The translations under genes and the position numbers were made by a program. From assembly GCF_003284895.1 (NCBI RefSeq), contig NZ_QMDV01000004.1:312501-376500 (forward strand): DNA of 64,000 bases. The letters are read 5' to 3'. The stretch is from Pontibacter arcticus. GTDB taxonomy: Bacteria > Bacteroidota > Bacteroidia > Cytophagales > Hymenobacteraceae. Under the pieces are notes generated by a model. That model was not told the origin of the DNA, did no database searches, and worked only from the letters and a program-made list of their open reading frames with translations. Shown here in pieces: positions 1 through 64,000 of this stretch (the stretch's first letter is position 1; every line of letters begins with the position of its first letter).

Positions 1-569
1 GATTACGGATAGACTATACCGCCACCACCGACAAAGCCACGCCCGTAAACCTGACCAACCACAGTTACTTTGACTTGAGTGCCGGGCAGGAAAAAAATAT
101 CCTCAACAACATCGTTCAGATAAACGCCGAAAAGTATACCGTACCGGATAAAGACCTGATCCCGACCGGAGAGCTGGCACCTGTACACGGCACGCCACTG
201 GATTTTACAACGCCCGAGCCAATTGGCACGCGCATCGACAATCTACAGGGATACGGCTACGACCTGAACTATGTGATCAATAACGGCGGCGAAGACCTGG
301 TACATGCCGCCACGGTTTACGAACCTACCACCGGCCGCGTAATGGAAGTACACACCACCCAGCCCGGCCTGCAATTGTACACTGCTTACCACCTGGATGG
401 CAGCCTGAAGGGCAAGGATAACCGCCCGTATAACCGTTATGCCGGCCTCTGCCTCGAAGCGCAGCACTTCCCGGATTCGCCGAACAAGCCCAATTTTCCG
501 AGTACACTTTTAAAGCCCGGCGACACGTACCGCGAAACAACCATTTATAAATTCGCGGTGCGTAGATAA
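1..569 (+). CDS. galM: Aldose 1-epimerase, C-terminal part (5' end outside window)
   Basis: The reading frame is open from base 3 and ends at a TAA at 567-569, leaving 188 residues of a protein that starts upstream of the window. Galactose mutarotases interconvert alpha and beta anomers of aldoses. Visible family marks are the LTNHSYFDLS segment near the start of the fragment, whose His is the catalytic acid in this family, the GLQLYT strand, and the GLCLEAQHFPDSPN segment, which carries the catalytic Glu. The first in-frame ATG (base 75) falls inside the conserved core, so it is not the real start. The next gene starts 27 bases downstream on the same strand, so co-transcription is possible. 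Identification is firm; which sugar is used cannot be told. Confidence 0.92.
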   Translation, partial: LRIDYTATTDKATPVNLTNHSYFDLSAGQEKNILNNIVQINAEKYTVPDKDLIPTGELAPVHGTPLDFTTPEPIGTRIDNLQGYGYDLNYVINNGGEDLVHAATVYEPTTGRVMEVHTTQPGLQLYTAYHLDGSLKGKDNRPYNRYAGLCLEAQHFPDSPNKPNFPSTLLKPGDTYRETTIYKFAVRR

Positions 570-596
570 GTATAAAACCAGTTACAAAGTATAAAT

Positions 597-1619
597 ATGA
601 TCGAACGCCAGGTATACCGCATGCCCAAAGCCGGCTCTATTAATGATCTGAAACTGCAGACCGAAGAGCTGCCGCAGCCGGGGCCAGACGAAGTATGCGT
701 GCGCGTAAAAGCGATCGGGCTTAATTTTGCAGATATTTTTGCGATGCAGGGCCTTTACAGCGCCACACCCGCCGGCTCTTTTATTCCGGGGCTGGAATTT
801 TCGGGTGAGGTTTTGGCAGTTGGCAGCGAAGTGGAAAGCCACAAGCCCGGCGACAGGATTATGGGCGTTACCAAATTTGGCGGGTACGTTTCGCATATCA
901 ACCTGCCGCAACGCTACATTATTCCGTTGCCCGATGCGTGGAGCTTTGAAGAGGGCGCCGGCTTTCTGGTACAGGGGCTAACGGCGTATTATGCCCTTAC
1001 GGAACTGGGCAACCTGCAGCAAAACAGCACCGTGCTGATACACAGCGCAGCCGGCGGCGTAGGCATTCTGGCAAACCGGATCTGTAAGCAATATGGCGCT
1101 TTTACCATTGGTACGGTGGGCAATGCCGCTAAAGTAGATTTTCTGCTGCACGATGAAAAGTATGATGCGGTGCTGGTGCGTGATAGCAACTTCAAAAGTA
1201 ACCTGAAAGCCATACTTGGCGAGCGGCCGTTGCAGCTTATCATGGAGTGTATCGGCGGCAAAATTCTGAAACAAGGATGGGAAACAATGGCACCTATGGG
1301 CCGGATGGTGGTGTATGGTAGCGCAAGTTTCAGTAGCCACAGTGCAAAACCCAATTACCCGCGCCTGGTGTGGCAGTTCCTGCGCAGACCCAAAATTGAT
1401 CCCTTGCGCCTGCCCACCGAAAACAAATCACTGATGGGTTTTAATTTGATTTACCTCTACGAGCAAACCGATATGATGCACCAGTTCCTCGCCGAATTGC
1501 AGGCACTTGCGCTAAAACCACAGCACATCGGCCACGTTTTTTCTTTTGATCAGATGCACGAAGCGATCCATTTGTTTCAGCGGGGCAAAACGATTGGGAA
1601 GGTAGTTGTGAATGTGTAA
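597..1619 (+). CDS. Zinc-independent medium-chain reductase, quinone oxidoreductase / VAT-1-like
   Basis: 340 residues, typical for a medium-chain dehydrogenase/reductase. The N-terminal GroES-like half contains the segment GLNFADIFAMQGLY and a GLEFSGEV strand, as in quinone reductases and VAT-1 proteins. The Rossmann half has the NAD(P)-binding loop HSAAGGVGILA at about residues 150-160. The zinc-binding cysteines of alcohol dehydrogenases are not seen, so an NAD(P)H-dependent quinone or enone reductase is expected. It follows the epimerase gene with a short gap and ends just before a clear terminator. The substrate is unknown; the family call is solid. Confidence 0.85.
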   Translation: MIERQVYRMPKAGSINDLKLQTEELPQPGPDEVCVRVKAIGLNFADIFAMQGLYSATPAGSFIPGLEFSGEVLAVGSEVESHKPGDRIMGVTKFGGYVSHINLPQRYIIPLPDAWSFEEGAGFLVQGLTAYYALTELGNLQQNSTVLIHSAAGGVGILANRICKQYGAFTIGTVGNAAKVDFLLHDEKYDAVLVRDSNFKSNLKAILGERPLQLIMECIGGKILKQGWETMAPMGRMVVYGSASFSSHSAKPNYPRLVWQFLRRPKIDPLRLPTENKSLMGFNLIYLYEQTDMMHQFLAELQALALKPQHIGHVFSFDQMHEAIHLFQRGKTIGKVVVNV

Positions 1620-1653
1620 AGAAAGAAACCGGAAAGTATAGAAAACAAAAAAA

Positions 1654-1678
1654 GCTCCTCAGGTAGAGGAGCCTTTTT
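1654..1678 (+). terminator. Rho-independent terminator after the VAT-1-like reductase
   Basis: A perfect 7-bp stem, gctcctc / gaggagc, with a 5-base loop (aggta), followed by a run of six T and preceded by a run of A, so it may work in both directions. It lies 34 bases after the reductase stop codon. Confidence 0.85.
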
Positions 1679-1679
1679 T

Positions 1680-2150
1680 GTAATGATCAGTTTATTAGAA
1701 AACTTTTCAACTTTTAGCCGTGTCTTTTTACGGTGATTGATTTTAAAAGGTTATCTCTTTCTGTAAAATAGTTGAAAATAAATTAACAAAAGTCTAGGTT
1801 ATTTATGTTAAATACTGATAATGAGTATGTTGTGCAGCTGATAAATTTTTAAAAAATTAAAATTTAAACTTTTCTATCTGCCCTTTCTTGGGTTTTCATC
1901 AACAACTACATTTAAGTTTTTTCTGCTGAAAACATCCAGCACCTTCAGTATGAATCGGTTACCGGTATCTCTTTTAGCGAAGTATTTATTTAAAATGCCT
2001 GATTTATACTTTACCTGCTAGTTTCCCTCGTATCCTGGCCTGTAAAACCTGAACCCATCCTGCACTTAACCCAGAATCAGCTAAATTTTTAAGTTGATTT
2101 TCCTAATTTGCAAACTGGTAACAATTTTACATGCTTCCCCATTTAAGTTA
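1680..2150. other. AT-rich intergenic stretch upstream of the hybrid kinase
   Basis: No gene is supported here. The sequence is AT-rich, and from about 1881 to 1945 it contains a GGTTTTCAT..AACAACTACA block followed by GAAAACATCCAGCA. A diverged version of this arrangement lies at about 12895-12966, upstream of another gene. A TTG-initiated extension of the kinase frame begins at 2094 but is not convincing. Confidence 0.5.
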
Positions 2151-5100
2151 ATGAACATAATCAAGAATTTAAAGATCAGAGATAAGCTGATCCTGCTGCT
2201 GTCGTTGTTGCTGCTGCCACTTATTTATTTTGTTTTTTCAACAATAAGAGTTGAGCTGCAGGGAAATGAGTTACTGAAACAAGAAGTAATTCAGCTGGAA
2301 GAATCTGAAAAGATATCGGAACTGCTGCATTCGTTTCAGCGGGAACGAGCGCGCATTCTGGCCGCGGCGGCAGGTAACAGGCAGTATATTCTGGAAGCAG
2401 TAACGCAACGTAACTTAACCGATGCCGCTGAAAATGACCTGAAAGCTTTTCTGCTTAGCTCTGGCAGGTCGCTGCCCGAACTGGCTGCCCTCAACGAATT
2501 AAAAAAGCACCGCAGCAACCTGGATAATAAAAGCCTGAATGTACAGGAGTTCAGAGAATATTCTACCATGCTTGTTTTTAGCCTGCTGGATAAAATAGAA
2601 TCGAATGCAACGGGTATTACCAACCCGGCCATTGCCAGGCAACTGGTTAGTTTTAAAAACCTCGCTGAAGCAAAAATACAGCTAGGCCGCATCCGGAGTT
2701 TACTAATGCTGGTGTTGCAGGATAACAGTTTTACAGTTCGTGATTATGCGGCCATCAGTAACCAGATCATGTCGCTGGAACGTGCCTTGCAGGGTTATTA
2801 TCAATTTGCCGACCAGCAGAGCGTTAGCGAAATGCAGGCCACTATCTCATCGGAAAACTACCGGCAAGTTACCGATATTATAGACCAGATCCGGAAAGAT
2901 CCGAACATTGAACTTCCTACTTTTAACCCCGCCACCACCTTTAATCTATTCACAAAAGGTATAGAAGATTTCCGTAAGACCGAACGGAATCTGGTAAAGG
3001 ATATTAAAAGTAGAGTACAGGCAGAGAGCAACCAGAAAAAGCAGAACCTGCTCATTCTGATGGTTATTACGTTTCTTTTAATCGGGTTAACGGCACTGCT
3101 TTCCTTCTACATCATCAGCATTATTGCCACATCACTGTCTGCCTTAAAAACAGCTGCCGACCGCATTAAACTGGGTGCCACCGACGTGGTAATCGATATC
3201 GATAGCACCGACGAGATTGGGAGCGTGGCCGAGTCCTTCAGAGGTGTGCTGGAGAAAAATATTTTACTTTCCAATGTTGCCCGCGCCATCGGCGAAGGCA
3301 GTTACGAGGTAGAAGTTGTGCCGCAAAGCGACGAAGATATCCTGAGCTATTCCATCAAAAGTATGAAGGAAAACCTCCAGACCTTTACCACCGAATCGGA
3401 AGAGCGCAACTGGGTACTAACCGGCATTTCGGAGCTGAACAACCAGGTGGGAGGAGAGAACTCGCTGGAAAGTATAACAACTAAGATCGTCTCCTTTGTG
3501 TGTGATTATGCAGGAGCAGAAGCCGGCATTTTATACTTACATAACAACATTGGTAAACTAGAGCCAGCTGCTGCCTTTGGGGTGCAGCAACCGTTAGAAC
3601 AGTTGCCGCATTTTGCTTTGGGTACAGGCAAGGTAGGGCAGGCTGTCAGCGATAATAAAATACAGGTATTGGAGGCAGTGGCAGATGAGTACCTGCGTAT
3701 CAAAACGGGCCTGGCCGATATAGCGCCAGCTTCCATCATCATCATTCCGTTATACTTTGCCGACACTATCATCGGGGCGTTGGAGCTGAGTACACGCAAG
3801 CCGTATAATGAAGTGCAGCAACGGTTTTTCAATTCAGTTTCCGACCGGATCTCGGTGGTGATCTATACATTGAAATCGCATGTGCAAACCCAGGAGCTGC
3901 TTTACGAAACACAGAACCTGGCCGAAGAACTGGAAACACAGCAGGAAGAGCTGCGCCAGGTAAACTCCGAGTTAAGGGCATCCGAAGAAGAGCTGCGCGT
4001 AAACCAGGAAGAACTGCAGGAAAAGAATACCGAGCTGGAAGAGAAAGCACAGCTGCTGGAAGAACAGTACGAAGCGCTGCGTAATAAAAACAAGGCAATT
4101 GAAGACGCCCGCGAAGCCATCGAACTGAAGATACAGCAGGTAGAGACCGTGAGCAAGTATAAAAGCGATTTCCTGTCTAACATGAGCCATGAGTTGCGTA
4201 CGCCACTTAACAGCATCCTTATACTTTCGAGGTTGCTGGCCGATAACGCTGAAAATACGCTTTCTACCAAACAGCGTGACCACGCCCAGATCATCCACAA
4301 ATCCGGCAACGACCTGCTCAAGCTCATCAACGAGATACTGGATCTGTCTAAAATAGAATCGGGTATGATCCGGTTGGAAACCGATGAAGTAAAGCTTGAT
4401 TCGATTACGTTGGAGCCTATTTTCAGGGAAGTAGCCACTAAGAAGAATATCCGTTACAGCGAGCGCCATATTCCTGCATCCTTCGATACCATCATCACAG
4501 ACAGGTTCAGGCTGGAGCAGATCCTGAAAAACTTTATTGGCAATGCACTTAAATTTACCAGCGATGGCGGCGAAGTAGAATTGTCTGTTTACCCGGTTAC
4601 CACTAAACCAAACTTTGCATCCGCACATTTGCGTGAGCAGACCGATATCATCGCATTTTCGGTGCGCGATACCGGCATTGGTATTCCGGCAGATAAGCAG
4701 CACCTGGTGTTCGAAGCGTTCCAGCAAGCCGATACATCCACCACGCGCAAGTATGGCGGAACAGGTCTGGGCCTTACCATCAGCCGTGAGCTGGCAGCTA
4801 TACTTGGCGGCGAACTGATGCTGGAAAGCGAACCGGGCAAAGGCAGCACGTTTACGGTTTACCTGCCGCGTGTAGCCTCCAACCAACCTGCAAAGCCTAA
4901 TCTGGCGCAACCATCCATGGTGGCTTCGCAGCATAAAGCGGACTCCATGCAGCAACTTATCTCAGAGATGAAGCCCGGGAATAATGCCGAAGTTTCGATT
5001 CTGATTGTGGAAGACGACAAAGGCTTTAACGATATTCTGGCTGATTTTGCAACCGCGAAAGGCTTTAAAGTATACCAGGCCTACACAGGTAAAACCGGTT

Positions 5101-6161
5101 TGGAACTGGCGCACCAGCATAAGCCCAACGCCATGCTCCTTGATATTCAGTTGCCGGATATGATGGGCTGGGATGTGCTGCAGGAAATAAGAAAAGACAA
5201 AGTACTGCGTGCCACCAACGTGCACGTTATGTCGGCTTATGATAAGGAGGTAATTCAGGGGGCAAGCGACAACGAAGAATACATGCCCAAACCGGTTACG
5301 CTCGAAATGCTGAACAAAGCGTTTTTAACCTTCTCGGAAACAACGGAAGCGCCGCTCGAGAATATCCTGATTGTGGAAGATAATGAGGTGGAAAACAGGG
5401 CTGTGGCAGAACTGCTGCTGGCCCATAACCTGAAATCAACGTCTGCCTTCTCGGCGGAAGAAGCAGAGCAGGTGCTGGCCAAACATAAAGTTGACTGTAT
5501 CATACTTGACCTGAACCTGCCGGGCATGAAAGGCTACGACTGGATGAAAAAGATCCGTTCGAGCGAAGGCCTTTCTGATATTCCGATCATTATTTACTCG
5601 GGCAAAGACCTGAGCGAAGAAGAAGAAACCAGCCTGAAAGAGTTTACCAACACCATCATCATTAAAAACGAATACTCTTACCTGCGCCTGCTGGATGAAG
5701 TACAATTGTTCCTGCACAAAGTAAACCAGAAGCTGCCGCAGGGCAACGCGTTCCGGATGAAGCTGCACGTACCCGAAGAAGTATTGCAAGGCAAAAAAGT
5801 GCTGGTAGCCGATGATGATGTGCGTAACATTTACTCGCTCAGCAGCTTACTGGAGCTGCACGGCATGGAAGTAATAACTGCCAGCAACGGCGAAGAAGCC
5901 CTGCGCAAACTGGAAACCGAAAAAGGGATAGATATGGTGCTGATGGATGTGATGATGCCGGAAATGGATGGCATAGAAGCCACAAAACAAATCAGGAGCA
6001 AGATGCGTTTTAGTCAGTTGCCTATAATTGCGCTAACTGCTAAAGCTATGAAAGAAGACAAGGAAAAATGCCTGGCTGCAGGTGCCTCGGATTATATTAC
6101 GAAGCCCGTAGATACAGATAAACTGCTAACCTTAATGCGGGTATGGTTATATGAAGCTTAA
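2151..6161 (+). CDS. Hybrid sensor histidine kinase with NIT-like sensor, GAF and three receiver domains
   Basis: 1336 residues from the ATG at 2151, chosen because it gives a classic short cytoplasmic lead followed by a membrane helix (LILLLSLLLLPLIYFVFS); a TTG 57 bases upstream would add an unlikely tail. Order: TM1; an extracytoplasmic nitrate-sensor-like helical domain (LLHSFQRERARILAAAAGN is like NIT domains); TM2 near residues 302-325; HAMP; GAF about 426-566; a long Glu-rich coiled coil about 576-666; HisKA with the phospho-acceptor His in SNMSHELRTPLNS (about residue 680); HATPase with DTGIGI and GGTGLGL; then three receivers, the first with its Asp in LLDIQLPD (about 998). It overlaps cheR by 11 bases. 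It probably passes phosphate through several receivers; the stimulus is unknown. A nitrate or nitrite ligand is only a guess from the domain family. Confidence 0.93.
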   Translation: MNIIKNLKIRDKLILLLSLLLLPLIYFVFSTIRVELQGNELLKQEVIQLEESEKISELLHSFQRERARILAAAAGNRQYILEAVTQRNLTDAAENDLKAFLLSSGRSLPELAALNELKKHRSNLDNKSLNVQEFREYSTMLVFSLLDKIESNATGITNPAIARQLVSFKNLAEAKIQLGRIRSLLMLVLQDNSFTVRDYAAISNQIMSLERALQGYYQFADQQSVSEMQATISSENYRQVTDIIDQIRKDPNIELPTFNPATTFNLFTKGIEDFRKTERNLVKDIKSRVQAESNQKKQNLLILMVITFLLIGLTALLSFYIISIIATSLSALKTAADRIKLGATDVVIDIDSTDEIGSVAESFRGVLEKNILLSNVARAIGEGSYEVEVVPQSDEDILSYSIKSMKENLQTFTTESEERNWVLTGISELNNQVGGENSLESITTKIVSFVCDYAGAEAGILYLHNNIGKLEPAAAFGVQQPLEQLPHFALGTGKVGQAVSDNKIQVLEAVADEYLRIKTGLADIAPASIIIIPLYFADTIIGALELSTRKPYNEVQQRFFNSVSDRISVVIYTLKSHVQTQELLYETQNLAEELETQQEELRQVNSELRASEEELRVNQEELQEKNTELEEKAQLLEEQYEALRNKNKAIEDAREAIELKIQQVETVSKYKSDFLSNMSHELRTPLNSILILSRLLADNAENTLSTKQRDHAQIIHKSGNDLLKLINEILDLSKIESGMIRLETDEVKLDSITLEPIFREVATKKNIRYSERHIPASFDTIITDRFRLEQILKNFIGNALKFTSDGGEVELSVYPVTTKPNFASAHLREQTDIIAFSVRDTGIGIPADKQHLVFEAFQQADTSTTRKYGGTGLGLTISRELAAILGGELMLESEPGKGSTFTVYLPRVASNQPAKPNLAQPSMVASQHKADSMQQLISEMKPGNNAEVSILIVEDDKGFNDILADFATAKGFKVYQAYTGKTGLELAHQHKPNAMLLDIQLPDMMGWDVLQEIRKDKVLRATNVHVMSAYDKEVIQGASDNEEYMPKPVTLEMLNKAFLTFSETTEAPLENILIVEDNEVENRAVAELLLAHNLKSTSAFSAEEAEQVLAKHKVDCIILDLNLPGMKGYDWMKKIRSSEGLSDIPIIIYSGKDLSEEEETSLKEFTNTIIIKNEYSYLRLLDEVQLFLHKVNQKLPQGNAFRMKLHVPEEVLQGKKVLVADDDVRNIYSLSSLLELHGMEVITASNGEEALRKLETEKGIDMVLMDVMMPEMDGIEATKQIRSKMRFSQLPIIALTAKAMKEDKEKCLAAGASDYITKPVDTDKLLTLMRVWLYEA

Positions 6162-6981
6162 GAAGGATCTCCTTTTTGAGCAGGAAGCAGAAACGCTGAT
6201 CAAAGAGATACATGCCACCTATGGCTACGATTTCTCGGGTTATGCACGTGCTTCGGTATACCGGCGTATCAAACGTTTTTTAACAAATAAAGAGCTGGCA
6301 AGTATAGCAGAGCTGCGCACCAACCTGTTTCAGGACAGCTACTTTTTTGAGAATTTTCTGCAGGAAGTGACTGTGAACGTGACAGAGATGTTCCGCGATC
6401 CGGAATTTTTTCTGTCGTTGCGGACCAATGTGCTGCCCATACTTTCGACGTACCCTTTTATTAAGATATGGGATGCGGGCTGCTCTACCGGCGAAGAACT
6501 GATCTCGCTGGCTATTTTGCTGGAAGAAGAAGGCCTGCTGAACAGAACCAAGATTTACGCCACCGATATCAACCAGAAAGTGCTCAAACAGGCCAAAGAA
6601 GGTATTTACCCGGCTGCGCAAATGCCAACGTATACGGCGGCTTACTACGCAGCAGGGGGCAAACAGGAGTTTTCGAGTTATTACAGCAGCAATTACGGCA
6701 ATGTAAAATTCCATGCATCGCTGCTCAAAAATGTGGTGTTTTATCCGCATAACCTGGCCACCGATTCGTCTTTTAATGAGTTTCATTTGATCCTGTGCCG
6801 CAACGTGCTGATCTATTTTAACAGGGAGTTACAGGAACGTGTGTATGCTTTATTTGATCAGAGCCTGGTAAGTCTGGGGTATCTGGGACTAGGCAAAAAA
6901 GAATCGCTTAGTATGTCTCCTTTCAGCAGGCTTTATAACTTCGTGGATAAGGAACAACGCATTTACCGCAAAATAAACTAG
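6151..6981 (+). CDS. cheR: CheR-type protein-glutamate methyltransferase
   Basis: 276 residues with a CheR layout: an all-alpha N-terminal domain (YARASVYRRIKRF, then NVTEMFRDPEFF) and a SAM-binding Rossmann domain with WDAGCSTGEE and, further on, LILCRNVLIYF. CheR methylates glutamates on chemoreceptors. Here it overlaps the upstream hybrid kinase by 11 bases and no chemoreceptor or cheB is nearby, so it more likely methylates the kinase itself or tunes a non-chemotaxis pathway; this is inference. The start is fixed by the overlap. Translational coupling with the kinase is likely. Confidence 0.92.
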   Translation: MKLKKDLLFEQEAETLIKEIHATYGYDFSGYARASVYRRIKRFLTNKELASIAELRTNLFQDSYFFENFLQEVTVNVTEMFRDPEFFLSLRTNVLPILSTYPFIKIWDAGCSTGEELISLAILLEEEGLLNRTKIYATDINQKVLKQAKEGIYPAAQMPTYTAAYYAAGGKQEFSSYYSSNYGNVKFHASLLKNVVFYPHNLATDSSFNEFHLILCRNVLIYFNRELQERVYALFDQSLVSLGYLGLGKKESLSMSPFSRLYNFVDKEQRIYRKIN

Positions 6982-7144
6982 CCGGTAAATCGTATTAAAG
7001 TATAGTCTGAAACAAGAGTTCGGTTTAAAATCATATCTTTGGGCAACCTGTACTTTACAAGCATAGCTCAGCTATTTTCTGATTAAGCCAATTAAACAAG
7101 TGTAACGAATTTAGAGCAGATAAAAGCCATTTTACTTTCCTTAC

Positions 7145-8347
7145 ATGATTACTGACGAACAATGTAAATCTTTTGCGCCTGCTTCTGAGCTTCATCCGGT
7201 AAAAATTCTGCTGGTAGATGATAAGGCCGAAAACCTGATCAGCCTGGAAAGTCTGCTTTCGACGGATGATGAAAATATTACGTACCTGTTTGCTAACTCC
7301 GGTGAAGAAGCCCTGAGAATTGCGCTACAGGAAGAACTTGCCCTTATTTTGCTGGATGTGCAGATGCCCGGCATGAACGGGTATGAAGTAGCCCGTTACC
7401 TGCGCGATATTTCCAAGACAAGAGATATTCCGATAGTGTTTGTGACGGCTATAAACGAGCAGGACGCCCACGTGATTGAAGGCTTTGAGGCCGGTGCTGT
7501 CGATTTCCTGTTCAAGCCCCTGCACCCGTACATCACCAAAGCAAAAGTAGCGGCCTTCGTTAAGTTTTACCTTCAGAAAAAAGAACTGGAGAAAGTATAC
7601 AAACTTACCCTGGAAGCCAACCAGCAGTTAGAACAACGGGTAGAGGAACGTACCAAAGAACTTACCCGCGTTAACAAAGACCTGGATACCTTTGTGTACA
7701 CGGCATCCCACGACCTAAAAGCGCCCATCAACAACATCGAAGGCCTGATTACGGCGTTAAACGAAACCCTACAGGAAAATACCCCGGACCTGAAAGAGGC
7801 AACGCATATAATCGGGATGATCACCAATTCGGTGGGCCGTTTTAAAGATACCATTTCCGATTTAACGGACATCGCCAAGATACAATACGACTACGCTGCG
7901 GGCAAAGACCAGATCAACTTTAAAGAGTTGCTGGAAGATGTGAAGCTCAATATCAGAAACCTGATTGAAGAGTATGATGCGACTATTATAGATGATTTTT
8001 CGGGAGCGCCTGAGATTTTATTTTCCCGGAAAAACCTGCGCAGCATACTATATAACCTGATCTCGAACTCGCTTAAGTATAGCCACCCGGATCGTAAACC
8101 GCATATAGTCATCTCTACATCGATGGCGGATGGATGCACAGTTTTAGCGGTGCAGGATAACGGGCTGGGCCTCCGGAAGCAAGACCAGGAAAAGGTTTTC
8201 GGGATGTTTAAGCGCCTGCACACCCACGTAGACGGCACCGGGCTGGGCCTGGCTATTGTAAAGCGCATCGTAGAAAACTGCGACGGCAAAATAGAATTTG
8301 ATAGCGAGTTAAATGTAGGCTCCGTTTTTAAAGTTCACCTGAAATAA
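7145..8347 (+). CDS. Response regulator-histidine kinase hybrid (REC-HisKA-HATPase)
   Basis: 400 residues, cytoplasmic, without membrane helices. An N-terminal receiver (KILLVDDKAENL, phospho-acceptor Asp in LILLDVQMPGMNG, Lys in DFLFKPL) leads through a coiled coil (about residues 140-180) into a HisKA domain with the His in YTASHDLKAPINN, then a HATPase domain with QDNGLGL and GTGLGLAIV. Proteins of this build receive phosphate from another kinase and then signal themselves. It lies 163 bases after cheR and probably belongs to the same pathway. It ends just before a long hairpin terminator. A TATCTTTG motif at 7034-7041 resembles a Bacteroidota -7 element, but no matching -33 element was found. 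Confidence 0.92.
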   Translation: MITDEQCKSFAPASELHPVKILLVDDKAENLISLESLLSTDDENITYLFANSGEEALRIALQEELALILLDVQMPGMNGYEVARYLRDISKTRDIPIVFVTAINEQDAHVIEGFEAGAVDFLFKPLHPYITKAKVAAFVKFYLQKKELEKVYKLTLEANQQLEQRVEERTKELTRVNKDLDTFVYTASHDLKAPINNIEGLITALNETLQENTPDLKEATHIIGMITNSVGRFKDTISDLTDIAKIQYDYAAGKDQINFKELLEDVKLNIRNLIEEYDATIIDDFSGAPEILFSRKNLRSILYNLISNSLKYSHPDRKPHIVISTSMADGCTVLAVQDNGLGLRKQDQEKVFGMFKRLHTHVDGTGLGLAIVKRIVENCDGKIEFDSELNVGSVFKVHLK

Positions 8348-8363
8348 CAGCATCATACTTTAT

Positions 8364-8423
8364 CATAAACAAAGCCTCCCAAAGTATAAACTAAGATTTA
8401 TACTTTGGGAGGCTTTGTTTATG
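8364..8423. terminator. 27-bp perfect inverted repeat between convergent genes
   Basis: Arms at 8364-8390 and 8397-8423 are exactly complementary over 27 bases around a 6-base loop (ctaaga). It lies between the stop codons of two converging genes, so it should end transcription from both sides. The inner part of each arm contains AAAGTATAAA, the motif that is over-represented across the window. Confidence 0.85.
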
Positions 8424-8429
8424 GCCGGT

Positions 8430-9290
8430 TTAGCTCAGTAGTTCGTCGATGTGTTTGCGGATGTTGTGGCAGATCTGGTCGATGGGCAGGTCGTTGGCAT
8501 CGGTTCCGAAAGGATTTTCAATTTCTTCCGCGATCAGCTCCAGGCTGGCCAGTGCGTAAAGTATAAGCACCACCACCGGTATGATAAAATAGCCCATACT
8601 GAACACCCAGCCAAAAGGCAGCGTCATCACATAAAAGAAAATAAACTTCTTGATAAAGACGCTGTAAGTAAAAGGAATAGGCGTGTTTTTGATGCGCTCG
8701 CAGGCGCCGCAATATTCTGTCAGGGCTTTAATTTCTTCGCTCAGCACCAGCATCTGCGCGGTATTGCAACGGCCTTCGGCCTGCATATAATTCAGCCTGG
8801 TGTAAAGGGCGGCAGCGAGTTGGTTGGGCAAATGGCGCTCCTTTTTCAAGTCGAGTACGGGGTCGAGCTCACTGAAATCCTCGTTCTCGCGGAGCATATT
8901 TTTTAAAGCAAAACAATAGTTCGGAACCATCAACCTGAAAAATCTCCTGTCGTCGGGGTCGATGGTGATGGCCTGTAGTTTAATGGCCAGGTTGCGCGAG
9001 CTGTTGGTGATGCCGCCCCATATTTTACGGCCTTCCCACCAGCGGTCGTAGGCGGTGTTGGTCCGGAAAACAAGCAGCAACGAAATTACAAAACCTAGTA
9101 CGCCATGCATCAGCCCAACATGCCGGATGTACTCAGCCTGGCCCGCATTTAAATAATTGAGCTCGAAATAAGCAATAAGGCCAGCGTAGATACTGACCGC
9201 GATCATCAGCGGAAGCAACCTTCTGAACGTATCTGCTTTGCTGAATCTGAAAATAAAAATAAACCAGTCTTTAGGGTTGTAATTGATCAT
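8430..9290 (-). CDS. Bestrophin-like (UPF0187) membrane channel protein
   Basis: 286 residues with the bestrophin-family signature FRTNTAYDRWWEGRKIWG (about residues 75-92) following two N-terminal membrane helices, and two more hydrophobic segments near residues 210-245 (MTLPFGWVFSMGYFIIPVVV). A C-terminal acidic IENPFGTDANDLP motif matches the Ca-clasp region of the family. Bacterial members form pentameric ion channels. It stands alone on the minus strand, convergent with the kinase. The ion and its role are unknown; the family assignment is strong. Confidence 0.9.
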   Translation of the reverse strand: MINYNPKDWFIFIFRFSKADTFRRLLPLMIAVSIYAGLIAYFELNYLNAGQAEYIRHVGLMHGVLGFVISLLLVFRTNTAYDRWWEGRKIWGGITNSSRNLAIKLQAITIDPDDRRFFRLMVPNYCFALKNMLRENEDFSELDPVLDLKKERHLPNQLAAALYTRLNYMQAEGRCNTAQMLVLSEEIKALTEYCGACERIKNTPIPFTYSVFIKKFIFFYVMTLPFGWVFSMGYFIIPVVVLILYALASLELIAEEIENPFGTDANDLPIDQICHNIRKHIDELLS

Positions 9291-9419
9291 AGTTTAATAG
9301 GCAGCGCGACTTAAAAAAGTAAAGGTAAAAAGTATGCAGCGTAAGTATAACGTGCAGTATAAAATAAAGATAAGCCTTGCTATACATCCCCCAGGAGCAT
9401 ATGTTATACTTTACCAAAA

Positions 9420-9998
9420 CTATACTTTATCCGAAATCGGTTTCATACTTTTTATGAAGAGCGTAAAAGCCTGGTTTATAACTCCCTGCTGGTTGGGTAG
9501 CCTTGTGTGCTGCGTGATATAGGTGAGCGTTGCCTGCAACTGGCCATTAAAAAGTGAGATAAAAAAGGTAGGTTCTATCGGGATGAATTCTTTTTCGCGG
9601 ATGCCTTTTTCAACCAGGTCCTGCAAAAAATGAAACGACGAGGCTGCTTCGTCTTTGCTGAGGCGCGTGATGAAAGGGGAGTTGCTGAACATCGAGAAAA
9701 AGCGAAAATGAAACGGATGTGCAAGGGCCCAGGCAGTAGCCTGTTGCCAGCATAGCCTGAGTTGTTCTTCGATGTTGCCAGCTGTGGCCAGGCTTTGTTT
9801 CAGGTAAGCGGCAAAGTCGTTTTTGGCTTCGATGTAAAGCGAATTGATCAGCTCATCTTTGCTTTTAAAGTATAAAAACAAGGTACCGGTAGCCACTCCA
9901 GCCTCTTTCGAAATAGCTGCAGTGGACGTATGCTGAAAACCGTTCTGGCAGAATAACCGGAGCGCTGCGTCGATGATACGTTCTCTTTTTTCAGACAT
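9420..9998 (-). CDS. TetR-family transcriptional regulator
   Basis: 192 residues. The N-terminal helix-turn-helix is clear: RIIDAALRLFCQNGFQHTST, then AISKEAGVATGTLFLYFKSK at about residues 28-47. The rest is an alpha-helical ligand-binding domain without a recognisable effector. It lies 10 bases downstream of the MBL-fold gene and is probably co-transcribed with it. A TGACT-N4-AGTCA inverted repeat in front of that gene (11131-11144) is a plausible operator, giving autoregulation. The ligand is unknown. Confidence 0.92.
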   Translation of the reverse strand: MSEKRERIIDAALRLFCQNGFQHTSTAAISKEAGVATGTLFLYFKSKDELINSLYIEAKNDFAAYLKQSLATAGNIEEQLRLCWQQATAWALAHPFHFRFFSMFSNSPFITRLSKDEAASSFHFLQDLVEKGIREKEFIPIEPTFFISLFNGQLQATLTYITQHTRLPNQQGVINQAFTLFIKSMKPISDKV

Positions 9999-10008
9999 AA
10001 TTGCCGGG

Positions 10009-11112
10009 TTAAAGTGTCCACCACTGGCTGGTTGGGTAGCTTTTGCCTAATATTACCGGCTCGCCGATAAGCGGTGTGGTGATTTTTACCTGCTTTTCAG
10101 TGGCGCTTTTTGTAACGCGTTGCAGGGGTTCATCCCAAGCGTGCAGGGCCAGCGCAAATTTTCCGAGGTGCATCGGAAAAAGTACATCTGCATGCAGATC
10201 GATGGCGGCTTGTACGGTTTGTTCGGGCATCATGTGGATATAAGGCCAGCTTTTGTTGTACTGCCCGGTTTCCAGAATAGCGATGTCGATGTTGCCAAAC
10301 TTCTCGCCGATTTCCTTGAAGTGCGTATCGTACCCGGAGTCGCCGCCGATGTATACTTTGCTGGCAGGAGTTTCCAACACATAAGAAGCCCACAGTGTTT
10401 TACCACGCGATAAACCTCGGCCGGAAAAGTGCCTGGCTGGCGTGGCGGTTAGGGTAAGTTCTTTAAACGTAGCCGATTCCCACCAGTCCAATTCTGTTAT
10501 GTTGGAAGCTTCGATTCCCCAGTTTTCTAAATGCCCGCCAACGCCCAACGGCACATAAAAATGCTTTACTTTATCTTTCAGTTCTACAATGGTTTTGTGG
10601 TCGAGGTGGTCGTAATGGTCATGGGAAATCACCAGCATATCAATTTCCGGCAGATCAGCAGTTGTATAGGCATCCGTCCCATCAAAGGCTTTCACCATAA
10701 ACGAAACAGGGGAGGCGTACCCACTCAAAACCGGATCAACCAGAATCGTATACTGCTGCGCTTTAATCAGATAAGAAGAGTGCCCGAACCAATAAATGCT
10801 GGTTTCGTTGGTTGCCGCGGCTTTCAGATCAGATTTTACAGTCGGGATTGGGTTGGCTGGCCGGGTGTTAGCTGATTTATTGAAGAAATCATAGAGCATA
10901 CCCAGGAAAGAAGCGTCTTCGGCTTGTACCGGTGTTTCGGATATATTCCGGAAGGAGCCATCCCTGTAGTTAGGAGAGTTGTGAATGCGCTCCAGCCGCG
11001 TGCCTGCAGGCGTTTTACCGAACACATCCTGCTGTAAAAACAGGAAGCTGACCAAGGTTAAAACGGCTGCAATAGAAAAAGATATCAACATAAATTTTTT
11101 CAGAAACTTCAT
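10009..11112 (-). CDS. Membrane-anchored MBL-fold hydrolase, UlaG / NAPE-PLD-like
   Basis: 367 residues. An N-terminal hydrophobic helix (about residues 8-26) probably anchors it or acts as a signal. The metallo-beta-lactamase fold is shown by WFGHSSYLI, a VDPVLSG strand and the metal motif SHDHYDHLD, followed by GGDSGYDTHF and a late MHLGKFALALHAWDEP segment. This matches the UlaG / NAPE-PLD-like branch of metal-dependent phosphodiesterases and lactonases. It is the first gene of a pair with a TetR regulator. A second protein of the same type is encoded at about 31.7-32.8 kb. The substrate cannot be told. Confidence 0.88.
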   Translation of the reverse strand: MKFLKKFMLISFSIAAVLTLVSFLFLQQDVFGKTPAGTRLERIHNSPNYRDGSFRNISETPVQAEDASFLGMLYDFFNKSANTRPANPIPTVKSDLKAAATNETSIYWFGHSSYLIKAQQYTILVDPVLSGYASPVSFMVKAFDGTDAYTTADLPEIDMLVISHDHYDHLDHKTIVELKDKVKHFYVPLGVGGHLENWGIEASNITELDWWESATFKELTLTATPARHFSGRGLSRGKTLWASYVLETPASKVYIGGDSGYDTHFKEIGEKFGNIDIAILETGQYNKSWPYIHMMPEQTVQAAIDLHADVLFPMHLGKFALALHAWDEPLQRVTKSATEKQVKITTPLIGEPVILGKSYPTSQWWTL

Positions 11113-11130
11113 ATATTAATACTACTGTAA

Positions 11131-11144
11131 TGACTAATCAGTCA
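11131..11144. promoter_or_regulatory. Candidate TetR operator TGACTAATCAGTCA
   Basis: An inverted repeat TGACT-AATC-AGTCA lies 19 bases upstream of the MBL-fold gene start. TGACT..AGTCA half-sites are common for TetR/AcrR-type repressors, and a TetR gene is second in this transcription unit. Binding is inferred. Confidence 0.5.
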
Positions 11145-11218
11145 GTAAAAGTATAAACTGCTTTCCTGCCAAACAAGTTCAGGCCTTAGTTATACTTTAG
11201 AAAGGCAGAAAGTATGAA

Positions 11219-12640
11219 TTAGTGGAGCAGCGCTTCCTTTTCGTAAGAGTTGTTTTGCTGCAGCAGTTGATGTGCCAGTTCTTTAGCCTGCAGCCGTATT
11301 TCGCGCAAAGCGCTGGATTCGTAGAGCGTGCCTTTCCGGGGCGGGCCGAGGGTGTATAAGCCTTCCACAGGTAAATTATTAGCCCCAACCAAGGTGCCAT
11401 CCGCAGTCGTTACTAAACCCAGGCGAAGCGCATCAGGTTTTAAAAAGCCATCATGTCCTAATTGCTGCACGAGTGGTAACTGTACTTTTTCAAAATCGCT
11501 GACCGGGCCTGTACAGTTTATAACACGGTCTACAAGTATGGTTTCTGGTGCATTATGCTTTCTTCTTTTAATAGTAACACAGGTTTTGGTTGCAGTTTGC
11601 TGCATATCCAGGACAGTTGCGGCTATTACTTCCAGCTTGCCCTGTTGCTGTAATTCTGATAATAATTCGGCCGAACTGGCTGGCATGCGGTGGCGGTGCG
11701 TTTCCCAGTAAGGCCGGATGTGGCGCATAAATTTCATCTTTTCCGGTAAAGGCATCGCCGACCAGATAACCGGAATTTCATCGCGCAACGCGTCCAGCAC
11801 ACTTCTCCAGTTATAGCCCAGTTGTGTTGCTGTTTTTATTTCATTTCTGATAAACCGGAACAACGTTAAAGCTGATGAAAGCGCATGTTCAGGTATGTTT
11901 ACGGCTGGATATGGCATAGCCTGCACATCAAAAGGCTGCGGCAGTAAACCATGGCGCGATACCACATAAACGTTCCCCTGATGATTTTTTGCCTGCAAAC
12001 TACCTACCAGATCCACCATCGTCAGGCTGGAGCCGATCAATAAAATGTCAGCGTTGGTGGGCATATTATCCAGCACCTTGGCAGACCACGGCGATGCAAA
12101 GTATAACTTGCTGTGGTAAAAAGAACTGGTAGGGATGGGAAGTTGGGCCGGTGCAAAATTGCCTAAGGCCAGCACTACTTTGTTTGCCGGCAAAGGCGCA
12201 GCGGTATCTTTAAAGTATAAACTGAATGCCTGCTCTTCTTTTTTTACGGCTACTACCTCATCGTATACCTTTATAAATTTTATACTTGCCGGAGCCTGGG
12301 CTTCGGCCTGCAGCAAACGGTCTTTCAGGTAATCTCCGAAAATAAAGCGGGGTATAAAGTCAGTTGGGCTAACGGTGTTTTGTAAATAGTTTTTGTAGTG
12401 CTGCTGGTTAGCGGTGAGCCAGGTATAAAAGTCGTCGGGTTTGTCCGGGGAAAGGCTCATGACAGCTGCCGGCACGTTCAGCGGCTGAAAAGGCAATTGG
12501 CTGGCGTACGCAACGCCCCGGTTCATTTTATACCTGTCCTGCTCTATCAGGTAGATCGTTGTTTCATTTTGAGCAGTCAGCAGTAACTGGATAGCTGTTA
12601 AGGTGCCGCTCAGGCCTCCACCGATAATTGCAATAGCCAT
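11219..12640 (-). CDS. FAD/NAD(P)-binding protein (PF13454-type)
   Basis: 473 residues. The N-terminal IAIIGGGLSGTLTAIQLL is a GxGxxG dinucleotide-binding loop for FAD, and MNRGVAYAS..PLNVPA is characteristic of the FAD-NAD(P)-binding family PF13454. A second nucleotide-binding region appears in the middle (ADILLIGSSLTMVD) and a C-terminal VINCTGPVSDFEK segment is also typical. These are flavoprotein oxidoreductases of unknown substrate. It is 106 bases upstream, in transcription order, of the MBL/TetR pair, separated by the candidate operator, so it may be a separate unit. Confidence 0.85.
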   Translation of the reverse strand: MAIAIIGGGLSGTLTAIQLLLTAQNETTIYLIEQDRYKMNRGVAYASQLPFQPLNVPAAVMSLSPDKPDDFYTWLTANQQHYKNYLQNTVSPTDFIPRFIFGDYLKDRLLQAEAQAPASIKFIKVYDEVVAVKKEEQAFSLYFKDTAAPLPANKVVLALGNFAPAQLPIPTSSFYHSKLYFASPWSAKVLDNMPTNADILLIGSSLTMVDLVGSLQAKNHQGNVYVVSRHGLLPQPFDVQAMPYPAVNIPEHALSSALTLFRFIRNEIKTATQLGYNWRSVLDALRDEIPVIWSAMPLPEKMKFMRHIRPYWETHRHRMPASSAELLSELQQQGKLEVIAATVLDMQQTATKTCVTIKRRKHNAPETILVDRVINCTGPVSDFEKVQLPLVQQLGHDGFLKPDALRLGLVTTADGTLVGANNLPVEGLYTLGPPRKGTLYESSALREIRLQAKELAHQLLQQNNSYEKEALLH

Positions 12641-13139
12641 AAATAATTAACTTATGTGTTGGAAACAATTAAGCTGCAAAGCATTCAGGCAAGGCTTGCA
12701 TCAGCAGGTAGTAAAAGCAACAGAATCTTCAAATATCAGATAATACGCTAGTTGCAAAGTATAGTTAAGACTTTAAAGTATAGTTAGTTAAGCTGCAGAT
12801 CAGAATTTTATACTTTGGAACAACCCATACGGCCTGTGGTTGCAAGTGTGCTTGTATCGAAGCTGTTTAGCGTTTTTAATTATAGTACCTGAACCTGCCG
12901 TTGTTGGTGTTTTCACCGACAACTATACTTTCACCAACTGTAGCTTGCTAGTGAAAACACGCAGCAAGGGCAGCAGTAATTTATTTGTTTAAACGCTAAA
13001 CTGCCGCATCAATATAATATAAGTATAAAAATCAGAAAGCAGTTAGTATTAAATATTAAGGTTATGTTTAAACTAATCTAATAACTATATTATAAATATC
13101 ATATAGTTATTATTATCTTGTAGGCTTAAAAATGGACTA
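12641..13139. other. Intergenic region rich in inverted repeats
   Basis: No coding sequence is supported between these divergent genes. GTTTAGCGTTT (12865-12875) is repeated inverted at 12991-13001. A hairpin with arms GTTGTTGGTG / CACCGACAAC lies around 12900-12925, and GTGTTTTCAC recurs inverted as GTGAAAACAC near 12952-12961. The block resembles the one at about 1881-1945. Four AAGTATA/TATACTT motifs fall between 12750 and 12930. This could be a structured RNA or a regulatory array. Confidence 0.5.
13079..13112. repeat. 12-bp AT-rich inverted repeat before the DUF6090-like gene
   Basis: Arms at 13079-13090 and 13101-13112 (taataactatat and its exact complement) surround a 10-base spacer and end 27 bases before the gene start. 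It may be an operator or a transcript-end hairpin; nothing distinguishes these. Confidence 0.5.
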
Positions 13140-13865
13140 ATGGCAGAGTTAGAAGTTGTAAAGCATACCAAAGCAGTTTTTAAAATTATGGGTGATAAGA
13201 ATACCGGCTGGAAACACAAGTTTAAAGAAATTATCCTCGAAATAGGCATTATTGTATTTGCCATTACGCTCTCGTTGTGGTTGCATAACTGGAGCGAGCA
13301 TAACCACGTGAAGCAGGAAGAAAAAGAGTTTCTGACCGGCCTGAAAGTTGATCTGCAAAAAGACCTGACAGAGTTAGAATCGGATATTAAAACTTATAAC
13401 CAGGTGCATAAAGGCTTTAACTATTTTTATAACGTAGCCTACGGCGCGCCTCTGCAAGCCGACAGCCTCCTGCAATATCGCTGGGTACTGCATAACAGTA
13501 CGCAGTTTAACCCGAACAACAGCAGGTTTGAAGGGCTTAAAGCGTCTGGTAAGATCGGCATCATCGAGAACAAAGAACTGCTGAATGCGATACTGGAGCT
13601 TTACCAGGAAGATATTCCGTGGTTGCTGATGCTGAACGAAAGTATAAATTCTTATAAAAAGGAGAAGCTGGAAGCAAGTATGAACACCTTCCTGGTAGTA
13701 GATAGAAATAACAATGATAACCTGGAAGATGTACTGCACGAACCGCTCATACAAAACCATCTAAGGCAAATAGGAGCGTTTGGAGAGGTGAAAAACCAAT
13801 ACAGCAAGGTTATCGAGAAAAACACAAAAGTGCTGGCCCTGATAGAAAAGCAACTTAAGGAATAG
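13140..13865 (+). CDS. Single-pass membrane protein, DUF6090-like
   Basis: 241 residues. One membrane helix near residues 35-53 (IGIIVFAITLSLWLHNW) is followed by a charged segment (EEKEFLTGLKVDLQKD) and a long alpha-helical soluble domain. The helix-plus-NW arrangement and the following acidic helix are like DUF6090 proteins of Bacteroidota, whose function is not known. A later Met at residue 17 could also be the start. The next gene is 71 bases downstream on the same strand. Confidence 0.7.
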   Translation: MAELEVVKHTKAVFKIMGDKNTGWKHKFKEIILEIGIIVFAITLSLWLHNWSEHNHVKQEEKEFLTGLKVDLQKDLTELESDIKTYNQVHKGFNYFYNVAYGAPLQADSLLQYRWVLHNSTQFNPNNSRFEGLKASGKIGIIENKELLNAILELYQEDIPWLLMLNESINSYKKEKLEASMNTFLVVDRNNNDNLEDVLHEPLIQNHLRQIGAFGEVKNQYSKVIEKNTKVLALIEKQLKE

Positions 13866-13936
13866 AAGTCGTTTTCAAATAAAGTTAACCGATCATAAAG
13901 CGTTCAGGAGTACCAAACAACTAACCATTCGGCACT

Positions 13937-14497
13937 ATGAGTCAGAAAGAGTTCTTCCGCATCAGGTTATACTTTACTGCGGCAGTTGCAGTCCTGATCT
14001 GGGCGTTGCTGGCCTGGGATTATTTCCATGGAGGAGTACCAAGCCATCATTTGTTAGCCAACGAAAACCTGCCGGAAATATCGAACGGCTGGGGTGCTGT
14101 TTTGCTACCGGTGCTTACCTGGGTTTTACTTTACCGCATGCATAAGCGTGCATTTAGCCAAACCGATCCATCAAAAATCTTGAAGCGGGAAGTATACGGT
14201 TTTGCAGGTGCCTTAGCCTTCGGAATTATACTTTCTGCGTTTTTCACACTTGGCTACCCTGAATACTGCAGTTACATGCTTATGGGGTTATTGGCTGTTG
14301 CATTTTTTGTGCCTGTGTACCGGGCCGGTTGTTTGCTGGGTTTTGTATTGGGAATGAGCTATACTTTCGGAGCGGTCTTGCCAACGCTTATCGGTTCAGT
14401 ACTTTGTTTGGCGTCCTTTGTGGCCTACAAGTTAATCCGGACGGCCATACTTTACATGGGTGCAAAAGTAATGTTGCTGGCATCTGTCCGGAAATAA
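13937..14497 (+). CDS. Polytopic membrane protein of unknown function
   Basis: 186 residues with about five to six hydrophobic segments (for example near residues 12-28, 50-66, 89-107, 115-130 and 134-160). No catalytic or binding motif was recognised, and I do not recognise the family. It ends 48 bases before a terminator, so it closes a small unit with the DUF6090-like gene. Confidence 0.65.
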   Translation: MSQKEFFRIRLYFTAAVAVLIWALLAWDYFHGGVPSHHLLANENLPEISNGWGAVLLPVLTWVLLYRMHKRAFSQTDPSKILKREVYGFAGALAFGIILSAFFTLGYPEYCSYMLMGLLAVAFFVPVYRAGCLLGFVLGMSYTFGAVLPTLIGSVLCLASFVAYKLIRTAILYMGAKVMLLASVRK

Positions 14498-14545
14498 AAT
14501 TGAGCAAAGTATACATCCGGCAAGTATACTTTTAATTGATTTCAT

Positions 14546-14585
14546 AAAAGGTCCTTCTTCTGTTTTTCAGGGGAAGGACTTTTTA
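14546..14585 (+). terminator. Rho-independent terminator
   Basis: Stem gtccttc / gaaggac (14551-14557 and 14573-14579) with a 15-base loop, flanked by AAAA before and TTTTT after. It follows the polytopic membrane protein gene. Confidence 0.75.
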
Positions 14586-14730
14586 ATGGCGGCACTTCTG
14601 CTGTCGCTTTATTTAGGGTTTTTCCAAAGGCTCACCTCAGAGCTGCATGGCTGTACTTTTAATCGAATCTTAATTGCGTTAAAACCAGTATAAGGCTTTG
14701 CTTTCAGGAAAACTGCGATAATTAATGTAT

Positions 14731-14760
14731 TTTGCCGGCTTGTTATGCCAGTTAGTTTAT
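14731..14760 (+). promoter_or_regulatory. Candidate Bacteroidota promoter for the GH97 gene
   Basis: TTTG at 14731-14734 and TAGTTTAT at 14753-14760 fit the -33/-7 arrangement TTTG-N(18)-TAnnTTTG with two mismatches at the end of the -7 element. The GH97 start codon is 60 bases further on. The rest of the 323-base gap (14498-14820) holds only the preceding terminator. Confidence 0.4.
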
Positions 14761-14766
14761 ACGTAA

Positions 14767-16986
<2,220 letters not shown>

Positions 16987-17009
16987 TTAACGTAAAACAT
17001 ATCACTCAG

Positions 17010-17045
17010 AAAGCGCGGCTCTATAGAAGGGCCGCGCTTTTTTTG
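17010..17045 (+). terminator. Rho-independent terminator after GH97
   Basis: A perfect 10-bp GC-rich stem, aaagcgcggc / gccgcgcttt, with an 11-base loop and a T run that continues past the stem. It starts 24 bases after the stop codon. Confidence 0.9.
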
Positions 17046-17183
17046 TGTGTATGCTTCTGATTATCTCACGTAGGTTTTATAGTAATCTTACACGGGCCGT
17101 TTTTCAGCAAGTATAAAATGCTGTTTCCTATTATTTGGACTGAAAAGTATAGCGGTTTACGTAAGCAAGAGCGTATAATCCGG

Positions 17184-17191
17184 TATCTTTG
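17184..17191 (+). promoter_or_regulatory. TATCTTTG, -7 element for the DUF983 gene
   Basis: An exact match to TAnnTTTG, 25 bases before the ATG at 17217. A TTTA at 17156-17159 is a weak -33 candidate. Its position inside the longer open frame argues against the upstream start at 17118. Confidence 0.5.
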
Positions 17192-17216
17192 CTGCGTAAA
17201 TAAAAGCGATAATGAA

Positions 17217-17627
17217 ATGAGCACAAACAACTCACTTTTATATAGTATAGCTGCCGTAAAATGCCCGCGCTGCCGCGAAGGAAATATGTTTCCGGAAGGT
17301 ACCCTGTACAGCACCAAATTTGCCGACATGCACGAGAGTTGCCCTTGCTGCGGACAGGCTTTTGAGCCGGAACCAGGCTATTACTATGGAGCCATGTATG
17401 TAAGTTTCGGTTTTAACGTGGCCATTTTCCTGGCAGCTATTTTTATACTTTACCAGTTCGTAGAAGACGTGACTATTGCGATGGTGATGGGCGTGGTAGC
17501 TGTAGTCGTAATTGGTTTTCTGCCTATTATTTTCCGGCTTTCCAGGGCCATCTGGATCAACATTTTTATTCATTACGAAGGCCCGTGCAGCGAAATACCG
17601 CATAAGAACCACGGCAGCTCACACTAA
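17217..17627 (+). CDS. DUF983 family membrane protein
   Basis: 136 residues from the ATG at 17217, chosen because a -7 element lies just before it; the frame is open from 17118 but the extra residues are not conserved-looking. The N-terminal part has two CxxC knuckles (CPRCREGNMF and CPCCGQAFEPEPGYYYGAMY), the hallmark of DUF983, followed by two membrane helices (about residues 63-82 and 88-106). The Cys pairs probably bind zinc. The role is unknown, although the family is widespread in Bacteroidota. Confidence 0.87.
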   Translation: MSTNNSLLYSIAAVKCPRCREGNMFPEGTLYSTKFADMHESCPCCGQAFEPEPGYYYGAMYVSFGFNVAIFLAAIFILYQFVEDVTIAMVMGVVAVVVIGFLPIIFRLSRAIWINIFIHYEGPCSEIPHKNHGSSH

Positions 17628-17663
17628 ATATAAAAGCAGGATTTATACTTTAAAGTATAATTT

Positions 17664-18509
17664 TCAACTAACTGGGGCAGCATCAACCTGCATCCCTTCC
17701 AGCATATGCCCCAGGATCGGTTCGCATTTTTCGCGGCAAGCAGGGTAAAAGTGGCCATGTTTCCAGGTAGCTGTTTTAGGCGATTGGCCCCACCAGAATT
17801 CGGCCAGCGCAACAGGCTTTAGGTTGTGCTGAAATGCGTACTGCAATAGCTTAGGGGCTGCGCATTCGCCGGCTCCGGCTGGCGGGTTATTGTTGGTTTG
17901 CTTCTGAAAAATATGACGGATGCTTTTTGTCTCGCCCATCTGGTTCAGAAAATAAAACTGATCGAAAAGTTTTCCCTGCAAAGCCACTGAAGCCTCTTTT
18001 CGGGTTTGGTATAACTCAGAGAGCTGGCTGCTGTTTTCTTCGGTTTTCTGCTCTTCCAGTGCTTTTATTTTTTTGCCCAGTTCTGTCAATGCCTGCATGC
18101 CCAAGTTCAGGAAACTCCCTTCTTCTAAACTATCGAATACCGGTGGCACAAAATGCGCATGATGGAAACTACCCGCTATTTTACCTGAAAAAGCCGCCAG
18201 GTAACCCAATTCGTTTTGCGCGTTCTGTACCACCAAAACCCCAAACATCTTCCCGATAATTTTTCCGGTTTCAGTGGCATTAAGCCCGAAGTTATGCTCC
18301 CAGGCCAAATCTGTCTTAAGATATTTTTGCAACTCAGCCACAGCCAGTAAACTGAGCGGGTGCGGTTGGTAACGGAACGGGTACGTAAATTTCCGGGGCA
18401 ACGTATAAGCGGCAGGCAGCGAAGTAAACGGAATAAAACAGGCGCTTTCCGGAAGTATAGGGTGTAGCAAAAAAGTAAATCTAAAAGTATAAAGCTGGGT
18501 AGCAGGCAA
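17664..18509 (-). CDS. Stand-alone N-terminal domain of a Bacteroidota RluA-type protein, no catalytic domain
   Basis: 281 residues. FIPFTSLPAAYTLPRKFTYP, WEHNFGLN, GKMFGVLVVQ, GYLAAFSGKIAGSFHHAHFV, a GAGECAAPKLLQYAF segment and the ending FYPACREKCEPILGHMLEGM all match the N-terminal extension that precedes the pseudouridine synthase domain in many Bacteroidota RluA proteins (from memory of the family). Here the frame ends at TGA right after that region and the next gene ends only 36 bases away, so the catalytic domain with the HRLD motif is missing. It may be a truncated relic or a working stand-alone domain, perhaps RNA-binding. The Met at 18509 is the only upstream start. Confidence 0.75.
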   Translation of the reverse strand: MPATQLYTFRFTFLLHPILPESACFIPFTSLPAAYTLPRKFTYPFRYQPHPLSLLAVAELQKYLKTDLAWEHNFGLNATETGKIIGKMFGVLVVQNAQNELGYLAAFSGKIAGSFHHAHFVPPVFDSLEEGSFLNLGMQALTELGKKIKALEEQKTEENSSQLSELYQTRKEASVALQGKLFDQFYFLNQMGETKSIRHIFQKQTNNNPPAGAGECAAPKLLQYAFQHNLKPVALAEFWWGQSPKTATWKHGHFYPACREKCEPILGHMLEGMQVDAAPVS

Positions 18510-18630
18510 AATTAAAAAGAAACTTCGGTATCTGGCTGCTTACCACTTAACTGAAGTGCTTCTTTCTGAAAGATTTCCAGAACAATCCGGTGCAGATATA
18601 GTTACAGAGTACACAACTTATACCTGTACC

Positions 18631-19536
18631 ATGTCTCAACTTCCTTCTGAAAATATAATTGTACTGGCCGGAGCAACCGGCGATCTGGGAAACCGCATTG
18701 CCGTTGAGTTAATCGCCCGCGGGGCTAAAGTGAAAGCATTGGTTCGTCCGGAAACAGACCCTCAGAAAGTGGAAAAATTAAGGACGCAGGGTGCAGAAAT
18801 TATGGAGACCGATTATATCAACCAACGGCAACTTACTAATGCGCTTCGGGGTGCTGGCTGCGTAGTATCCGCGCTGTCGGGTTTGCGTGATGTGATTGTA
18901 GATGCGCAGACTATGTTGCTCGAAGCAACTGTGCAGGCCGGCGTACCCAGGTTTATTCCGTCTGATTTCTCAATTGATTTTACCAGGCTTCCTTACGGCA
19001 CCAACCGCAACCTGGACCTGCGCAAAGAATTTGGCGAACGGCTGGACCGGGTACCTATCGCGGCAACCTCCATCTTAAATGGCATGTTTACGGACCTGCT
19101 GAAAGGGGAGGCCCCGGTTATAATTCCGCAGCTAAAACGGGTTATTTACTGGGAGAACGCTGAGCAGCTGATGGACTTTACCACGATCAGCGATACGGCC
19201 ATTTTTACAGCAGCCGCAGCTTTGGACCCAACCACACCACGTTACCTGCGCATTGCCGGCGACGTACTGAATGCATACGGTTTAGCGGAAGCAGCCCGGC
19301 AAGCTACTGGAGAGAAATATACCTTGCTTCGGGCAGGAGGTTTGGGCAGGCTGGATGCCATCATAAAGGTAACGCGTACTTTATTTCCTCAGAAAAAAGA
19401 AGTTTTCCCGGCGTGGCAGGGCATGCAATACATGCGCAATATGTTTAGTGGCCTACCCAAGCTCGAACCGTTAGATAATAACCGTTACCCTGAAATTACT
19501 TTTACTAAAGTGCACGAGGTTATTGCAGCGCAGTAA
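18631..19536 (+). CDS. NmrA-like / isoflavone-reductase-like NAD(P)-binding protein
   Basis: 301 residues from the ATG at 18631; a GTG 75 bases upstream would add an unconvincing lead. The N-terminal IIVLAGATGDLGNRIAVELI is a GxxGxxG NAD(P)-binding loop, and VPRFIPSDFSIDFTRLPYG plus TSILNGMFTDLL are like aromatic alcohol or isoflavone reductases and NmrA regulators. It could reduce a small molecule or sense the NADP(H) state. It converges with the VOC gene, their stops being 22 bases apart. Confidence 0.82.
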   Translation: MSQLPSENIIVLAGATGDLGNRIAVELIARGAKVKALVRPETDPQKVEKLRTQGAEIMETDYINQRQLTNALRGAGCVVSALSGLRDVIVDAQTMLLEATVQAGVPRFIPSDFSIDFTRLPYGTNRNLDLRKEFGERLDRVPIAATSILNGMFTDLLKGEAPVIIPQLKRVIYWENAEQLMDFTTISDTAIFTAAAALDPTTPRYLRIAGDVLNAYGLAEAARQATGEKYTLLRAGGLGRLDAIIKVTRTLFPQKKEVFPAWQGMQYMRNMFSGLPKLEPLDNNRYPEITFTKVHEVIAAQ

Positions 19537-19558
19537 AAGAGTATAAATTTCTGCAGAT

Positions 19559-19948
19559 CTATACTTCGTAAAACTCGATGGGTAAATTATCCGGATCGCT
19601 GATAAAGGTAAAGCGCTTGCCGGTAAATTCATCGGTCCGGATAGGTTCTGCAGCTATGCCTTTTTCCTGAAGTTGCTGCACGGTTTCGGCTATGTCTATA
19701 ACGGCAAAAGCTAAATGCCGGAGCCCGGCTGCTTCCGGTCTGGATGGCCGCGCCGGCGGCGATGGAAACGAAAAAAGCTCCAGCACATACTCGCCGTTTA
19801 GGGCCAGGTCCAGTTTATAGGATTGCCTTTCGTCTCTGTACACTTCTCTTAAAACCGTCAGTCCAAGTATGGAAGTATAAAATTCCTTCGACTTCTTGTA
19901 ATCAGAGCAAATGATGGCAATGTGGTGTATTCGTTTAAGGATAAGCAT
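19559..19948 (-). CDS. VOC-family protein, YaeR/GloA2-like
   Basis: 129 residues forming two beta-alpha-beta-beta-beta units. The segments IHHIAIICSDYKKSKEFY, LALNGEYVLELFSFP and GLRHLAFAV, with the ending LPIEFYEV, closely follow E. coli YaeR as I remember it. The metal ligands expected in this fold (a His near position 8, Glu in ELFSF, His in LRHLAF, Glu near the end) are present. Probable metal-dependent glyoxalase-type enzyme; the substrate of YaeR itself is not settled. Confidence 0.88.
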   Translation of the reverse strand: MLILKRIHHIAIICSDYKKSKEFYTSILGLTVLREVYRDERQSYKLDLALNGEYVLELFSFPSPPARPSRPEAAGLRHLAFAVIDIAETVQQLQEKGIAAEPIRTDEFTGKRFTFISDPDNLPIEFYEV

Positions 19949-20061
19949 AGCTGGCAGTTAATTCGATCATCATAAAATAGATTATTAAGGTACGTTTTTC
20001 ACGCAAACCTGTACTTTCCATACTTTACTTAAAATTCATAAAAAATATTTTATACTTAAAA

Positions 20062-20104
20062 CTTGATTATCCGTAAAGCTTAATTAACTTTGAAACACAA
20101 AGTA
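20062..20104 (+). promoter_or_regulatory. Promoter with overlapping palindromic operator (copy 1)
   Basis: CTTG at 20062-20065 and TAACTTTG at 20085-20092 fit a -33/-7 pair with 19 bases between. The -7 element overlaps an inverted repeat ACTTTG-aaaca-CAAAGT (20087-20103). The same 22-base block, ACTTTGAAAyACAAAGTACT and two further bases, occurs again at 21069-21090 within the operon. A repressor bound here would block the promoter; the winged-helix protein encoded second in the operon is the obvious candidate. Confidence 0.65.
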
Positions 20105-20111
20105 CTTTATT

Positions 20112-20735
20112 ATGAACCACCAACAGGACCAATTAGAAACGCTACACGAGATCCGGAACATCATGGATCGCTCTTCCCGGTTTATTTCGCTTAGCGGACT
20201 TTCCGGAATTGCAGCCGGTGTTTCGGCGCTGATAGGGGCAGCCGTGGTGAAATGGTACCTGGTTTCAAATAACATCGCTTATACAGAGAACGCAGCAATT
20301 GCCCTGACGCGCGAAGCTGTAATGTTTATACTGGCAGTGGCGGGCCTGGTATTTATACTGGCGCTTTGCTCTGCTACCTATTTTACAGCCCGCAATGCCC
20401 GCAAATCAAACCACCGGGTATGGGACAGCAAAACGGAGCGCATGCTGGTAAATTTATTTATACCGTTGGCAGCAGGCGGCATTTTTTGCGGCGTGCTTAT
20501 TTACCATGAGCTGTTATACCTGGTGGCACCGGTTATGCTGATCTTTTATGGTTGCGCGCTGCTGAATGCCAGTAAGTATACTCTAAGCGATATCCGCTAC
20601 CTGGGCATTCTGGAGATTGCGTTGGGTTTGGTGGCCAGCTTTTTTGTGGGCTATGGTTTACTCGCCTGGACACTGGGTTTTGGCGTGTTGCACATCGTGT
20701 ATGGTACGCTGGTGTACTTTAAATACGAACGCTAG
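20112..20735 (+). CDS. Polytopic membrane protein, first gene of a regulated operon
   Basis: 207 residues with about six membrane segments. The cytoplasmic lead contains ETLHEIRNIMDRSSRFISLSGLSGI. I recall similar proteins beside winged-helix regulators in Bacteroidota, but no function is known to me. The start codon lies 20 bases after the -7 element/operator. The regulator gene follows after 7 bases. Confidence 0.75.
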   Translation: MNHQQDQLETLHEIRNIMDRSSRFISLSGLSGIAAGVSALIGAAVVKWYLVSNNIAYTENAAIALTREAVMFILAVAGLVFILALCSATYFTARNARKSNHRVWDSKTERMLVNLFIPLAAGGIFCGVLIYHELLYLVAPVMLIFYGCALLNASKYTLSDIRYLGILEIALGLVASFFVGYGLLAWTLGFGVLHIVYGTLVYFKYER

Positions 20736-20742
20736 CAGACCT

Positions 20743-21045
20743 GTGAAAGATTATTTTGAAAATATAAACAAAGCCTTCGAAAGCAAGGCGCGGCTTGGCA
20801 TCATGTCGGTTTTGATGGTAGAGGACCGTGTGGATTTCAGTACGCTGAAAGATACGCTGCAACTAACAGACGGCAACCTGGCCAGCCACCTGCGCGCACT
20901 CGAAGAGGCCGCTTACTTACTTGTAGAAAAGCAGTTTGTAGGGCGCAAGCCGAACACCACGTACCAAGCTACTAAAACAGGCCGAGAAGCTTTTAACGAA
21001 CATTTAAACGCACTGGAGCAACTGATTTTAAACAACCGGAAATAG
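20743..21045 (+). CDS. Winged-helix transcriptional regulator (PF13601-like)
   Basis: 100 residues starting at GTG 20743, 7 bases after the preceding stop; the longer open frame from 20617 reads out of frame through the upstream gene and is rejected. KARLGIMSVLMVEDRVDFST, LKDTLQLTDGNLASHLRALE and RKPNTTYQATKTGREAF make a compact winged helix like the MarR/ArsR-type DNA-binding domain PF13601. It probably represses its own operon through the palindromes ACTTTG-N5-CAAAGT at 20087-20103 and TACTTTG-N5-CAAAGTA at 21068-21086. Confidence 0.85.
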   Translation: MKDYFENINKAFESKARLGIMSVLMVEDRVDFSTLKDTLQLTDGNLASHLRALEEAAYLLVEKQFVGRKPNTTYQATKTGREAFNEHLNALEQLILNNRK

Positions 21046-21067
21046 CAGCTAAATTTTTTTATTTTTA

Positions 21068-21086
21068 TACTTTGAAATACAAAGTA
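21068..21086 (+). promoter_or_regulatory. Palindromic operator (copy 2), TACTTTG-N5-CAAAGTA
   Basis: A perfect 7-bp inverted repeat with a 5-base spacer, nearly identical in sequence, spacing and downstream ACTTTA to the operator at 20087-20103. It lies between the regulator gene and the next gene, so an internal controlled promoter is likely. A further half-site TACTTTG follows at 21105-21111. Confidence 0.65.
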
Positions 21087-21123
21087 CTTTAAAGTATAAG
21101 TTCATACTTTGAACACATCTAAT

Positions 21124-21462
21124 ATGGAACAGAAAAATAACGATCAAAACCAAACTATCCATCCGGCATCCGTGGGCAAGCGCATGCTACAGGGCGCAGT
21201 AATCGGCTTTATACTAATTACTTTTTTCCTGGTTGGTGCCGGCGAGCCTGAGCCCGAATGGCCAGCTTACTGGATGGTAAAACCACTGCTTGTTGTTCCG
21301 GCTGCCGGTGCGCTCGGAGGGCTTTTTTTCTTTAACATGGATCATCTGCGTTTCCAGGGCGGCTGGCGAACGGTAATAGCTTATGCACTCAGCCTGCTTG
21401 TGTTTTTGGTGGTCTTGTGGCTGGGCACTGTGCTGGGCTTGCACGGTACCATGTGGGATTAA
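21124..21462 (+). CDS. Small membrane protein, unknown
   Basis: 112 residues from the ATG at 21124 (a TTG at 21109 is in frame). Three hydrophobic segments lie near residues 23-38, 52-70 and 86-104. No motif was recognised. It is first after the internal operator and probably belongs to the same envelope-related set. Confidence 0.65.
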   Translation: MEQKNNDQNQTIHPASVGKRMLQGAVIGFILITFFLVGAGEPEPEWPAYWMVKPLLVVPAAGALGGLFFFNMDHLRFQGGWRTVIAYALSLLVFLVVLWLGTVLGLHGTMWD

Positions 21463-21518
21463 CAACGTAACTTTCTCAATTCAAAAATCTTAACCTAACC
21501 ATTTTAAAGTATAAAGCT

Positions 21519-21851
21519 ATGAACACCCATCAGAATCTGGAAAATGAGCTGCCTGCAAACGAAGGCACACGGGCTTTAAACATCATCAGCTGGCTTTTCG
21601 GAACCCTGTTTTTTGCCATCGGTGTAGTAAACACTTTTTGGGGCAACGACCCGGCTTTCGGAGTTTTTATCGTGCTGCTTTCGCTGGTTTATTTCCTGCC
21701 TGTAAACGACATACTGGATAACATAATCGGCTTACGCATTACCCGCATGTGGTTAGTGAAGATTCTGCTGGGCATGTTCATCATCTGGGCGGCCATGGGA
21801 GTAGGGGAGCTGTTCGATAAGATAGAACTAATGCTGCTGGATCTGAAATAA
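21519..21851 (+). CDS. Small membrane protein, paralogue of the protein at 23529-23801
   Basis: 110 residues with about three membrane helices. The C-terminal half (VLLSLVYFLPVNDIL, then WLVKILLGMFIIW and GVGELFDKI) aligns with the protein at 23529-23801 (MLLAVLYLPQTNALL, LLKIILGIVLIMF, GVSDLGDMI). The two are therefore duplicates within one operon. Function unknown. Confidence 0.7.
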   Translation: MNTHQNLENELPANEGTRALNIISWLFGTLFFAIGVVNTFWGNDPAFGVFIVLLSLVYFLPVNDILDNIIGLRITRMWLVKILLGMFIIWAAMGVGELFDKIELMLLDLK

Positions 21852-21916
21852 AACGATTAACCATTAATTTAAAATCAATCAATTAACTAAAGTATAAACC
21901 ATTAAAATTTAAACTT

Positions 21917-22207
21917 ATGATGACACAGAACAGAAGACTTTTCGGTATTATACTTGGCGTGTTGGGTATACTTCTTATTCCGTTGGTAGCCATGCAGTTT
22001 ACCAGCGAAGTAGATTGGGATTTATTCGATTTTGCCGTGATGGGTACTTTACTGCTGAGCACCGGGCTGCTATGCGAATTTGTGATCCGGACGGTAAAAA
22101 ACAAAGATTACCGCATCGGTTTGCTGGCTCTACTGGTGGTAGCGCTTTTCCTGATCTGGGCGGAGCTGGCAGTTGGTATTTTGGGGTCTCCTTTTGCCGG
22201 AAGCTAA
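21917..22207 (+). CDS. Small three-helix membrane protein, unknown
   Basis: 96 residues, mostly hydrophobic, with helices near residues 9-26, 39-60 and 70-90. No recognised domain. It is co-directional, with gaps of 65 and 57 bases to its neighbours. Confidence 0.65.
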   Translation: MMTQNRRLFGIILGVLGILLIPLVAMQFTSEVDWDLFDFAVMGTLLLSTGLLCEFVIRTVKNKDYRIGLLALLVVALFLIWAELAVGILGSPFAGS

Positions 22208-22264
22208 GTATGATTTGCGCTGTCAGAAACTAAAAGGTAGCCACCACAAAGTATAAAATCAGCC

Positions 22265-23509
22265 ATGAAAGAAGAGATACGCATGCAGCTTAATAATCCC
22301 GGTGAGCTGGAAAAGTTGTACCGAAGCAACAAAGGTCCCTTTAAACGGGAGTTCGGTGTACTGTACCCCGAAGTGAAGGGCAACGCCCTCGCTGATTTCT
22401 GGAACGAGCGGCTTAACTACGAAAGCGACGACATTAACTGGGGTACCACCAGAGAGTTAGTGCTGGTGATTCTGGCATCGCTGGTAGCAGGTTTTATCGC
22501 CAAAATTCCGGTTATATTTGGTGTTGATGAAGAGTTCTTTTATCCGCGAAATATAGGATTTATCTTTCTGCCGATATTAGCTGCTTACTTTGCCTGGAAA
22601 AACAAAGTAGATGCAAAAATGCTTTTTGTGATTTTCGGGGTGATGCTTCTCTCGCTTTTCTACATCAATTTGCTGCCTGCTTCTACGACAAGCGATACCT
22701 TGCTGCTGGCCTGCATCCACCTGCCTTTGTTGCTTTGGGCTTTAGTAGGAGCGGCTTTTGCCGGAAACAACCTTCGGGATTATACAAAACGCCTGGATTA
22801 CCTGCGCTACAACGGCGACCTGATCGTGATGACCACGCTTATCCTTATTTCGGGTGGCATTATGACCGGGCTTACTATCGGGTTATTTTCCCTTATCGGC
22901 TTTCAGATCGAGGATTTATACTTTGGGTATGTTGGTATTTTCGGGTTGGCTGCTGCACCCATAGTTGGTACGTACTTAACCCACACTAACCCGCAGCTCG
23001 TCTATAAAGTATCGCCGGTTATCGCCAAAATCTTTAGCCCGCTGGTATTGGTTATGCTGGTTATTTACCTGGTTGCTATTTTCTATGCAGGCAAAAACCC
23101 ATACAACGACCGCGAATTCCTGATCATCTTTAATTTACTTTTGATCGGGGTGATGGCCATTATTTTCTTTTCGGTAGCAGAAAACGCTAAAAGTACGGGC
23201 AGCACGACTGCTACCTGGATACTTTTCCTTTTGGCTGCGGTAACTATACTTGTAAATGGGATTGCGCTGTCGGCTATTGTTTTCAGGATTGCGGAGTGGG
23301 GCATCACGCCTAACAGACTGGCCGTTTTGGGAAGTAATATGCTGATGCTGCTAAACCTGCTCCTGATCTCTTTTTCACTTTTCAGATCCCTTACCAGCAA
23401 ATCTGATGTTGCGAGCATTGGGAGAGCGATCGCTGTTTTTCTGCCGGTTTATACTATCTGGGCAATAATTGTGGTCTTCTTGTTTCCGCTGTTTTTTAGC
23501 TTTAACTAA
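22265..23509 (+). CDS. DUF4153-like polytopic membrane protein
   Basis: 414 residues. An acidic cytoplasmic N-terminus (about 70 residues, with PGELEKLYRSNKGPF) precedes about ten membrane helices. The arrangement and the motif NNLRDYTKRLDYLRYNGD between helices are like DUF4153 proteins, which often neighbour winged-helix regulators in Bacteroidota (from memory). It is probably the main product of this operon; the activity is unknown. Confidence 0.75.
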   Translation: MKEEIRMQLNNPGELEKLYRSNKGPFKREFGVLYPEVKGNALADFWNERLNYESDDINWGTTRELVLVILASLVAGFIAKIPVIFGVDEEFFYPRNIGFIFLPILAAYFAWKNKVDAKMLFVIFGVMLLSLFYINLLPASTTSDTLLLACIHLPLLLWALVGAAFAGNNLRDYTKRLDYLRYNGDLIVMTTLILISGGIMTGLTIGLFSLIGFQIEDLYFGYVGIFGLAAAPIVGTYLTHTNPQLVYKVSPVIAKIFSPLVLVMLVIYLVAIFYAGKNPYNDREFLIIFNLLLIGVMAIIFFSVAENAKSTGSTTATWILFLLAAVTILVNGIALSAIVFRIAEWGITPNRLAVLGSNMLMLLNLLLISFSLFRSLTSKSDVASIGRAIAVFLPVYTIWAIIVVFLFPLFFSFN

Positions 23510-23528
23510 TCCCTAAAATATACTTATT

Positions 23529-23801
23529 ATGAACAAGACCTTAACTGGTACAACTATACTTAGCGGTATCTTCGCCATAATTTTAGTGGTAGTCGGCCTC
23601 CTGAATCTGTTTTTAATTCATCCTGTTCCCGGCATCGCTTATATGCTGCTTGCCGTGCTATACTTGCCCCAAACCAATGCGCTGCTCATGCAAAAGTGGG
23701 GCTTCCATATCCCGGGTTTACTGAAAATTATCCTGGGCATTGTGCTGATTATGTTTACACTAGGCGTAAGCGATCTAGGCGATATGATCGATAAAATGTA
23801 G
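23529..23801 (+). CDS. Small membrane protein, paralogue of 21519-21851
   Basis: 90 residues with helices near 10-30, 32-45 and 60-78. It lies 19 bases after the DUF4153-like gene and is the last gene of the operon. Its C-terminal half resembles the protein encoded at 21519-21851. Function unknown. Confidence 0.7.
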   Translation: MNKTLTGTTILSGIFAIILVVVGLLNLFLIHPVPGIAYMLLAVLYLPQTNALLMQKWGFHIPGLLKIILGIVLIMFTLGVSDLGDMIDKM

Positions 23802-23939
23802 GCTGTATCTAACTGATAAGACTGTATAAGTGTAATGCTTTTGTAGTTGGCCATTCGCAAGCGATAAGGCCTCTGATCCTGAGCAGGAACCTTTTAAGCA
23901 CCGGCCCGTTGAGTACCTTGAAAACTAACTAAAAAGACT

Positions 23940-24131
23940 ATGAACGAGACAGAATACAGAGCACGCGGAAACTGGAATGAGATGAAAGGCAAAATGAAAC
24001 AGGGGTACGGGCAGTTAACAGATGATGATCTGACATATGATGAGGGAAAAGAAGACGAATGGTTAGGCAAGTTGCAGCAGAAGCTGGGCAAGGCGAAGCA
24101 TGAAGTTAAAGAATGGATAGATAGCTTATAA
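23940..24131 (+). CDS. CsbD-family stress protein
   Basis: 63 residues. RGNWNEMKGKMKQGYGQLTD followed by an acidic linker and a second amphipathic helix is the CsbD fold. These small, soluble proteins accumulate in general stress in other bacteria; the molecular role is unknown. It is followed 33 bases later by a terminator, so it is probably a single-gene unit. Confidence 0.9.
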   Translation: MNETEYRARGNWNEMKGKMKQGYGQLTDDDLTYDEGKEDEWLGKLQQKLGKAKHEVKEWIDSL

Positions 24132-24164
24132 TAATCCGCTCTATCAGACAAATTAATAGAAAAG

Positions 24165-24188
24165 CCCTGAACCTGATTCAGGGTTTTT
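24165..24188 (+). terminator. Rho-independent terminator after csbD-like gene
   Basis: A 7-bp stem, ccctgaa / ttcaggg, with a 5-base loop and a following TTTTT. Confidence 0.85.
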
Positions 24189-24348
24189 CTATTTAAGAGC
24201 GAGCACCGCACTTCGAGATTTTTTTTGGAAGTATAGCTGGCACTATTCCACATCCGGGAGAGCGTGCCCACTCAAATGCTGTTTTTTAAGCACGAACAAC
24301 ACTTCGCTGCACCGAAGCAAGGCTGTAATTTATACGTTGCCAGTTAGC

Positions 24349-24489
24349 TTACCCCTCCTTTTTATCATCTCTGGCGTTAGCACGTTTTGCATTTTTTGCA
24401 GCAGCTTTAAGGCGCTCCTGGTTTTCTTTCTTTTCCTTGAATTCTTTTTGGCGTTGCTTCTTTTGTTGGTTTTCTGCTCTGGTACTCAT
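24349..24489 (-). CDS. Small highly basic protein, 46 residues
   Basis: An ATG at 24489 opens a frame of 46 codons ending in TAA at 24349-24351. The product starts MSTRAENQQKKQRQKEFKEK and continues with KENQERLKAAAKNAKRANAR, giving a charged, alanine/lysine/glutamine-rich helix without hydrophobic segments. The frame fills an otherwise empty 500-base gap. I do not recognise a family. It may bind nucleic acid or be disordered; low complexity also leaves room for chance. Confidence 0.55.
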   Translation of the reverse strand: MSTRAENQQKKQRQKEFKEKKENQERLKAAAKNAKRANARDDKKEG

Positions 24490-24673
24490 AATCTTTAGTT
24501 CAATATATTTTCTGACTGATCAGCAAAAGCGTACTCAATATACGCTTATTTATCATTTTATATGGCATCTGTTAATCCCAACTCCATTACGTAATGATAA
24601 CATGAACTTCATCACAGCTTAACAAGCTTCTTGCTTTAATTGCAGACTTTTGCATCAAACAAACAGAGATAAA

Positions 24674-25681
24674 ATGATAAAGTATTTGCTTAGTTCGTTA
24701 GTGGTCATGTTTACGCTTGATGCAGCTGTTGCTCAGAAACAAGCCGAATTTGTGATGGCCTTCGGATCGTGTAACAGGCAGAACCTGCCGCAACCTATGT
24801 GGGATGTAATTGCCAAAGAGCAACCTAACCTGTGGATTTGGTTAGGAGATAACATCTACGGGGATACGGATGATATGGCAGTTTTAAAAGCAAAGTATGA
24901 TGTACAGGCAAACCAGGAAGGGTATAAAAAGTTAGCCTCCAGCGTACCCGTTATCGGCACCTGGGATGACCACGATTATGGCCGTAATGATGCAGGCAAA
25001 GAGTATCCTTACAGGAAAGAAAGCCAGGCGCTGGCACTGGACTTTTTTAACGAGCCGGCCAACAGCCCCCGCAGAAAACAAGAAGGGATTTATGCCGCCT
25101 ATGATTACAAGCTCAAAAATAAAACCGTAAAAGTTATTCTGCTGGATATACGCTATCACCAGGATGCTTTGCAGAAAGACAGCACAAAAGCCTATTTACC
25201 AAATATGGAGGGCGATCTTTTGGGAGAGGCGCAATGGAAGTGGCTGGAAAAACAGTTAAAGGACAGTAAGGCGGATGCCCATATTATAGGTTCAGGTATA
25301 CAGTTTATACCAGACCAGCACCCGTATGAGAAATGGGCAAATTTCCCGAATACCCGCAACCGCCTGTTCAATTTGCTGGCTAAAACGAAACCCAAAGGCG
25401 TTATGCTGATTAGCGGAGACCGCCACATTGGGGAGTTCTCTAAAATGGAAGTAAAAGGTTTAAGCTACCCGGTATATGAAATCACCTCCAGCGGACTTAC
25501 CCATTCGGCTACTAATAATACTTCTGAAGTTAATCCTTATCGTGTAGGCCCTTTGGTAAACCAGAAGCATTTCGGTGTATTCACCTTTAAGGAAAATGGG
25601 AAATCATTTTCAGTGGAATTAGAACTGAAAGGAGAAAATGGGGAGCCTTTCCATACTGAGAACATTGTGCTGGCAAAATAG
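24674..25681 (+). CDS. PhoD-like phosphatase / phosphodiesterase
   Basis: 335 residues from the ATG at 24674, which gives a normal signal peptide ending near AAVAQ; a TTG 24 bases upstream is less likely. Metallophosphatase motifs are clear: AFGSCNRQ, WLGDNIYGD, WDDHDYGRND and SGDRHIGEFSK. These carry the Asp, His and Cys metal ligands of the PhoD-like family, which cleaves phosphate mono- and diesters outside the cytoplasm. The signal peptide lacks a twin-arginine motif, so Sec export is expected. A TonB receptor gene follows after a terminator. Confidence 0.92.
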   Translation: MIKYLLSSLVVMFTLDAAVAQKQAEFVMAFGSCNRQNLPQPMWDVIAKEQPNLWIWLGDNIYGDTDDMAVLKAKYDVQANQEGYKKLASSVPVIGTWDDHDYGRNDAGKEYPYRKESQALALDFFNEPANSPRRKQEGIYAAYDYKLKNKTVKVILLDIRYHQDALQKDSTKAYLPNMEGDLLGEAQWKWLEKQLKDSKADAHIIGSGIQFIPDQHPYEKWANFPNTRNRLFNLLAKTKPKGVMLISGDRHIGEFSKMEVKGLSYPVYEITSSGLTHSATNNTSEVNPYRVGPLVNQKHFGVFTFKENGKSFSVELELKGENGEPFHTENIVLAK

Positions 25682-25700
25682 CGCACCAAAAGCATGCTTC

Positions 25701-25737
25701 AAAAAGAGGCTGTCTCCGTTTGGGGCAGCCTCTTTTT
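25701..25737 (+). terminator. Rho-independent terminator after the PhoD-like gene
   Basis: A perfect 12-bp stem, aaaaagaggctg / cagcctcttttt, with a 13-base loop and a T tail. Confidence 0.9.
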
Positions 25738-25865
25738 TATACTCTCCACAGTCACTACAAATTGTTAATATAAGGCCCCTATACTTTATGAAAGGGTAAT
25801 ACTGGCGTTCCGGTTCGGTAATATGGCGAGGGTAGTTTTGCACCATACTTATACTTCGTTATAAC

Positions 25866-28800
25866 ATGACAAAACAACTCTACTACATGTTTTTTAGCTT
25901 TGCCTTATGGGTATTGGCTTTTGCAGGGCAAAGCGCGCTGGCTCAGGTAACCGGTGCTTCCATTACAGGTAAAGTAACTGACGAGCAGGGGATCGGCCTG
26001 CCGGGTGTAACAATAGTAGTCCGGAACGAATCTACCGGATTTCAGACAGCTACCCTCACCAATGTGGAAGGAAGCTATTCTTTTAAACAGCTGCCACTCG
26101 GAAAACCATATGAAGTGAAGGCATCCTACATCGGGCATGCTGCGCAGGTGCAAAACAACATTGCCCTGAACCTAGGTGACCAACTAGCGGTTAATTTTAT
26201 ACTGAAACAGGCTGCTACTGGTCTGGAAGAAGTGGTGATCACGACCAATTCGCTTAGCAGCCGCCTCGACAGGGCAGGGGGCAGCACCTTTATCCGGTCG
26301 CAGGACATTGAAAAACTACCGACCATGGACCGTAACTTTACAAACCTTGCCTCACTGGCCCCAACCGTAAACGGTGGCAACATAAGCGGCCAACGCGCTT
26401 CATCTACCAACTACCTGATCGATGGTGTCAGCTCCCGCAATAACCTGACCTCAGGCGACTTGGCCAGGGGCCCATATTCCCTATCGATGGAAGCGATCCG
26501 GGAGTTTGAAGTAGTAACCAACGTATACGATGTAACCTACGGACGACAGGGAGGCGGTACGGTTAGTGCCGTTACAAAATCAGGTACAAACAAGTTTACC
26601 GGCTCGGTATTCGATTATTATCGTTCCGATTTACTTTCCAGTCCGTATGATATCCGTGGCAACAAGCGGGAACAGAACTTTACGACCAACCAGTATGGAT
26701 TCAGCCTCGGTGGCCCGATCATCAAAGACAAGCTGCATTTCTTTACGGCATTAGACCGGCAGGATGAAGCGATGCCATTCTTTATAGCCGATATACGGGA
26801 ACCCGCCGATGAAAATGCATTGCGTATCAGCAAGGGAGCACTTGATTCCCTGATCAGTATCGGGCGCGAAAAGTATGGCCTGAGCAACAACCCGCAGACC
26901 GGAGAGTTTAAACGAAAAACCAGGGCAAATACGTTCTTCGCCCGCCTCGACTGGCAGTTAAATAACCGTAACCAGTTAACGCTCCGCAATAACTACAGCG
27001 ACTGGAACAACCCTAACAGCGTAAACGACAATTCGCCAATTAACCTGTACGAAGTATACGGTGATTTCAAATCAAGGGAAAACAGTACCATGCTCTCCCT
27101 CCGGACGCAGTTCCGCCCTTCGTTACTGAACGAACTGAAAGTACAGTACCAGCGTGCTACCCGCAACTATGTTCCGAATCAGGAATTGCCTGCTGCCAAC
27201 ATACCGCGTGCTATTGTAACTGTGCGGTCAAAATTACCGAACGGAACCCTCGGAAATACACAGGTGCAGTTGGGTGGCCAGCGTTACCTGCCGGAAGATA
27301 ACCTCGAAGACCAGATTCAGTTGGTGAACACCACGTACCTGACCAAAGGAAAGTATAACTTCACCTTTGGCACAGACAATACCCTGACCTACCTGGATAC
27401 TTATATTTCGAATGAGCAAAACGGGCGTTTTATCTTTAACAGTCTCCAGGATTTCGATAATCTGAATCCATCCCGTTACGCACGCGAAGTACCGCTGCAG
27501 GGTGTGCCATCTGTGCAGCAATGGGTCCTGAACGGCTCGCTTTTCGGACAGGTACAGTACGAACCTTTGCCGCATGTAGAAGCAACTTTCGGGCTTCGCT
27601 GGGATGTAACAAGCTACCTGAATGCAGGCGAGTATAACCCTGTGGTAGAAGAGGTACTTGGCCTTCGCACCGACAATAATCCAACCGACTGGAACAACGT
27701 GCAGCCACGCCTGCAACTGAGTTGGGATGTTGCGGGCAGAAGAACGGATGTGCTGAAGTTCGGAGCCGGTATTTTCTCTGCCAACCCGATAACTTATGCG
27801 CAGGTCAATAATATACAGAACAGCGGCACAATGGTTGCAGCTGTAGATGTAACGCGCCCTGCAAACGGTGTTAACCTGGTACCGCGTCCGGATTTTCCGG
27901 CTTACCGCCAGGACCCGAACACAGCGCCCGGCCTGATACCCGGCGTATCCACTGTCTCTACCATTAACCTGAACGATCCGGACCTGCAGATGCCTTCTAT
28001 CTTTAAAGCCAATTTAAACTATAACAAAATTGTAGGCAACTGGCTGCGTTTGGGTGTTAACTTGTTGTATTCCAAAGCATGGAACAATTATGTGTACCTC
28101 GACCGCAACCTGGCAGACGAGCCATACTTCCGTTTGGCAAACGAAGACAACCGGGGGGTATTTGTGCCCGCCAGTACCATAACTGCTTCCGGTATAACCA
28201 ACAACGTGCTGGGCAGGAAAACGCAGTCGGTCGGCCGTACGCTGGAGTTTACAAATGGCGCAAAGCTTCAGCAGGCTGCCGTTATATTTGATGCAGACAT
28301 AAGATACCTGCGCGATGGTTACCTGAATGTAAGCTATACCTGGAACGACTCCCGCGACAATACTTCTTACAATGGAAATGTGGCCAATACGTCTACCTTC
28401 CGTCCTGTAAAATCTGACCCGCGCGATTTAAGTGAACTGTATTACTCCGATAACCATTTCCGCCACAAGGTAGTGGTGTTCGGTTCTACACCTAGCCTGA
28501 AAGGTTTTGTACTTAGCGGAACATTTACCGGGTTTGGCGGCTCACGTTACTCGCTGCTGGTAGATGCGGACATTAACGGCGACTTTGTGGGTGGCCCCGG
28601 TACGGATAATGACCTGGCTTTTGTGTTTGATCCTGCTAATCCGAACACGCCGGAGTCTGTGCGCATTCCGATGGAAAAAGTATTGGCAAACCCCGATAAC
28701 AGAGCAGCAGACTATATCCGGGAAAGTTTAGGAAGTATAGCAGATCGTAACGGCGGAAGCAACCCGTTTTCCGGAACCTTTAACCTGCGCCTGGCCAAAA

Positions 28801-29039
28801 CCTTTAAAACGTACAAAGAGCAAGGGCTGACTCTAAGCATCGATGCCTTTAACTTTGCCAACCTGCTCAACAAAGACTGGGGTGTAAACTACAACCTGGG
28901 TAACCAAAACCTGTTGTTTGTAACTGGTTTTGATCAGGTTAAAAAAGAGTACAGCTACCGTGTAAACGAAAACGTGGGTGTTACGCAACAAAACGGAACT
29001 CCTTATCAGATTCAGGTAGGAGCCAAGTATTCTTTTTAA
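25866..29039 (+). CDS. TonB-dependent outer membrane receptor, Oar-like
   Basis: 1057 residues. A signal peptide (cleavage near SALAQ) is followed by a carboxypeptidase-regulatory-like beta-sandwich (about residues 31-113: GKVTDEQGIGLPGVTIVV), a plug domain with YLIDGVSSRNN and VTYGRQGGGTVSAVTKSGTN, and a 22-strand-type barrel that ends in Phe (VGAKYSF). This is the Oar/adhesin-type branch rather than SusC. It likely transports or exports a substrate across the outer membrane in a TonB-dependent way. No SusD partner follows. A terminator hairpin lies 32 bases after the stop codon. Confidence 0.92.
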   Translation: MTKQLYYMFFSFALWVLAFAGQSALAQVTGASITGKVTDEQGIGLPGVTIVVRNESTGFQTATLTNVEGSYSFKQLPLGKPYEVKASYIGHAAQVQNNIALNLGDQLAVNFILKQAATGLEEVVITTNSLSSRLDRAGGSTFIRSQDIEKLPTMDRNFTNLASLAPTVNGGNISGQRASSTNYLIDGVSSRNNLTSGDLARGPYSLSMEAIREFEVVTNVYDVTYGRQGGGTVSAVTKSGTNKFTGSVFDYYRSDLLSSPYDIRGNKREQNFTTNQYGFSLGGPIIKDKLHFFTALDRQDEAMPFFIADIREPADENALRISKGALDSLISIGREKYGLSNNPQTGEFKRKTRANTFFARLDWQLNNRNQLTLRNNYSDWNNPNSVNDNSPINLYEVYGDFKSRENSTMLSLRTQFRPSLLNELKVQYQRATRNYVPNQELPAANIPRAIVTVRSKLPNGTLGNTQVQLGGQRYLPEDNLEDQIQLVNTTYLTKGKYNFTFGTDNTLTYLDTYISNEQNGRFIFNSLQDFDNLNPSRYAREVPLQGVPSVQQWVLNGSLFGQVQYEPLPHVEATFGLRWDVTSYLNAGEYNPVVEEVLGLRTDNNPTDWNNVQPRLQLSWDVAGRRTDVLKFGAGIFSANPITYAQVNNIQNSGTMVAAVDVTRPANGVNLVPRPDFPAYRQDPNTAPGLIPGVSTVSTINLNDPDLQMPSIFKANLNYNKIVGNWLRLGVNLLYSKAWNNYVYLDRNLADEPYFRLANEDNRGVFVPASTITASGITNNVLGRKTQSVGRTLEFTNGAKLQQAAVIFDADIRYLRDGYLNVSYTWNDSRDNTSYNGNVANTSTFRPVKSDPRDLSELYYSDNHFRHKVVVFGSTPSLKGFVLSGTFTGFGGSRYSLLVDADINGDFVGGPGTDNDLAFVFDPANPNTPESVRIPMEKVLANPDNRAADYIRESLGSIADRNGGSNPFSGTFNLRLAKTFKTYKEQGLTLSIDAFNFANLLNKDWGVNYNLGNQNLLFVTGFDQVKKEYSYRVNENVGVTQQNGTPYQIQVGAKYSF

Positions 29040-29071
29040 CTTCCGGCACTGGCGAATTACCAGTCATACTT

Positions 29072-29111
29072 TTAGAAACCACACTGTACCCAGGTACAGT
29101 GTGGTTTCTAA
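29072..29111. terminator. 19-bp inverted repeat between convergent genes
   Basis: Arms at 29072-29090 and 29093-29111 are exactly complementary and include aaaccacactgtacc and its complement. Placed between the ends of the TonB receptor and luciferase-like genes, it should stop transcription from both sides, although it has no long T run. Confidence 0.75.
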
Positions 29112-29114
29112 CTT

Positions 29115-30125
29115 TTACCTGTTTTCATTTATTTCCGTCATAATTTCGGCCAGTAGTCTGGTAGATTTTAGACGGTCATCAAGGTTGTACATCGTGGATA
29201 CAGTTATCAACTCATTTACGCCCGTTTCTTCCAGAAATTCCTGAATTTGTGTTTTTACCGTTTGCTTACTACCTACAAACGAATACCTGAGCATTTGTTG
29301 TAACGTCGGATGTTGCAGTACTTGTTTTAACTCTTCATTCAGTTCGGTAGGTGGCTGTAAGGGGGCTCTGGAACCGGTTAATATACCCACAAACATTCTG
29401 ATTAAGGAAGTGAAAAGCTGATCTGCCTCTTCATCTGAATCAGCCACTAACACATTTACACCGGCAATGGTATAAGGTGTATCTAAAAACTCGGAAGGTT
29501 GAAACTCCTGCTCATAAATGCGTAAGGCGTTATGTAGATGCGTGGATGCAAAATGACTGGCAAAAGCGTAAGGCAATCCCTTTTGAGCAGCGATATGGGC
29601 GCTATCTGTTGTTGATCCCAATACATACAGCGGCACAGCTGTGCCTTCTGCAACAGGGGCCCTTACGCTGGCAACTTTGTTTGTTACGGAAAAATATTGC
29701 TGAATTTTCTCTATTTCCTGTGGAAAAGAATGTGCTGCCTCCATAAAGTCTGACCGGATAGCACGTGCCGTCTGCTGATCGGTGCCGGGTGCCCTTCCGA
29801 GTCCTAAATCAATGCGGTTTGGGTAGAGATGCGCAAGTGTACCAAACTGTTCGGCTACAATCAAAGGCGAATGATTGGGAAGCATCACACCACCTGAGCC
29901 TACCCGGATGGATTTAGTATTTTCGGCTACGTAACCAATGAGCAGGGAGGTAGCACTACTGCCAATATTGTCAGAATTATGATGTTCGGCAAACCAGATC
30001 CGTTTGTAGTGATGTGCTTCCGCTTCTTTTGCCAGAGCCAATGAGTTGTGCAGTGTCTGCTGTATGGTTTCTCCCTGCGATACGATAGCAAGCTCTAAAA
30101 TGGAATATGCAATGGTATGTTTCAT
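29115..30125 (-). CDS. Luciferase-like (LLM class) flavin-dependent oxidoreductase
   Basis: 336 residues. The TIM-barrel monooxygenase features are RIWFAEHHNSDNIGSSA (about residues 42-58), IRVGSGGVMLPNHSPLIVAE and NRIDLGLGRAPGTD. This is the MsnO8/YhbW-type subgroup of F420-independent, FMN-dependent enzymes. The natural substrate is unknown. It is a single gene with about 245 bases of non-coding DNA upstream, in which I see no clear element. Confidence 0.9.
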   Translation of the reverse strand: MKHTIAYSILELAIVSQGETIQQTLHNSLALAKEAEAHHYKRIWFAEHHNSDNIGSSATSLLIGYVAENTKSIRVGSGGVMLPNHSPLIVAEQFGTLAHLYPNRIDLGLGRAPGTDQQTARAIRSDFMEAAHSFPQEIEKIQQYFSVTNKVASVRAPVAEGTAVPLYVLGSTTDSAHIAAQKGLPYAFASHFASTHLHNALRIYEQEFQPSEFLDTPYTIAGVNVLVADSDEEADQLFTSLIRMFVGILTGSRAPLQPPTELNEELKQVLQHPTLQQMLRYSFVGSKQTVKTQIQEFLEETGVNELITVSTMYNLDDRLKSTRLLAEIMTEINENR

Positions 30126-30370
30126 AGTATTCAGTTTATTCGTTTTTGTTCTCCAGGTACGGCTGATTAGTATTAATTAGCCCGATAAAACATTTATCAC
30201 TTTTTAAACTACAGTGCTGCTTTTATTTTGTATGACATATACTGGAGCCAGTAGCAGTAGCAGTGCCGTTTACTTTACCATGCCATCCCACAAAAGTTAT
30301 AGTACAAATTAGCAGTTCTGTAAGTGCTACCACTTACCAGCAAGCACAGGGGCAGAAATCCTCTCTGAGT

Positions 30371-31498
30371 TCAAGTACCCTTTTTTCGAAGAATCTTTAT
30401 CTCTACTCTTCTGTTAACTGCCCTGTTTTCTATTGTTAGATTATCTGCTTTCGGCATCGTTTCCCCAAACCCTTCGGAAGTAATTCTTTCAGCAGCTACT
30501 CCTTTTTGCTGCAAATAGTCCATCACGGCCTGTGCCCGCTGTAGGGATAGGATAAGGTTAGCTTCTTCTGTACCAACATTGTCTGTATACCCCTGAATAG
30601 CAATAACGGCTTCCGGTTTGGTTTTAAGAAATGCTGCCAGCGAGTTGAGGGTTGGAAAAGCGGCCTCTAAGATCTGAAATTCACCTGTTTTAAAGTTTAA
30701 ATCTTTCAGTGTAATGGTACTGCCTATGGCGAAGGGGGGTAGAACCGGCTTTGCGGCTGGCAAAGCTGGCTCGGGCTGGTTTCCGGTTCCGGCTGCAGGA
30801 ATTACACTGATGTTGTCGTAGCAATAGTAGGTCCCTTTTAGCTTGTTATACTTTGTAACCTGGGCGCTATCCGGGTTCAGTGCCTCCAGCTCTAGTCTGT
30901 TTGCTCCTGAAAAATTGCCAATAAGCAAGTACTTTTCTCCTCCTTTGGCTTTATAAACACCGGTTACTTTTGTCCAGGATTCGCGGGAAGCAAGGCTTGG
31001 TGATGCAGCTGAAGTCAGAGGCAAATAAGGAATCCCTTGCCCTGTTAAGATGTGGTCCTGTTCTCCATATACCTTTCTGCTTTCCGGTAAAGGCTTTCGG
31101 GTAAAAGTGACGGTTATCTCTCTGATAGGCGGCTCGAGTTCAGTAGCTCTTATTGTATAAAGCGATACCATATAACTGGTGTTCTTTTTAAGCGGCTTTT
31201 TTAGTTTTGCCTGCATCAGCTCACTCGACTCAGAACTGAACCACTGGCAGAAGCAGATATCTCCAAACTGAATATTAGTAAGATACCGTGTAGGGGAGTC
31301 TGACTGGTAAGCATTATAATAAGGGGGATATTGAATGATTTTATCTTCTTTGGCAGCAATGTCTGGTGTGCCACTCACGCCCCTGAATCCCGCAACGTAA
31401 TCTTTAATCTCCTCCAGGCTTGGGTTTCCTACAAGATTCTGTGCTTTGACCTGACCGATAGATAAACCGAATAAAAAGTATAGCAGGATAGTTTTCAT
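30371..31498 (-). CDS. OmpA-family outer membrane protein
   Basis: 375 residues from the ATG at 31498, which begins a signal peptide (MKTILLYFLFGLSIGQVKAQ); the frame extends 38 codons further but the extra part is not signal-like. The N-terminal half begins NLVGNPSLEEIKD, typical of extracellular beta-sandwich parts in Bacteroidota. The C-terminal 110 residues are an OmpA peptidoglycan-binding domain: IAIQGYTDNVGTEEANLILS, LSLQRAQAVMDYLQQKGV and NRAVNRRVEI. It probably links the outer membrane to the wall. It is divergent from the MBL-fold gene. Confidence 0.9.
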   Translation of the reverse strand: MKTILLYFLFGLSIGQVKAQNLVGNPSLEEIKDYVAGFRGVSGTPDIAAKEDKIIQYPPYYNAYQSDSPTRYLTNIQFGDICFCQWFSSESSELMQAKLKKPLKKNTSYMVSLYTIRATELEPPIREITVTFTRKPLPESRKVYGEQDHILTGQGIPYLPLTSAASPSLASRESWTKVTGVYKAKGGEKYLLIGNFSGANRLELEALNPDSAQVTKYNKLKGTYYCYDNISVIPAAGTGNQPEPALPAAKPVLPPFAIGSTITLKDLNFKTGEFQILEAAFPTLNSLAAFLKTKPEAVIAIQGYTDNVGTEEANLILSLQRAQAVMDYLQQKGVAAERITSEGFGETMPKADNLTIENRAVNRRVEIKILRKKGT

Positions 31499-31668
31499 TA
31501 TATTTTCAACGTAACGTACCAGGGTAAAGTATAAGCTAGAATTCCTACGTGTTTTGGAGTTAATGTCTCTCCGGAACATCTCTGGCAACCATGGGAAGCT
31601 TTTAACAAACAAGTATGTTTTACGGGCCGGTTTTTTCTAATTGGCACAAATCAAGTATGAATTTCAGA

Positions 31669-32778
31669 ATGAAAAAGAAATATAGTTTAAGCTTTATAGG
31701 GGTAGTAATACTTCTTGTTTTGGGTGTAACCGGTTGCTACGTAAATAACCAGCTTGGTAAATTAGATGGCGGTGACGAGCGTCAGGAGCGATACGCCAGG
31801 TATTCCTATTATTCAGCGGGAAAAGATGAGTTTGTAAGCCCCAAAGAAATCGTATCTCATCCTGATCAGACAACGGGGGGTAACCCAGGGTTCGCGAGGT
31901 TCTTCAAAAAATCTCCCAATGCCCCGGAATCTAAGCTGCCAAAACAAGTGCTAACTAAAAAGGATTTCCCGGAAGTACCTTCTTCTTATGCGGCTTATTG
32001 GCTAGGCCATTCCACCGCGATCATTGAGCTTGACGGATACCGCATATTAATCGATCCTGTGTTCGGGAATGCAGGCCCCCTGCCTGTAATTGCCCGAAGA
32101 ATGAGTGTATCTCCTCTGAAGAGGGAAGAGCTTCCACCAATCGATGTTGTCATTATCACCCATGATCATTATGACCACCTGGAAACCGAGACCATTCAGT
32201 ATTTAGCGGATAAGAATATTCAGTTTATTGTGCCGCTTGCCGTGGGAGCCAGGTTAGCGGGTTGGGGTGTTGCCAGAAATAAGATCACGGAGCTTAGCTG
32301 GCATCAGACTATAAGCCATGGGTCTTTGAAGATAACTGCTGCCCCAACAGTACATTATTCGGGAAGAAGTTATAACGACAGAAATAAAACGCTGTGGGCT
32401 TCCTATGTTATCAAAGGTAAAGAGAAGAACCTGTATTGGAGCGGAGATACGGGTTATGGCGAACATTTTAAGGAAATAGGAAACAGGTACGGCCCATTCG
32501 ACCTGGCTTTTATGGAGATTGACGCCTGGAATAAAGGATGGCCAAACACTCACCTTTTCCCGGATCAGGTCATCAAAGCTACCCGGGATATCGGGGCTAA
32601 GCTTTTGTTTCCTATTCATTACGCCACCTTCGACCTGGCATTACACCCCTGGGATGAGTCTATTAAAATGGTAACTGATCTGGCCTCGCAGCATAACATC
32701 GGCATTGTGACGCCTAGCATGGGGCAGAAAGTAGTACCGGGTAAAACCCCTACGCCAAGCTGGTGGATTCCACAATAA
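31669..32778 (+). CDS. MBL-fold hydrolase, lipoprotein, UlaG / NAPE-PLD-like
   Basis: 369 residues from the ATG at 31669; ATGs at 31657 and 31615 are also in frame. The first 23 residues are a lipoprotein signal with lipobox LGVTGC, so the protein is probably anchored to a membrane by a lipid. The metal motif THDHYDHLE, WLGHSTAII, IDPVFGNAG, WSGDTGYGEHFKEIG and FPIHYATFDLALHPWDE match the protein encoded at 10009-11112, of which it is a paralogue. The substrate is unknown. The ORF at 31615 begins 116 bases from the OmpA start on the other strand. Confidence 0.87.
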   Translation: MKKKYSLSFIGVVILLVLGVTGCYVNNQLGKLDGGDERQERYARYSYYSAGKDEFVSPKEIVSHPDQTTGGNPGFARFFKKSPNAPESKLPKQVLTKKDFPEVPSSYAAYWLGHSTAIIELDGYRILIDPVFGNAGPLPVIARRMSVSPLKREELPPIDVVIITHDHYDHLETETIQYLADKNIQFIVPLAVGARLAGWGVARNKITELSWHQTISHGSLKITAAPTVHYSGRSYNDRNKTLWASYVIKGKEKNLYWSGDTGYGEHFKEIGNRYGPFDLAFMEIDAWNKGWPNTHLFPDQVIKATRDIGAKLLFPIHYATFDLALHPWDESIKMVTDLASQHNIGIVTPSMGQKVVPGKTPTPSWWIPQ

Positions 32779-33273
32779 ATACTTCAGAAGTATAAAAGGC
32801 GCAACGCGGGGCTGGGGTGCACCTCTATAAACTGCTAGTAGAGTATCAGGAAAAGTGGTATCAGGCTTACTGCATTTAATGCGGCATACTTTTAAACAGG
32901 TAAAGTGCTGGCAGTAACACTTCGCCAGTTGGGGCGTTAAAGGTTTAAACTACACTGCAAGGAAGTATAGCTTAAAGACCAGAATCTGGCAAAAGCCTCC
33001 ACATCGCAGAGGTATTTGCACCATCGTATTAGTCTCCGGAGTTATAAGCACGTATATGACAGATCAATTAACTGGTAACACCGCTAAAACCGGGTAGCAA
33101 TCTTTTGAAGTGACCTGCAATGCGAATGAGAAAATTACAGGAATTGCTTCGGTTATACTTTGGCTGGATTCAGGTGCAGCTTCTTCGTTACAGGCTTGTC
33201 AGGATTGTTCGTAGGTAGCCTGTTCAACTATGTATTTTCAACTTAGAAATTAAATCTTTAGTAATAGTCCTAT
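32779..33273. other. Intergenic stretch before the molybdenum hydroxylase district
   Basis: 495 bases with no supported gene, no RNA gene and no strong hairpin. Several AAGTATA or TATACTT copies occur (near 32790, 32963 and 33150). It probably holds the promoter of the first PaoABC-like operon, but no clear TTTG/TAnnTTTG pair was seen. Confidence 0.4.
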
Positions 33274-33927
33274 ATGGCCGTAGAAAAAGACCTTCCTCAT
33301 ACTTGCTCCCAAGGGGAAAAAGGGCAATGCCCGAACGAAGCCCGCCGAGATTTTCTTAAATATTCTTCTATTTTAACTGCTTTTGCATTTATGCCAAACA
33401 TGGCTGTAAAAGCTGCAGACCTGAAGTTGGAAGAGAAACTGGTATCAGCCTTTGAGAAAGTAAACGTGACGCTGAACATCAACGGTAAGAAACGTAAGCT
33501 CTCCATCGAACCACGTACCACGCTGCTGGACCTGTTACGCGAACAACTGAACTTAACAGGCACTAAAAAAGGCTGCGACTACGGCCAATGTGGCGCCTGC
33601 ACCGTGCACGTAGACGGGCAACGTGTTTTATCCTGTCTGTCTCTGGCAGCTATGCAGGATGGTAAAAAGATCACGACCATCGAGGGCCTGGCAGACGGCC
33701 ATGAACTCCACCCAATGCAGGCAGCTTTTATTAAACACGACGGTTTTCAGTGCGGGTACTGTACGCCCGGCCAGATTATGAGTGCGGTGGCATGTATCAG
33801 AGAAGGCCACGCCGATTCGGATGACGAAATAAGGGAATATATGAGCGGCAATATCTGCCGGTGTGGCGCTTATCCTAACATTGTAAATGCCATTAAGGAA
33901 GTTAAAAACGGGGGACAGAAAGTATGA
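33274..33927 (+). CDS. PaoA-like (2Fe-2S) subunit of a molybdenum aldehyde oxidoreductase, Tat-exported
   Basis: 217 residues. A twin-arginine signal (ARRDFLKYSSILTAFAFM, about residues 23-40) sends it, with its folded partners, to the periplasm. The plant-type ferredoxin cluster motif GCDYGQCGACTVHV binds one 2Fe-2S centre, and FQCGYCTPGQ with NICRCGAYPNIV binds the second, next to the cofactor. Size and Tat signal fit E. coli PaoA (YagT). It passes electrons from the molybdenum cofactor to the FAD subunit. The stop overlaps the next start by 4 bases (ATGA). Confidence 0.93.
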   Translation: MAVEKDLPHTCSQGEKGQCPNEARRDFLKYSSILTAFAFMPNMAVKAADLKLEEKLVSAFEKVNVTLNINGKKRKLSIEPRTTLLDLLREQLNLTGTKKGCDYGQCGACTVHVDGQRVLSCLSLAAMQDGKKITTIEGLADGHELHPMQAAFIKHDGFQCGYCTPGQIMSAVACIREGHADSDDEIREYMSGNICRCGAYPNIVNAIKEVKNGGQKV

Positions 33928-34907
33928 ACCAGTTCCAATACGTTCAGCCTGCCAAAAGCAAAGCAGCCATCGACACGGTAACCAAGGACCAAACGGCCAT
34001 GTTTATTGCCGGCGGCACCAACCTGCTGGACCTGATGAAGCGTGGCATTGTAACGCCGGAGAAATTGGTGGATATTAATAAACTGCCGCTCAAGAAAATA
34101 CAAAAAGAAAATGGTGCCGTGCGCATCGGAGCTTTAGCCTTAAACGGCGAAACGGCCGAAGACAAGCTGGTGCTGGAAAAACATCCGCTGCTGTCTCAGG
34201 CGTTAAATGCTGGGGCATCAGCGCAGCTTAGAAATATGGCCACGGTAGGCGGCAACATGCTGCAACGCACACGCTGCCCTTATTTTTATGATACCGCGCT
34301 GCCCTGCAACAAGCGGGAGCCCGGCACTGGCTGTGGCGCACTGGAAGGCTATAATCGTATGCATGCTATTTTCGGGCATAGTGAAAAATGTATAGCCGTG
34401 CATCCGAGCGATATGAGTGTAGCATTAGCGGCTTTAGATGCAACTGTGCTGGTTTCTGGGCCTAAAGGTGACCGGAAAATTCCGTTCGCTGATTTCCATA
34501 GATTGCCGGGAGATACGCCGCACATAGAGACCAATTTGCAGAAAGGCGAACTTATTTTAGCCGTTGACCTGCCGGAAAATCCTTACACAAAAAACATACA
34601 TTACCTTAAAATCAGAGATCGTGCATCGTATGCGTTTGCTTTAATTTCGGTAGCAGCTGCGCTGGATTTGGATGGAAGTAACATCAGATCAGCCAGATTA
34701 GCGATGGGCGGCGTAGCACATAAGCCCTGGCGATTAACGGAAGCAGAAAACTTCTTAGCGGGCAAGCCTGCCACGGAAACCACTTTCAGGCAAGCCGCTG
34801 ATCTTGCCATGCGCGGTGCCAAGGCGTTTGAGCACAATAAATTTAAACTGAAACTAGGACCGAACGCCATCGTGCAGGCTTTAAAAAATGCGGCGGGCGT
34901 CGCTTAA
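33924..34907 (+). CDS. PaoB-like FAD-binding subunit with 4Fe-4S insertion
   Basis: 327 residues. The FAD-binding motif FIAGGTNLLDLM (about residues 28-39) and RNMATVGGNMLQRTRC mark the CO-dehydrogenase-flavoprotein fold. After this comes an insertion, CPYFYDTALPCNKREPGTGC, whose cysteines are the likely 4Fe-4S ligands described for E. coli PaoB. It has no export signal and would be carried out with the Tat-tagged small subunit. It overlaps the preceding gene by 4 bases and precedes the large subunit by 12. Confidence 0.93.
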   Translation: MNQFQYVQPAKSKAAIDTVTKDQTAMFIAGGTNLLDLMKRGIVTPEKLVDINKLPLKKIQKENGAVRIGALALNGETAEDKLVLEKHPLLSQALNAGASAQLRNMATVGGNMLQRTRCPYFYDTALPCNKREPGTGCGALEGYNRMHAIFGHSEKCIAVHPSDMSVALAALDATVLVSGPKGDRKIPFADFHRLPGDTPHIETNLQKGELILAVDLPENPYTKNIHYLKIRDRASYAFALISVAAALDLDGSNIRSARLAMGGVAHKPWRLTEAENFLAGKPATETTFRQAADLAMRGAKAFEHNKFKLKLGPNAIVQALKNAAGVA

Positions 34908-34919
34908 TTTCCTCTCTTT

Positions 34920-37163
34920 ATGAAAGATTATTTCTTCCAAGATAGTGTCGGTAAGCCGATGGACCGGGTGGATGGCCGCCAGAAAGTAACGGGTGCCGCC
35001 AAATATTCCGCAGAGTATGAATTACCCAACATGACGCATGCCGTACTGGTGGGCAGCATCATCGCCAAAGGCCGCATTAAAAGTATGGACACCAAGAAAG
35101 CTGAAAACGCCCCTGGTGTGTTGGCTGTATTATATCATCAGAATGCTCCTAAAGTACCTGGCTATGTACAGGCCGCGCACCCTTCAGAACCAAAACCAGT
35201 CGGGCAACCGTTGCGCGCTTTTTATGATGACAAAGTATACTTTAACGGACAGCCAGTTGCGGTAGTAGTTGCAGACACGCTGGAACGCGCCATGTATGCC
35301 GCCCACCTGGTGAAAGTTACCTATGAAGAGGAGAAACACGCCACTGATTTTACTAAAAACGTTTCCAAAGCTTTCTTGCCCACCGCAGCCCAGCGCAACC
35401 CCAAGCATCCGCTCAACGATTATGTACGCGGAAAAAAAGATGCTTACAAAACAGCTGATATCAAGATTGAACAGGAGTATGTTATCCCTACGGAGGTGCA
35501 CAACCCCATGGAACTGCAGTCTATCGTCGCGCACTGGGAAGCTAATGATAAACTTACTGTGTATGACAAAACACAAGCTGTAATAGGCACACAGAATGCC
35601 TTTGCCAAGGACTGGGATATACCCGTGGAGAACGTAAAGGTGATTGCCACTTTTGTAGGCGGTGCCTTTGGCAATGGCTTGCACACCTGGCCACACGAAA
35701 CAGCTGCTATCATGGCTGCGAAGAAGGTAAACCGGCCTGTAAAGCTGGTGCTCACCCGCGAGCAGATGTTTACCATGGTTGGGTACCGTCCGCACGCCTG
35801 GCAGAAAGTAGGGATGAGTGCCACACCCGACGGGAAAATAACCGCTATTACCCACGAGGCCATCGGGCAGACTTCTTCTTACGAGGAGTTCACGGAAAGT
35901 ACCTTGCAGCAGACGCGCATGATGTACACCAGCCCCAACGTAACCACCCGCTACCGTATTCTGCCATTGGATGTCAGTACGCCGATCTGGATGCGCGGCC
36001 CCGGTGAAGCAACAGGTGCCTTCGCCCTGGAATCTGCTTTGGACGAGATGGCCCATGTAATAGGGATGGACCCACTGGAATTTCGGATGCGTAACCACAC
36101 TGACAGAGACCCGGAAAAAGATCTTCCGTGGTCTACCAAATACTTGAAAGAAGCCATGCAAATGGGAGCCGAGCGCATTGGCTGGAGCAAACGCCCTAAT
36201 ATACCGGGAACCCTGAAAAACGGCGAGTGGCTGGTCGGGTATGGTATGGGCGTAGGTACGTTTGGGGCTAACAGAGGCCGCGCCAAGGTTAGAGCCGTAT
36301 TACATGATGATGGGACCGTAGTGCTTCAATGTGCCACCACAGACATTGGCCCCGGAACGGGAACAGCCATGGTGCAGATCGCAGCCCAGAACCTTGGGTT
36401 AGCACCCGAGAAAATCATTTTTGAACTGGGGAGTTCCTTGTACCCGCCATCACCAAGCCAGGGCGGTTCTGCCACTGTAGCCAGTGTAGGCTCTGCGGTG
36501 CATGCGGCCTGTAAAGCGCTGCAACAACGCCTGGCTACTTTGGTAGCAGATAACGATGCGGGCTTTAAAGGAGCGACAGCCGATAAACTCACCTTCGATA
36601 ATGGCTACCTTTCATTGGCAGCAACGCCTGCGGCCAGAGTTTCCTTTGCAGATGTTTTAAAGCGACAGAAGCTAAAAGAAATCGAGGTGACAGAAGAGTC
36701 CAAGCCGGGAGATGAGCGCACAAAATATTCGATGTATTCTTACTCGGTGCATTTTGCTGAAGTGCATGTGCACCCGCTAACCGGACAAATTAAAGTTGCC
36801 AAAATCGTTTCTTGTGCCGATGCAGGAACGATTGTCAACACGAAAACGGCCGGAAACCAGATGATTGGCGGCGCAGTAGGAGGCATTGGTATGGCGTTAA
36901 CGGAAGGTACGGTAATGGACCATCGGTTCGGGCGGTACGTAACCAAAGACCTGGCTGAGTATCACGTTCCTGTTCACGCCGATGCCCCTGCTATTGATGT
37001 GTTTTTTGTAAACAAACCTGACCTGATCAACAACCCAAATGGTACAAAAGGAATAGGAGAGATTGCGATCATCGGTGTGGCACCGGCAATTGCCAATGCT
37101 GTTTTCAACGCAACCGGCAAGCGTATACGAGAGCTGCCTATTACACCAGATAAGCTGATCTAA
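34920..37163 (+). CDS. PaoC-like molybdopterin-binding large subunit
   Basis: 747 residues. Markers of the xanthine oxidase fold are DRVDGRQKVTGAAKYSAEY at the start, FVGGAFGNGLHTWPHE, WMRGPGEATGAFALES and TKGIGEIAIIGVAPA near the end, whose Glu is the expected base of the active site. This is the catalytic subunit, hydroxylating an aldehyde or heteroaromatic substrate with water as oxygen donor. A large subunit this long with a 4Fe-4S-containing FAD subunit is PaoABC-type. It is followed 72 bases later by an XdhC-type chaperone. Confidence 0.93.
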   Translation: MKDYFFQDSVGKPMDRVDGRQKVTGAAKYSAEYELPNMTHAVLVGSIIAKGRIKSMDTKKAENAPGVLAVLYHQNAPKVPGYVQAAHPSEPKPVGQPLRAFYDDKVYFNGQPVAVVVADTLERAMYAAHLVKVTYEEEKHATDFTKNVSKAFLPTAAQRNPKHPLNDYVRGKKDAYKTADIKIEQEYVIPTEVHNPMELQSIVAHWEANDKLTVYDKTQAVIGTQNAFAKDWDIPVENVKVIATFVGGAFGNGLHTWPHETAAIMAAKKVNRPVKLVLTREQMFTMVGYRPHAWQKVGMSATPDGKITAITHEAIGQTSSYEEFTESTLQQTRMMYTSPNVTTRYRILPLDVSTPIWMRGPGEATGAFALESALDEMAHVIGMDPLEFRMRNHTDRDPEKDLPWSTKYLKEAMQMGAERIGWSKRPNIPGTLKNGEWLVGYGMGVGTFGANRGRAKVRAVLHDDGTVVLQCATTDIGPGTGTAMVQIAAQNLGLAPEKIIFELGSSLYPPSPSQGGSATVASVGSAVHAACKALQQRLATLVADNDAGFKGATADKLTFDNGYLSLAATPAARVSFADVLKRQKLKEIEVTEESKPGDERTKYSMYSYSVHFAEVHVHPLTGQIKVAKIVSCADAGTIVNTKTAGNQMIGGAVGGIGMALTEGTVMDHRFGRYVTKDLAEYHVPVHADAPAIDVFFVNKPDLINNPNGTKGIGEIAIIGVAPAIANAVFNATGKRIRELPITPDKLI

Positions 37164-37235
37164 GGAAGATAATTTATAATTGCGATATTCGTACCTTGTT
37201 TAAGCTTTAACATACAGGCTTAAAGTGGATGTGTA

Positions 37236-38462
37236 ATGAAGGAAATTCAGGATATAGTTATAGCGTTTGAGCAGGCCCGGATGCAGCATAAAAAAGCTGC
37301 GCTGGCAACTGTGGTGCACGTAGAAGGTTCTTCGTACAGAAGGCCGGGCGCGCGCATGCTGGTAACAGAAGACGGACAACTGACCGGCGCCATAAGCGGC
37401 GGTTGCCTGGAAGGTGATGCGTTGCGCAAAGCCCGGCGCGTCATGCTGGAGCAAAAGGCTATGCTCATCACCTACGATACCACGGATGATGATGACGCTA
37501 AACTGGGCGTAGGGCTGGGCTGCAACGGCATTATCAAAATCCTGATCGAACCCATCAACCCCAAAGATCCGGATAACCCGATTTCATACTTCAGGTCGTT
37601 TTTAAGCAGCCGCCAGAAAGCAGTTCTCGTCACACTTTTTTCTTTGGAAAGCAGAACTGCGGAACAGCCGGGTACGTGCCTTTTTATACCTGAAAACGGA
37701 AGTATGGCCGGCCAATGTAAGGACAAAACCATTCAGGAGGCGTTATTGGCTGAGGCACAACTTGTACTTGAAACAGGCAGCTCCGTAACTAAAACGTATA
37801 TTTCTGCTGATACTTCGCTAACTGGTTTTGTAGAAATACTGAAGCCTGCTGTTTCGCTTGTGGTGGTGGGTGCCGGCAACGATGCCATTCCGCTTACGCA
37901 ACTGGCCGCCATACTTGGGTGGCAGGTTACGGTGGTTGATGGCCGGGCTAATTACGCTACCGTGGTTCGTTTTCCCGCTGCGCAGCGTGTACTAGTTGCT
38001 AAACCGGAGCAGGTGCTTAATCAGGTTCAAACAGACGATCAAACTATTTTTGTCTTGATGACGCACAATTATATTTATGACCTGGCCATGCTGCGACAGT
38101 TATTGCCGTTACAATTGCCTTATATCGGCTCATTAGGCCCCAAAAAGAAACTGGACCGCATGTTAACGGAGTTGCAGGAGGAAGGGATGGTTATTACAGA
38201 AGCGCAAATATCGCATGTTTACGGACCAACCGGATTAGACATCGGTGCTGAAACCCCTGAAGAAATTGCGCTTTCCATCATCTCAGAAATTAAATCTGTA
38301 CTTGCCCATAAAAAAGGAGCGTCATTAAAGTATAAACAGGACGTGATCCATCCGCGTGATGAAGCTGCGATCGGAGTTGAGTTTTTAGGTGAGAAGCTTC
38401 CGCAAAGTATAAATGAAGTAGCTGATTTAAGTATAAAAGGCAGCTTTACCTGTGGTATTTAA
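37236..38462 (+). CDS. XdhC/CoxI-family molybdenum cofactor insertion protein
   Basis: 408 residues. The N-terminal XdhC/CoxI domain has ALATVVHVEGSSYRRPGARM and GAISGGCLEGDA; the C-terminal Rossmann-like part has VVVGAGNDAIPLTQLAAILG, FVLMTHNYIYDLAMLRQLL and PYIGSLGPKKKLDRML. XdhC proteins bind the sulfurated cofactor and deliver it to xanthine oxidase-family apoenzymes, like PaoD. It can serve all three molybdoenzymes in this region. TACCTTG at 37192-37198 is a weak -7 candidate of its own. Confidence 0.9.
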   Translation: MKEIQDIVIAFEQARMQHKKAALATVVHVEGSSYRRPGARMLVTEDGQLTGAISGGCLEGDALRKARRVMLEQKAMLITYDTTDDDDAKLGVGLGCNGIIKILIEPINPKDPDNPISYFRSFLSSRQKAVLVTLFSLESRTAEQPGTCLFIPENGSMAGQCKDKTIQEALLAEAQLVLETGSSVTKTYISADTSLTGFVEILKPAVSLVVVGAGNDAIPLTQLAAILGWQVTVVDGRANYATVVRFPAAQRVLVAKPEQVLNQVQTDDQTIFVLMTHNYIYDLAMLRQLLPLQLPYIGSLGPKKKLDRMLTELQEEGMVITEAQISHVYGPTGLDIGAETPEEIALSIISEIKSVLAHKKGASLKYKQDVIHPRDEAAIGVEFLGEKLPQSINEVADLSIKGSFTCGI

Positions 38463-38499
38463 AATTTGAACGGTTCAGGAATAATACTTCTGTGATAGT

Positions 38500-38735
38500 T
38501 TTCATCCCGAACACAGTGAGAGATCAAGTGCGGTCAACTCAAGCCAGATTTGTCATCTCGACAACAGGAGAGATCTGTTTAGAACACCCGTAATTGTATC
38601 CCAGATAGATTTCTCGTTGCACTCGAAATGACAGCTTAATAAAGCAGCTTAATAGCTTAAAACACTTAAGTTGATAGCGTCGATGAGAGATCTAGTTGGA
38701 ATTTTAATAAGATTTCTCCTATTGCCGAAATGACA
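38500..38735. repeat. Diverged GTCATCTCGA..GAGAGATCT palindromic repeats
   Basis: At least four units lie in the 318-base gap between xdhC and mocA, two direct and two inverted: near 38500-38527, 38550-38580 (tgtcatctcgacaacaggag and following), 38602-38634 (inverted) and 38709-38735 (inverted). A further partial unit is near 38680-38692. They are imperfect copies of the 35-base ends of the GIY-YIG unit at 43204-43648. No ORF is enclosed here, so this may be a remnant or a solo repeat cluster. Confidence 0.7.
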
Positions 38736-38780
38736 TCATACTTTGAAGCGATTATAAAGCTAAGTTTATAACAAAAAGCC

Positions 38781-39380
38781 ATGACGGGACTGGTCATACT
38801 AGCAGCAGGAGCTTCCACACGGTTAGGTAAACCGAAGCAGAATTTATACTTTGAAGGGGCCACGCTGCTGCAGCGCGCTGTGAAAACAGCCTTGATTTCG
38901 GTATGCGATCCTATTATAGTGGTGCTCAGTCCTGATGCCAGTTATACTTTACCTGAAGACAAAACCAAAACCGTTACCATTGTTCGGAATTCAGAGTGGC
39001 AGGAGGGGATGGCATCTTCAATTCGCATTGGACTTCTAACCTTACTCGAAGCAAGTTCAGAGATTACTTCCAGTATCTTTATGGTATGCGACCAGCCTTT
39101 TGTAGAGGCCGCTTTGCTACATAACATCGTGCAAACGAAAACAGAAAGTGGCAAAGGTATAGTGGCTAGCAAGTATAAAGATACGCTGGGTACCCCTGTG
39201 CTTTTTGATAAAAGATACTTCCCCGAACTGCTGGCGCTGCAAGGGCAGGAAGGCGCAAAAAGATTGATAGCAAAGTATAAAGAGGATGTTGCAGCTGTTG
39301 ATTTTCCGCTTGGCTATGTGGATATAGACACCTCAGACGATTACAACGCGCTGATTAAACCAGAAAACGATACATTCTAA
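38781..39380 (+). CDS. mocA: MocA-like molybdenum cofactor cytidylyltransferase
   Basis: 199 residues. LVILAAGASTRLGKPKQNL is the nucleotide-binding loop of the MobA/MocA family, EGMASSIRIGL follows, and VCDQPFVEAALL carries the metal-binding Asp region. MocA attaches CMP to molybdopterin to give the cytosine dinucleotide cofactor used by PaoABC-type and related hydroxylases, which fits the neighbours on both sides. MobA-type guanylyltransferase is the alternative, but a separate MobA-like gene exists at 45382. Confidence 0.87.
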   Translation: MTGLVILAAGASTRLGKPKQNLYFEGATLLQRAVKTALISVCDPIIVVLSPDASYTLPEDKTKTVTIVRNSEWQEGMASSIRIGLLTLLEASSEITSSIFMVCDQPFVEAALLHNIVQTKTESGKGIVASKYKDTLGTPVLFDKRYFPELLALQGQEGAKRLIAKYKEDVAAVDFPLGYVDIDTSDDYNALIKPENDTF

Positions 39381-39450
39381 ATTGCGGCTGCCTATATGGT
39401 TGCTTCCGGATATTTTCTATCTTAGTGTTTAAACTTAACAGAATTTACGG

Positions 39451-39915
39451 ATGGCAAAGTATAAGCTGCAAATCAATGGCCGTGCCTATGAGGCCGATGT
39501 GGAACCGGATACCCCGCTTTTGTGGGTGCTACGCGATAACCTGGGGTTGGTAGGTACAAAGTATGGCTGTGGTATTGCGCAGTGCGGCGCCTGCACCGTG
39601 CATGTAAACGGCAACCCGATGCGCTCCTGCGTGTACCCGGTTTCAGCTGCAGCAAATGCCACGATCACCACCATTGAAGGCCTCGAAACCAACGGAAAAC
39701 TGCATGCCGTGCAGCAGGCCTGGGACAAGGTAGACGTGGCGCAATGTGGCTATTGCCAAGCTGGCCAGATCATGACAGCAACTGCTTTCCTGAGCAAAAA
39801 CCCGAACCCAACCGAAGCAGAAATAGAAACCGCCATGAATGGGAATATCTGCCGCTGCGGTACGTATCACCGCATCCGTGAAGCTGTTGCCTTAGCCGCC
39901 ACAAAACTGAATTAG
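39451..39915 (+). CDS. IorA-like (2Fe-2S) small subunit
   Basis: 154 residues with two 2Fe-2S motifs: GCGIAQCGACTVHV and AQCGYCQAGQIM with NICRCGTYHRIR. It has no signal peptide and resembles the small subunit of isoquinoline 1-oxidoreductase-like enzymes, which work without a flavin subunit and donate electrons to cytochromes or other carriers. The following gene begins 2 bases after its stop, so the pair is tightly coupled. Confidence 0.92.
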   Translation: MAKYKLQINGRAYEADVEPDTPLLWVLRDNLGLVGTKYGCGIAQCGACTVHVNGNPMRSCVYPVSAAANATITTIEGLETNGKLHAVQQAWDKVDVAQCGYCQAGQIMTATAFLSKNPNPTEAEIETAMNGNICRCGTYHRIREAVALAATKLN

Positions 39916-39917
39916 CC

Positions 39918-42065
39918 ATGACCGACATCTCTACAACAAGCAGACGCAGTTTTATGAAGCTTGCTGCCACGGCTGGCGGCGGACTTATGTTAGGCTTCAG
40001 CTGGACCAGCACCTTGGCCTCAACGGCTATGGAAGTACTAACCGATACCCAACTGGCAAGCGGCAATATCAACTTCAACAGCTATCTTTCTATTTCTCCG
40101 GATAATATTATTACCATACTTTCACCAAACCCGGAACTGGGGCAGAACATCAAAACCTCTTTCCCGATGATTGTGGCCGAAGAGCTGGATGCGGACTGGA
40201 CGAAAGTGAAAGTAGTACAAGCTGCCTTAGATACCAACAAGTTTGAGCGCCAGGTAACCGGTGGCAGTGGGGCCGTACCGCATTCCTGGGAGCGACTGCG
40301 CAAAGCCGGAGCAACCGCCAGGCACATGCTGATGGAAGCGGCAGCCAAGCGCTGGAAAGTTTCTGTAGACACCGTATCAACCGAAAACGGCATGGTGCTG
40401 CACAAAGCAAGTAATCGAAAACTTAGCTATGGCGAGCTGGCAACAGAAGCATCTAAAGTTGCTGTTCCAACAGAAGTTAAACTAAAAGATCAGAAAGATT
40501 TCAAGCTGATCGGCAAAGCTATACGCAACGTTGATAACTACGAAATGATAACCGGCAAACCGCTTTACGGACTGGATGTCTATAAAGAAGGCATGCTGTA
40601 TGCTGTCATACAGCGGCCAAAGGCATTCGGTATGAAACTGAAATCCGTAGATGCGGCAGCGGCCAAAGCTGTACCTGGCGTAGTGGATGTGGTTACGTTC
40701 AAAAACAATGTAGCAGTGGTGGGTACCTCTACCTGGCAGGTTAATAAAGCACGGAAAGCGCTTAAAGTGGAGTACGAAGCAGAAGGCACGCTGGAGAGTT
40801 CTGCGGATCACGACCGTATTTTCAAAGAATTACTGGCAGGAAAAGAAGCCACAGAGCGCCGCAAAGACGGAGATGTTGACACAGCCTTTAAAAATGCAGC
40901 AAAAGTAATCACAGCCGAGTACCAATGTCCTTTCCTGTCGCATAGCCCGATGGAGCCCATGAACTTCTTTGCGGATGTTCGCCCGGATGGTGTGGAACTG
41001 ATCGGACCGATACAAACGCCGGAAAGAGCACGCGGCGACGTGGCGAAACTCCTGAACATCGCCCCTGAAAAGATCACCTTAGAATTAACCCGTTTGGGTG
41101 GCGGCTTCGGCAGAAGACTTTACGGCGATTATGTGCTGGAAGCTGCCGAACTTTCAAGCATAATTAAGAAGCCGATCAAACTGATCTGGACCCGCGAAGA
41201 CGATATGACCGGTGGTACGTATCGTCCGGCGGTGCGTTATCGTTTTGAGGCTGCTTTGGATAAAAAAGGCAACATGATCGGCTATAAGCTGCGCGGCGCA
41301 GGCATCAATTCTGGTAATCCTACCCGGGAAGATAATTTCCCGTCAGGTGCTGTAGAAAACTTACTCATCGAATCAGTAGAACATAAATCGCCTATTACGA
41401 CCGGAGCATGGCGCGCACCAATTACCAACTTCCTGGCGTTTGCAGAGCAGGCATTTTTGGATGAAGTGGCCCAGGCAGCTAAAAAAGATCCAATACAATT
41501 CCGCCTGGAGTTGCTCGACAAAGCAAAAACGGCTCCGGTTGGTGCCATCAAGTATGACCTCGACAGGATGAAAGGCGTGATTACGCTGGCAGCAGAAAAA
41601 GCAAATTGGGGCAAAAAGAAAGGCGTTTCGCAAGGCTTCAGTGTATACTTTTCGCACAGGTCGTATGTAGCGCAGGTAGCCGATGTGGTGATGAAAGATG
41701 GCAAGCCGACCATCGATAGAATTCATGCTGCTGTAGATTGCGGTATTGTAGTGAACCTGAGTGGTGCTTACCAGCAGGTGCGCGGTGGTGTGATCGATGG
41801 GTTAGGCCACGCCATGTACAGCAACCTGACGTTTAAAGCTGGTGCTGCCGAGCAGAGCAATTTCAATAATTATCGCCTGATACGCATGAAGGAAGTACCG
41901 GAAGTAGACGTGCATTTCATTAATAACGGCATCGACCCGACTGGCTTGGGAGAGCCGGCATTACCGCCAACAGGTGGTGCCGTAGCAAATGCCCTGTTCA
42001 AAGCAACTGGCAAGCGTTTGCGAAACCAGCCCTTCATCAATCAGCCGGAGCTGAAAAATGTATAA
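39918..42065 (+). CDS. IorB-like molybdopterin-binding subunit, Tat-exported
   Basis: 715 residues. A twin-arginine signal (SRRSFMKLAATAGGGLML, about residues 8-25) is followed by xanthine oxidase-fold motifs: GGGFGRRLYGDYVLEAAE, a TGAWRAPITNFLAFAEQAF segment, and DPTGLGEPALPPTGGAV with the catalytic Glu. This is the aldehyde/isoquinoline oxidoreductase beta-subunit class. With the Tat-tagged large subunit the pair is probably periplasmic, and a periplasmic cytochrome c is encoded at 49095-49505. The true substrate is unknown. Confidence 0.92.
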   Translation: MTDISTTSRRSFMKLAATAGGGLMLGFSWTSTLASTAMEVLTDTQLASGNINFNSYLSISPDNIITILSPNPELGQNIKTSFPMIVAEELDADWTKVKVVQAALDTNKFERQVTGGSGAVPHSWERLRKAGATARHMLMEAAAKRWKVSVDTVSTENGMVLHKASNRKLSYGELATEASKVAVPTEVKLKDQKDFKLIGKAIRNVDNYEMITGKPLYGLDVYKEGMLYAVIQRPKAFGMKLKSVDAAAAKAVPGVVDVVTFKNNVAVVGTSTWQVNKARKALKVEYEAEGTLESSADHDRIFKELLAGKEATERRKDGDVDTAFKNAAKVITAEYQCPFLSHSPMEPMNFFADVRPDGVELIGPIQTPERARGDVAKLLNIAPEKITLELTRLGGGFGRRLYGDYVLEAAELSSIIKKPIKLIWTREDDMTGGTYRPAVRYRFEAALDKKGNMIGYKLRGAGINSGNPTREDNFPSGAVENLLIESVEHKSPITTGAWRAPITNFLAFAEQAFLDEVAQAAKKDPIQFRLELLDKAKTAPVGAIKYDLDRMKGVITLAAEKANWGKKKGVSQGFSVYFSHRSYVAQVADVVMKDGKPTIDRIHAAVDCGIVVNLSGAYQQVRGGVIDGLGHAMYSNLTFKAGAAEQSNFNNYRLIRMKEVPEVDVHFINNGIDPTGLGEPALPPTGGAVANALFKATGKRLRNQPFINQPELKNV

Positions 42066-42084
42066 AAGTTAATAGCAAGTATAG

Positions 42085-42128
42085 CACACCGTCTTCAGTA
42101 AATCAAATCAGAAGGCGGTGTGTTTTTA
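42085..42128 (+). terminator. Hairpin terminator after the IorAB-like genes
   Basis: Stem cacaccgtcttc / gaaggcggtgtg (12 bp with one G-T pair), loop of 14 bases, then TTTTTA. Confidence 0.8.
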
Positions 42129-42198
42129 TTTTATGAAAAGGCATTGGCGGACCCGTCAGTTTTACCCATACTTTTCAAAATATCCCGTATAGCAGAGC

Positions 42199-43185
42199 AT
42201 GTTGATAGACAGACACGGAAGAAAAATCAATTATTTAAGGCTGGCAGTAACTGACAGGTGCAACCTACGCTGTTTCTATTGCATGCCCGAAGAAGGCATT
42301 GACTGGCTTTCGCGGCAGGAACTGATGTCGTATGAAGAAATGCTGCAGATCAGTTCGGTGCTGGTGGGGATGGGAGTAGAGAAGATCCGCATTACCGGAG
42401 GAGAACCTTTCGTGCGCAAAGACTTTATGCCTTTTCTGACTGATCTTTCAAAACTGAATGGGCTGCAACAACTAACGCTCACAACTAACGGCGTACTCAC
42501 GGCTCCCTTCGTGCCCGAACTAAAAAAGATCGGTGTTTCCTCTGTAAATCTCAGCCTGGATACCCTGGATCGGCAGCGCTTTCTGGATATTACCCGCCGC
42601 GATGAACTGCCAAGTGTACTGGGTACATTGGAGGCTTTGCTCAAGTATGACATCGAAGTAAAGATAAATGCCGTGGTGATGGAAGGCAGAAATACCGAAG
42701 ACATACTTCCGCTTGTAGAACTGACCAGAGACTTGCCCGTTAGTGTGCGTTTTATTGAAGAGATGCCCTTCAACGGTGGTTCTCACCAAGCGTCCTTGTC
42801 CTGGGATCATGTGCAGATTCTGGAAGCGATCAAGTATAAACATGCTGCTATTCAAAAACTACCGGACCCGCTTTATTCAACATCATACAATTATCAGATA
42901 CCCGGCTATAAAGGCACGGTCGGTATTATTGCGGCGTATACCCGCTCGTTCTGCGGCACTTGCAACCGTATTCGCTTAACACCACAAGGAGATTTAAAAA
43001 CATGCCTTTATGGCAACAGCGTGCTGAACGTAAAAGACCTGATGCGCGCAGATACAACGCTGAACGGACTTGAAACAGCGCTTCGAGAAGCTGTCAGTAA
43101 GAAAGAAGCAAATGGCTGGGAAGCAGAAAAGAACGTGGTGGGTTTGCCAATACTTAATGCCTCTATGGCCACTATTGGAGGGTAG
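42199..43185 (+). CDS. moaA: GTP 3',8-cyclase, radical SAM
   Basis: 328 residues. The radical-SAM cluster motif CNLRCFYC lies near residue 22-29 and a second 4Fe-4S is bound by FCGTCNRIRLTPQGDLKTC near residues 253-271. The protein ends in Gly-Gly (MATIGG), as required for MoaA activity. It makes the first intermediate of molybdopterin together with MoaC (44925). The gene is preceded by a terminator and followed by the GIY-YIG unit that separates it from moeA. Confidence 0.96.
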   Translation: MLIDRHGRKINYLRLAVTDRCNLRCFYCMPEEGIDWLSRQELMSYEEMLQISSVLVGMGVEKIRITGGEPFVRKDFMPFLTDLSKLNGLQQLTLTTNGVLTAPFVPELKKIGVSSVNLSLDTLDRQRFLDITRRDELPSVLGTLEALLKYDIEVKINAVVMEGRNTEDILPLVELTRDLPVSVRFIEEMPFNGGSHQASLSWDHVQILEAIKYKHAAIQKLPDPLYSTSYNYQIPGYKGTVGIIAAYTRSFCGTCNRIRLTPQGDLKTCLYGNSVLNVKDLMRADTTLNGLETALREAVSKKEANGWEAEKNVVGLPILNASMATIGG

Positions 43186-43203
43186 CTTGTAAGGTTTCTT
43201 CTT

Positions 43204-43238
43204 TTTTTGTCATCTCGAACAACGTGAGAGATCTATCT
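43204..43238 (+). repeat. Left inverted repeat of the GIY-YIG unit
   Basis: Core tgtcatctcgaacaacgtga and following 11 bases, preceded by a T run. It matches the right arm at 43614-43648 with a single difference (aac versus atc in the centre). Confidence 0.85.
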
Positions 43239-43281
43239 AAAATAGCATTTTATAGTAAGTATAAATACAGCTAAAACTTAG

Positions 43282-43593
43282 ATGCCTTCGCACAACTATT
43301 TTACTTACATCACGACTAATCCCAAAAGAACAACTTTCTACATTGGAGTTACAAATGACCTGGTAAGACGCTTGCGGGAGCACTTTGAAAACGATGGAAA
43401 CAGTAAAACTTTTGCTGGTAAATACTATTGCTACAACTTAATCTACTACGAGAGGTTTACCCAAGTTGAACATGCAATAGCACAAGAGAAAGAGCTTAAA
43501 AAATGGAGTCGTAGCAAAAAGGAAGCACTGGTTAAGGCATCAAATCCGTTCATGAAATTTTTAAATCATGAGATACAGGATGATCAGGATTGA
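43282..43593 (+). CDS. GIY-YIG domain nuclease, small
   Basis: 103 residues. YFTYITTNPKRTTFYIGVTN provides the two Tyr-rich strands, DLVRRLREH the conserved Arg, and AIAQEKELKKWSRSKKEAL the metal-binding Glu helix of the GIY-YIG fold. It lacks extra domains, like the UPF0213 group. Enzymes of this fold nick or cut DNA. Enclosure within near-identical inverted repeats suggests that it acts on the repeats, for example on their hairpin form. The start is the ATG at 43282, 43 bases after the left arm. Confidence 0.9.
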   Translation: MPSHNYFTYITTNPKRTTFYIGVTNDLVRRLREHFENDGNSKTFAGKYYCYNLIYYERFTQVEHAIAQEKELKKWSRSKKEALVKASNPFMKFLNHEIQDDQD

Positions 43594-43613
43594 TGAAGGC
43601 TTTCAGGAATCTG

Positions 43614-43648
43614 AGATAGATCTCTCACGATGTTCGAGATGACAAAAA
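43614..43648 (-). repeat. Right inverted repeat of the GIY-YIG unit
   Basis: Inverted copy of the left arm, one mismatch in 35. It lies 20 bases after the GIY-YIG stop codon and 20 bases before the moeA start. Confidence 0.85.
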
Positions 43649-43668
43649 GGCTAGTATAGTTTACACCT

Positions 43669-44871
43669 ATGATTAAAGTAGAAGAAGCGGAAGCGATCAT
43701 ACAGGCGCAGGCCCGAAACTATGGAGTAGAAGTTGTGCCCCTGGAGCAGGCATTGGGCCGGGTGCTGGCCATAGACCTGAAAGCTGACCGGGATCTTCCG
43801 CCATTTAACCGGGTTGCGATGGATGGCATTGCGATCAAGTATGAAGCGTTTAAACAAGGCACGCGCACTTTTCATATCAATGCAACACAAGCCGCCGGCG
43901 ATAAACCGGTGGAGATTTATACTTTGGATGCCTGCAACGAAATCATGACCGGTGCCGCTTTGCCAACTACTGTCGATACGGTAATCCGGTACGAAGATCT
44001 GGAAATTAAGAATGGTACTGCCACCATTTTAACGGATGAAATTAAGCGGGGCCAGAACATTCATCAGCAAGGAAAAGATAAGCAAGCTGGCGATGTGGTG
44101 GCGCCTGCAAACAAGCTTATTGATGCTGCCTTAATAGGAGTGGCCGCATCGGTGGGTGCAACAGAACTGCGCGTGAAAACGCTTCCGAAAGTGGTGGTTA
44201 TTTCTACCGGAGATGAGTTGGTTGCTATACAGGATTCGCCACTACCGTATCAGATCAGAAAATCGAATACTTATACGATACAGGCGGCTTTGCAAAAGTA
44301 TAAAATTGAGGCTGAGCTGCTTCATATTCCGGATGATCGCCAAAGTATAAAGCAGCAACTACAGAAATGCCTGCAAAAGTATGATGTGATTATACTAAGC
44401 GGTGGCATTTCGATGGGCAAGTTTGATTATGTACCCGAAGTGTTGGAAGATCTGGAAGTGAAAAAACTTTTTCATAAAGTACAGCAGCGACCCGGCAAAC
44501 CTTTCTGGTTTGGAAAGCATGCCAACGGCGTACTGGTATTTGCATTGCCCGGCAATCCGGCCTCCACATTTATGTGCCTGCACCGCTACTTTATGCCGTG
44601 GCTACAGAAAAGTATAGGTTTGCCTGAAGCTAAGGTATACGCTGCTTTAAGTATAGACTTCGTTTTTGAGGCACCTCTGCAATACTTTCTGCAGGTAAGT
44701 TTAAGTATAAACCCGAAAGGCCAATTGATTGCCACGCCACTGGCAGGAAACGGTTCCGGTGATTTTGCGAACCTGGTAGAGGCCAATGCTTTTCTGGAGC
44801 TGCCCGCTGAAAAAAGTAATTTTAAGCAGGGAGAAGTATACAGAGTTTGGCCGTTTAAGCCGCTAGTATAA
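43669..44871 (+). CDS. moeA: Molybdopterin molybdotransferase
   Basis: 400 residues with MoeA landmarks: ALGRVLAIDLKADRDLPPFN at the N-terminus, TGAALPTTVDTVIRYED, STGDELV, LSGGISMGKFDYVPEVLE and ALPGNPASTFMCLHRYF. It inserts molybdate into adenylylated molybdopterin. No MogA/MoaB adenylyltransferase was found in the window, so that step is presumably encoded elsewhere. AGT-ATA codon pairs (Ser-Ile) recur several times in this gene, matching the AAGTATA motif. Confidence 0.95.
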   Translation: MIKVEEAEAIIQAQARNYGVEVVPLEQALGRVLAIDLKADRDLPPFNRVAMDGIAIKYEAFKQGTRTFHINATQAAGDKPVEIYTLDACNEIMTGAALPTTVDTVIRYEDLEIKNGTATILTDEIKRGQNIHQQGKDKQAGDVVAPANKLIDAALIGVAASVGATELRVKTLPKVVVISTGDELVAIQDSPLPYQIRKSNTYTIQAALQKYKIEAELLHIPDDRQSIKQQLQKCLQKYDVIILSGGISMGKFDYVPEVLEDLEVKKLFHKVQQRPGKPFWFGKHANGVLVFALPGNPASTFMCLHRYFMPWLQKSIGLPEAKVYAALSIDFVFEAPLQYFLQVSLSINPKGQLIATPLAGNGSGDFANLVEANAFLELPAEKSNFKQGEVYRVWPFKPLV

Positions 44872-44924
44872 AAGTATAAACCGGCCCACATACAGCAACT
44901 GAAGTATAAATTAGCAAGTATAAC

Positions 44925-45401
44925 ATGAGTGAATTTTCGCACCTGAACGATAAAGGACAAGCCACGATGGTGGATGTGGGAGGAAAGCAGGCGACCCACC
45001 GCACCGCTACTGCCAGAAGTATAGTTTCGTTACCTTCTGAGGTACTGGAAAAATTAGTGGAAGGAGACATTCAGACAAAAAAGGGCTCAGTTTTCCAGAC
45101 GGCTATTATTGCCGGAATTATGGCCGCCAAAAAAACCGGTGATCTGATTCCGCTTTGCCACCCCATCGGCATGGATAATTGCCACATCAGTATACAGCTA
45201 AATGAGCAGCAAGAAGTTGTCATCGACTGTACAGCCAGTATTACAGCCAAAACAGGTATAGAAATGGAAGCGCTGGTGGGTGCTTCGGTGGCCGCGCTTA
45301 CGGTGTATGATATGTGCAAAGCCCTGAGCCACGACATTGTGATCAAAGAAACGAAGCTGATAGAAAAGACAGGAGGGAAGCGTGACTTCAAAAGAGCATA
45401 A
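44925..45401 (+). CDS. moaC: Cyclic pyranopterin monophosphate synthase
   Basis: 158 residues, the usual MoaC length, with LIPLCHPIGMDNCHIS and MCKALSHDIVIKETKLIEK. It completes the MoaA reaction. In many Bacteroidota MoaC is fused to a MoaB/MogA-like domain (from memory), but here it stands alone. The end overlaps the MobA-fusion start by 20 bases. The 53 bases upstream hold three AAGTATA copies. Confidence 0.96.
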   Translation: MSEFSHLNDKGQATMVDVGGKQATHRTATARSIVSLPSEVLEKLVEGDIQTKKGSVFQTAIIAGIMAAKKTGDLIPLCHPIGMDNCHISIQLNEQQEVVIDCTASITAKTGIEMEALVGASVAALTVYDMCKALSHDIVIKETKLIEKTGGKRDFKRA

Positions 45402-46563
45402 AAAACACAGCATCATCACAAGGCCAGCCTACGGCAACTTTGCCCGAAATGAATGGGCTATACTTGGCACACCTTGCGGAGTAATAAAGGATCTTGCTGA
45501 TGTTGTGATAAAAGCTTTGTCTGGGAAGTATAAATGTGCTTACGTGGATGCTCAACATGCAAATGCGGATGAACAAACAGCATTGCCCGGACGCCTGAAC
45601 TCAGGTGCTGTAGCGGAGTATACAGACCAGATCCATTACCACCAGTTCGACTTCAAAAAGGAGCTGAATCCGTTTAAGTTCAGACAGCTATTTTCAGAAA
45701 TGGATCTGGTGCTGGTAAACGGCAATCATCAGCAAGCAAAGGCACAGGTGGTAATAATCGACAACGCTAAAAAAGCATCGTTGCAGAAACGGCTTCCACA
45801 GCTAACGAACGTGCAGTTATTTATACTTGCCGATAATACTGATGAGATGTTTGACTTTGTAAAGGATGCTTTACCAAATTGGCAGGAAATCCCGATCTAT
45901 CAGCTTAGCAATACAACCAAGATTATTTCTTTCTTTGAGGTGCAGTTGCAGCAGGCAAAGCCAGTTTTAAATGGACTGGTGTTGGCTGGAGGTAAAAGCC
46001 TGCGTATGGGGCAGGATAAAAGCGCTATGCAGTGGCACGGCAAGGAGCAACGCTATTTTATGGCCGAGTTGTTAGAGCAGTTTTGCAACGAAGTGTTCAT
46101 CTCCTGCCGACCTGAACAGGAAATGGAAACAGGCGAAAAGTATAAATTGCTGCCAGATACCTTTACCGGTTTGGGGCCGTACGGGGCTATACTTTCTGCC
46201 TTCCGCGAGCAGCCGGATGCAGCCTGGCTTGTCGTTGCCTGCGACTTGCCCTTACTAGATGAAACAACACTACAACAGTTAACTAAGCATCGGAACTCAT
46301 CTACTGTTGCAACGACATTCCAAAGTCCGCACGATGGTTTTCCGGAGCCGTTGATCACGATTTGGGAACCGAAGAGCTATCCGGAGTTGCTGGCTTTTCT
46401 GGCGCAGGGCTATACATGTCCCAGAAAAGTATTGCTTAACAGTGCGGTTACGCTATTAAAACCACTTGACCCGGACGCGTTACTGAATGTGAACACGCCC
46501 GATGAACTGGAGCGTGTGCAACTCATACTTCAACAAAGAACAAAACAGTTACATGCAGAATAA
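45382..46563 (+). CDS. mobA: MobB-like / MobA fusion, molybdopterin guanylyltransferase
   Basis: 393 residues from the GTG at 45382, supported by a strong ribosome-binding site AGGAGG at 45371-45376, unusual for Bacteroidota. The N-terminal 190 residues look like a degenerate MobB: the P-loop position reads LGTPCGVIKDLADVV, without the GKT of a working Walker A. The C-terminal 200 residues are MobA-like: GLVLAGGKSLRMGQDKSAMQW and VVACDLPLLDETT. It probably attaches GMP to the cofactor. The fused N-part may be structural only. Confidence 0.85.
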   Translation: MTSKEHKKHSIITRPAYGNFARNEWAILGTPCGVIKDLADVVIKALSGKYKCAYVDAQHANADEQTALPGRLNSGAVAEYTDQIHYHQFDFKKELNPFKFRQLFSEMDLVLVNGNHQQAKAQVVIIDNAKKASLQKRLPQLTNVQLFILADNTDEMFDFVKDALPNWQEIPIYQLSNTTKIISFFEVQLQQAKPVLNGLVLAGGKSLRMGQDKSAMQWHGKEQRYFMAELLEQFCNEVFISCRPEQEMETGEKYKLLPDTFTGLGPYGAILSAFREQPDAAWLVVACDLPLLDETTLQQLTKHRNSSTVATTFQSPHDGFPEPLITIWEPKSYPELLAFLAQGYTCPRKVLLNSAVTLLKPLDPDALLNVNTPDELERVQLILQQRTKQLHAE

Positions 46564-47614
46564 TTTACTGCGCTATACTTGCCAGATCGCCTTACCGGGA
46601 TTTAACGAGGCTTCTCAGCAGGCTTTGCATAACGCCCGCGTGCTTGTAGTTGGGGCAGGCGGATTGGGTTGTCCGGCGGCGCAATACCTGGCTGCGGCTG
46701 GTGTGGGCACCCTGGGTATAGCTGATTTTGATGTGGTTTCTATAGGAAACCTTCACCGGCAGATACTTTTTACGCCGGATGAAGTAGGTCAGAAAAAAGC
46801 TTTAATTGCCTGTGAAAAACTCCAGCGGCAGAACCCGGATGTGAAGCTGGTACCGCATGTCTTTAAAGTTACTTCCGAAAACATTATGGCCCTACTGCAA
46901 GCGTATGATCTGGTGCTGGACGGTACTGATAATTTCGATACGAAATACCTGCTGAACGATGCCTGTGTGCTGGCCGGGAAGCCGTTGGTGTACGGTGCTA
47001 TTTACCAGTTTGATGGGCAGGTAGCCGTCTGGAATGTAGCGCTGCCGGATGGAAGTTTCTCGCCTAATTACCGCGATGTGTACCCGGATGTTGATGCTTC
47101 GCAGGTACCCAACTGCGCGGAAGGTGGCGTTATTCCTACGCTGGCAGGGATGATAGGCTGTATGCAGGCAAACGAAGTAATCAAATACGTTACAAAAACA
47201 GGCGAATTATTGGCTGGCAAGTTGCTTCTGTTCGATGCGCAAACCATGCAGAGCCGCATCATCAAACTAGGAAATGTTACCAAAACAAGTATAAAGGCAT
47301 TGCCACAAACCGAAGAAGTACCGACAATCTCTGTAAAGGAGTTACAGCAAAGTATAAATTCAGATGCTTATGTGTTGGTAGATGTCAGAAGTCAGGCGGA
47401 GCGGGAGAGTTTTAACATCGGCGGTGAACATGTACCGTTGGAGGAGCTAAGCAGCAATACATCATTCTTAGCTACAAATAAGCCTATCATACTTTACTGC
47501 GCTTCGGGCAAGCGGAGTGGGGAAGGTGTTAAGATGCTGAAGAAAATTTATCCAGATAAACAATTCTATTCTTTAGATGGGGGCATGAAAGCCTGGCGGG
47601 AAGGGCAAGTATAA
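46553..47614 (+). CDS. moeB: MoeB/ThiF-family adenylyltransferase with C-terminal rhodanese domain
   Basis: 353 residues from the ATG at 46553, overlapping the preceding gene by 11 bases; the frame is open upstream but the overlap and sequence favour this start. RVLVVGAGGLGCPAAQYLAA is the ATP-binding loop and LVLDGTDNFDTKYLLND the family motif. The C-terminal 100 residues are a rhodanese domain with active-site Cys in LYCASGKRSGEG. It activates the C-terminal Gly-Gly of MoaD and may supply its sulfur. Its end is convergent with moaE, 1 base between stops. Confidence 0.92.
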   Translation: MQNNLLRYTCQIALPGFNEASQQALHNARVLVVGAGGLGCPAAQYLAAAGVGTLGIADFDVVSIGNLHRQILFTPDEVGQKKALIACEKLQRQNPDVKLVPHVFKVTSENIMALLQAYDLVLDGTDNFDTKYLLNDACVLAGKPLVYGAIYQFDGQVAVWNVALPDGSFSPNYRDVYPDVDASQVPNCAEGGVIPTLAGMIGCMQANEVIKYVTKTGELLAGKLLLFDAQTMQSRIIKLGNVTKTSIKALPQTEEVPTISVKELQQSINSDAYVLVDVRSQAERESFNIGGEHVPLEELSSNTSFLATNKPIILYCASGKRSGEGVKMLKKIYPDKQFYSLDGGMKAWREGQV

Positions 47615-47615
47615 A

Positions 47616-48032
47616 TTAAGGATGCGCGGCTACCCATACTTCGCCGTCTTCAAAAATCTCTCTTTTCCAGATAGGTACGGTTTGCTTTAACGTATCGATG
47701 ATGTAGCGACAAGCGTCGAAGGCTGCATCGCGGTGGGCGGCAGCGACTGCAATGATAACGGGTACTTCACCAATTGCTAACGTGCCGGTGCGGTGGTGCA
47801 GCAATATCTTCTGCACCGGCCATTTCTGCATCGTCTGATCCGCTATCTTTTGCATTTCCTTCAGTGCCATTGGTTCATAGGCTTCAAACTCCAGGCGCAA
47901 AACCGTTTTGCCTTTGGTAGCATTCCGGACAGTACCAATAAAAACATCAATCCCCCCACACTCCGGCGACATGACCCACTCCACGCAGGCAGAAATATCC
48001 AATGGTTCTTCCGTTAACTTTATATCAATCAT
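47616..48032 (-). CDS. moaE: Molybdopterin synthase catalytic subunit
   Basis: 138 residues with IDVFIGTVRNATKGKTVLRL, EAYEPMALKEM, HHRTGTLAIGEVPVIIAV and PIWKREIFEDGEVWV, including the catalytic Lys region of MoaE. It pairs with MoaD, encoded 11 bases upstream in the same operon, to make molybdopterin. Confidence 0.96.
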   Translation of the reverse strand: MIDIKLTEEPLDISACVEWVMSPECGGIDVFIGTVRNATKGKTVLRLEFEAYEPMALKEMQKIADQTMQKWPVQKILLHHRTGTLAIGEVPVIIAVAAAHRDAAFDACRYIIDTLKQTVPIWKREIFEDGEVWVAAHP

Positions 48033-48043
48033 TTATACCTGGA

Positions 48044-48286
48044 TTAACCTCCGCTTACCGGCGGAATGATAGCAATTTCATCGCGCAGCTGCAGTACGTC
48101 TTCAGCGGACGCATATTCGTTGTTGACGGCTACCATGTAAGAGGCCAACTGCTTTAGGCGCGGAAATTGGTTTTCAAGTGAGATACGCAATGCAGTAACA
48201 GTCGCTTCTCCGGTAAGCTCCACGTCTATGGCAGAGCCGCTGAAAATATCCTTGGCTATGCCAAATGCCAGTACATTTAGTTTCAT
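48044..48286 (-). CDS. moaD: Molybdopterin synthase sulfur carrier subunit
   Basis: 80 residues ending in Gly-Gly (AIIPPVSGG), the site of thiocarboxylation by MoeB. The ubiquitin-like fold is supported by size and by LRDEIAIIPPVSGG. Its start codon lies inside a 20-base tandem duplication, which also creates an upstream ATG at 48306 opening a 7-codon frame whose TGA overlaps the moaD ATG. Confidence 0.94.
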   Translation of the reverse strand: MKLNVLAFGIAKDIFSGSAIDVELTGEATVTALRISLENQFPRLKQLASYMVAVNNEYASAEDVLQLRDEIAIIPPVSGG

Positions 48287-48316
48287 GTTATACTTATTAG
48301 TTTCATGTTATACTTA
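48277..48316. repeat. Tandem duplication of 20 bases at the moaD start
   Basis: Two exact copies of ttagtttcatgttatactta, at 48277-48296 and 48297-48316. Each carries a TATACTT motif and, on the minus strand, an ATG. The outer copy overlaps the stop of the TauE/SafE gene. Confidence 0.9.
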
Positions 48317-49078
48317 GTTAAAGAGGAGCAGGTGCTTGTACAATACTTCAATACCAGCCACAAAGATAAGCGCTGCTGTTACGCGGCGTATCATCAGCGG
48401 ATTAAACTTAAATATGGCTACACGGGAGCCTAACTGCCCGCCTGCTAATACGGCACCGCACAGCAGAAGTATACGCGAGTAATCCATAGAAGTCGGGAGT
48501 TGAGAAAGCTGACCTGCGATACCTGCCAGCGAATTTACAAGTATAAAAATGCTGGCTGTAGCCGCTATTTTCTTAGTGCCATCCCATTTCATCAGGTGCA
48601 GGATAGGGGAAAGAAAAATGCCACCGCCAATGCCTAGTAAGCCAGAACAGAAACCAATGATTCCGCCTAAAAAGCTGTTTTTTATAGGGTTAACCTGATT
48701 TGCAGGAGCTTCCGGATTCTCGGAACTCGTACGCTTTTTAATCCATAATAGTACAGCTGCCAGCAACAAACTACATCCGAGCAACACATAAAAAGTCTCC
48801 TGCTCCATTTTAAGAGAAGCCCCGAAATAAGCCATCGGTACGCTAAGCAGTACCAGCGGAATTACTTTTTTCCAGCTGACGTGGTGGTTTCGGATGTAAA
48901 GTATAGTGCCGCCCGTTACTACCACAATGTTACAGATCAAGGCAATTAATCGTACTTCCTGGAAAGGCAAAGCGTACAAAGCAAGTATGGCCAGGTAACT
49001 CGAGCCTCCGCCAAAACCGACCGAAGCATACACAAAAGCTATCACGAAAAAGAACAACAATAGCTCCGGGTGCTGCAT
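48314..49078 (-). CDS. TauE/SafE-family (TSUP) membrane transporter
   Basis: 254 residues with about eight membrane helices. FVYASVGFGGGSSYLAILAL at the start and GFCSGLLGIGGGIFLSPILH in the middle are the two related glycine-rich repeats of the TSUP family. Such proteins export sulfite or other sulfur-containing or organic anions. Its place before moaD suggests a link to sulfur handling for molybdopterin or to the substrate of a neighbouring molybdoenzyme; this is speculative. Confidence 0.9.
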   Translation of the reverse strand: MQHPELLLFFFVIAFVYASVGFGGGSSYLAILALYALPFQEVRLIALICNIVVVTGGTILYIRNHHVSWKKVIPLVLLSVPMAYFGASLKMEQETFYVLLGCSLLLAAVLLWIKKRTSSENPEAPANQVNPIKNSFLGGIIGFCSGLLGIGGGIFLSPILHLMKWDGTKKIAATASIFILVNSLAGIAGQLSQLPTSMDYSRILLLCGAVLAGGQLGSRVAIFKFNPLMIRRVTAALIFVAGIEVLYKHLLLFN

Positions 49079-49094
49079 GGGTTTTATACTTCAC

Positions 49095-49505
49095 TTACTT
49101 ACTACGTGTTGCTTTTACCTGCGCCGGTGTTACAGCCTTGGCTTTGTTGCCCCAGTTATTCTGGATATAGTTGACCACATCGGCTATTTCCTGGTCTGAT
49201 AAATGGCTCTGGGCTGGCATCTCCATGTTATACTTTTGGCCGTTCACGGTAATCTCTCCGCTCATGCCGTGCACAACAGCTTTGGTTGCTCTGTTCGGGT
49301 CTTTCTTCAGGTTATCAGATTTTGCCAAAGGCGGAAAAACGCCCGGTACGCCTTCGCCGGCTTCCATGTGGCAGCTCTGGCAATTGGCCAGGTATACTTG
49401 TTTGCCTCTTTTTATACTTTCTGTAAGCTGATCTGTACCCGTAGGAGCAGCTGTAACACTATAACCTGTAATGATCAGTATGGAGAATAGGAATGTCTTG
49501 AACAT
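49095..49505 (-). CDS. Class I cytochrome c, exported
   Basis: 136 residues. A signal peptide (about 1-20) precedes the haem-binding CQSCHMEAGEG and a distal Met region (MEMPAQSHLSDQEIADVVNY). Sixteen bases separate it from the TSUP gene, so the four minus-strand genes 49505-47616 appear to be one operon. It could accept electrons in the periplasm from the Tat-exported molybdoenzymes encoded nearby; this is inference from location. Confidence 0.92.
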   Translation of the reverse strand: MFKTFLFSILIITGYSVTAAPTGTDQLTESIKRGKQVYLANCQSCHMEAGEGVPGVFPPLAKSDNLKKDPNRATKAVVHGMSGEITVNGQKYNMEMPAQSHLSDQEIADVVNYIQNNWGNKAKAVTPAQVKATRSK

Positions 49506-49829
49506 GTTGTGATGAATTGGTAGGCTAAGATAAGTAAAATAAATATTCCACCTAAATAACGCAAGGCTTCCTTCGCATAAAGACGAGTGTATTTGCTACA
49601 AAGTATAAGGCACTATGTTGCGGGTCAGAAATTAATCCTGAACATGAAGTTAAAGTTGCCCGTTAAACCTCAGACAAATGAAATACAACCTGACAGCGAT
49701 CTGAAGCCGCTATTTAACGCGAAGCAAAGTATGTGTTTATACTTTGTAAACCGTGCGCTTAGGTTACTGTTGCGTGCTTGATGGCCTCCCTTTACATAAA
49801 CTTTAGTTGAACCATAACCGAGTAAAATT
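49506..49829. other. Divergent intergenic region between cytochrome c and the second PaoABC-like operon
   Basis: 324 bases with promoter function expected in both directions. A 64-codon frame at 49587-49781 has no recognisable protein features. Two motif copies occur, near 49600 and 49738. No clear -33/-7 pair was identified. Confidence 0.4.
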
Positions 49830-50330
49830 ATGGAAAAAAATACGGTAGAGTTACCCCCGACCAGTAGCGTTACATTACGCGTTAACGGCTTAAGCAGGCA
49901 GCTGAATATAGCACCCTGGACCACGCTATTGGATGCCTTACGCGAACACCTGCACCTGTCAGGAACCAAAAAAGGATGCGACCACGGGCAATGCGGCGCC
50001 TGTACGGTGCTGGTAGACGGAAAGCGGATCAACTCCTGCCTTTCGCTGGCAGTGATGCAACAGGATAAGAAAATAACAACCATAGAAGGCCTGGCCAAAG
50101 AAGGCGAGTTGCACCCGGTGCAGCAGGCTTTTATTGATCATGATGCTTTCCAATGCGGTTACTGCACACCCGGGCAAATCTGTTCGGTGATAGGTTTGGT
50201 CAACGAAGGTAAAGCTAAAACCATGGATGACATCCGGGATTTGATGAGCGGCAACGTGTGCCGTTGCGGGGCTTATGTCAATATAGTGAAGGTAGCGCAG
50301 GAAGCACTGGAAAGGGGCGAAATACGATGA
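49830..50330 (+). CDS. PaoA-like (2Fe-2S) subunit, second copy, without Tat signal
   Basis: 166 residues. GCDHGQCGACTVLV and FQCGYCTPGQICSVIG with NVCRCGAYVNIVK bind two 2Fe-2S clusters. It aligns along its whole length with the subunit at 33274 except that the Tat signal and linker (about 50 residues) are absent. This complex is therefore probably cytoplasmic. The stop overlaps the next start as ATGA. Confidence 0.93.
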   Translation: MEKNTVELPPTSSVTLRVNGLSRQLNIAPWTTLLDALREHLHLSGTKKGCDHGQCGACTVLVDGKRINSCLSLAVMQQDKKITTIEGLAKEGELHPVQQAFIDHDAFQCGYCTPGQICSVIGLVNEGKAKTMDDIRDLMSGNVCRCGAYVNIVKVAQEALERGEIR

Positions 50331-51322
50331 GGCCATTTACTTATACCAAAGCCGCAGATGTAAACGCAGCTGTACAGGAAGTCAGCACGCACGAAGGCGC
50401 CAAATTTATAGCAGGCGGCACCAACCTCCTCGACCTGATGAAAATAGATGTGATGCGGCCGGCACACCTGATCGACGTTACGCACATCGCTCATAAAACC
50501 ATTGAAGAAAACGACAAAGGAGGGTTGCGTATAGGAGCACTTGTAACAAATAATGATACAGCTTATAATGAACTGGTAGAAAAGCGTTATCCTTTATTGT
50601 CGCATGCCATACTTGCCGGCGCTACTGCGCAGTTGCGTAACGTAGCTACGGATGGCGGTAATTTGCTGCAACGCACGCGCTGTTATTATTTTTACGATAC
50701 CGCCACACCCTGCAACAAACGCGAACCCGGCTCCGGGTGTTCGGCCATAAAAGGCTATAACCGCGACCTGGCTATACTTGGCACCAGCGAACATTGCATT
50801 GCCACGCATCCTTCCGATATGGCTGTAGCGCTGGCGGCGCTCGATGCAAGTATACATGTTACCGGTAAAGATGGCGAGCGTACCATTCCGATTTTAGATT
50901 TTCATAGGTTGCCCGGAGATACGCCGCATATCGATACCAATCTGAAAGAAGATGAACTTATCACGTCTATCGACCTGCCAGCGAAAGGATTTCCGGAACA
51001 TTATACGTACCTGAAACTGCGCGACCGTGCTTCCTATGCCTTTGCATTGGTGTCTGTAGCGGCTGCGCTTGAACTGGATGGTACTACCATAAAGGAAGCC
51101 CGCATCGCGTTGGGTGGCGTAGCGCACAAACCCTGGCGAAAACCGGAAGCCGAAGCTATACTTCAGGGAAAGGCCGCCACAACTGAAAATTTCAGGGAAG
51201 TAGCAGAAGCGTACCTGGAAGGCGCAAAAGGGTATGGAGACAATGATTTTAAGATCGAGCTTGCCAAACGGGCTATTGTACGGGCGTTGGAGCAGGCTTT
51301 AAAAATGGAGGCAGCATCATGA
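50327..51322 (+). CDS. PaoB-like FAD subunit with 4Fe-4S insertion, second copy
   Basis: 331 residues from the ATG at 50327, which overlaps the preceding stop; the open frame further upstream lies inside that gene. FIAGGTNLLDLMKIDVM and RNVATDGGNLLQRTRC bind FAD, and CYYFYDTATPCNKREPGSGC is the likely 4Fe-4S insertion. Highly similar to the subunit at 33924. Its end overlaps the next start by 4 bases. Confidence 0.93.
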   Translation: MRPFTYTKAADVNAAVQEVSTHEGAKFIAGGTNLLDLMKIDVMRPAHLIDVTHIAHKTIEENDKGGLRIGALVTNNDTAYNELVEKRYPLLSHAILAGATAQLRNVATDGGNLLQRTRCYYFYDTATPCNKREPGSGCSAIKGYNRDLAILGTSEHCIATHPSDMAVALAALDASIHVTGKDGERTIPILDFHRLPGDTPHIDTNLKEDELITSIDLPAKGFPEHYTYLKLRDRASYAFALVSVAAALELDGTTIKEARIALGGVAHKPWRKPEAEAILQGKAATTENFREVAEAYLEGAKGYGDNDFKIELAKRAIVRALEQALKMEAAS

Positions 51323-53538
51323 ATACAGATCAGATAGGAAAACCGGCTAACCGCGTGGATGGTTATGCCAAAGTTACGGGCCAGGCAAAGTATGCAGCTG
51401 AATTTAACGCTCCTGATCTGGCATATGGGTTTGTAGTGAACAGCGCGATTGCCAAAGGTAAGATCAAAAGTATAGATACTTCTAAAGCACTTGCGCTGGA
51501 TGGCGTGCTGGAAGTTTTCACGCATGAGAACAGGCCGGGCTATATCTGGGGTGATAAAAATTACCAGGATGAGGATTCGCCTCCCGGTTCTCCGTTTCGA
51601 CCGCTTTACCAAAATGAGATACAGTTCAGCATGCAGCCTATTGCGTTGGTGGTAGCCGATTCGTTTGAACTGGCCCGTTATGCCGCTATGCTACTGGAAG
51701 TGGAATATGAAACTGCTGCTTTTGAAACAGACTTTGAAGCGAACATTGAAAAAGCTTACGAGCCTGAAGAGTATAAATCTACCCCGCCACCAGACCCACG
51801 AGGTAATCCGGAGAAGGCTTTTAGAGAAGCTGAATTTAAAGTAGAAACAGAATACGCACACCCCAGCGAGCACCACAACCCGATGGAAATGCACGCTTCT
51901 ACGGCTGTTTGGGAAGGAGAGGGTAAACTGACGGTTTATGATAAAATTCAGGGAGTGGAAAATAGCCAGAACTACCTGGGTAAAGCTTTTGGCCTGAATA
52001 AAGAAAATGTGCGTGTTATTTCACCGTTTGTGGGTGGCGCTTTTGGGTCTGGCTTACGGCCGCAGTACCAGTTGTTTTTGGCTGTGCTGGCAGCGCTTGA
52101 ACTGAAGCGTTCTGTAAGGGTGGTATTAACCAGGCAACAGATGTTTTCTTTCGGCCACCGGCCCAAAACCATGCAGCGTTTTGCCGTTGGCGCCGCTTCA
52201 GATGGTAAGTTAGAAGCCATTCAGCAGGATGTGTTTGCAGAAACTTCCCGGTTCGAAGATTACTCCGAAGATGTTACGATTTGGCCCGGTGTACTTTATC
52301 AGTGCGATAATGTGCAGGTAAGCCACAAACTGGTCGGGCTGGATGTATACACACCACTTGATATGCGCGCTCCGGGAGGTACAACCGGTATTTATGCGAT
52401 GGAGTGTACTATGGATGAACTTGCCTACAAAATAGGGATGGACCCACTGGAGTTCCGGTTAAAGAATTACGCTGAAGAGGACCAGTCTAAGGGCAAGCCA
52501 TTCTCGAGTAAAGAGCTGAAAGAATGCTACCGGCAGGGTGCTGAAAAGTTTGGATGGGAAAAACGCAACCCGGCACCTCGCTCTATGCGCGAAGGGCGTA
52601 ACCTGATTGGTTGGGGAATGGCGCACGGTGCCTGGGAAGCACAGCAGAAAGAGGTATCCGTTAAAGCTGTGTTAACTCCGGACGGTAAGTTAACCGTTGG
52701 CACAGCCACAGCTGATATCGGAACTGGTACTTATACCGTTATGACCCAGATTGCTGCTGAAACAATGGGAATGCCACTGGAGGACGTAACTTTTAACCTC
52801 GGTGATACTTCCCTTCCAAAGTCCCCGCTCGAAGGTGGCTCCTGGACGGTGTCATCGGTAGGTTCAGCTGTGAAGGAAGTATGCGATAAAGTAAAACAAA
52901 CGCTTTTTGAACTCGCTAAGCAGGCAGATAACCAAACGTTCGGTAACGCCACGTTGGAAGATGTTACTTTCTCTAATGGCCGGATCAGCCTGAAAAATGA
53001 TACCACAAAAGCAGTTGCCTTTACTACTGCGTTAAAGCAAAATGGCGGTAAACCAATAGTAGAAGAATTGACTACTAAGCCTGCAGATAAACAGGAAAAG
53101 TATGCTTCGTATGCCCATTCTGCCACGTTTGTAGAAGTTAAAGTAGACGAAGACCTGGGTACGATTAAAGTAACAAGAGTAGTAAGTGCTATAGCCGGAG
53201 GACGCATTGTAAACCCGAAAACAGCCAGGAGCCAGATATTAGGAGGCATGGTCTGGGGTATTGGGGCAGCCCTGCAGGAAAAAACTGTAATGGACAACAA
53301 CCTGGGCCGTTTCATGAACCACGATCTGGACAAATACCATGTGCCGGTTAATGCAGACATCCACGAATCGGAGGTGATCTTTGTAGAAGAAAAAGACGAT
53401 ATCGTGAATCCGTTAGGGGTAAAGGGCTTAGGCGAAATTGGTATTGTAAGTGTAGCACCGGCTATAGTTAATGCAGTTTTCCATGCTACAGGTAAGCGGG
53501 TAAGAGAACTGCCAATTACCCTGGATAAACTCTTGTAG
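51319..53538 (+). CDS. PaoC-like molybdopterin-binding subunit, second copy
   Basis: 739 residues. RVDGYAKVTGQAKYAAEF at the start, FVGGAFGSGLRPQYQLF, MRAPGGTTGIYAMECTMDE and VKGLGEIGIVSVAPAIVNAV with the catalytic Glu. The same class as the subunit at 34920, from which it differs at many positions including around the substrate-facing loops (RAPGG here against RGPGE there), so the substrate may differ. It ends the molybdenum district; an inverted repeat follows. Confidence 0.93.
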   Translation: MNTDQIGKPANRVDGYAKVTGQAKYAAEFNAPDLAYGFVVNSAIAKGKIKSIDTSKALALDGVLEVFTHENRPGYIWGDKNYQDEDSPPGSPFRPLYQNEIQFSMQPIALVVADSFELARYAAMLLEVEYETAAFETDFEANIEKAYEPEEYKSTPPPDPRGNPEKAFREAEFKVETEYAHPSEHHNPMEMHASTAVWEGEGKLTVYDKIQGVENSQNYLGKAFGLNKENVRVISPFVGGAFGSGLRPQYQLFLAVLAALELKRSVRVVLTRQQMFSFGHRPKTMQRFAVGAASDGKLEAIQQDVFAETSRFEDYSEDVTIWPGVLYQCDNVQVSHKLVGLDVYTPLDMRAPGGTTGIYAMECTMDELAYKIGMDPLEFRLKNYAEEDQSKGKPFSSKELKECYRQGAEKFGWEKRNPAPRSMREGRNLIGWGMAHGAWEAQQKEVSVKAVLTPDGKLTVGTATADIGTGTYTVMTQIAAETMGMPLEDVTFNLGDTSLPKSPLEGGSWTVSSVGSAVKEVCDKVKQTLFELAKQADNQTFGNATLEDVTFSNGRISLKNDTTKAVAFTTALKQNGGKPIVEELTTKPADKQEKYASYAHSATFVEVKVDEDLGTIKVTRVVSAIAGGRIVNPKTARSQILGGMVWGIGAALQEKTVMDNNLGRFMNHDLDKYHVPVNADIHESEVIFVEEKDDIVNPLGVKGLGEIGIVSVAPAIVNAVFHATGKRVRELPITLDKLL

Positions 53539-54000
53539 TAAAGAGTTTCAATGCAAATTTCGTAAGTAGTTTATAGCAAAAGTGAGTATTCTTTCCTTAT
53601 AGTACAGCACTATATTTACTGAAGGAATTCTCACTTTTGCTTATACCAGGAGTTTATACTATACTTTGAAAGTTAGGGGATCAAGTGTTAAAGCTAACAA
53701 GATACGATCGTACTAGAGAGAAAAGCCTGCTTATTGAACCATAAAGGGAAGTGTATTCCAAAACATATTGCCTTTTTATACCTCTAAGGTGCGATTGAAA
53801 GCAGCACCACTAGATTTAAGAAATAGCTATCTCGCCTGATTTTATCCACGTTAACATCGCTCCAATGAGGTAGTAATGAACGGAATACTTTTGCTATTTT
53901 AAAATTGAACAGTATTAAACCAAGCTGTGACTTACTCAAACCCAATAGATTGTTAATAAAGCTTTACTGGGCACTCTACATTTTTAAACTTCTTTTTAAT
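53539..54000. other. Intergenic region between the molybdenum district and the restriction island
   Basis: 462 bases between the ends of two convergent units. Apart from the hairpin at 53572-53645 I see no gene, tRNA, integrase fragment or attachment site. A TATACTATACTTTG segment near 53655 carries the common motif. Confidence 0.4.
53572..53645. repeat. Long imperfect hairpin after the second PaoC-like gene
   Basis: agcaaaagtgag at 53575-53586 is exactly complementary to 53630-53641, and pairing continues imperfectly inwards (attctttcc against ggaatt). It lies 36 bases after the stop codon. It may end transcription, although no clear T run follows. Confidence 0.6.
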
Positions 54001-57000
54001 TTACGCCACTTTCGTATCATATTCCCTGTACCTGGCTTCGGCCTGCTCCATAATTTCATCCAGAATCTCCTGCAGTTCGGCTTTTACCTTGAAGCGCAGC
54101 ACGGATTTTACCGCTAATTGCAGCTGGGCTTTGGTGTCGTCTTTTTTGTACCAGTCGGGTTGGGAGGCGCTCTTTTTAACCTGGGCCAGTATCTTCTGCA
54201 CCAGCTCTTTTATCAGGTCGAAATCCTGCACGGCGTTGGGGTGGTTTGCCAGAATCTCGTAGAAAGCTTCTTCTTCGTCAGTTAGACCGAGCTGATTGCG
54301 GCGCTGGTCTTCTTCCTGCATCTGACGTGCAACTTCGCGGAGCTTTTCCATAGCCACCAGGCTGTCGAAAAAGTGGTTGTGGTAGTCGGCGATGATGCGC
54401 TCTACTTCTTCCCGCAGCTTTCTATACTTGGTCAGGTTTTTGCTGGAGCGCACTTTTATTTCATCGTTCATGATCTGGCGCAGCAACTCCAGTTTCAGTT
54501 CGTTGCCGGTCTTCTGTTCCTTTGCCGTTGCCAGGAACTCGTCGGTAACAATAGAAATATCGAAGCGCTCGATGCCGGCCATCTGGAACACGTCCACTAC
54601 GTCTTCGCTTTCGATGGAGCGGTGAATCAGATTTTTAACCTGTTCTGCTGACTTCCTGATATTTCGATCCGGATTCTTGGCCTTGCGCAGGGCTGCGCCT
54701 ACGTGCTGCAGGTAAATGATGTCGGAGGAGAGTACGTTTATACTTTCGTGACTCTTGATGATAGGAGCCAGGCTGCTGAGTATCTTCTCGTTCAGCATAA
54801 AAGTTTTGCATACTTCGTCATCGGCAACAAGGTGGTTGACGGCATGCTGTATCAGCTTGAACTTTTCGGTTTTAGGTAAAGACAGGAAGTAAGGTATAGC
54901 CGCATGCACGGAAGCGAACTCCCTAGTGGGTGTGCCTGTAACAGAACTGCTCTTCCGGATTTGTAATCCGGAGGCACTTACGACCGGGATTTTTAATCCC
55001 CGTTCACTGTTATCGTGAGTCTGCAGAGTAGCGGATTGCAAATCCGCAGGTATAGTGGTTCGGGATTGCAAATCCCGAACAGCAGCAAAGACTTCAACCG
55101 GCCCACTTGGCAGCATTTCCCGCAATTGGTAAATCGTTTCCTTCGCCAGCTCAAAAGCCTCTTCTATATCCAGCGCTATCTGGCCTTCGCCGCCTGCGGC
55201 AGTATACTTCTTGGTAGCATCGCGTAATCTGTCGCCAATGCCAATGTAGTCTACGATCAGGCCGCTGGGCTTGTCGCGGAAAACAGTGGCAACGCGGTTG
55301 ACAGCCTGTATCAGGTTGTGGCCGCTCATCACTTTGTCTACATACAAGGTATGCATGGCAGGGTTGTCGAAGCCGGTGAGCCACATGTCGCGCACGATCA
55401 CGAGTTTCAATGGGTCGTCGGGGTCTTTGAAGCGGGCTTTGATGCCTTCCATCTGCTCTTTGGAACGCACATGCGGATTCCAGGCCGGTGGGTCTTTGGC
55501 GATGTTGGTGGTCATGATCACGGCTACTTCCGGGCAGCCTTCCAGTGCGGTTAACGCATCGTAGAGCTTCACGCAGTTGCGGCGGCTCATGCACACAATC
55601 ATGGCTTTGCCTTCCAGGTTGGCACTGCGCGAACTATAGTGTTGCAAAATGTCTTTGGCAATGGCTTCCACTCGTCCGGCAGATCCGGCAGCGTCTTCCA
55701 TGGCTGCCCACAAAATGCGGTTCTTCTCGTTTTCTTCCAGGCCGCCGGTTATCTCTTCGGCTTCTTCTTCGAGTTGCGCATTGCCCAGGTGCAGTTTGGC
55801 CAGGCGCGGCTCGTAATAGATCGGCACCACGGCTTTGTCTTCGGTGGCCTGGCGGATGTCGTAGGTATGGATGATGTCGCCGAACACGGCTACGGTGTCG
55901 GCGTCTTTGCTATCCACGGGCGTGCCGGTGAAGCCGATAAAACTCGCCTGCGGCAGGGCGCGGCGCAGGTTGTTGGCATAACCATCGATCAGGCCGTATT
56001 GTGTGCGGTGGCACTCGTCAGCAATCACGATGATGTTGTCGCGGGTGCTCAGGACGGGGTGTTCCAGCTCGCGGCCTGTGGCGGTGTCTTTCAGGTTGAA
56101 CTTCTGCACGGTACTGAATACCACGCCGCCGCTATCGCCGCTGAGCAGGCTGCGCAGCTCGTCGGTGGTGTTGGCTATGCTTACATCGCCTACCAGGTCT
56201 TTAGCGGCCACAAAATCGTCGAAGAGCTGGCGGTTGAGGTCGAAGCGGTCTACCTGCACCACTATGGTTGGGTTCTTCAGTTCGGGCAGCTGGCGCAGGA
56301 TGCCGGTGTAAATGGCCATCGTAATGCTTTTGCCGGAGCGGGTGGTGTGCCATACCACGCCAATGCGGCCATCGCCGTAGGGCTTTACCGACTTCAGTGT
56401 TTCCTGCAGGGCGTACTGTATGCCGAAGAACTGGTGGTACTTGGCGCCTTTCTTGATCAGCTGGCCCTTGTCGAGCTCGTGGAAGATGTAGTGGCGCACG
56501 TATTGCAAGAGGCGCTCAGGCACGAGCAAACCTTTAATAAGCGTTTCCAGCGCGAAGCCGTTACCGACTACCTCGCGGCCGTCTATACTTTTCCAGGCGG
56601 CAAACCACTCCAGGCCGCTGCTGTACATGCCGTGCAGGGTGGTCTGGCCATCGCTCACTATAGTCAGGGCATTGTACTCGAAGAGCTGCGGAATCTGGTA
56701 GGTATAGTGCTGCACCTGGTTGTAGGCGGCTTCTACGGTAGCATCCTGGTTGAACAGGTTTTTGAATTCGAAGAGCACCAGCGGCAGGCCATTCACGAAA
56801 ATGATCAGGTCGGGGATGCGTTTGCTTTTGCCGATGATGGTGAACTGGTTAACGACCAGAAATTCGTTCTGGTGAACATCGTCGTAGGCGATGGGGTAGA
56901 AGTGGCCGAAGTGTTGTTTGCCGGTGTCGTCTTTCCAGGTTTTGCTGATGCCTTTGCTGAGCTTGAGGTGGAAGGCGTGGTTGCGCTGATGCAGGTCTGC

Positions 57001-57219
57001 GCCCGTGTTGTAGAGGAACTCCTGCTTCAGTTCGGCCAGCACCTTTGGCGGCACCTGCGGGTAGCGGCGCTGCAGAAATTGCTCAAACACATCTTCTAGC
57101 ACGGCTTTGCTCAGGTCGCGCTTTATATCGGAGCCGTGTTGGTAGGTATAGGGCTCCAGTTCGCGCAGCCAGGCAATGGCCGCTTGCTCAATGGCTTCTT
57201 CAGCTAAGTACTGGCTCAT
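54001..57219 (-). CDS. hsdR: Type I restriction enzyme R subunit (HsdR), host-like half of the island
   Basis: 1072 residues. An N-terminal nuclease domain has RIPDLIIFVNGLPLVLFEFK with the PD-(D/E)XK residues Asp137, Glu151 and Lys153. The translocase has a Walker A-like HTTRSGKS (near residue 295) and DECHRTQYG, then GFTGTP and further helicase motifs. It cuts DNA when the matching HsdM/HsdS complex finds an unmodified site. The start overlaps the upstream truncated hsdS by 20 bases. Residues 713-756 are encoded by four inserted palindromes that keep the frame open. Its composition and AAGTATA content resemble the rest of the window, unlike the AT-rich genes upstream. No hsdM directly partners it. 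Confidence 0.92.
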   Translation of the reverse strand: MSQYLAEEAIEQAAIAWLRELEPYTYQHGSDIKRDLSKAVLEDVFEQFLQRRYPQVPPKVLAELKQEFLYNTGADLHQRNHAFHLKLSKGISKTWKDDTGKQHFGHFYPIAYDDVHQNEFLVVNQFTIIGKSKRIPDLIIFVNGLPLVLFEFKNLFNQDATVEAAYNQVQHYTYQIPQLFEYNALTIVSDGQTTLHGMYSSGLEWFAAWKSIDGREVVGNGFALETLIKGLLVPERLLQYVRHYIFHELDKGQLIKKGAKYHQFFGIQYALQETLKSVKPYGDGRIGVVWHTTRSGKSITMAIYTGILRQLPELKNPTIVVQVDRFDLNRQLFDDFVAAKDLVGDVSIANTTDELRSLLSGDSGGVVFSTVQKFNLKDTATGRELEHPVLSTRDNIIVIADECHRTQYGLIDGYANNLRRALPQASFIGFTGTPVDSKDADTVAVFGDIIHTYDIRQATEDKAVVPIYYEPRLAKLHLGNAQLEEEAEEITGGLEENEKNRILWAAMEDAAGSAGRVEAIAKDILQHYSSRSANLEGKAMIVCMSRRNCVKLYDALTALEGCPEVAVIMTTNIAKDPPAWNPHVRSKEQMEGIKARFKDPDDPLKLVIVRDMWLTGFDNPAMHTLYVDKVMSGHNLIQAVNRVATVFRDKPSGLIVDYIGIGDRLRDATKKYTAAGGEGQIALDIEEAFELAKETIYQLREMLPSGPVEVFAAVRDLQSRTTIPADLQSATLQTHDNSERGLKIPVVSASGLQIRKSSSVTGTPTREFASVHAAIPYFLSLPKTEKFKLIQHAVNHLVADDEVCKTFMLNEKILSSLAPIIKSHESINVLSSDIIYLQHVGAALRKAKNPDRNIRKSAEQVKNLIHRSIESEDVVDVFQMAGIERFDISIVTDEFLATAKEQKTGNELKLELLRQIMNDEIKVRSSKNLTKYRKLREEVERIIADYHNHFFDSLVAMEKLREVARQMQEEDQRRNQLGLTDEEEAFYEILANHPNAVQDFDLIKELVQKILAQVKKSASQPDWYKKDDTKAQLQLAVKSVLRFKVKAELQEILDEIMEQAEARYREYDTKVA
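54954..55080. repeat. Four in-frame GGATT-NNN-AATCC palindromes inside hsdR
   Basis: Palindromes lie at 54954-54972 (tccggatt-tgt-aatccgga), around 54986-55000 (gggatt-ttt-aatccc), at 55031-55047 (gcggatt-gca-aatccgc) and 55058-55080 (gttcgggatt-gca-aatcccgaac). Core GGATT/AATCC with a 3-base loop is shared while the outer bases vary but stay complementary. Together they add about 43 codons. The translated stretch repeats GLQIRKS-, DLQSRTT- and DLQSATL-like pieces. Confidence 0.85.
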
Positions 57220-57967
57220 GCAGCTCTTCTGGTTTGGTTTGCATTACATCAATTTCTCCTGACATGAGTTTGGGAAGGAGGGTGTCGCGGAGTTGGGTAA
57301 GCGTTTGAATCTCTTCTATGTCTGTCTTTATCTTCTGAAGAGAAGGTAATATTAAGTTGTTAAATTTAATGAATAGCTCTTTAGGAGGTATAGCTATTTC
57401 ATAGCCTGATAAGCCTTTCCAATCTGCTCTTGGCATTCGTGTACCATGAGATAATTGATTTGAATACTGTACTACTTCTTCACTTGAATAATGAAGAAGG
57501 CAGAACGCCAACATGTAATCTTTTAGTGGCTCAATGACCAAAATATCTGTTGAGCATATACCTTCAAATGGTGCAAGTATAACTTTGTGAAAGTATGGCC
57601 TAAGCTTTCCAAAAAGGATATGATTTTGCTCAAATCTATACTTCTGGCTTTCTACTCCAGCTGAAGTAGACCAATCAGTTAAGGCTATTGATTTACGAGG
57701 TATATGCTCTAACCCAACATATTTACATTCTTCCTGTAGGTCTTTAGGATTTGCAGTCATACGAACATTCTTTGACACATCACTAAGCTTACCAATTTTC
57801 CATCCCTCCGGCAGATTCTCTTCATCAATACCATCCACGAAATACTGCCTGAAGAGCGTTTGCGCCATTTGCTCCAGCGTTTGGTTCATGCGGCGGTTCA
57901 GCTCTATTTTGTCATCTATACTTTTAAGAATCTCACCAATCCGCCCACCTATCTTTAAAATCGTCAC
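57200..57967 (-). CDS. hsdS: Truncated type I specificity subunit (HsdS), C-terminal half
   Basis: 255 residues starting at a GTG, 57967. It begins directly in the central conserved helix (GRIGEILKSIDDKIELNRRM, NQTLEQMAQTLFRQYFVDG), continues with one target-recognition domain (from LPEGWKIGKLSDVSK) and ends with the second conserved helix (TLTQLRDTLLPKLMSGEID). The whole first recognition domain is missing, compared with about 430 residues for a full HsdS. It overlaps the downstream hsdR by 20 bases and the upstream PD-(D/E)XK gene by 35. Half-size HsdS can sometimes work as dimers, so it is not certainly dead. Could be called a pseudogene. Confidence 0.8.
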   Translation of the reverse strand: MTILKIGGRIGEILKSIDDKIELNRRMNQTLEQMAQTLFRQYFVDGIDEENLPEGWKIGKLSDVSKNVRMTANPKDLQEECKYVGLEHIPRKSIALTDWSTSAGVESQKYRFEQNHILFGKLRPYFHKVILAPFEGICSTDILVIEPLKDYMLAFCLLHYSSEEVVQYSNQLSHGTRMPRADWKGLSGYEIAIPPKELFIKFNNLILPSLQKIKTDIEEIQTLTQLRDTLLPKLMSGEIDVMQTKPEELHEPVLS

Positions 57968-58325
57968 TATTTAGGCTTTTAAGATCAACTATACCTCTTG
58001 TTGAGTATTGCTTGACTTTTGATTTAGCTTCTTCGCCAGTACAGATAAAATACTCGGGTTCGGTCATTTTATCACCGTTAAGGTTTACAAAGATGTAGTA
58101 GTGGCCTACATGGACTCTATCTCTCATCATGGGCCAACCTACGTTCTTTTTCTTATAGATGGCTTTTACCTGAATTATAAACTGCTTATTCTCCTTTTCA
58201 GCTAAAATATCAATGGCCTTAGCATTACCCATTGTAATGCCAACACTAAACCCCCGCCTAAGTAGTTCAGCAGCTACAAAATACTCACCAGAAAGCCCTG
58301 TACTGCTGGATTGAATCTCTGCCAT
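57933..58325 (-). CDS. PD-(D/E)XK-like nuclease-fold protein
   Basis: 130 residues. GLSGEYFVAAELLRRGF, AIDILAEK and FIIQVKAIYKK give the Glu-x(n)-Asp-x(n)-Gln-x-Lys core of the PD-(D/E)XK fold, in the variant where QVK replaces ExK, as in Holliday-junction-resolvase-like or group I endonuclease-like proteins. It starts at the stop of hsdS (TAATG overlap), so it is translated with it. Its C-terminus runs out of frame into the truncated hsdS, and may itself be cut short. Role unknown. Confidence 0.72.
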   Translation of the reverse strand: MAEIQSSSTGLSGEYFVAAELLRRGFSVGITMGNAKAIDILAEKENKQFIIQVKAIYKKKNVGWPMMRDRVHVGHYYIFVNLNGDKMTEPEYFICTGEEAKSKVKQYSTRGIVDLKSLNSDDFKDRWADW

Positions 58326-59635
58326 TATACTTCCATTAATACTTCTGCTTCCTGTGATTCTTCCAGTTCAAAAGCCTGGTGCAGCAAAGCTTTTAATAGC
58401 TGCTCAGTAGCTTGTTGGTTTGAGATGACATATTTTTTTAGTTGTTCAATTTTAGCTGCTTGTTTTTCAACTTCCGCAATGATCCGGTTTTGTTCACTAA
58501 GTGGCGGCAGAGGTATCAGTAAGTTATCTATATGACCTTGATTAATTGTTTTTTGACCAGATGTAGTCTTGAAATTATCCGCAATAGTTTTTCTTACATG
58601 TTGAGCCTTGCCAACAAGGAAGATAAAATCTGCATTTACAAGAACACCAAATCTCATTCTGATAAAGTGATCACAAGGGGTTAGAACTTTATCAGAATTA
58701 CCAACATAATTGAAATTCCCTACTAGATCTATACTTCCATTTACTCTAGTAATTAATATGTCATTTTTTCTCAGTTTATGATTCTCAATTATTTTGGAAG
58801 GTAGATTTATAAGTCTAGTATCAGAAACATCAACTTTAGAATTTTTAATATCAGCTAATCTAAGAACTATAGCACTTGTGATGTCATTTGATCCTCGCGT
58901 TGAAATTCCATTTTGGTAACTTTCTACTATATCACCTAGTTTACACCAAATCCAATTTTCAGGAATGTCGAAAGGTATGTCATCAGATTCAATTGGACGC
59001 AAATGCTTTTCTTTTATACCTGATTTTACTTTCTCTACTTTAATTCTCTTTAGTAGATCGCTTGCAGGCTCATCAGCTATATTTTGTTTTACCAATTTAC
59101 CTTGAATCGCTTCCTGTAAGATAGCTTGATGAAGTATTTCTGTATAAATAAGCTGATCATCTATAAGTTTAAAAGCTGCTAGCTCTTTCGCCATAAGCTT
59201 TCTTTCCAGATTAACTATATACTGTTGAGCTTCAAAACTTGGTATAATAACTTCCGTGTCGGCAATTCTATTCATTGGCAAGCTTACATTTGCCATTCCT
59301 TTCATTTGAGAAACAAGTAGTTCTTCCCGGTTCCAATGCAGATAAATTTGCAGGTATTTAGCTAAAACAAAGCTTTCATCTTTGGGGATTACTGCACAAA
59401 GTATATTGCCAAGTGCAAATTTTCCTTCCTGGTACTTCACTCTTTTCATACTGGCATGTCCGTGGCCAGTGGAAGAGATCAAAGGAATAATTACGGCTTT
59501 TGCATCAAACTGGTATTCATTATGTGTCTTATCAATTTCACCTAATGTTACCATTGGGTATTCGCCAGGAATAGCTTTCATGATTCCTGTTGCACCTTTT
59601 GTGATAGTGCAAATATCACCTAATCTGTATCTCAT
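58325..59635 (-). CDS. hsdS: Type I specificity subunit HsdS, full length
   Basis: 436 residues with two target-recognition domains: the first from YRLGDICTITKGATGIMK, the second from PENWIWCKLGDIVESYQNG. Each is followed by a conserved helical region (ILHQAILQEAIQGKLVKQ and EQLLKALLHQAFELEESQEA). It determines the two-part DNA site recognised by this system. It overlaps hsdM by one base (TAATG) and the PD-(D/E)XK gene likewise. AT-rich. Confidence 0.92.
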   Translation of the reverse strand: MRYRLGDICTITKGATGIMKAIPGEYPMVTLGEIDKTHNEYQFDAKAVIIPLISSTGHGHASMKRVKYQEGKFALGNILCAVIPKDESFVLAKYLQIYLHWNREELLVSQMKGMANVSLPMNRIADTEVIIPSFEAQQYIVNLERKLMAKELAAFKLIDDQLIYTEILHQAILQEAIQGKLVKQNIADEPASDLLKRIKVEKVKSGIKEKHLRPIESDDIPFDIPENWIWCKLGDIVESYQNGISTRGSNDITSAIVLRLADIKNSKVDVSDTRLINLPSKIIENHKLRKNDILITRVNGSIDLVGNFNYVGNSDKVLTPCDHFIRMRFGVLVNADFIFLVGKAQHVRKTIADNFKTTSGQKTINQGHIDNLLIPLPPLSEQNRIIAEVEKQAAKIEQLKKYVISNQQATEQLLKALLHQAFELEESQEAEVLMEV

Positions 59636-61281
59636 TATAAAGCCAGCTCTTTAAGTTCGTTAAGAATCTGAGAAATCTTTACCTGGTTACTCTCAATTTT
59701 CTTTATAATAGCTAACCTATCGTAAGTTACTTCTTCTTTAACCTTGTTGGGGTTTTTAATATCCAGATCAAAAGCTGCCCAGTAAATAATATCGCCAGTT
59801 TGCTTGTTAGATTTAGCCAGCTGTTCATTCTCAGAAATTAAAGCAGATAGCTCTTGTCTTACACCTTCAAACTCTGGAGCCTTGGCTTTATTTTCTTTTA
59901 TCTTTTCAACTACAAAAAATAGCTTATTCTTTAGTTCAGCAATGGTGTTCTCTGCTTCTTCAGCCTTGTCCCAGTAAGGTTTAGCTTTAACTTTGGCATC
60001 TTGTACTCTTTTGGTAAAGTCTAGCTTCCAGCATACTTCGCTTTCCAGCCTGTCGTTCCACCAGTTCTTTATTGGTTCAAATTCTTCTATTCGTATTGGG
60101 CGTGTTTTGCTATAAGCTTTCTGGCCTTCGGGCAAAGTATGCTCGTAATACCAGATGTCCGTAGTAGGCTTACCTTTCTCAAAAAAGATAAGATTGGTGT
60201 TTACGGTTGCATAAGGTGCAAAAACAGATTGTGGTAAACGAATAATGGTATGCACGTTGCAGTCTTCTAATAGCTTTTGCCTTACCCTTGCCTTTACGCC
60301 ATCACCAGTCAAGCTGCCATCAGGCAGTACTATACCGGCACGACCACCTTCTTTCAGCATCTGTATAAATAAAATCAAGAACAGATCTGCACTTTCTTTG
60401 GTGCGGTAGTTTAGCGGGAAATTGGTTTCCATACCATCGCCCACTACGCCACCAAAAGGAGGGTTAGCCACAATTATATCAACTTTGTCAGCCTGCTTGA
60501 TAGATGTTAACTCACGGCTCAAAGCATCACCATTTTCAATCTGTGGAACTTCTATATCGTGCGTAATCAGGTTCACCACGCTAAGCATGTATGGCAATGG
60601 CTTTAATTCTGTACCAGTAATTGTGTCCTGTAGCGTTTTGTGGTCATTAACGCTGTTTACCTGATTCCGCAAATGTTCTATAGCGCAAACCAAGAAACCT
60701 GCCGTACCACACGCCGGGTCTGCTATTTTCTCGCCTAGCTTTGGGTTTACCATATCCACGACAAACTGTGTTACAGCTCTTGGTGTATAGAACTCGCCCG
60801 TATCTTTTTTAGTAGCAAGGCCTTGTAAAATATCTTCGTAGATAACGTTGAAGATATGATGATCTTTACTGCTATTAAAATCAATCTCGTTTAGTTTATT
60901 AATGGCTTGGCGGAAAGTAGTCCCGCTCTTCATGTAGTTATTTGTGCCATCAAAAATATTACGGATGATAACACCCAACCTGTTATCTGCCGCAACCTGT
61001 ATTTCCTTTAACTGCGGAAACAGCTGGTTGTTTACAAAATTAATCAGTTCATCTCCTGTTATACCTTCGTCGTTTTCAGCCCAGTTACGCCATTGCAATT
61101 CTTCTGGTATCGGGGAAGTGTAGTTCTCGTCAATTAATTCTCTCTGTTGGTCTTTATCATCAAAAAGCTTTAAAAAGATCATCCAGCCTAACTGCTCAAT
61201 GCGTTGTGCATCGCCACTCAAGCCAGGGTCTTTTCTGAAAATATCTCTAATGGACTTTATAATTCCGCTTATGTTACTCAT
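59635..61281 (-). CDS. hsdM: Type I methyltransferase subunit HsdM
   Basis: 548 residues. An N-terminal helical domain (LGWMIFLKLFDDKDQQREL) is followed by the SAM-binding domain with GEFYTPRAVTQFVVDM, ADPACGTAGFLV and the catalytic VANPPFGG, the NPPF of adenine-N6 methyltransferases. It overlaps the small gene upstream as ATGA. It has no AAGTATA motif in over 1.6 kb apart from none seen, unlike nearly all genes in the window, and is AT-rich. Confidence 0.95.
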   Translation of the reverse strand: MSNISGIIKSIRDIFRKDPGLSGDAQRIEQLGWMIFLKLFDDKDQQRELIDENYTSPIPEELQWRNWAENDEGITGDELINFVNNQLFPQLKEIQVAADNRLGVIIRNIFDGTNNYMKSGTTFRQAINKLNEIDFNSSKDHHIFNVIYEDILQGLATKKDTGEFYTPRAVTQFVVDMVNPKLGEKIADPACGTAGFLVCAIEHLRNQVNSVNDHKTLQDTITGTELKPLPYMLSVVNLITHDIEVPQIENGDALSRELTSIKQADKVDIIVANPPFGGVVGDGMETNFPLNYRTKESADLFLILFIQMLKEGGRAGIVLPDGSLTGDGVKARVRQKLLEDCNVHTIIRLPQSVFAPYATVNTNLIFFEKGKPTTDIWYYEHTLPEGQKAYSKTRPIRIEEFEPIKNWWNDRLESEVCWKLDFTKRVQDAKVKAKPYWDKAEEAENTIAELKNKLFFVVEKIKENKAKAPEFEGVRQELSALISENEQLAKSNKQTGDIIYWAAFDLDIKNPNKVKEEVTYDRLAIIKKIESNQVKISQILNELKELAL

Positions 61282-61703
61282 TTGGTACTTGTTGTATTGG
61301 TATTAATATGGTTCATTTTGCCAAAGGCAAACTCGTCGTAGTGATTCATTAGCTCAAATACGTCATAGCTTTCGCTCACCCATCTGCCTTTTTTAAATCG
61401 GAAGCAGTAGGTTAATCTTTTGTCGTACTCTTTAGCCTGGTTGTTGAATACTATTACAAGTTGGTCTTTTGGTTTGAATGAAGCCGGAAAATCAAAAGCA
61501 TCCGGTTCATTTAACCTGCTTTCAAGTGTAAAATTATTAATAATAAAGTTAGGGTCGGTAAATTCTGAAGGTATCATCGGCACGCCCATAAAGAAGTCAT
61601 GTTTATCTTTATTGTAGCGGTGTAAAAGCCAATAATGGTTCAGCCTGTCCGGTGAAGAACTCTTGCAGGTACAGAATTTAATATTATCAGAAACTAAGCA
61701 CAT
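61278..61703 (-). CDS. Small protein of unknown function in the hsd operon
   Basis: 141 residues, no membrane segment. It has an N-terminal pair of cysteines (FCTCKSSS) and aromatic-rich segments such as NHYWLLHRYNKDKHDFFMG and KRLTYCFRFKKGRWVS. I do not recognise the family. The start overlaps the hsdR stop (TGATG) and the end overlaps hsdM (ATGA), so it is a true member of the operon; a modulator of restriction is possible. Confidence 0.7.
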   Translation of the reverse strand: MCLVSDNIKFCTCKSSSPDRLNHYWLLHRYNKDKHDFFMGVPMIPSEFTDPNFIINNFTLESRLNEPDAFDFPASFKPKDQLVIVFNNQAKEYDKRLTYCFRFKKGRWVSESYDVFELMNHYDEFAFGKMNHINTNTTSTK

Positions 61704-64000
61704 CAGGCAATTCTGTAAAGTTCTGTTTCTAATTCCTTTATCGCTTCCATGTATTTTTTCCTACTTCCGAAGATCCCGTTTACAATTTCGACGGTGGAGC
61801 CAAAATCACTTAGTGGTTTTACTTGTAGCACTTCCAATGTTTCAATGTTCTCAATGCCTTCGTCGGCATACTTTTCAAGCAGTGTTTCTAAAACTTGGCG
61901 GGCCTGTTCACCATACTTCGTAAAGTAGTCTCTTTTCTTAACATTGTTGGCCCTTTCTTTACGTGTTAACGGAGGTTGGTCGTAGGCAACATGGCAGATT
62001 AAATCAAACAAGTCTACCTGCTTGTCAACTGCTTCAAGTAGCGCATCTACCATCACACCTTGATCTTCAAGTTCGGCAACTATAGCTTCTTTACGCTCTG
62101 TGTTATTCCACTTGTTCAGGAAGTCATCTAAGGATGCGAACTGGCCTTTTATGATTTGCTTAGTATGGTCTTTCAGACTGGAAGTAATAGGTTTACCATG
62201 CTGATCAAAATGCAGCTCACGCTCAATTAGAATGGAAACATCAACGCCGTTTACATACACTTTGGATTTCGGGTCGCTTGTAGGTGGAGTGCCTGATGGA
62301 TCTGGCTGACGTACTTTAGGTATTTCAATTATAATCTCTTCACCTGTATCGTCATCTGTGATTGGGTCTGTATTGGCTTCTTCTTCATCAATAATACCTC
62401 CTAGGTTTGTACCTTCGGTAACTGGCTTAATTCTTATTGGCTCTCCGTCAAATTTCGGATCTGCAAAATTGTCTGTGGCGTTCCTAAAATCAAGTATGGT
62501 AAAATATTGTTTGCCATACTCTTCATTTATTCTGGTGCCACGTCCAACAATCTGTTTGAACTTAGTCATTGAATTGATAATGGCATCTAACACAATTACC
62601 TTACAGGTTTGTGCGTCAACACCAGTGGTCATCAATTCAGATGTGGTAGCTATAACCGGGTATTTTTCCTCCGGGTTAATAAAGTTGTCAAGCTCCCTTT
62701 TGCCTTCTTCATTGTCCCCGGTAATTTGCATTACATATTTGTAATTCTCTGCTACTAGGTCGGCATTATGTCTGGCTAAAGCACTACGCATGCGCTCAGC
62801 ATGGTCAATATCCACGCAGAAAATAATAGTTTTGGCAAAGCGGTCATACCCTTTTAAAAATTCGGTTACTTTCCTTGCTACTGTATCTGTGCGTTCATCT
62901 ATAACAAGGCTTCGATCATAGTCTTTCTTGTTATACATTCTATCTTCAACCTCATTGCCATCCTTATCGGTTTTACCTTGTTCTGGTCTCCATCCTTCCG
63001 CATCTACATTCAAGGCAACCCTAATTACTCTGTAAGGAGCCAGAAAGCCATCATTAATACCCTGTCTTAAAGAATAAGTATAAATTGGGTCGCCAAAGTA
63101 TTCAGAATTACTTGCTTCTTCTGTCTCTTTTGGTGTTGCCGTTAAACCAATATGTGTAGCGTTACTAAAGTAGGTTAAGATCTCGCGCCAGTTACTGTCT
63201 TCTTTAGTACTCCCACGGTGGCACTCGTCAATAACAATAAGATCGAAAAAGTCCTTTGAGAATTGTTTGTAAGCATTTGCTTTTTCATCGCTACCGCTTA
63301 AGCCCTGGTATAGTGCCAGGTAAACTTCGAAGCTCTTATCTATCTGCCGCTTTTTCACAACGGTCATTTTATCTTTAAAATGCTTGAAGTCACCGCGTTT
63401 GGTCTGATCTATCAAAGCGTTGCGGTCTGCTAAAAACAGAATACGCTTCTTCGCTCCACTTTTCCAAAGCCTATGAATGATCTGAAATGCAGTATAGGTT
63501 TTACCTGTACCTGTAGCCATAACCAGTAGCACGCGGTTTTGCCCTTTAGCAATAGCCTCAACCGATCTGTTTACAGCTATCTGTTGGTAATACCTTGGCT
63601 TTCTATTGGTGCCATCAAAGAAGTATTCCTGTGCAGCAATCTTTTCAGCTTCAGGCGTCTCTATACCTTTGTACTTTTTATAACGCTCCCAAAGCTGATC
63701 TGGAGTAGGGAAGTCTTCTAAACCGATTTCGCTCTCGATGTTTTTGCCTTCTGCAGTTCTGTCGTGGAAAAAGAACCCATCACCGTTACTGCTAAATACA
63801 CAGGGTATATCTAATATTTTAGCGTAATCGAGTCCTTGCTGAATACCAGCTCTTACAGAGTGATTATTGTCTTTTGCTTCAATGATAGCAATAGGGATGT
63901 TAGGCTTGTAATACAGTATATAATCAGCTCGTTTTTTGCTTCCTCTAGTGGTTAGTTTCCCACGAACGTGTATTTTACCATCAGTGAAAGATACTTCTTC
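61703..64000 (-). CDS. hsdR: Type I restriction R subunit, EcoEI/EcoAI-type, partial (5' end beyond window)
   Basis: The frame is open from base 64000 to the stop at 61703, at least 765 residues; an internal Met at 63532 is not the start because conserved sequence continues upstream. The N-terminal nuclease domain has ADYILYYKPNIPIAIIEAKD, then YYQQIAVNRSVEA and Walker A VMATGTGKTYTAF, the Walker B IVIDECHRGSTKEDSNW and GLTATP. The C-terminal part (from about 62250 down) is EcoEI-R-C-like. It differs from the HsdR at 54001-57219 and belongs with the HsdM and HsdS next to it. Confidence 0.93.
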   Translation of the reverse strand, partial: EEVSFTDGKIHVRGKLTTRGSKKRADYILYYKPNIPIAIIEAKDNNHSVRAGIQQGLDYAKILDIPCVFSSNGDGFFFHDRTAEGKNIESEIGLEDFPTPDQLWERYKKYKGIETPEAEKIAAQEYFFDGTNRKPRYYQQIAVNRSVEAIAKGQNRVLLVMATGTGKTYTAFQIIHRLWKSGAKKRILFLADRNALIDQTKRGDFKHFKDKMTVVKKRQIDKSFEVYLALYQGLSGSDEKANAYKQFSKDFFDLIVIDECHRGSTKEDSNWREILTYFSNATHIGLTATPKETEEASNSEYFGDPIYTYSLRQGINDGFLAPYRVIRVALNVDAEGWRPEQGKTDKDGNEVEDRMYNKKDYDRSLVIDERTDTVARKVTEFLKGYDRFAKTIIFCVDIDHAERMRSALARHNADLVAENYKYVMQITGDNEEGKRELDNFINPEEKYPVIATTSELMTTGVDAQTCKVIVLDAIINSMTKFKQIVGRGTRINEEYGKQYFTILDFRNATDNFADPKFDGEPIRIKPVTEGTNLGGIIDEEEANTDPITDDDTGEEIIIEIPKVRQPDPSGTPPTSDPKSKVYVNGVDVSILIERELHFDQHGKPITSSLKDHTKQIIKGQFASLDDFLNKWNNTERKEAIVAELEDQGVMVDALLEAVDKQVDLFDLICHVAYDQPPLTRKERANNVKKRDYFTKYGEQARQVLETLLEKYADEGIENIETLEVLQVKPLSDFGSTVEIVNGIFGSRKKYMEAIKELETELYRIA

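Follow-up and report, generated by a model that had tools for sequence, protein, structure and literature searches.

Stand-alone GIY-YIG nuclease genes and their cognate REP hairpins in Bacteroidota: a probable two-part repeat system parallel to REPIN/RAYT

Why should a small nuclease gene lie on its own between two molybdenum-cofactor genes, enclosed on either side by inverted repeats? The question is raised by an element in a 64,000-nucleotide stretch of the Pontibacter arcticus genome (contig NZ_QMDV01000004.1, positions 312,501 to 376,500; hereafter the window), for which a first-pass annotation had proposed a REP-like system built on a GIY-YIG nuclease. Our comparisons point, with a probability of roughly 0.8, to a two-part selfish repeat system in which a stand-alone GIY-YIG nuclease is paired with cognate REP hairpins, in parallel to REPIN/RAYT.

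The element comprises a left inverted arm (43204..43243, plus strand), a single gene (43282..43593, plus strand) and a right inverted arm (43609..43648, minus strand). Inside the left arm lies a REP unit (43209-43233) of the form GTCAT-stem-loop-stem-ATC with its TGTC tag facing outward, and inside the right arm a second unit on the minus strand (43619-43643). The arms show 93% complementarity over 40 nt, and their outermost 35 nt differ at one position, just as had been described; the inverted-repeat score here is 32, as against a best value of 14 in 206 windows lying 1 kb off the genes of the fetched loci. The tag is TGTC rather than GTAG, and an AT foot (GTC-AT...AT-C) is present in both arms. 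The open reading frame codes for a protein of 103 residues with a single domain, PF01541 (E 1.5e-15, Pfam), in which Y9, Y20, G22, R30, H34 and E69 are the family-conserved positions. Upstream lies moaA (TIGR02666, E 8e-100, exceeding the cut-off) and downstream a MoeA homologue (E 1e-81), for which the full-length models fall below their cut-offs and the TIGR00177 domain lies above its own, so that the reported placement of one GIY-YIG gene between moaA and moeA is confirmed.

Further searches with the protein added little to this picture. The T5orf172 model overlaps PF01541, barely over its cut-off, with no further Pfam domain, and TIGR01453, the model for free-standing GIY-YIG homing endonucleases, scores 21.8 against a cut-off of 56. 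Antiphage-system models gave no match at E 0.01, PHROGs yielded weak homing-endonuclease matches alone (E 1e-4 or worse), and the relatives of known structure are remote, namely the UPF0213 proteins 1zg2 (E 1.3e-5) and 1ywl (E 7e-4). An Rfam scan of positions 38000-45000 of the window returned nothing up to E 1. The claim that each arm can form a hairpin fared less well: the palindromic unit is there, but the standard DNA fold of the arms gives -1.5 and -1.7 kcal/mol, and shuffles do as well; one class-B unit gives -2.1 (z -1.2). The standard fold model probably undervalues G.A pairs.

Units of this kind recur at other genes of the family. Using a search pattern that fixes the GTCAT and ATC ends and leaves the inner stem pairs and loops free, we found 103 of 131 distinct loci to have a strict unit no more than 300 bp away from the gene, as opposed to 6 of 207 control windows, each displaced by 1300 bp. 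Across 111 loci (the best 80 of 145 confirmed relatives from a scan of genome contigs together with 31 further loci, some genomes being in both sets), unit density was 3.49 per kb at up to 350 bp from the gene and 0.11 per kb beyond. Near-identical inverted pairs were found again around other GIY-YIG genes of this kind; among adjacent pairs of units the tags face outward in 70 of 115, inward in 28 and in tandem in 17. A strict unit is absent at 25 of 143 loci, including a four-member clade (L061, L062, L071 and L072, from Roseivirga, Cyclobacteriaceae and a Cytophagia MAG) whose genes have none nearby.

The make-up of the hairpins is informative in its own right. Since the search pattern imposes the AT foot on units at the other loci, only its enrichment near genes counts as evidence. 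The inner stem triplets, by contrast, were left free, and they are complementary in 259 of 389 GTCAT..ATC pairs (shuffled partners: mean 51, maximum 72), with 10 pair types among the inner stem pairs, which constitutes covariation between fixed ends. Beyond the 5-bp stem, the loop measures at least 9 nt in 176 of 268 units, 167 of which start and end with GA, and 3 nt in a further 85, of which 82 read GNA; neither the GA-bounded loops nor the GNA triloops are demanded by the pattern. DNA hairpins are stable with tandem G.A steps as well as with GNA triloops.

Repeat class follows protein clade. When long-loop and short-loop labels are placed on the protein tree, they require 5 changes over 103 labelled rows; with a third label for loci having no unit there are 21 changes over 128 rows (shuffled mean 54.9; as low in none of 200 shuffles), although such counts are inflated by near relatives sharing one site, and 69 of the 125 inner branches of the tree are unresolved. 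The genome of the window itself holds two paralogues, 55% identical, one with class-A arms and the other with class-B arms of different sequence. In 140 aligned rows Y9, Y20, G22, R30 and E69 are conserved at 99% or more, and H34 is likewise conserved. The dN/dS ratio is 0.05-0.15 in 9 of 11 pairs (those with finite dS), several of them near saturation. The low dN/dS values and the retained catalytic positions indicate that the nuclease is under purifying selection. On two contigs (G102:C31 and G115:C86) multiple gene copies lie a few kb apart, and the G102 copies carry stops.

The numbers of repeats across genomes also track the gene. It is present in 38 of 50 genomes of the genus, that of the window included, and absent from 12. 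Class-A units range from 0 to 204 per genus genome (reversed-pattern controls total 9 over all 50), class-B units from 0 to 59 (controls 0) and class-C units, with up to two mismatches allowed, from 0 to 14; by eye, many class-A units among the matches listed are paired with tags outward. Within the genus, possession of a gene of a given class goes with a higher copy number of that class of repeat (A, p 0.017; B, p 0.022; C, p 2e-6), and significance was not reached in five of the six cross-class tests, the exception being clade-C genes with class-A repeats (p 0.008). Some genus genomes are rich in repeats and have no gene (G045 with 63 class-A units, G033 with 57, G009 with 48, and G021 with 41 class-A and 59 class-B units), and class-A counts of 204, 159, 121 and 100 occur in genomes lacking a class-A gene. 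In a broader sample of 198 Bacteroidota genomes, the pattern matched 4998 times as against 299 for the reversed-pattern controls. Here 80 genomes scored positive for the gene, which was called at E 1e-12 from one query, so that diverged members of the family are scored as absent. The median repeat excess is 21 with the gene and 5 without (Mann-Whitney p 2e-10), and within-family permutation gave as high a difference in 4 of 5000 trials; nonetheless, 19 of the 118 gene-less genomes have an excess of at least 20, and 38 of the 80 gene-positive ones have less than 20.

Repeats also occur without the gene. In the window, between an XdhC-like and a MocA-like gene (best models below cut-off for both), the first-pass annotation had noted diverged copies of the arms in both orientations at 38500-38735, and these are real: the gap holds four units, three of them strict and the fourth with a mismatched tag. 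The fourth is a diverged unit at 38501..38525 (plus strand); two of the strict ones, at 38552-38575 (plus) and 38608-38632 (minus), form a REPIN-like head-to-head pair (38552..38632) with no gene inside, and the third lies in the same gap at 38711..38734 (minus). The scattered REPINs and single units would be the gene-less form of the system, and the window element its gene-bearing form, with the gene placed in the spacer of two outward-facing TGTC units; this carries the confidence that we place in the paired system as such. By eye, the class-A REPINs of G002 have a short spacer similar to both inner ends of the window element.

Class-B elements provide derivatives of a more explicit kind. 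Among the matches listed for a DNA search with one such element, L136, many genomes have short stretches of its left end. Eleven fetched copies (L208-L218, about 100 bp, judged by eye) consist of an L136-type left end of 60-70 bp followed, within about 10-35 bp, by a right unit of about 25 bp, with the gene absent; their left unit mostly reads GAAAC instead of GAATC, as does that of L136 itself. As they hold both ends of the gene-bearing element and lack the gene, they are MITE-like. L205 retains, by eye, the start of the gene and resembles an internal deletion of a gene-bearing unit. The pairs L211/L212, L211/L218 and L212/L218 have a common stretch of only about 101-106 bp, whereas other pairs (e.g., L209/L213, 187 bp) have longer flanks in common, within a larger palindrome. 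Some class-B REPINs (seen at L209, L210, L213-L215, L217 and L219 (G028)) sit within a larger palindrome like GTTTCATTCT...AGAATGAAAC; this palindrome was found without its REPIN in one copy in one of 50 genomes (G028), too few to call an empty site.

In the window's genome, L250, L251 and L253 are copies of a repeat of about 230-320 bp enclosing a class-B REPIN. The candidate case of L250 and L251 as identical REPINs with unrelated flanks was rejected, both lying inside this larger repeat of about 300 bp. Two class-B REPINs of this genome have a core identical at 69 of 69 positions, and the 317-bp alignment in which it lies has 83% identity as a whole; an identical REPIN core in a diverged repeat hints, from one pair, at conversion of the repeat.

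Such conversion bears on the strongest alternative, in which the REPINs are a long-standing target, and the nuclease gene, as their guest, places copies of itself in the spacers through DNA cleavage and repair by recombination, with the repeats spreading otherwise or being homogenised by conversion. The position of the gene between two outward units, exactly where the REPIN spacer lies, fits this, as do the 69 identical bases, which repeat conversion would be expected to leave. Yet the conversion-like pattern comes from one pair only, the genes are few (two in the window's genome) as compared to the repeats, of which a single class reaches 204 copies per genome, and L205 looks like a unit that lost its gene by internal deletion. 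We hence regard homing into pre-existing repeats as possible but rather unlikely, and favor the paired system, in which nuclease and repeats belong together.

Is the paired system mobile, and does the gene itself move? Among 20 relatives with a MoeA match, 14 have moaA adjoining, and the element is absent from all 14; their moaA-moeA gap measures 12-208 bp in thirteen and holds a different insert of 612 bp in one. This last case (L117, in G016) is a different insert of about 612 bp in another species, and the GIY-YIG matches of G016 lie on other contigs. By their flanks, the 143 oriented loci sort into 79 groups, of which 60 are singletons, the number of groups being an upper bound because diverged flanks would fail to match. 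The other 19 groups have two or more loci each (at most 14); a few of these represent one genome fetched twice and others different species. Since the gene's sites differ among loci, the molybdenum-cofactor genes are not a preferred site. No exact empty site could be read off at the moaA-moeA gaps of the relatives, which are too diverged to align, or for L136, where G040 and G030 have different, ORF-like sequence instead of the element; likewise, no target-site duplication could be resolved at either site, the intergenic flanks being too diverged. In two interspecies comparisons (L139 with L158, and L153 with L160) DNA homology starts at -49 and -54, near the left unit, and the upstream flank differs; the edge of homology is possibly a rearrangement break at the repeat. 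The proposal of a mobile unit stands in that paired repeats recur around such genes and that the gene, far from being kept in place in all relatives, is patchy in distribution and found at many sites. The gene itself seems to move rarely and often to be inherited in place, the repeats being what multiplied. RAYT genes behave alike, rarely moving and being inherited in place.

The association reaches other phyla. A tblastn search of plasmid records matched 31, of which 14 were fetched, one (Spirosoma) being from Bacteroidota. A strict CGTC/TGTC unit lies within 300 bp of the gene in 10 of the 14 (one of the ten from Bacteroidota; a count made without control windows), and in the proteobacterial relatives the tag reads CGTCAT. 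At the Neisseria and Photobacterium loci units are equally common farther from the gene; the N. gonorrhoeae homologue, 38% identical to the window protein, lies among dRS3-type units. By eye, variants of the form CGTCGCCCC/CGTCACCCC flank the gene on both sides in Novosphingobium and Sphingobium, a CTCAT variant is near the gene in Sinorhizobium K101, and no unit variant was seen at the Rhizobium tumorigenes locus. The Azospirillum lipoferum homologue sits between sufB and sufC.

How does this compare with what is known? As in REPIN/RAYT systems, there are tagged hairpins, inverted doublets, a low-copy flanked nuclease gene, many gene-less repeats and a matching of enzyme to repeat class; here, however, the pair is GIY-YIG with TGTC/CGTC, and there it is a Y1 HUH transposase with GTAG. 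With the MITEs of insertion sequences the system has in common gene-less derivatives carrying both ends of the autonomous unit, but it has no DDE transposase, and target duplication is not clear. Free-standing GIY-YIG homing endonucleases of the Seg/Mob type have the same domain and likely a similarly selfish life style; the present protein, at 103 residues, can hardly accommodate an additional DNA-binding domain (NUMOD or similar) and is tied to multicopy repeats instead of one conserved gene. Chenal et al. reportedly described in 2025 the Ssn family of GIY-YIG nucleases, which act on single strands at specific sites, have a cognate sequence that is repeated in Neisseria and count homologues by the thousand, and we take the window nuclease to resemble these. 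Both are small and stand-alone, and both have a repeated cognate sequence around the gene, with the active site intact in our protein; the Bacteroidota repeats are nonetheless other hairpins, with gene-bearing units that have inverted ends and with MITE-like derivatives. Such small GIY-YIG proteins are presumably filed under COG2827, which goes unmentioned in the available text of a 2006 survey of the GIY-YIG superfamily (PMC1564403).

The repeats have closer precedents. As far as their available text goes, Di Nocera, De Gregorio and Rocco (2013) described CGTC-tagged REPs with TGTC/CCTC variants, an AT stem foot and mostly head-to-head dimers in five phyla, Bacteroidetes among them, which take in Neisseria dRS3 and two Rickettsia RPE families, apparently have no dedicated transposase and flank no tyrosine transposase gene (PMC3733652). 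Our units agree in the CGTC/TGTC tag, the AT at the stem foot and the predominance of head-to-head dimers; they differ in having a 5-bp stem with a 3-nt GNA or longer GA-bounded loop and CT/TT tails, as opposed to the 8-9-bp stems, 4-5-nt loops and CCA tails in the accessible part of that account, and in having the dedicated gene partner said there to be lacking. The accessible text of PMC8040213 holds nothing on these repeats, and among the top matches in a largely open-access literature we found no paper linking them with a GIY-YIG gene. Thus, both the nuclease family and the repeat class have probably been described before; within the literature searched, what appears to be new is their pairing as a general REPIN-like system with CGTC REPs, together with its forms in Bacteroidota, the derivatives that lack the gene and the GA/GNA signature of the hairpins.

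It could also be that another enzyme, such as a RAYT/Y1 transposase, mobilises the repeats, with the GIY-YIG gene riding along or serving the host, for instance in controlling DNA uptake. The Ssn nuclease of Neisseria has a role in transformation, and genomes rich in repeats yet without the gene exist. Y1 transposase subclasses are moreover recorded for Bacteroidetes in the available part of PMC6006769. But in the 2013 account, as far as available, CGTC units were not found on the flanks of any tyrosine transposase gene (PMC3733652), and the GIY-YIG clades match the repeat classes, which makes this reading decidedly improbable. Finally, chance or terminator-like intergenic stem-loops that merely happen to flank a small intergenic gene, a notion to which short palindromes outside the gene and unremarkable fold energies might lend themselves, can be practically discarded given the controls (103 of 131 loci versus 6 of 207 windows; 4998 matches versus 299) and stems that covary between fixed ends.

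The paired system is accordingly the reading supported by the association, the class matching, the stem covariation, the MITE-like derivatives, the purifying selection and the patchy distribution; the repeat-rich genomes without a gene, the loci without a unit, the shared sites, the weak arm folds and the link of clade C with class A speak against it. The core of the initial proposal, a REP-like system with a GIY-YIG enzyme, thus has strong support from the association, from the matching of classes and from the derivatives without the gene, and reaches beyond Bacteroidota. A way in which it would operate can be proposed. The nuclease may recognise the hairpin once the DNA becomes single-stranded during replication, repair or uptake, and may cut beside the TGTC tag; the cut would release or expose the unit, which host repair or ligation would then copy or reinsert. 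To our knowledge, GIY-YIG enzymes hydrolyse DNA and have no joining activity, so joining and copying would be left to the host. That the nuclease recognises and moves or multiplies the repeats by these steps has perhaps even odds. The wider proposal, that the CGTC/TGTC REP superfamily as a whole, in all its bacterial phyla, has stand-alone GIY-YIG nucleases as its dedicated partners, is more tentative and falls somewhat short of that: there would then be another REPIN system of independent origin, whose non-joining nuclease spreads the repeats by cutting single-stranded hairpins (in Bacteroidota, those with GNA triloops or GA-bounded loops) while host repair does the copying.

The pairing would be a mirror image of REPIN/RAYT on another fold. 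Many natural nuclease/hairpin pairs with apparently different specificities are on offer, and these could serve as single-strand DNA tools. The 2013 account placed the CGTC REPs in five phyla with, in the available text, no dedicated enzyme (PMC3733652), and a matching nuclease makes their origin testable. Together, these observations suggest that a large class of bacterial repeats has its missing partners in small GIY-YIG nucleases.
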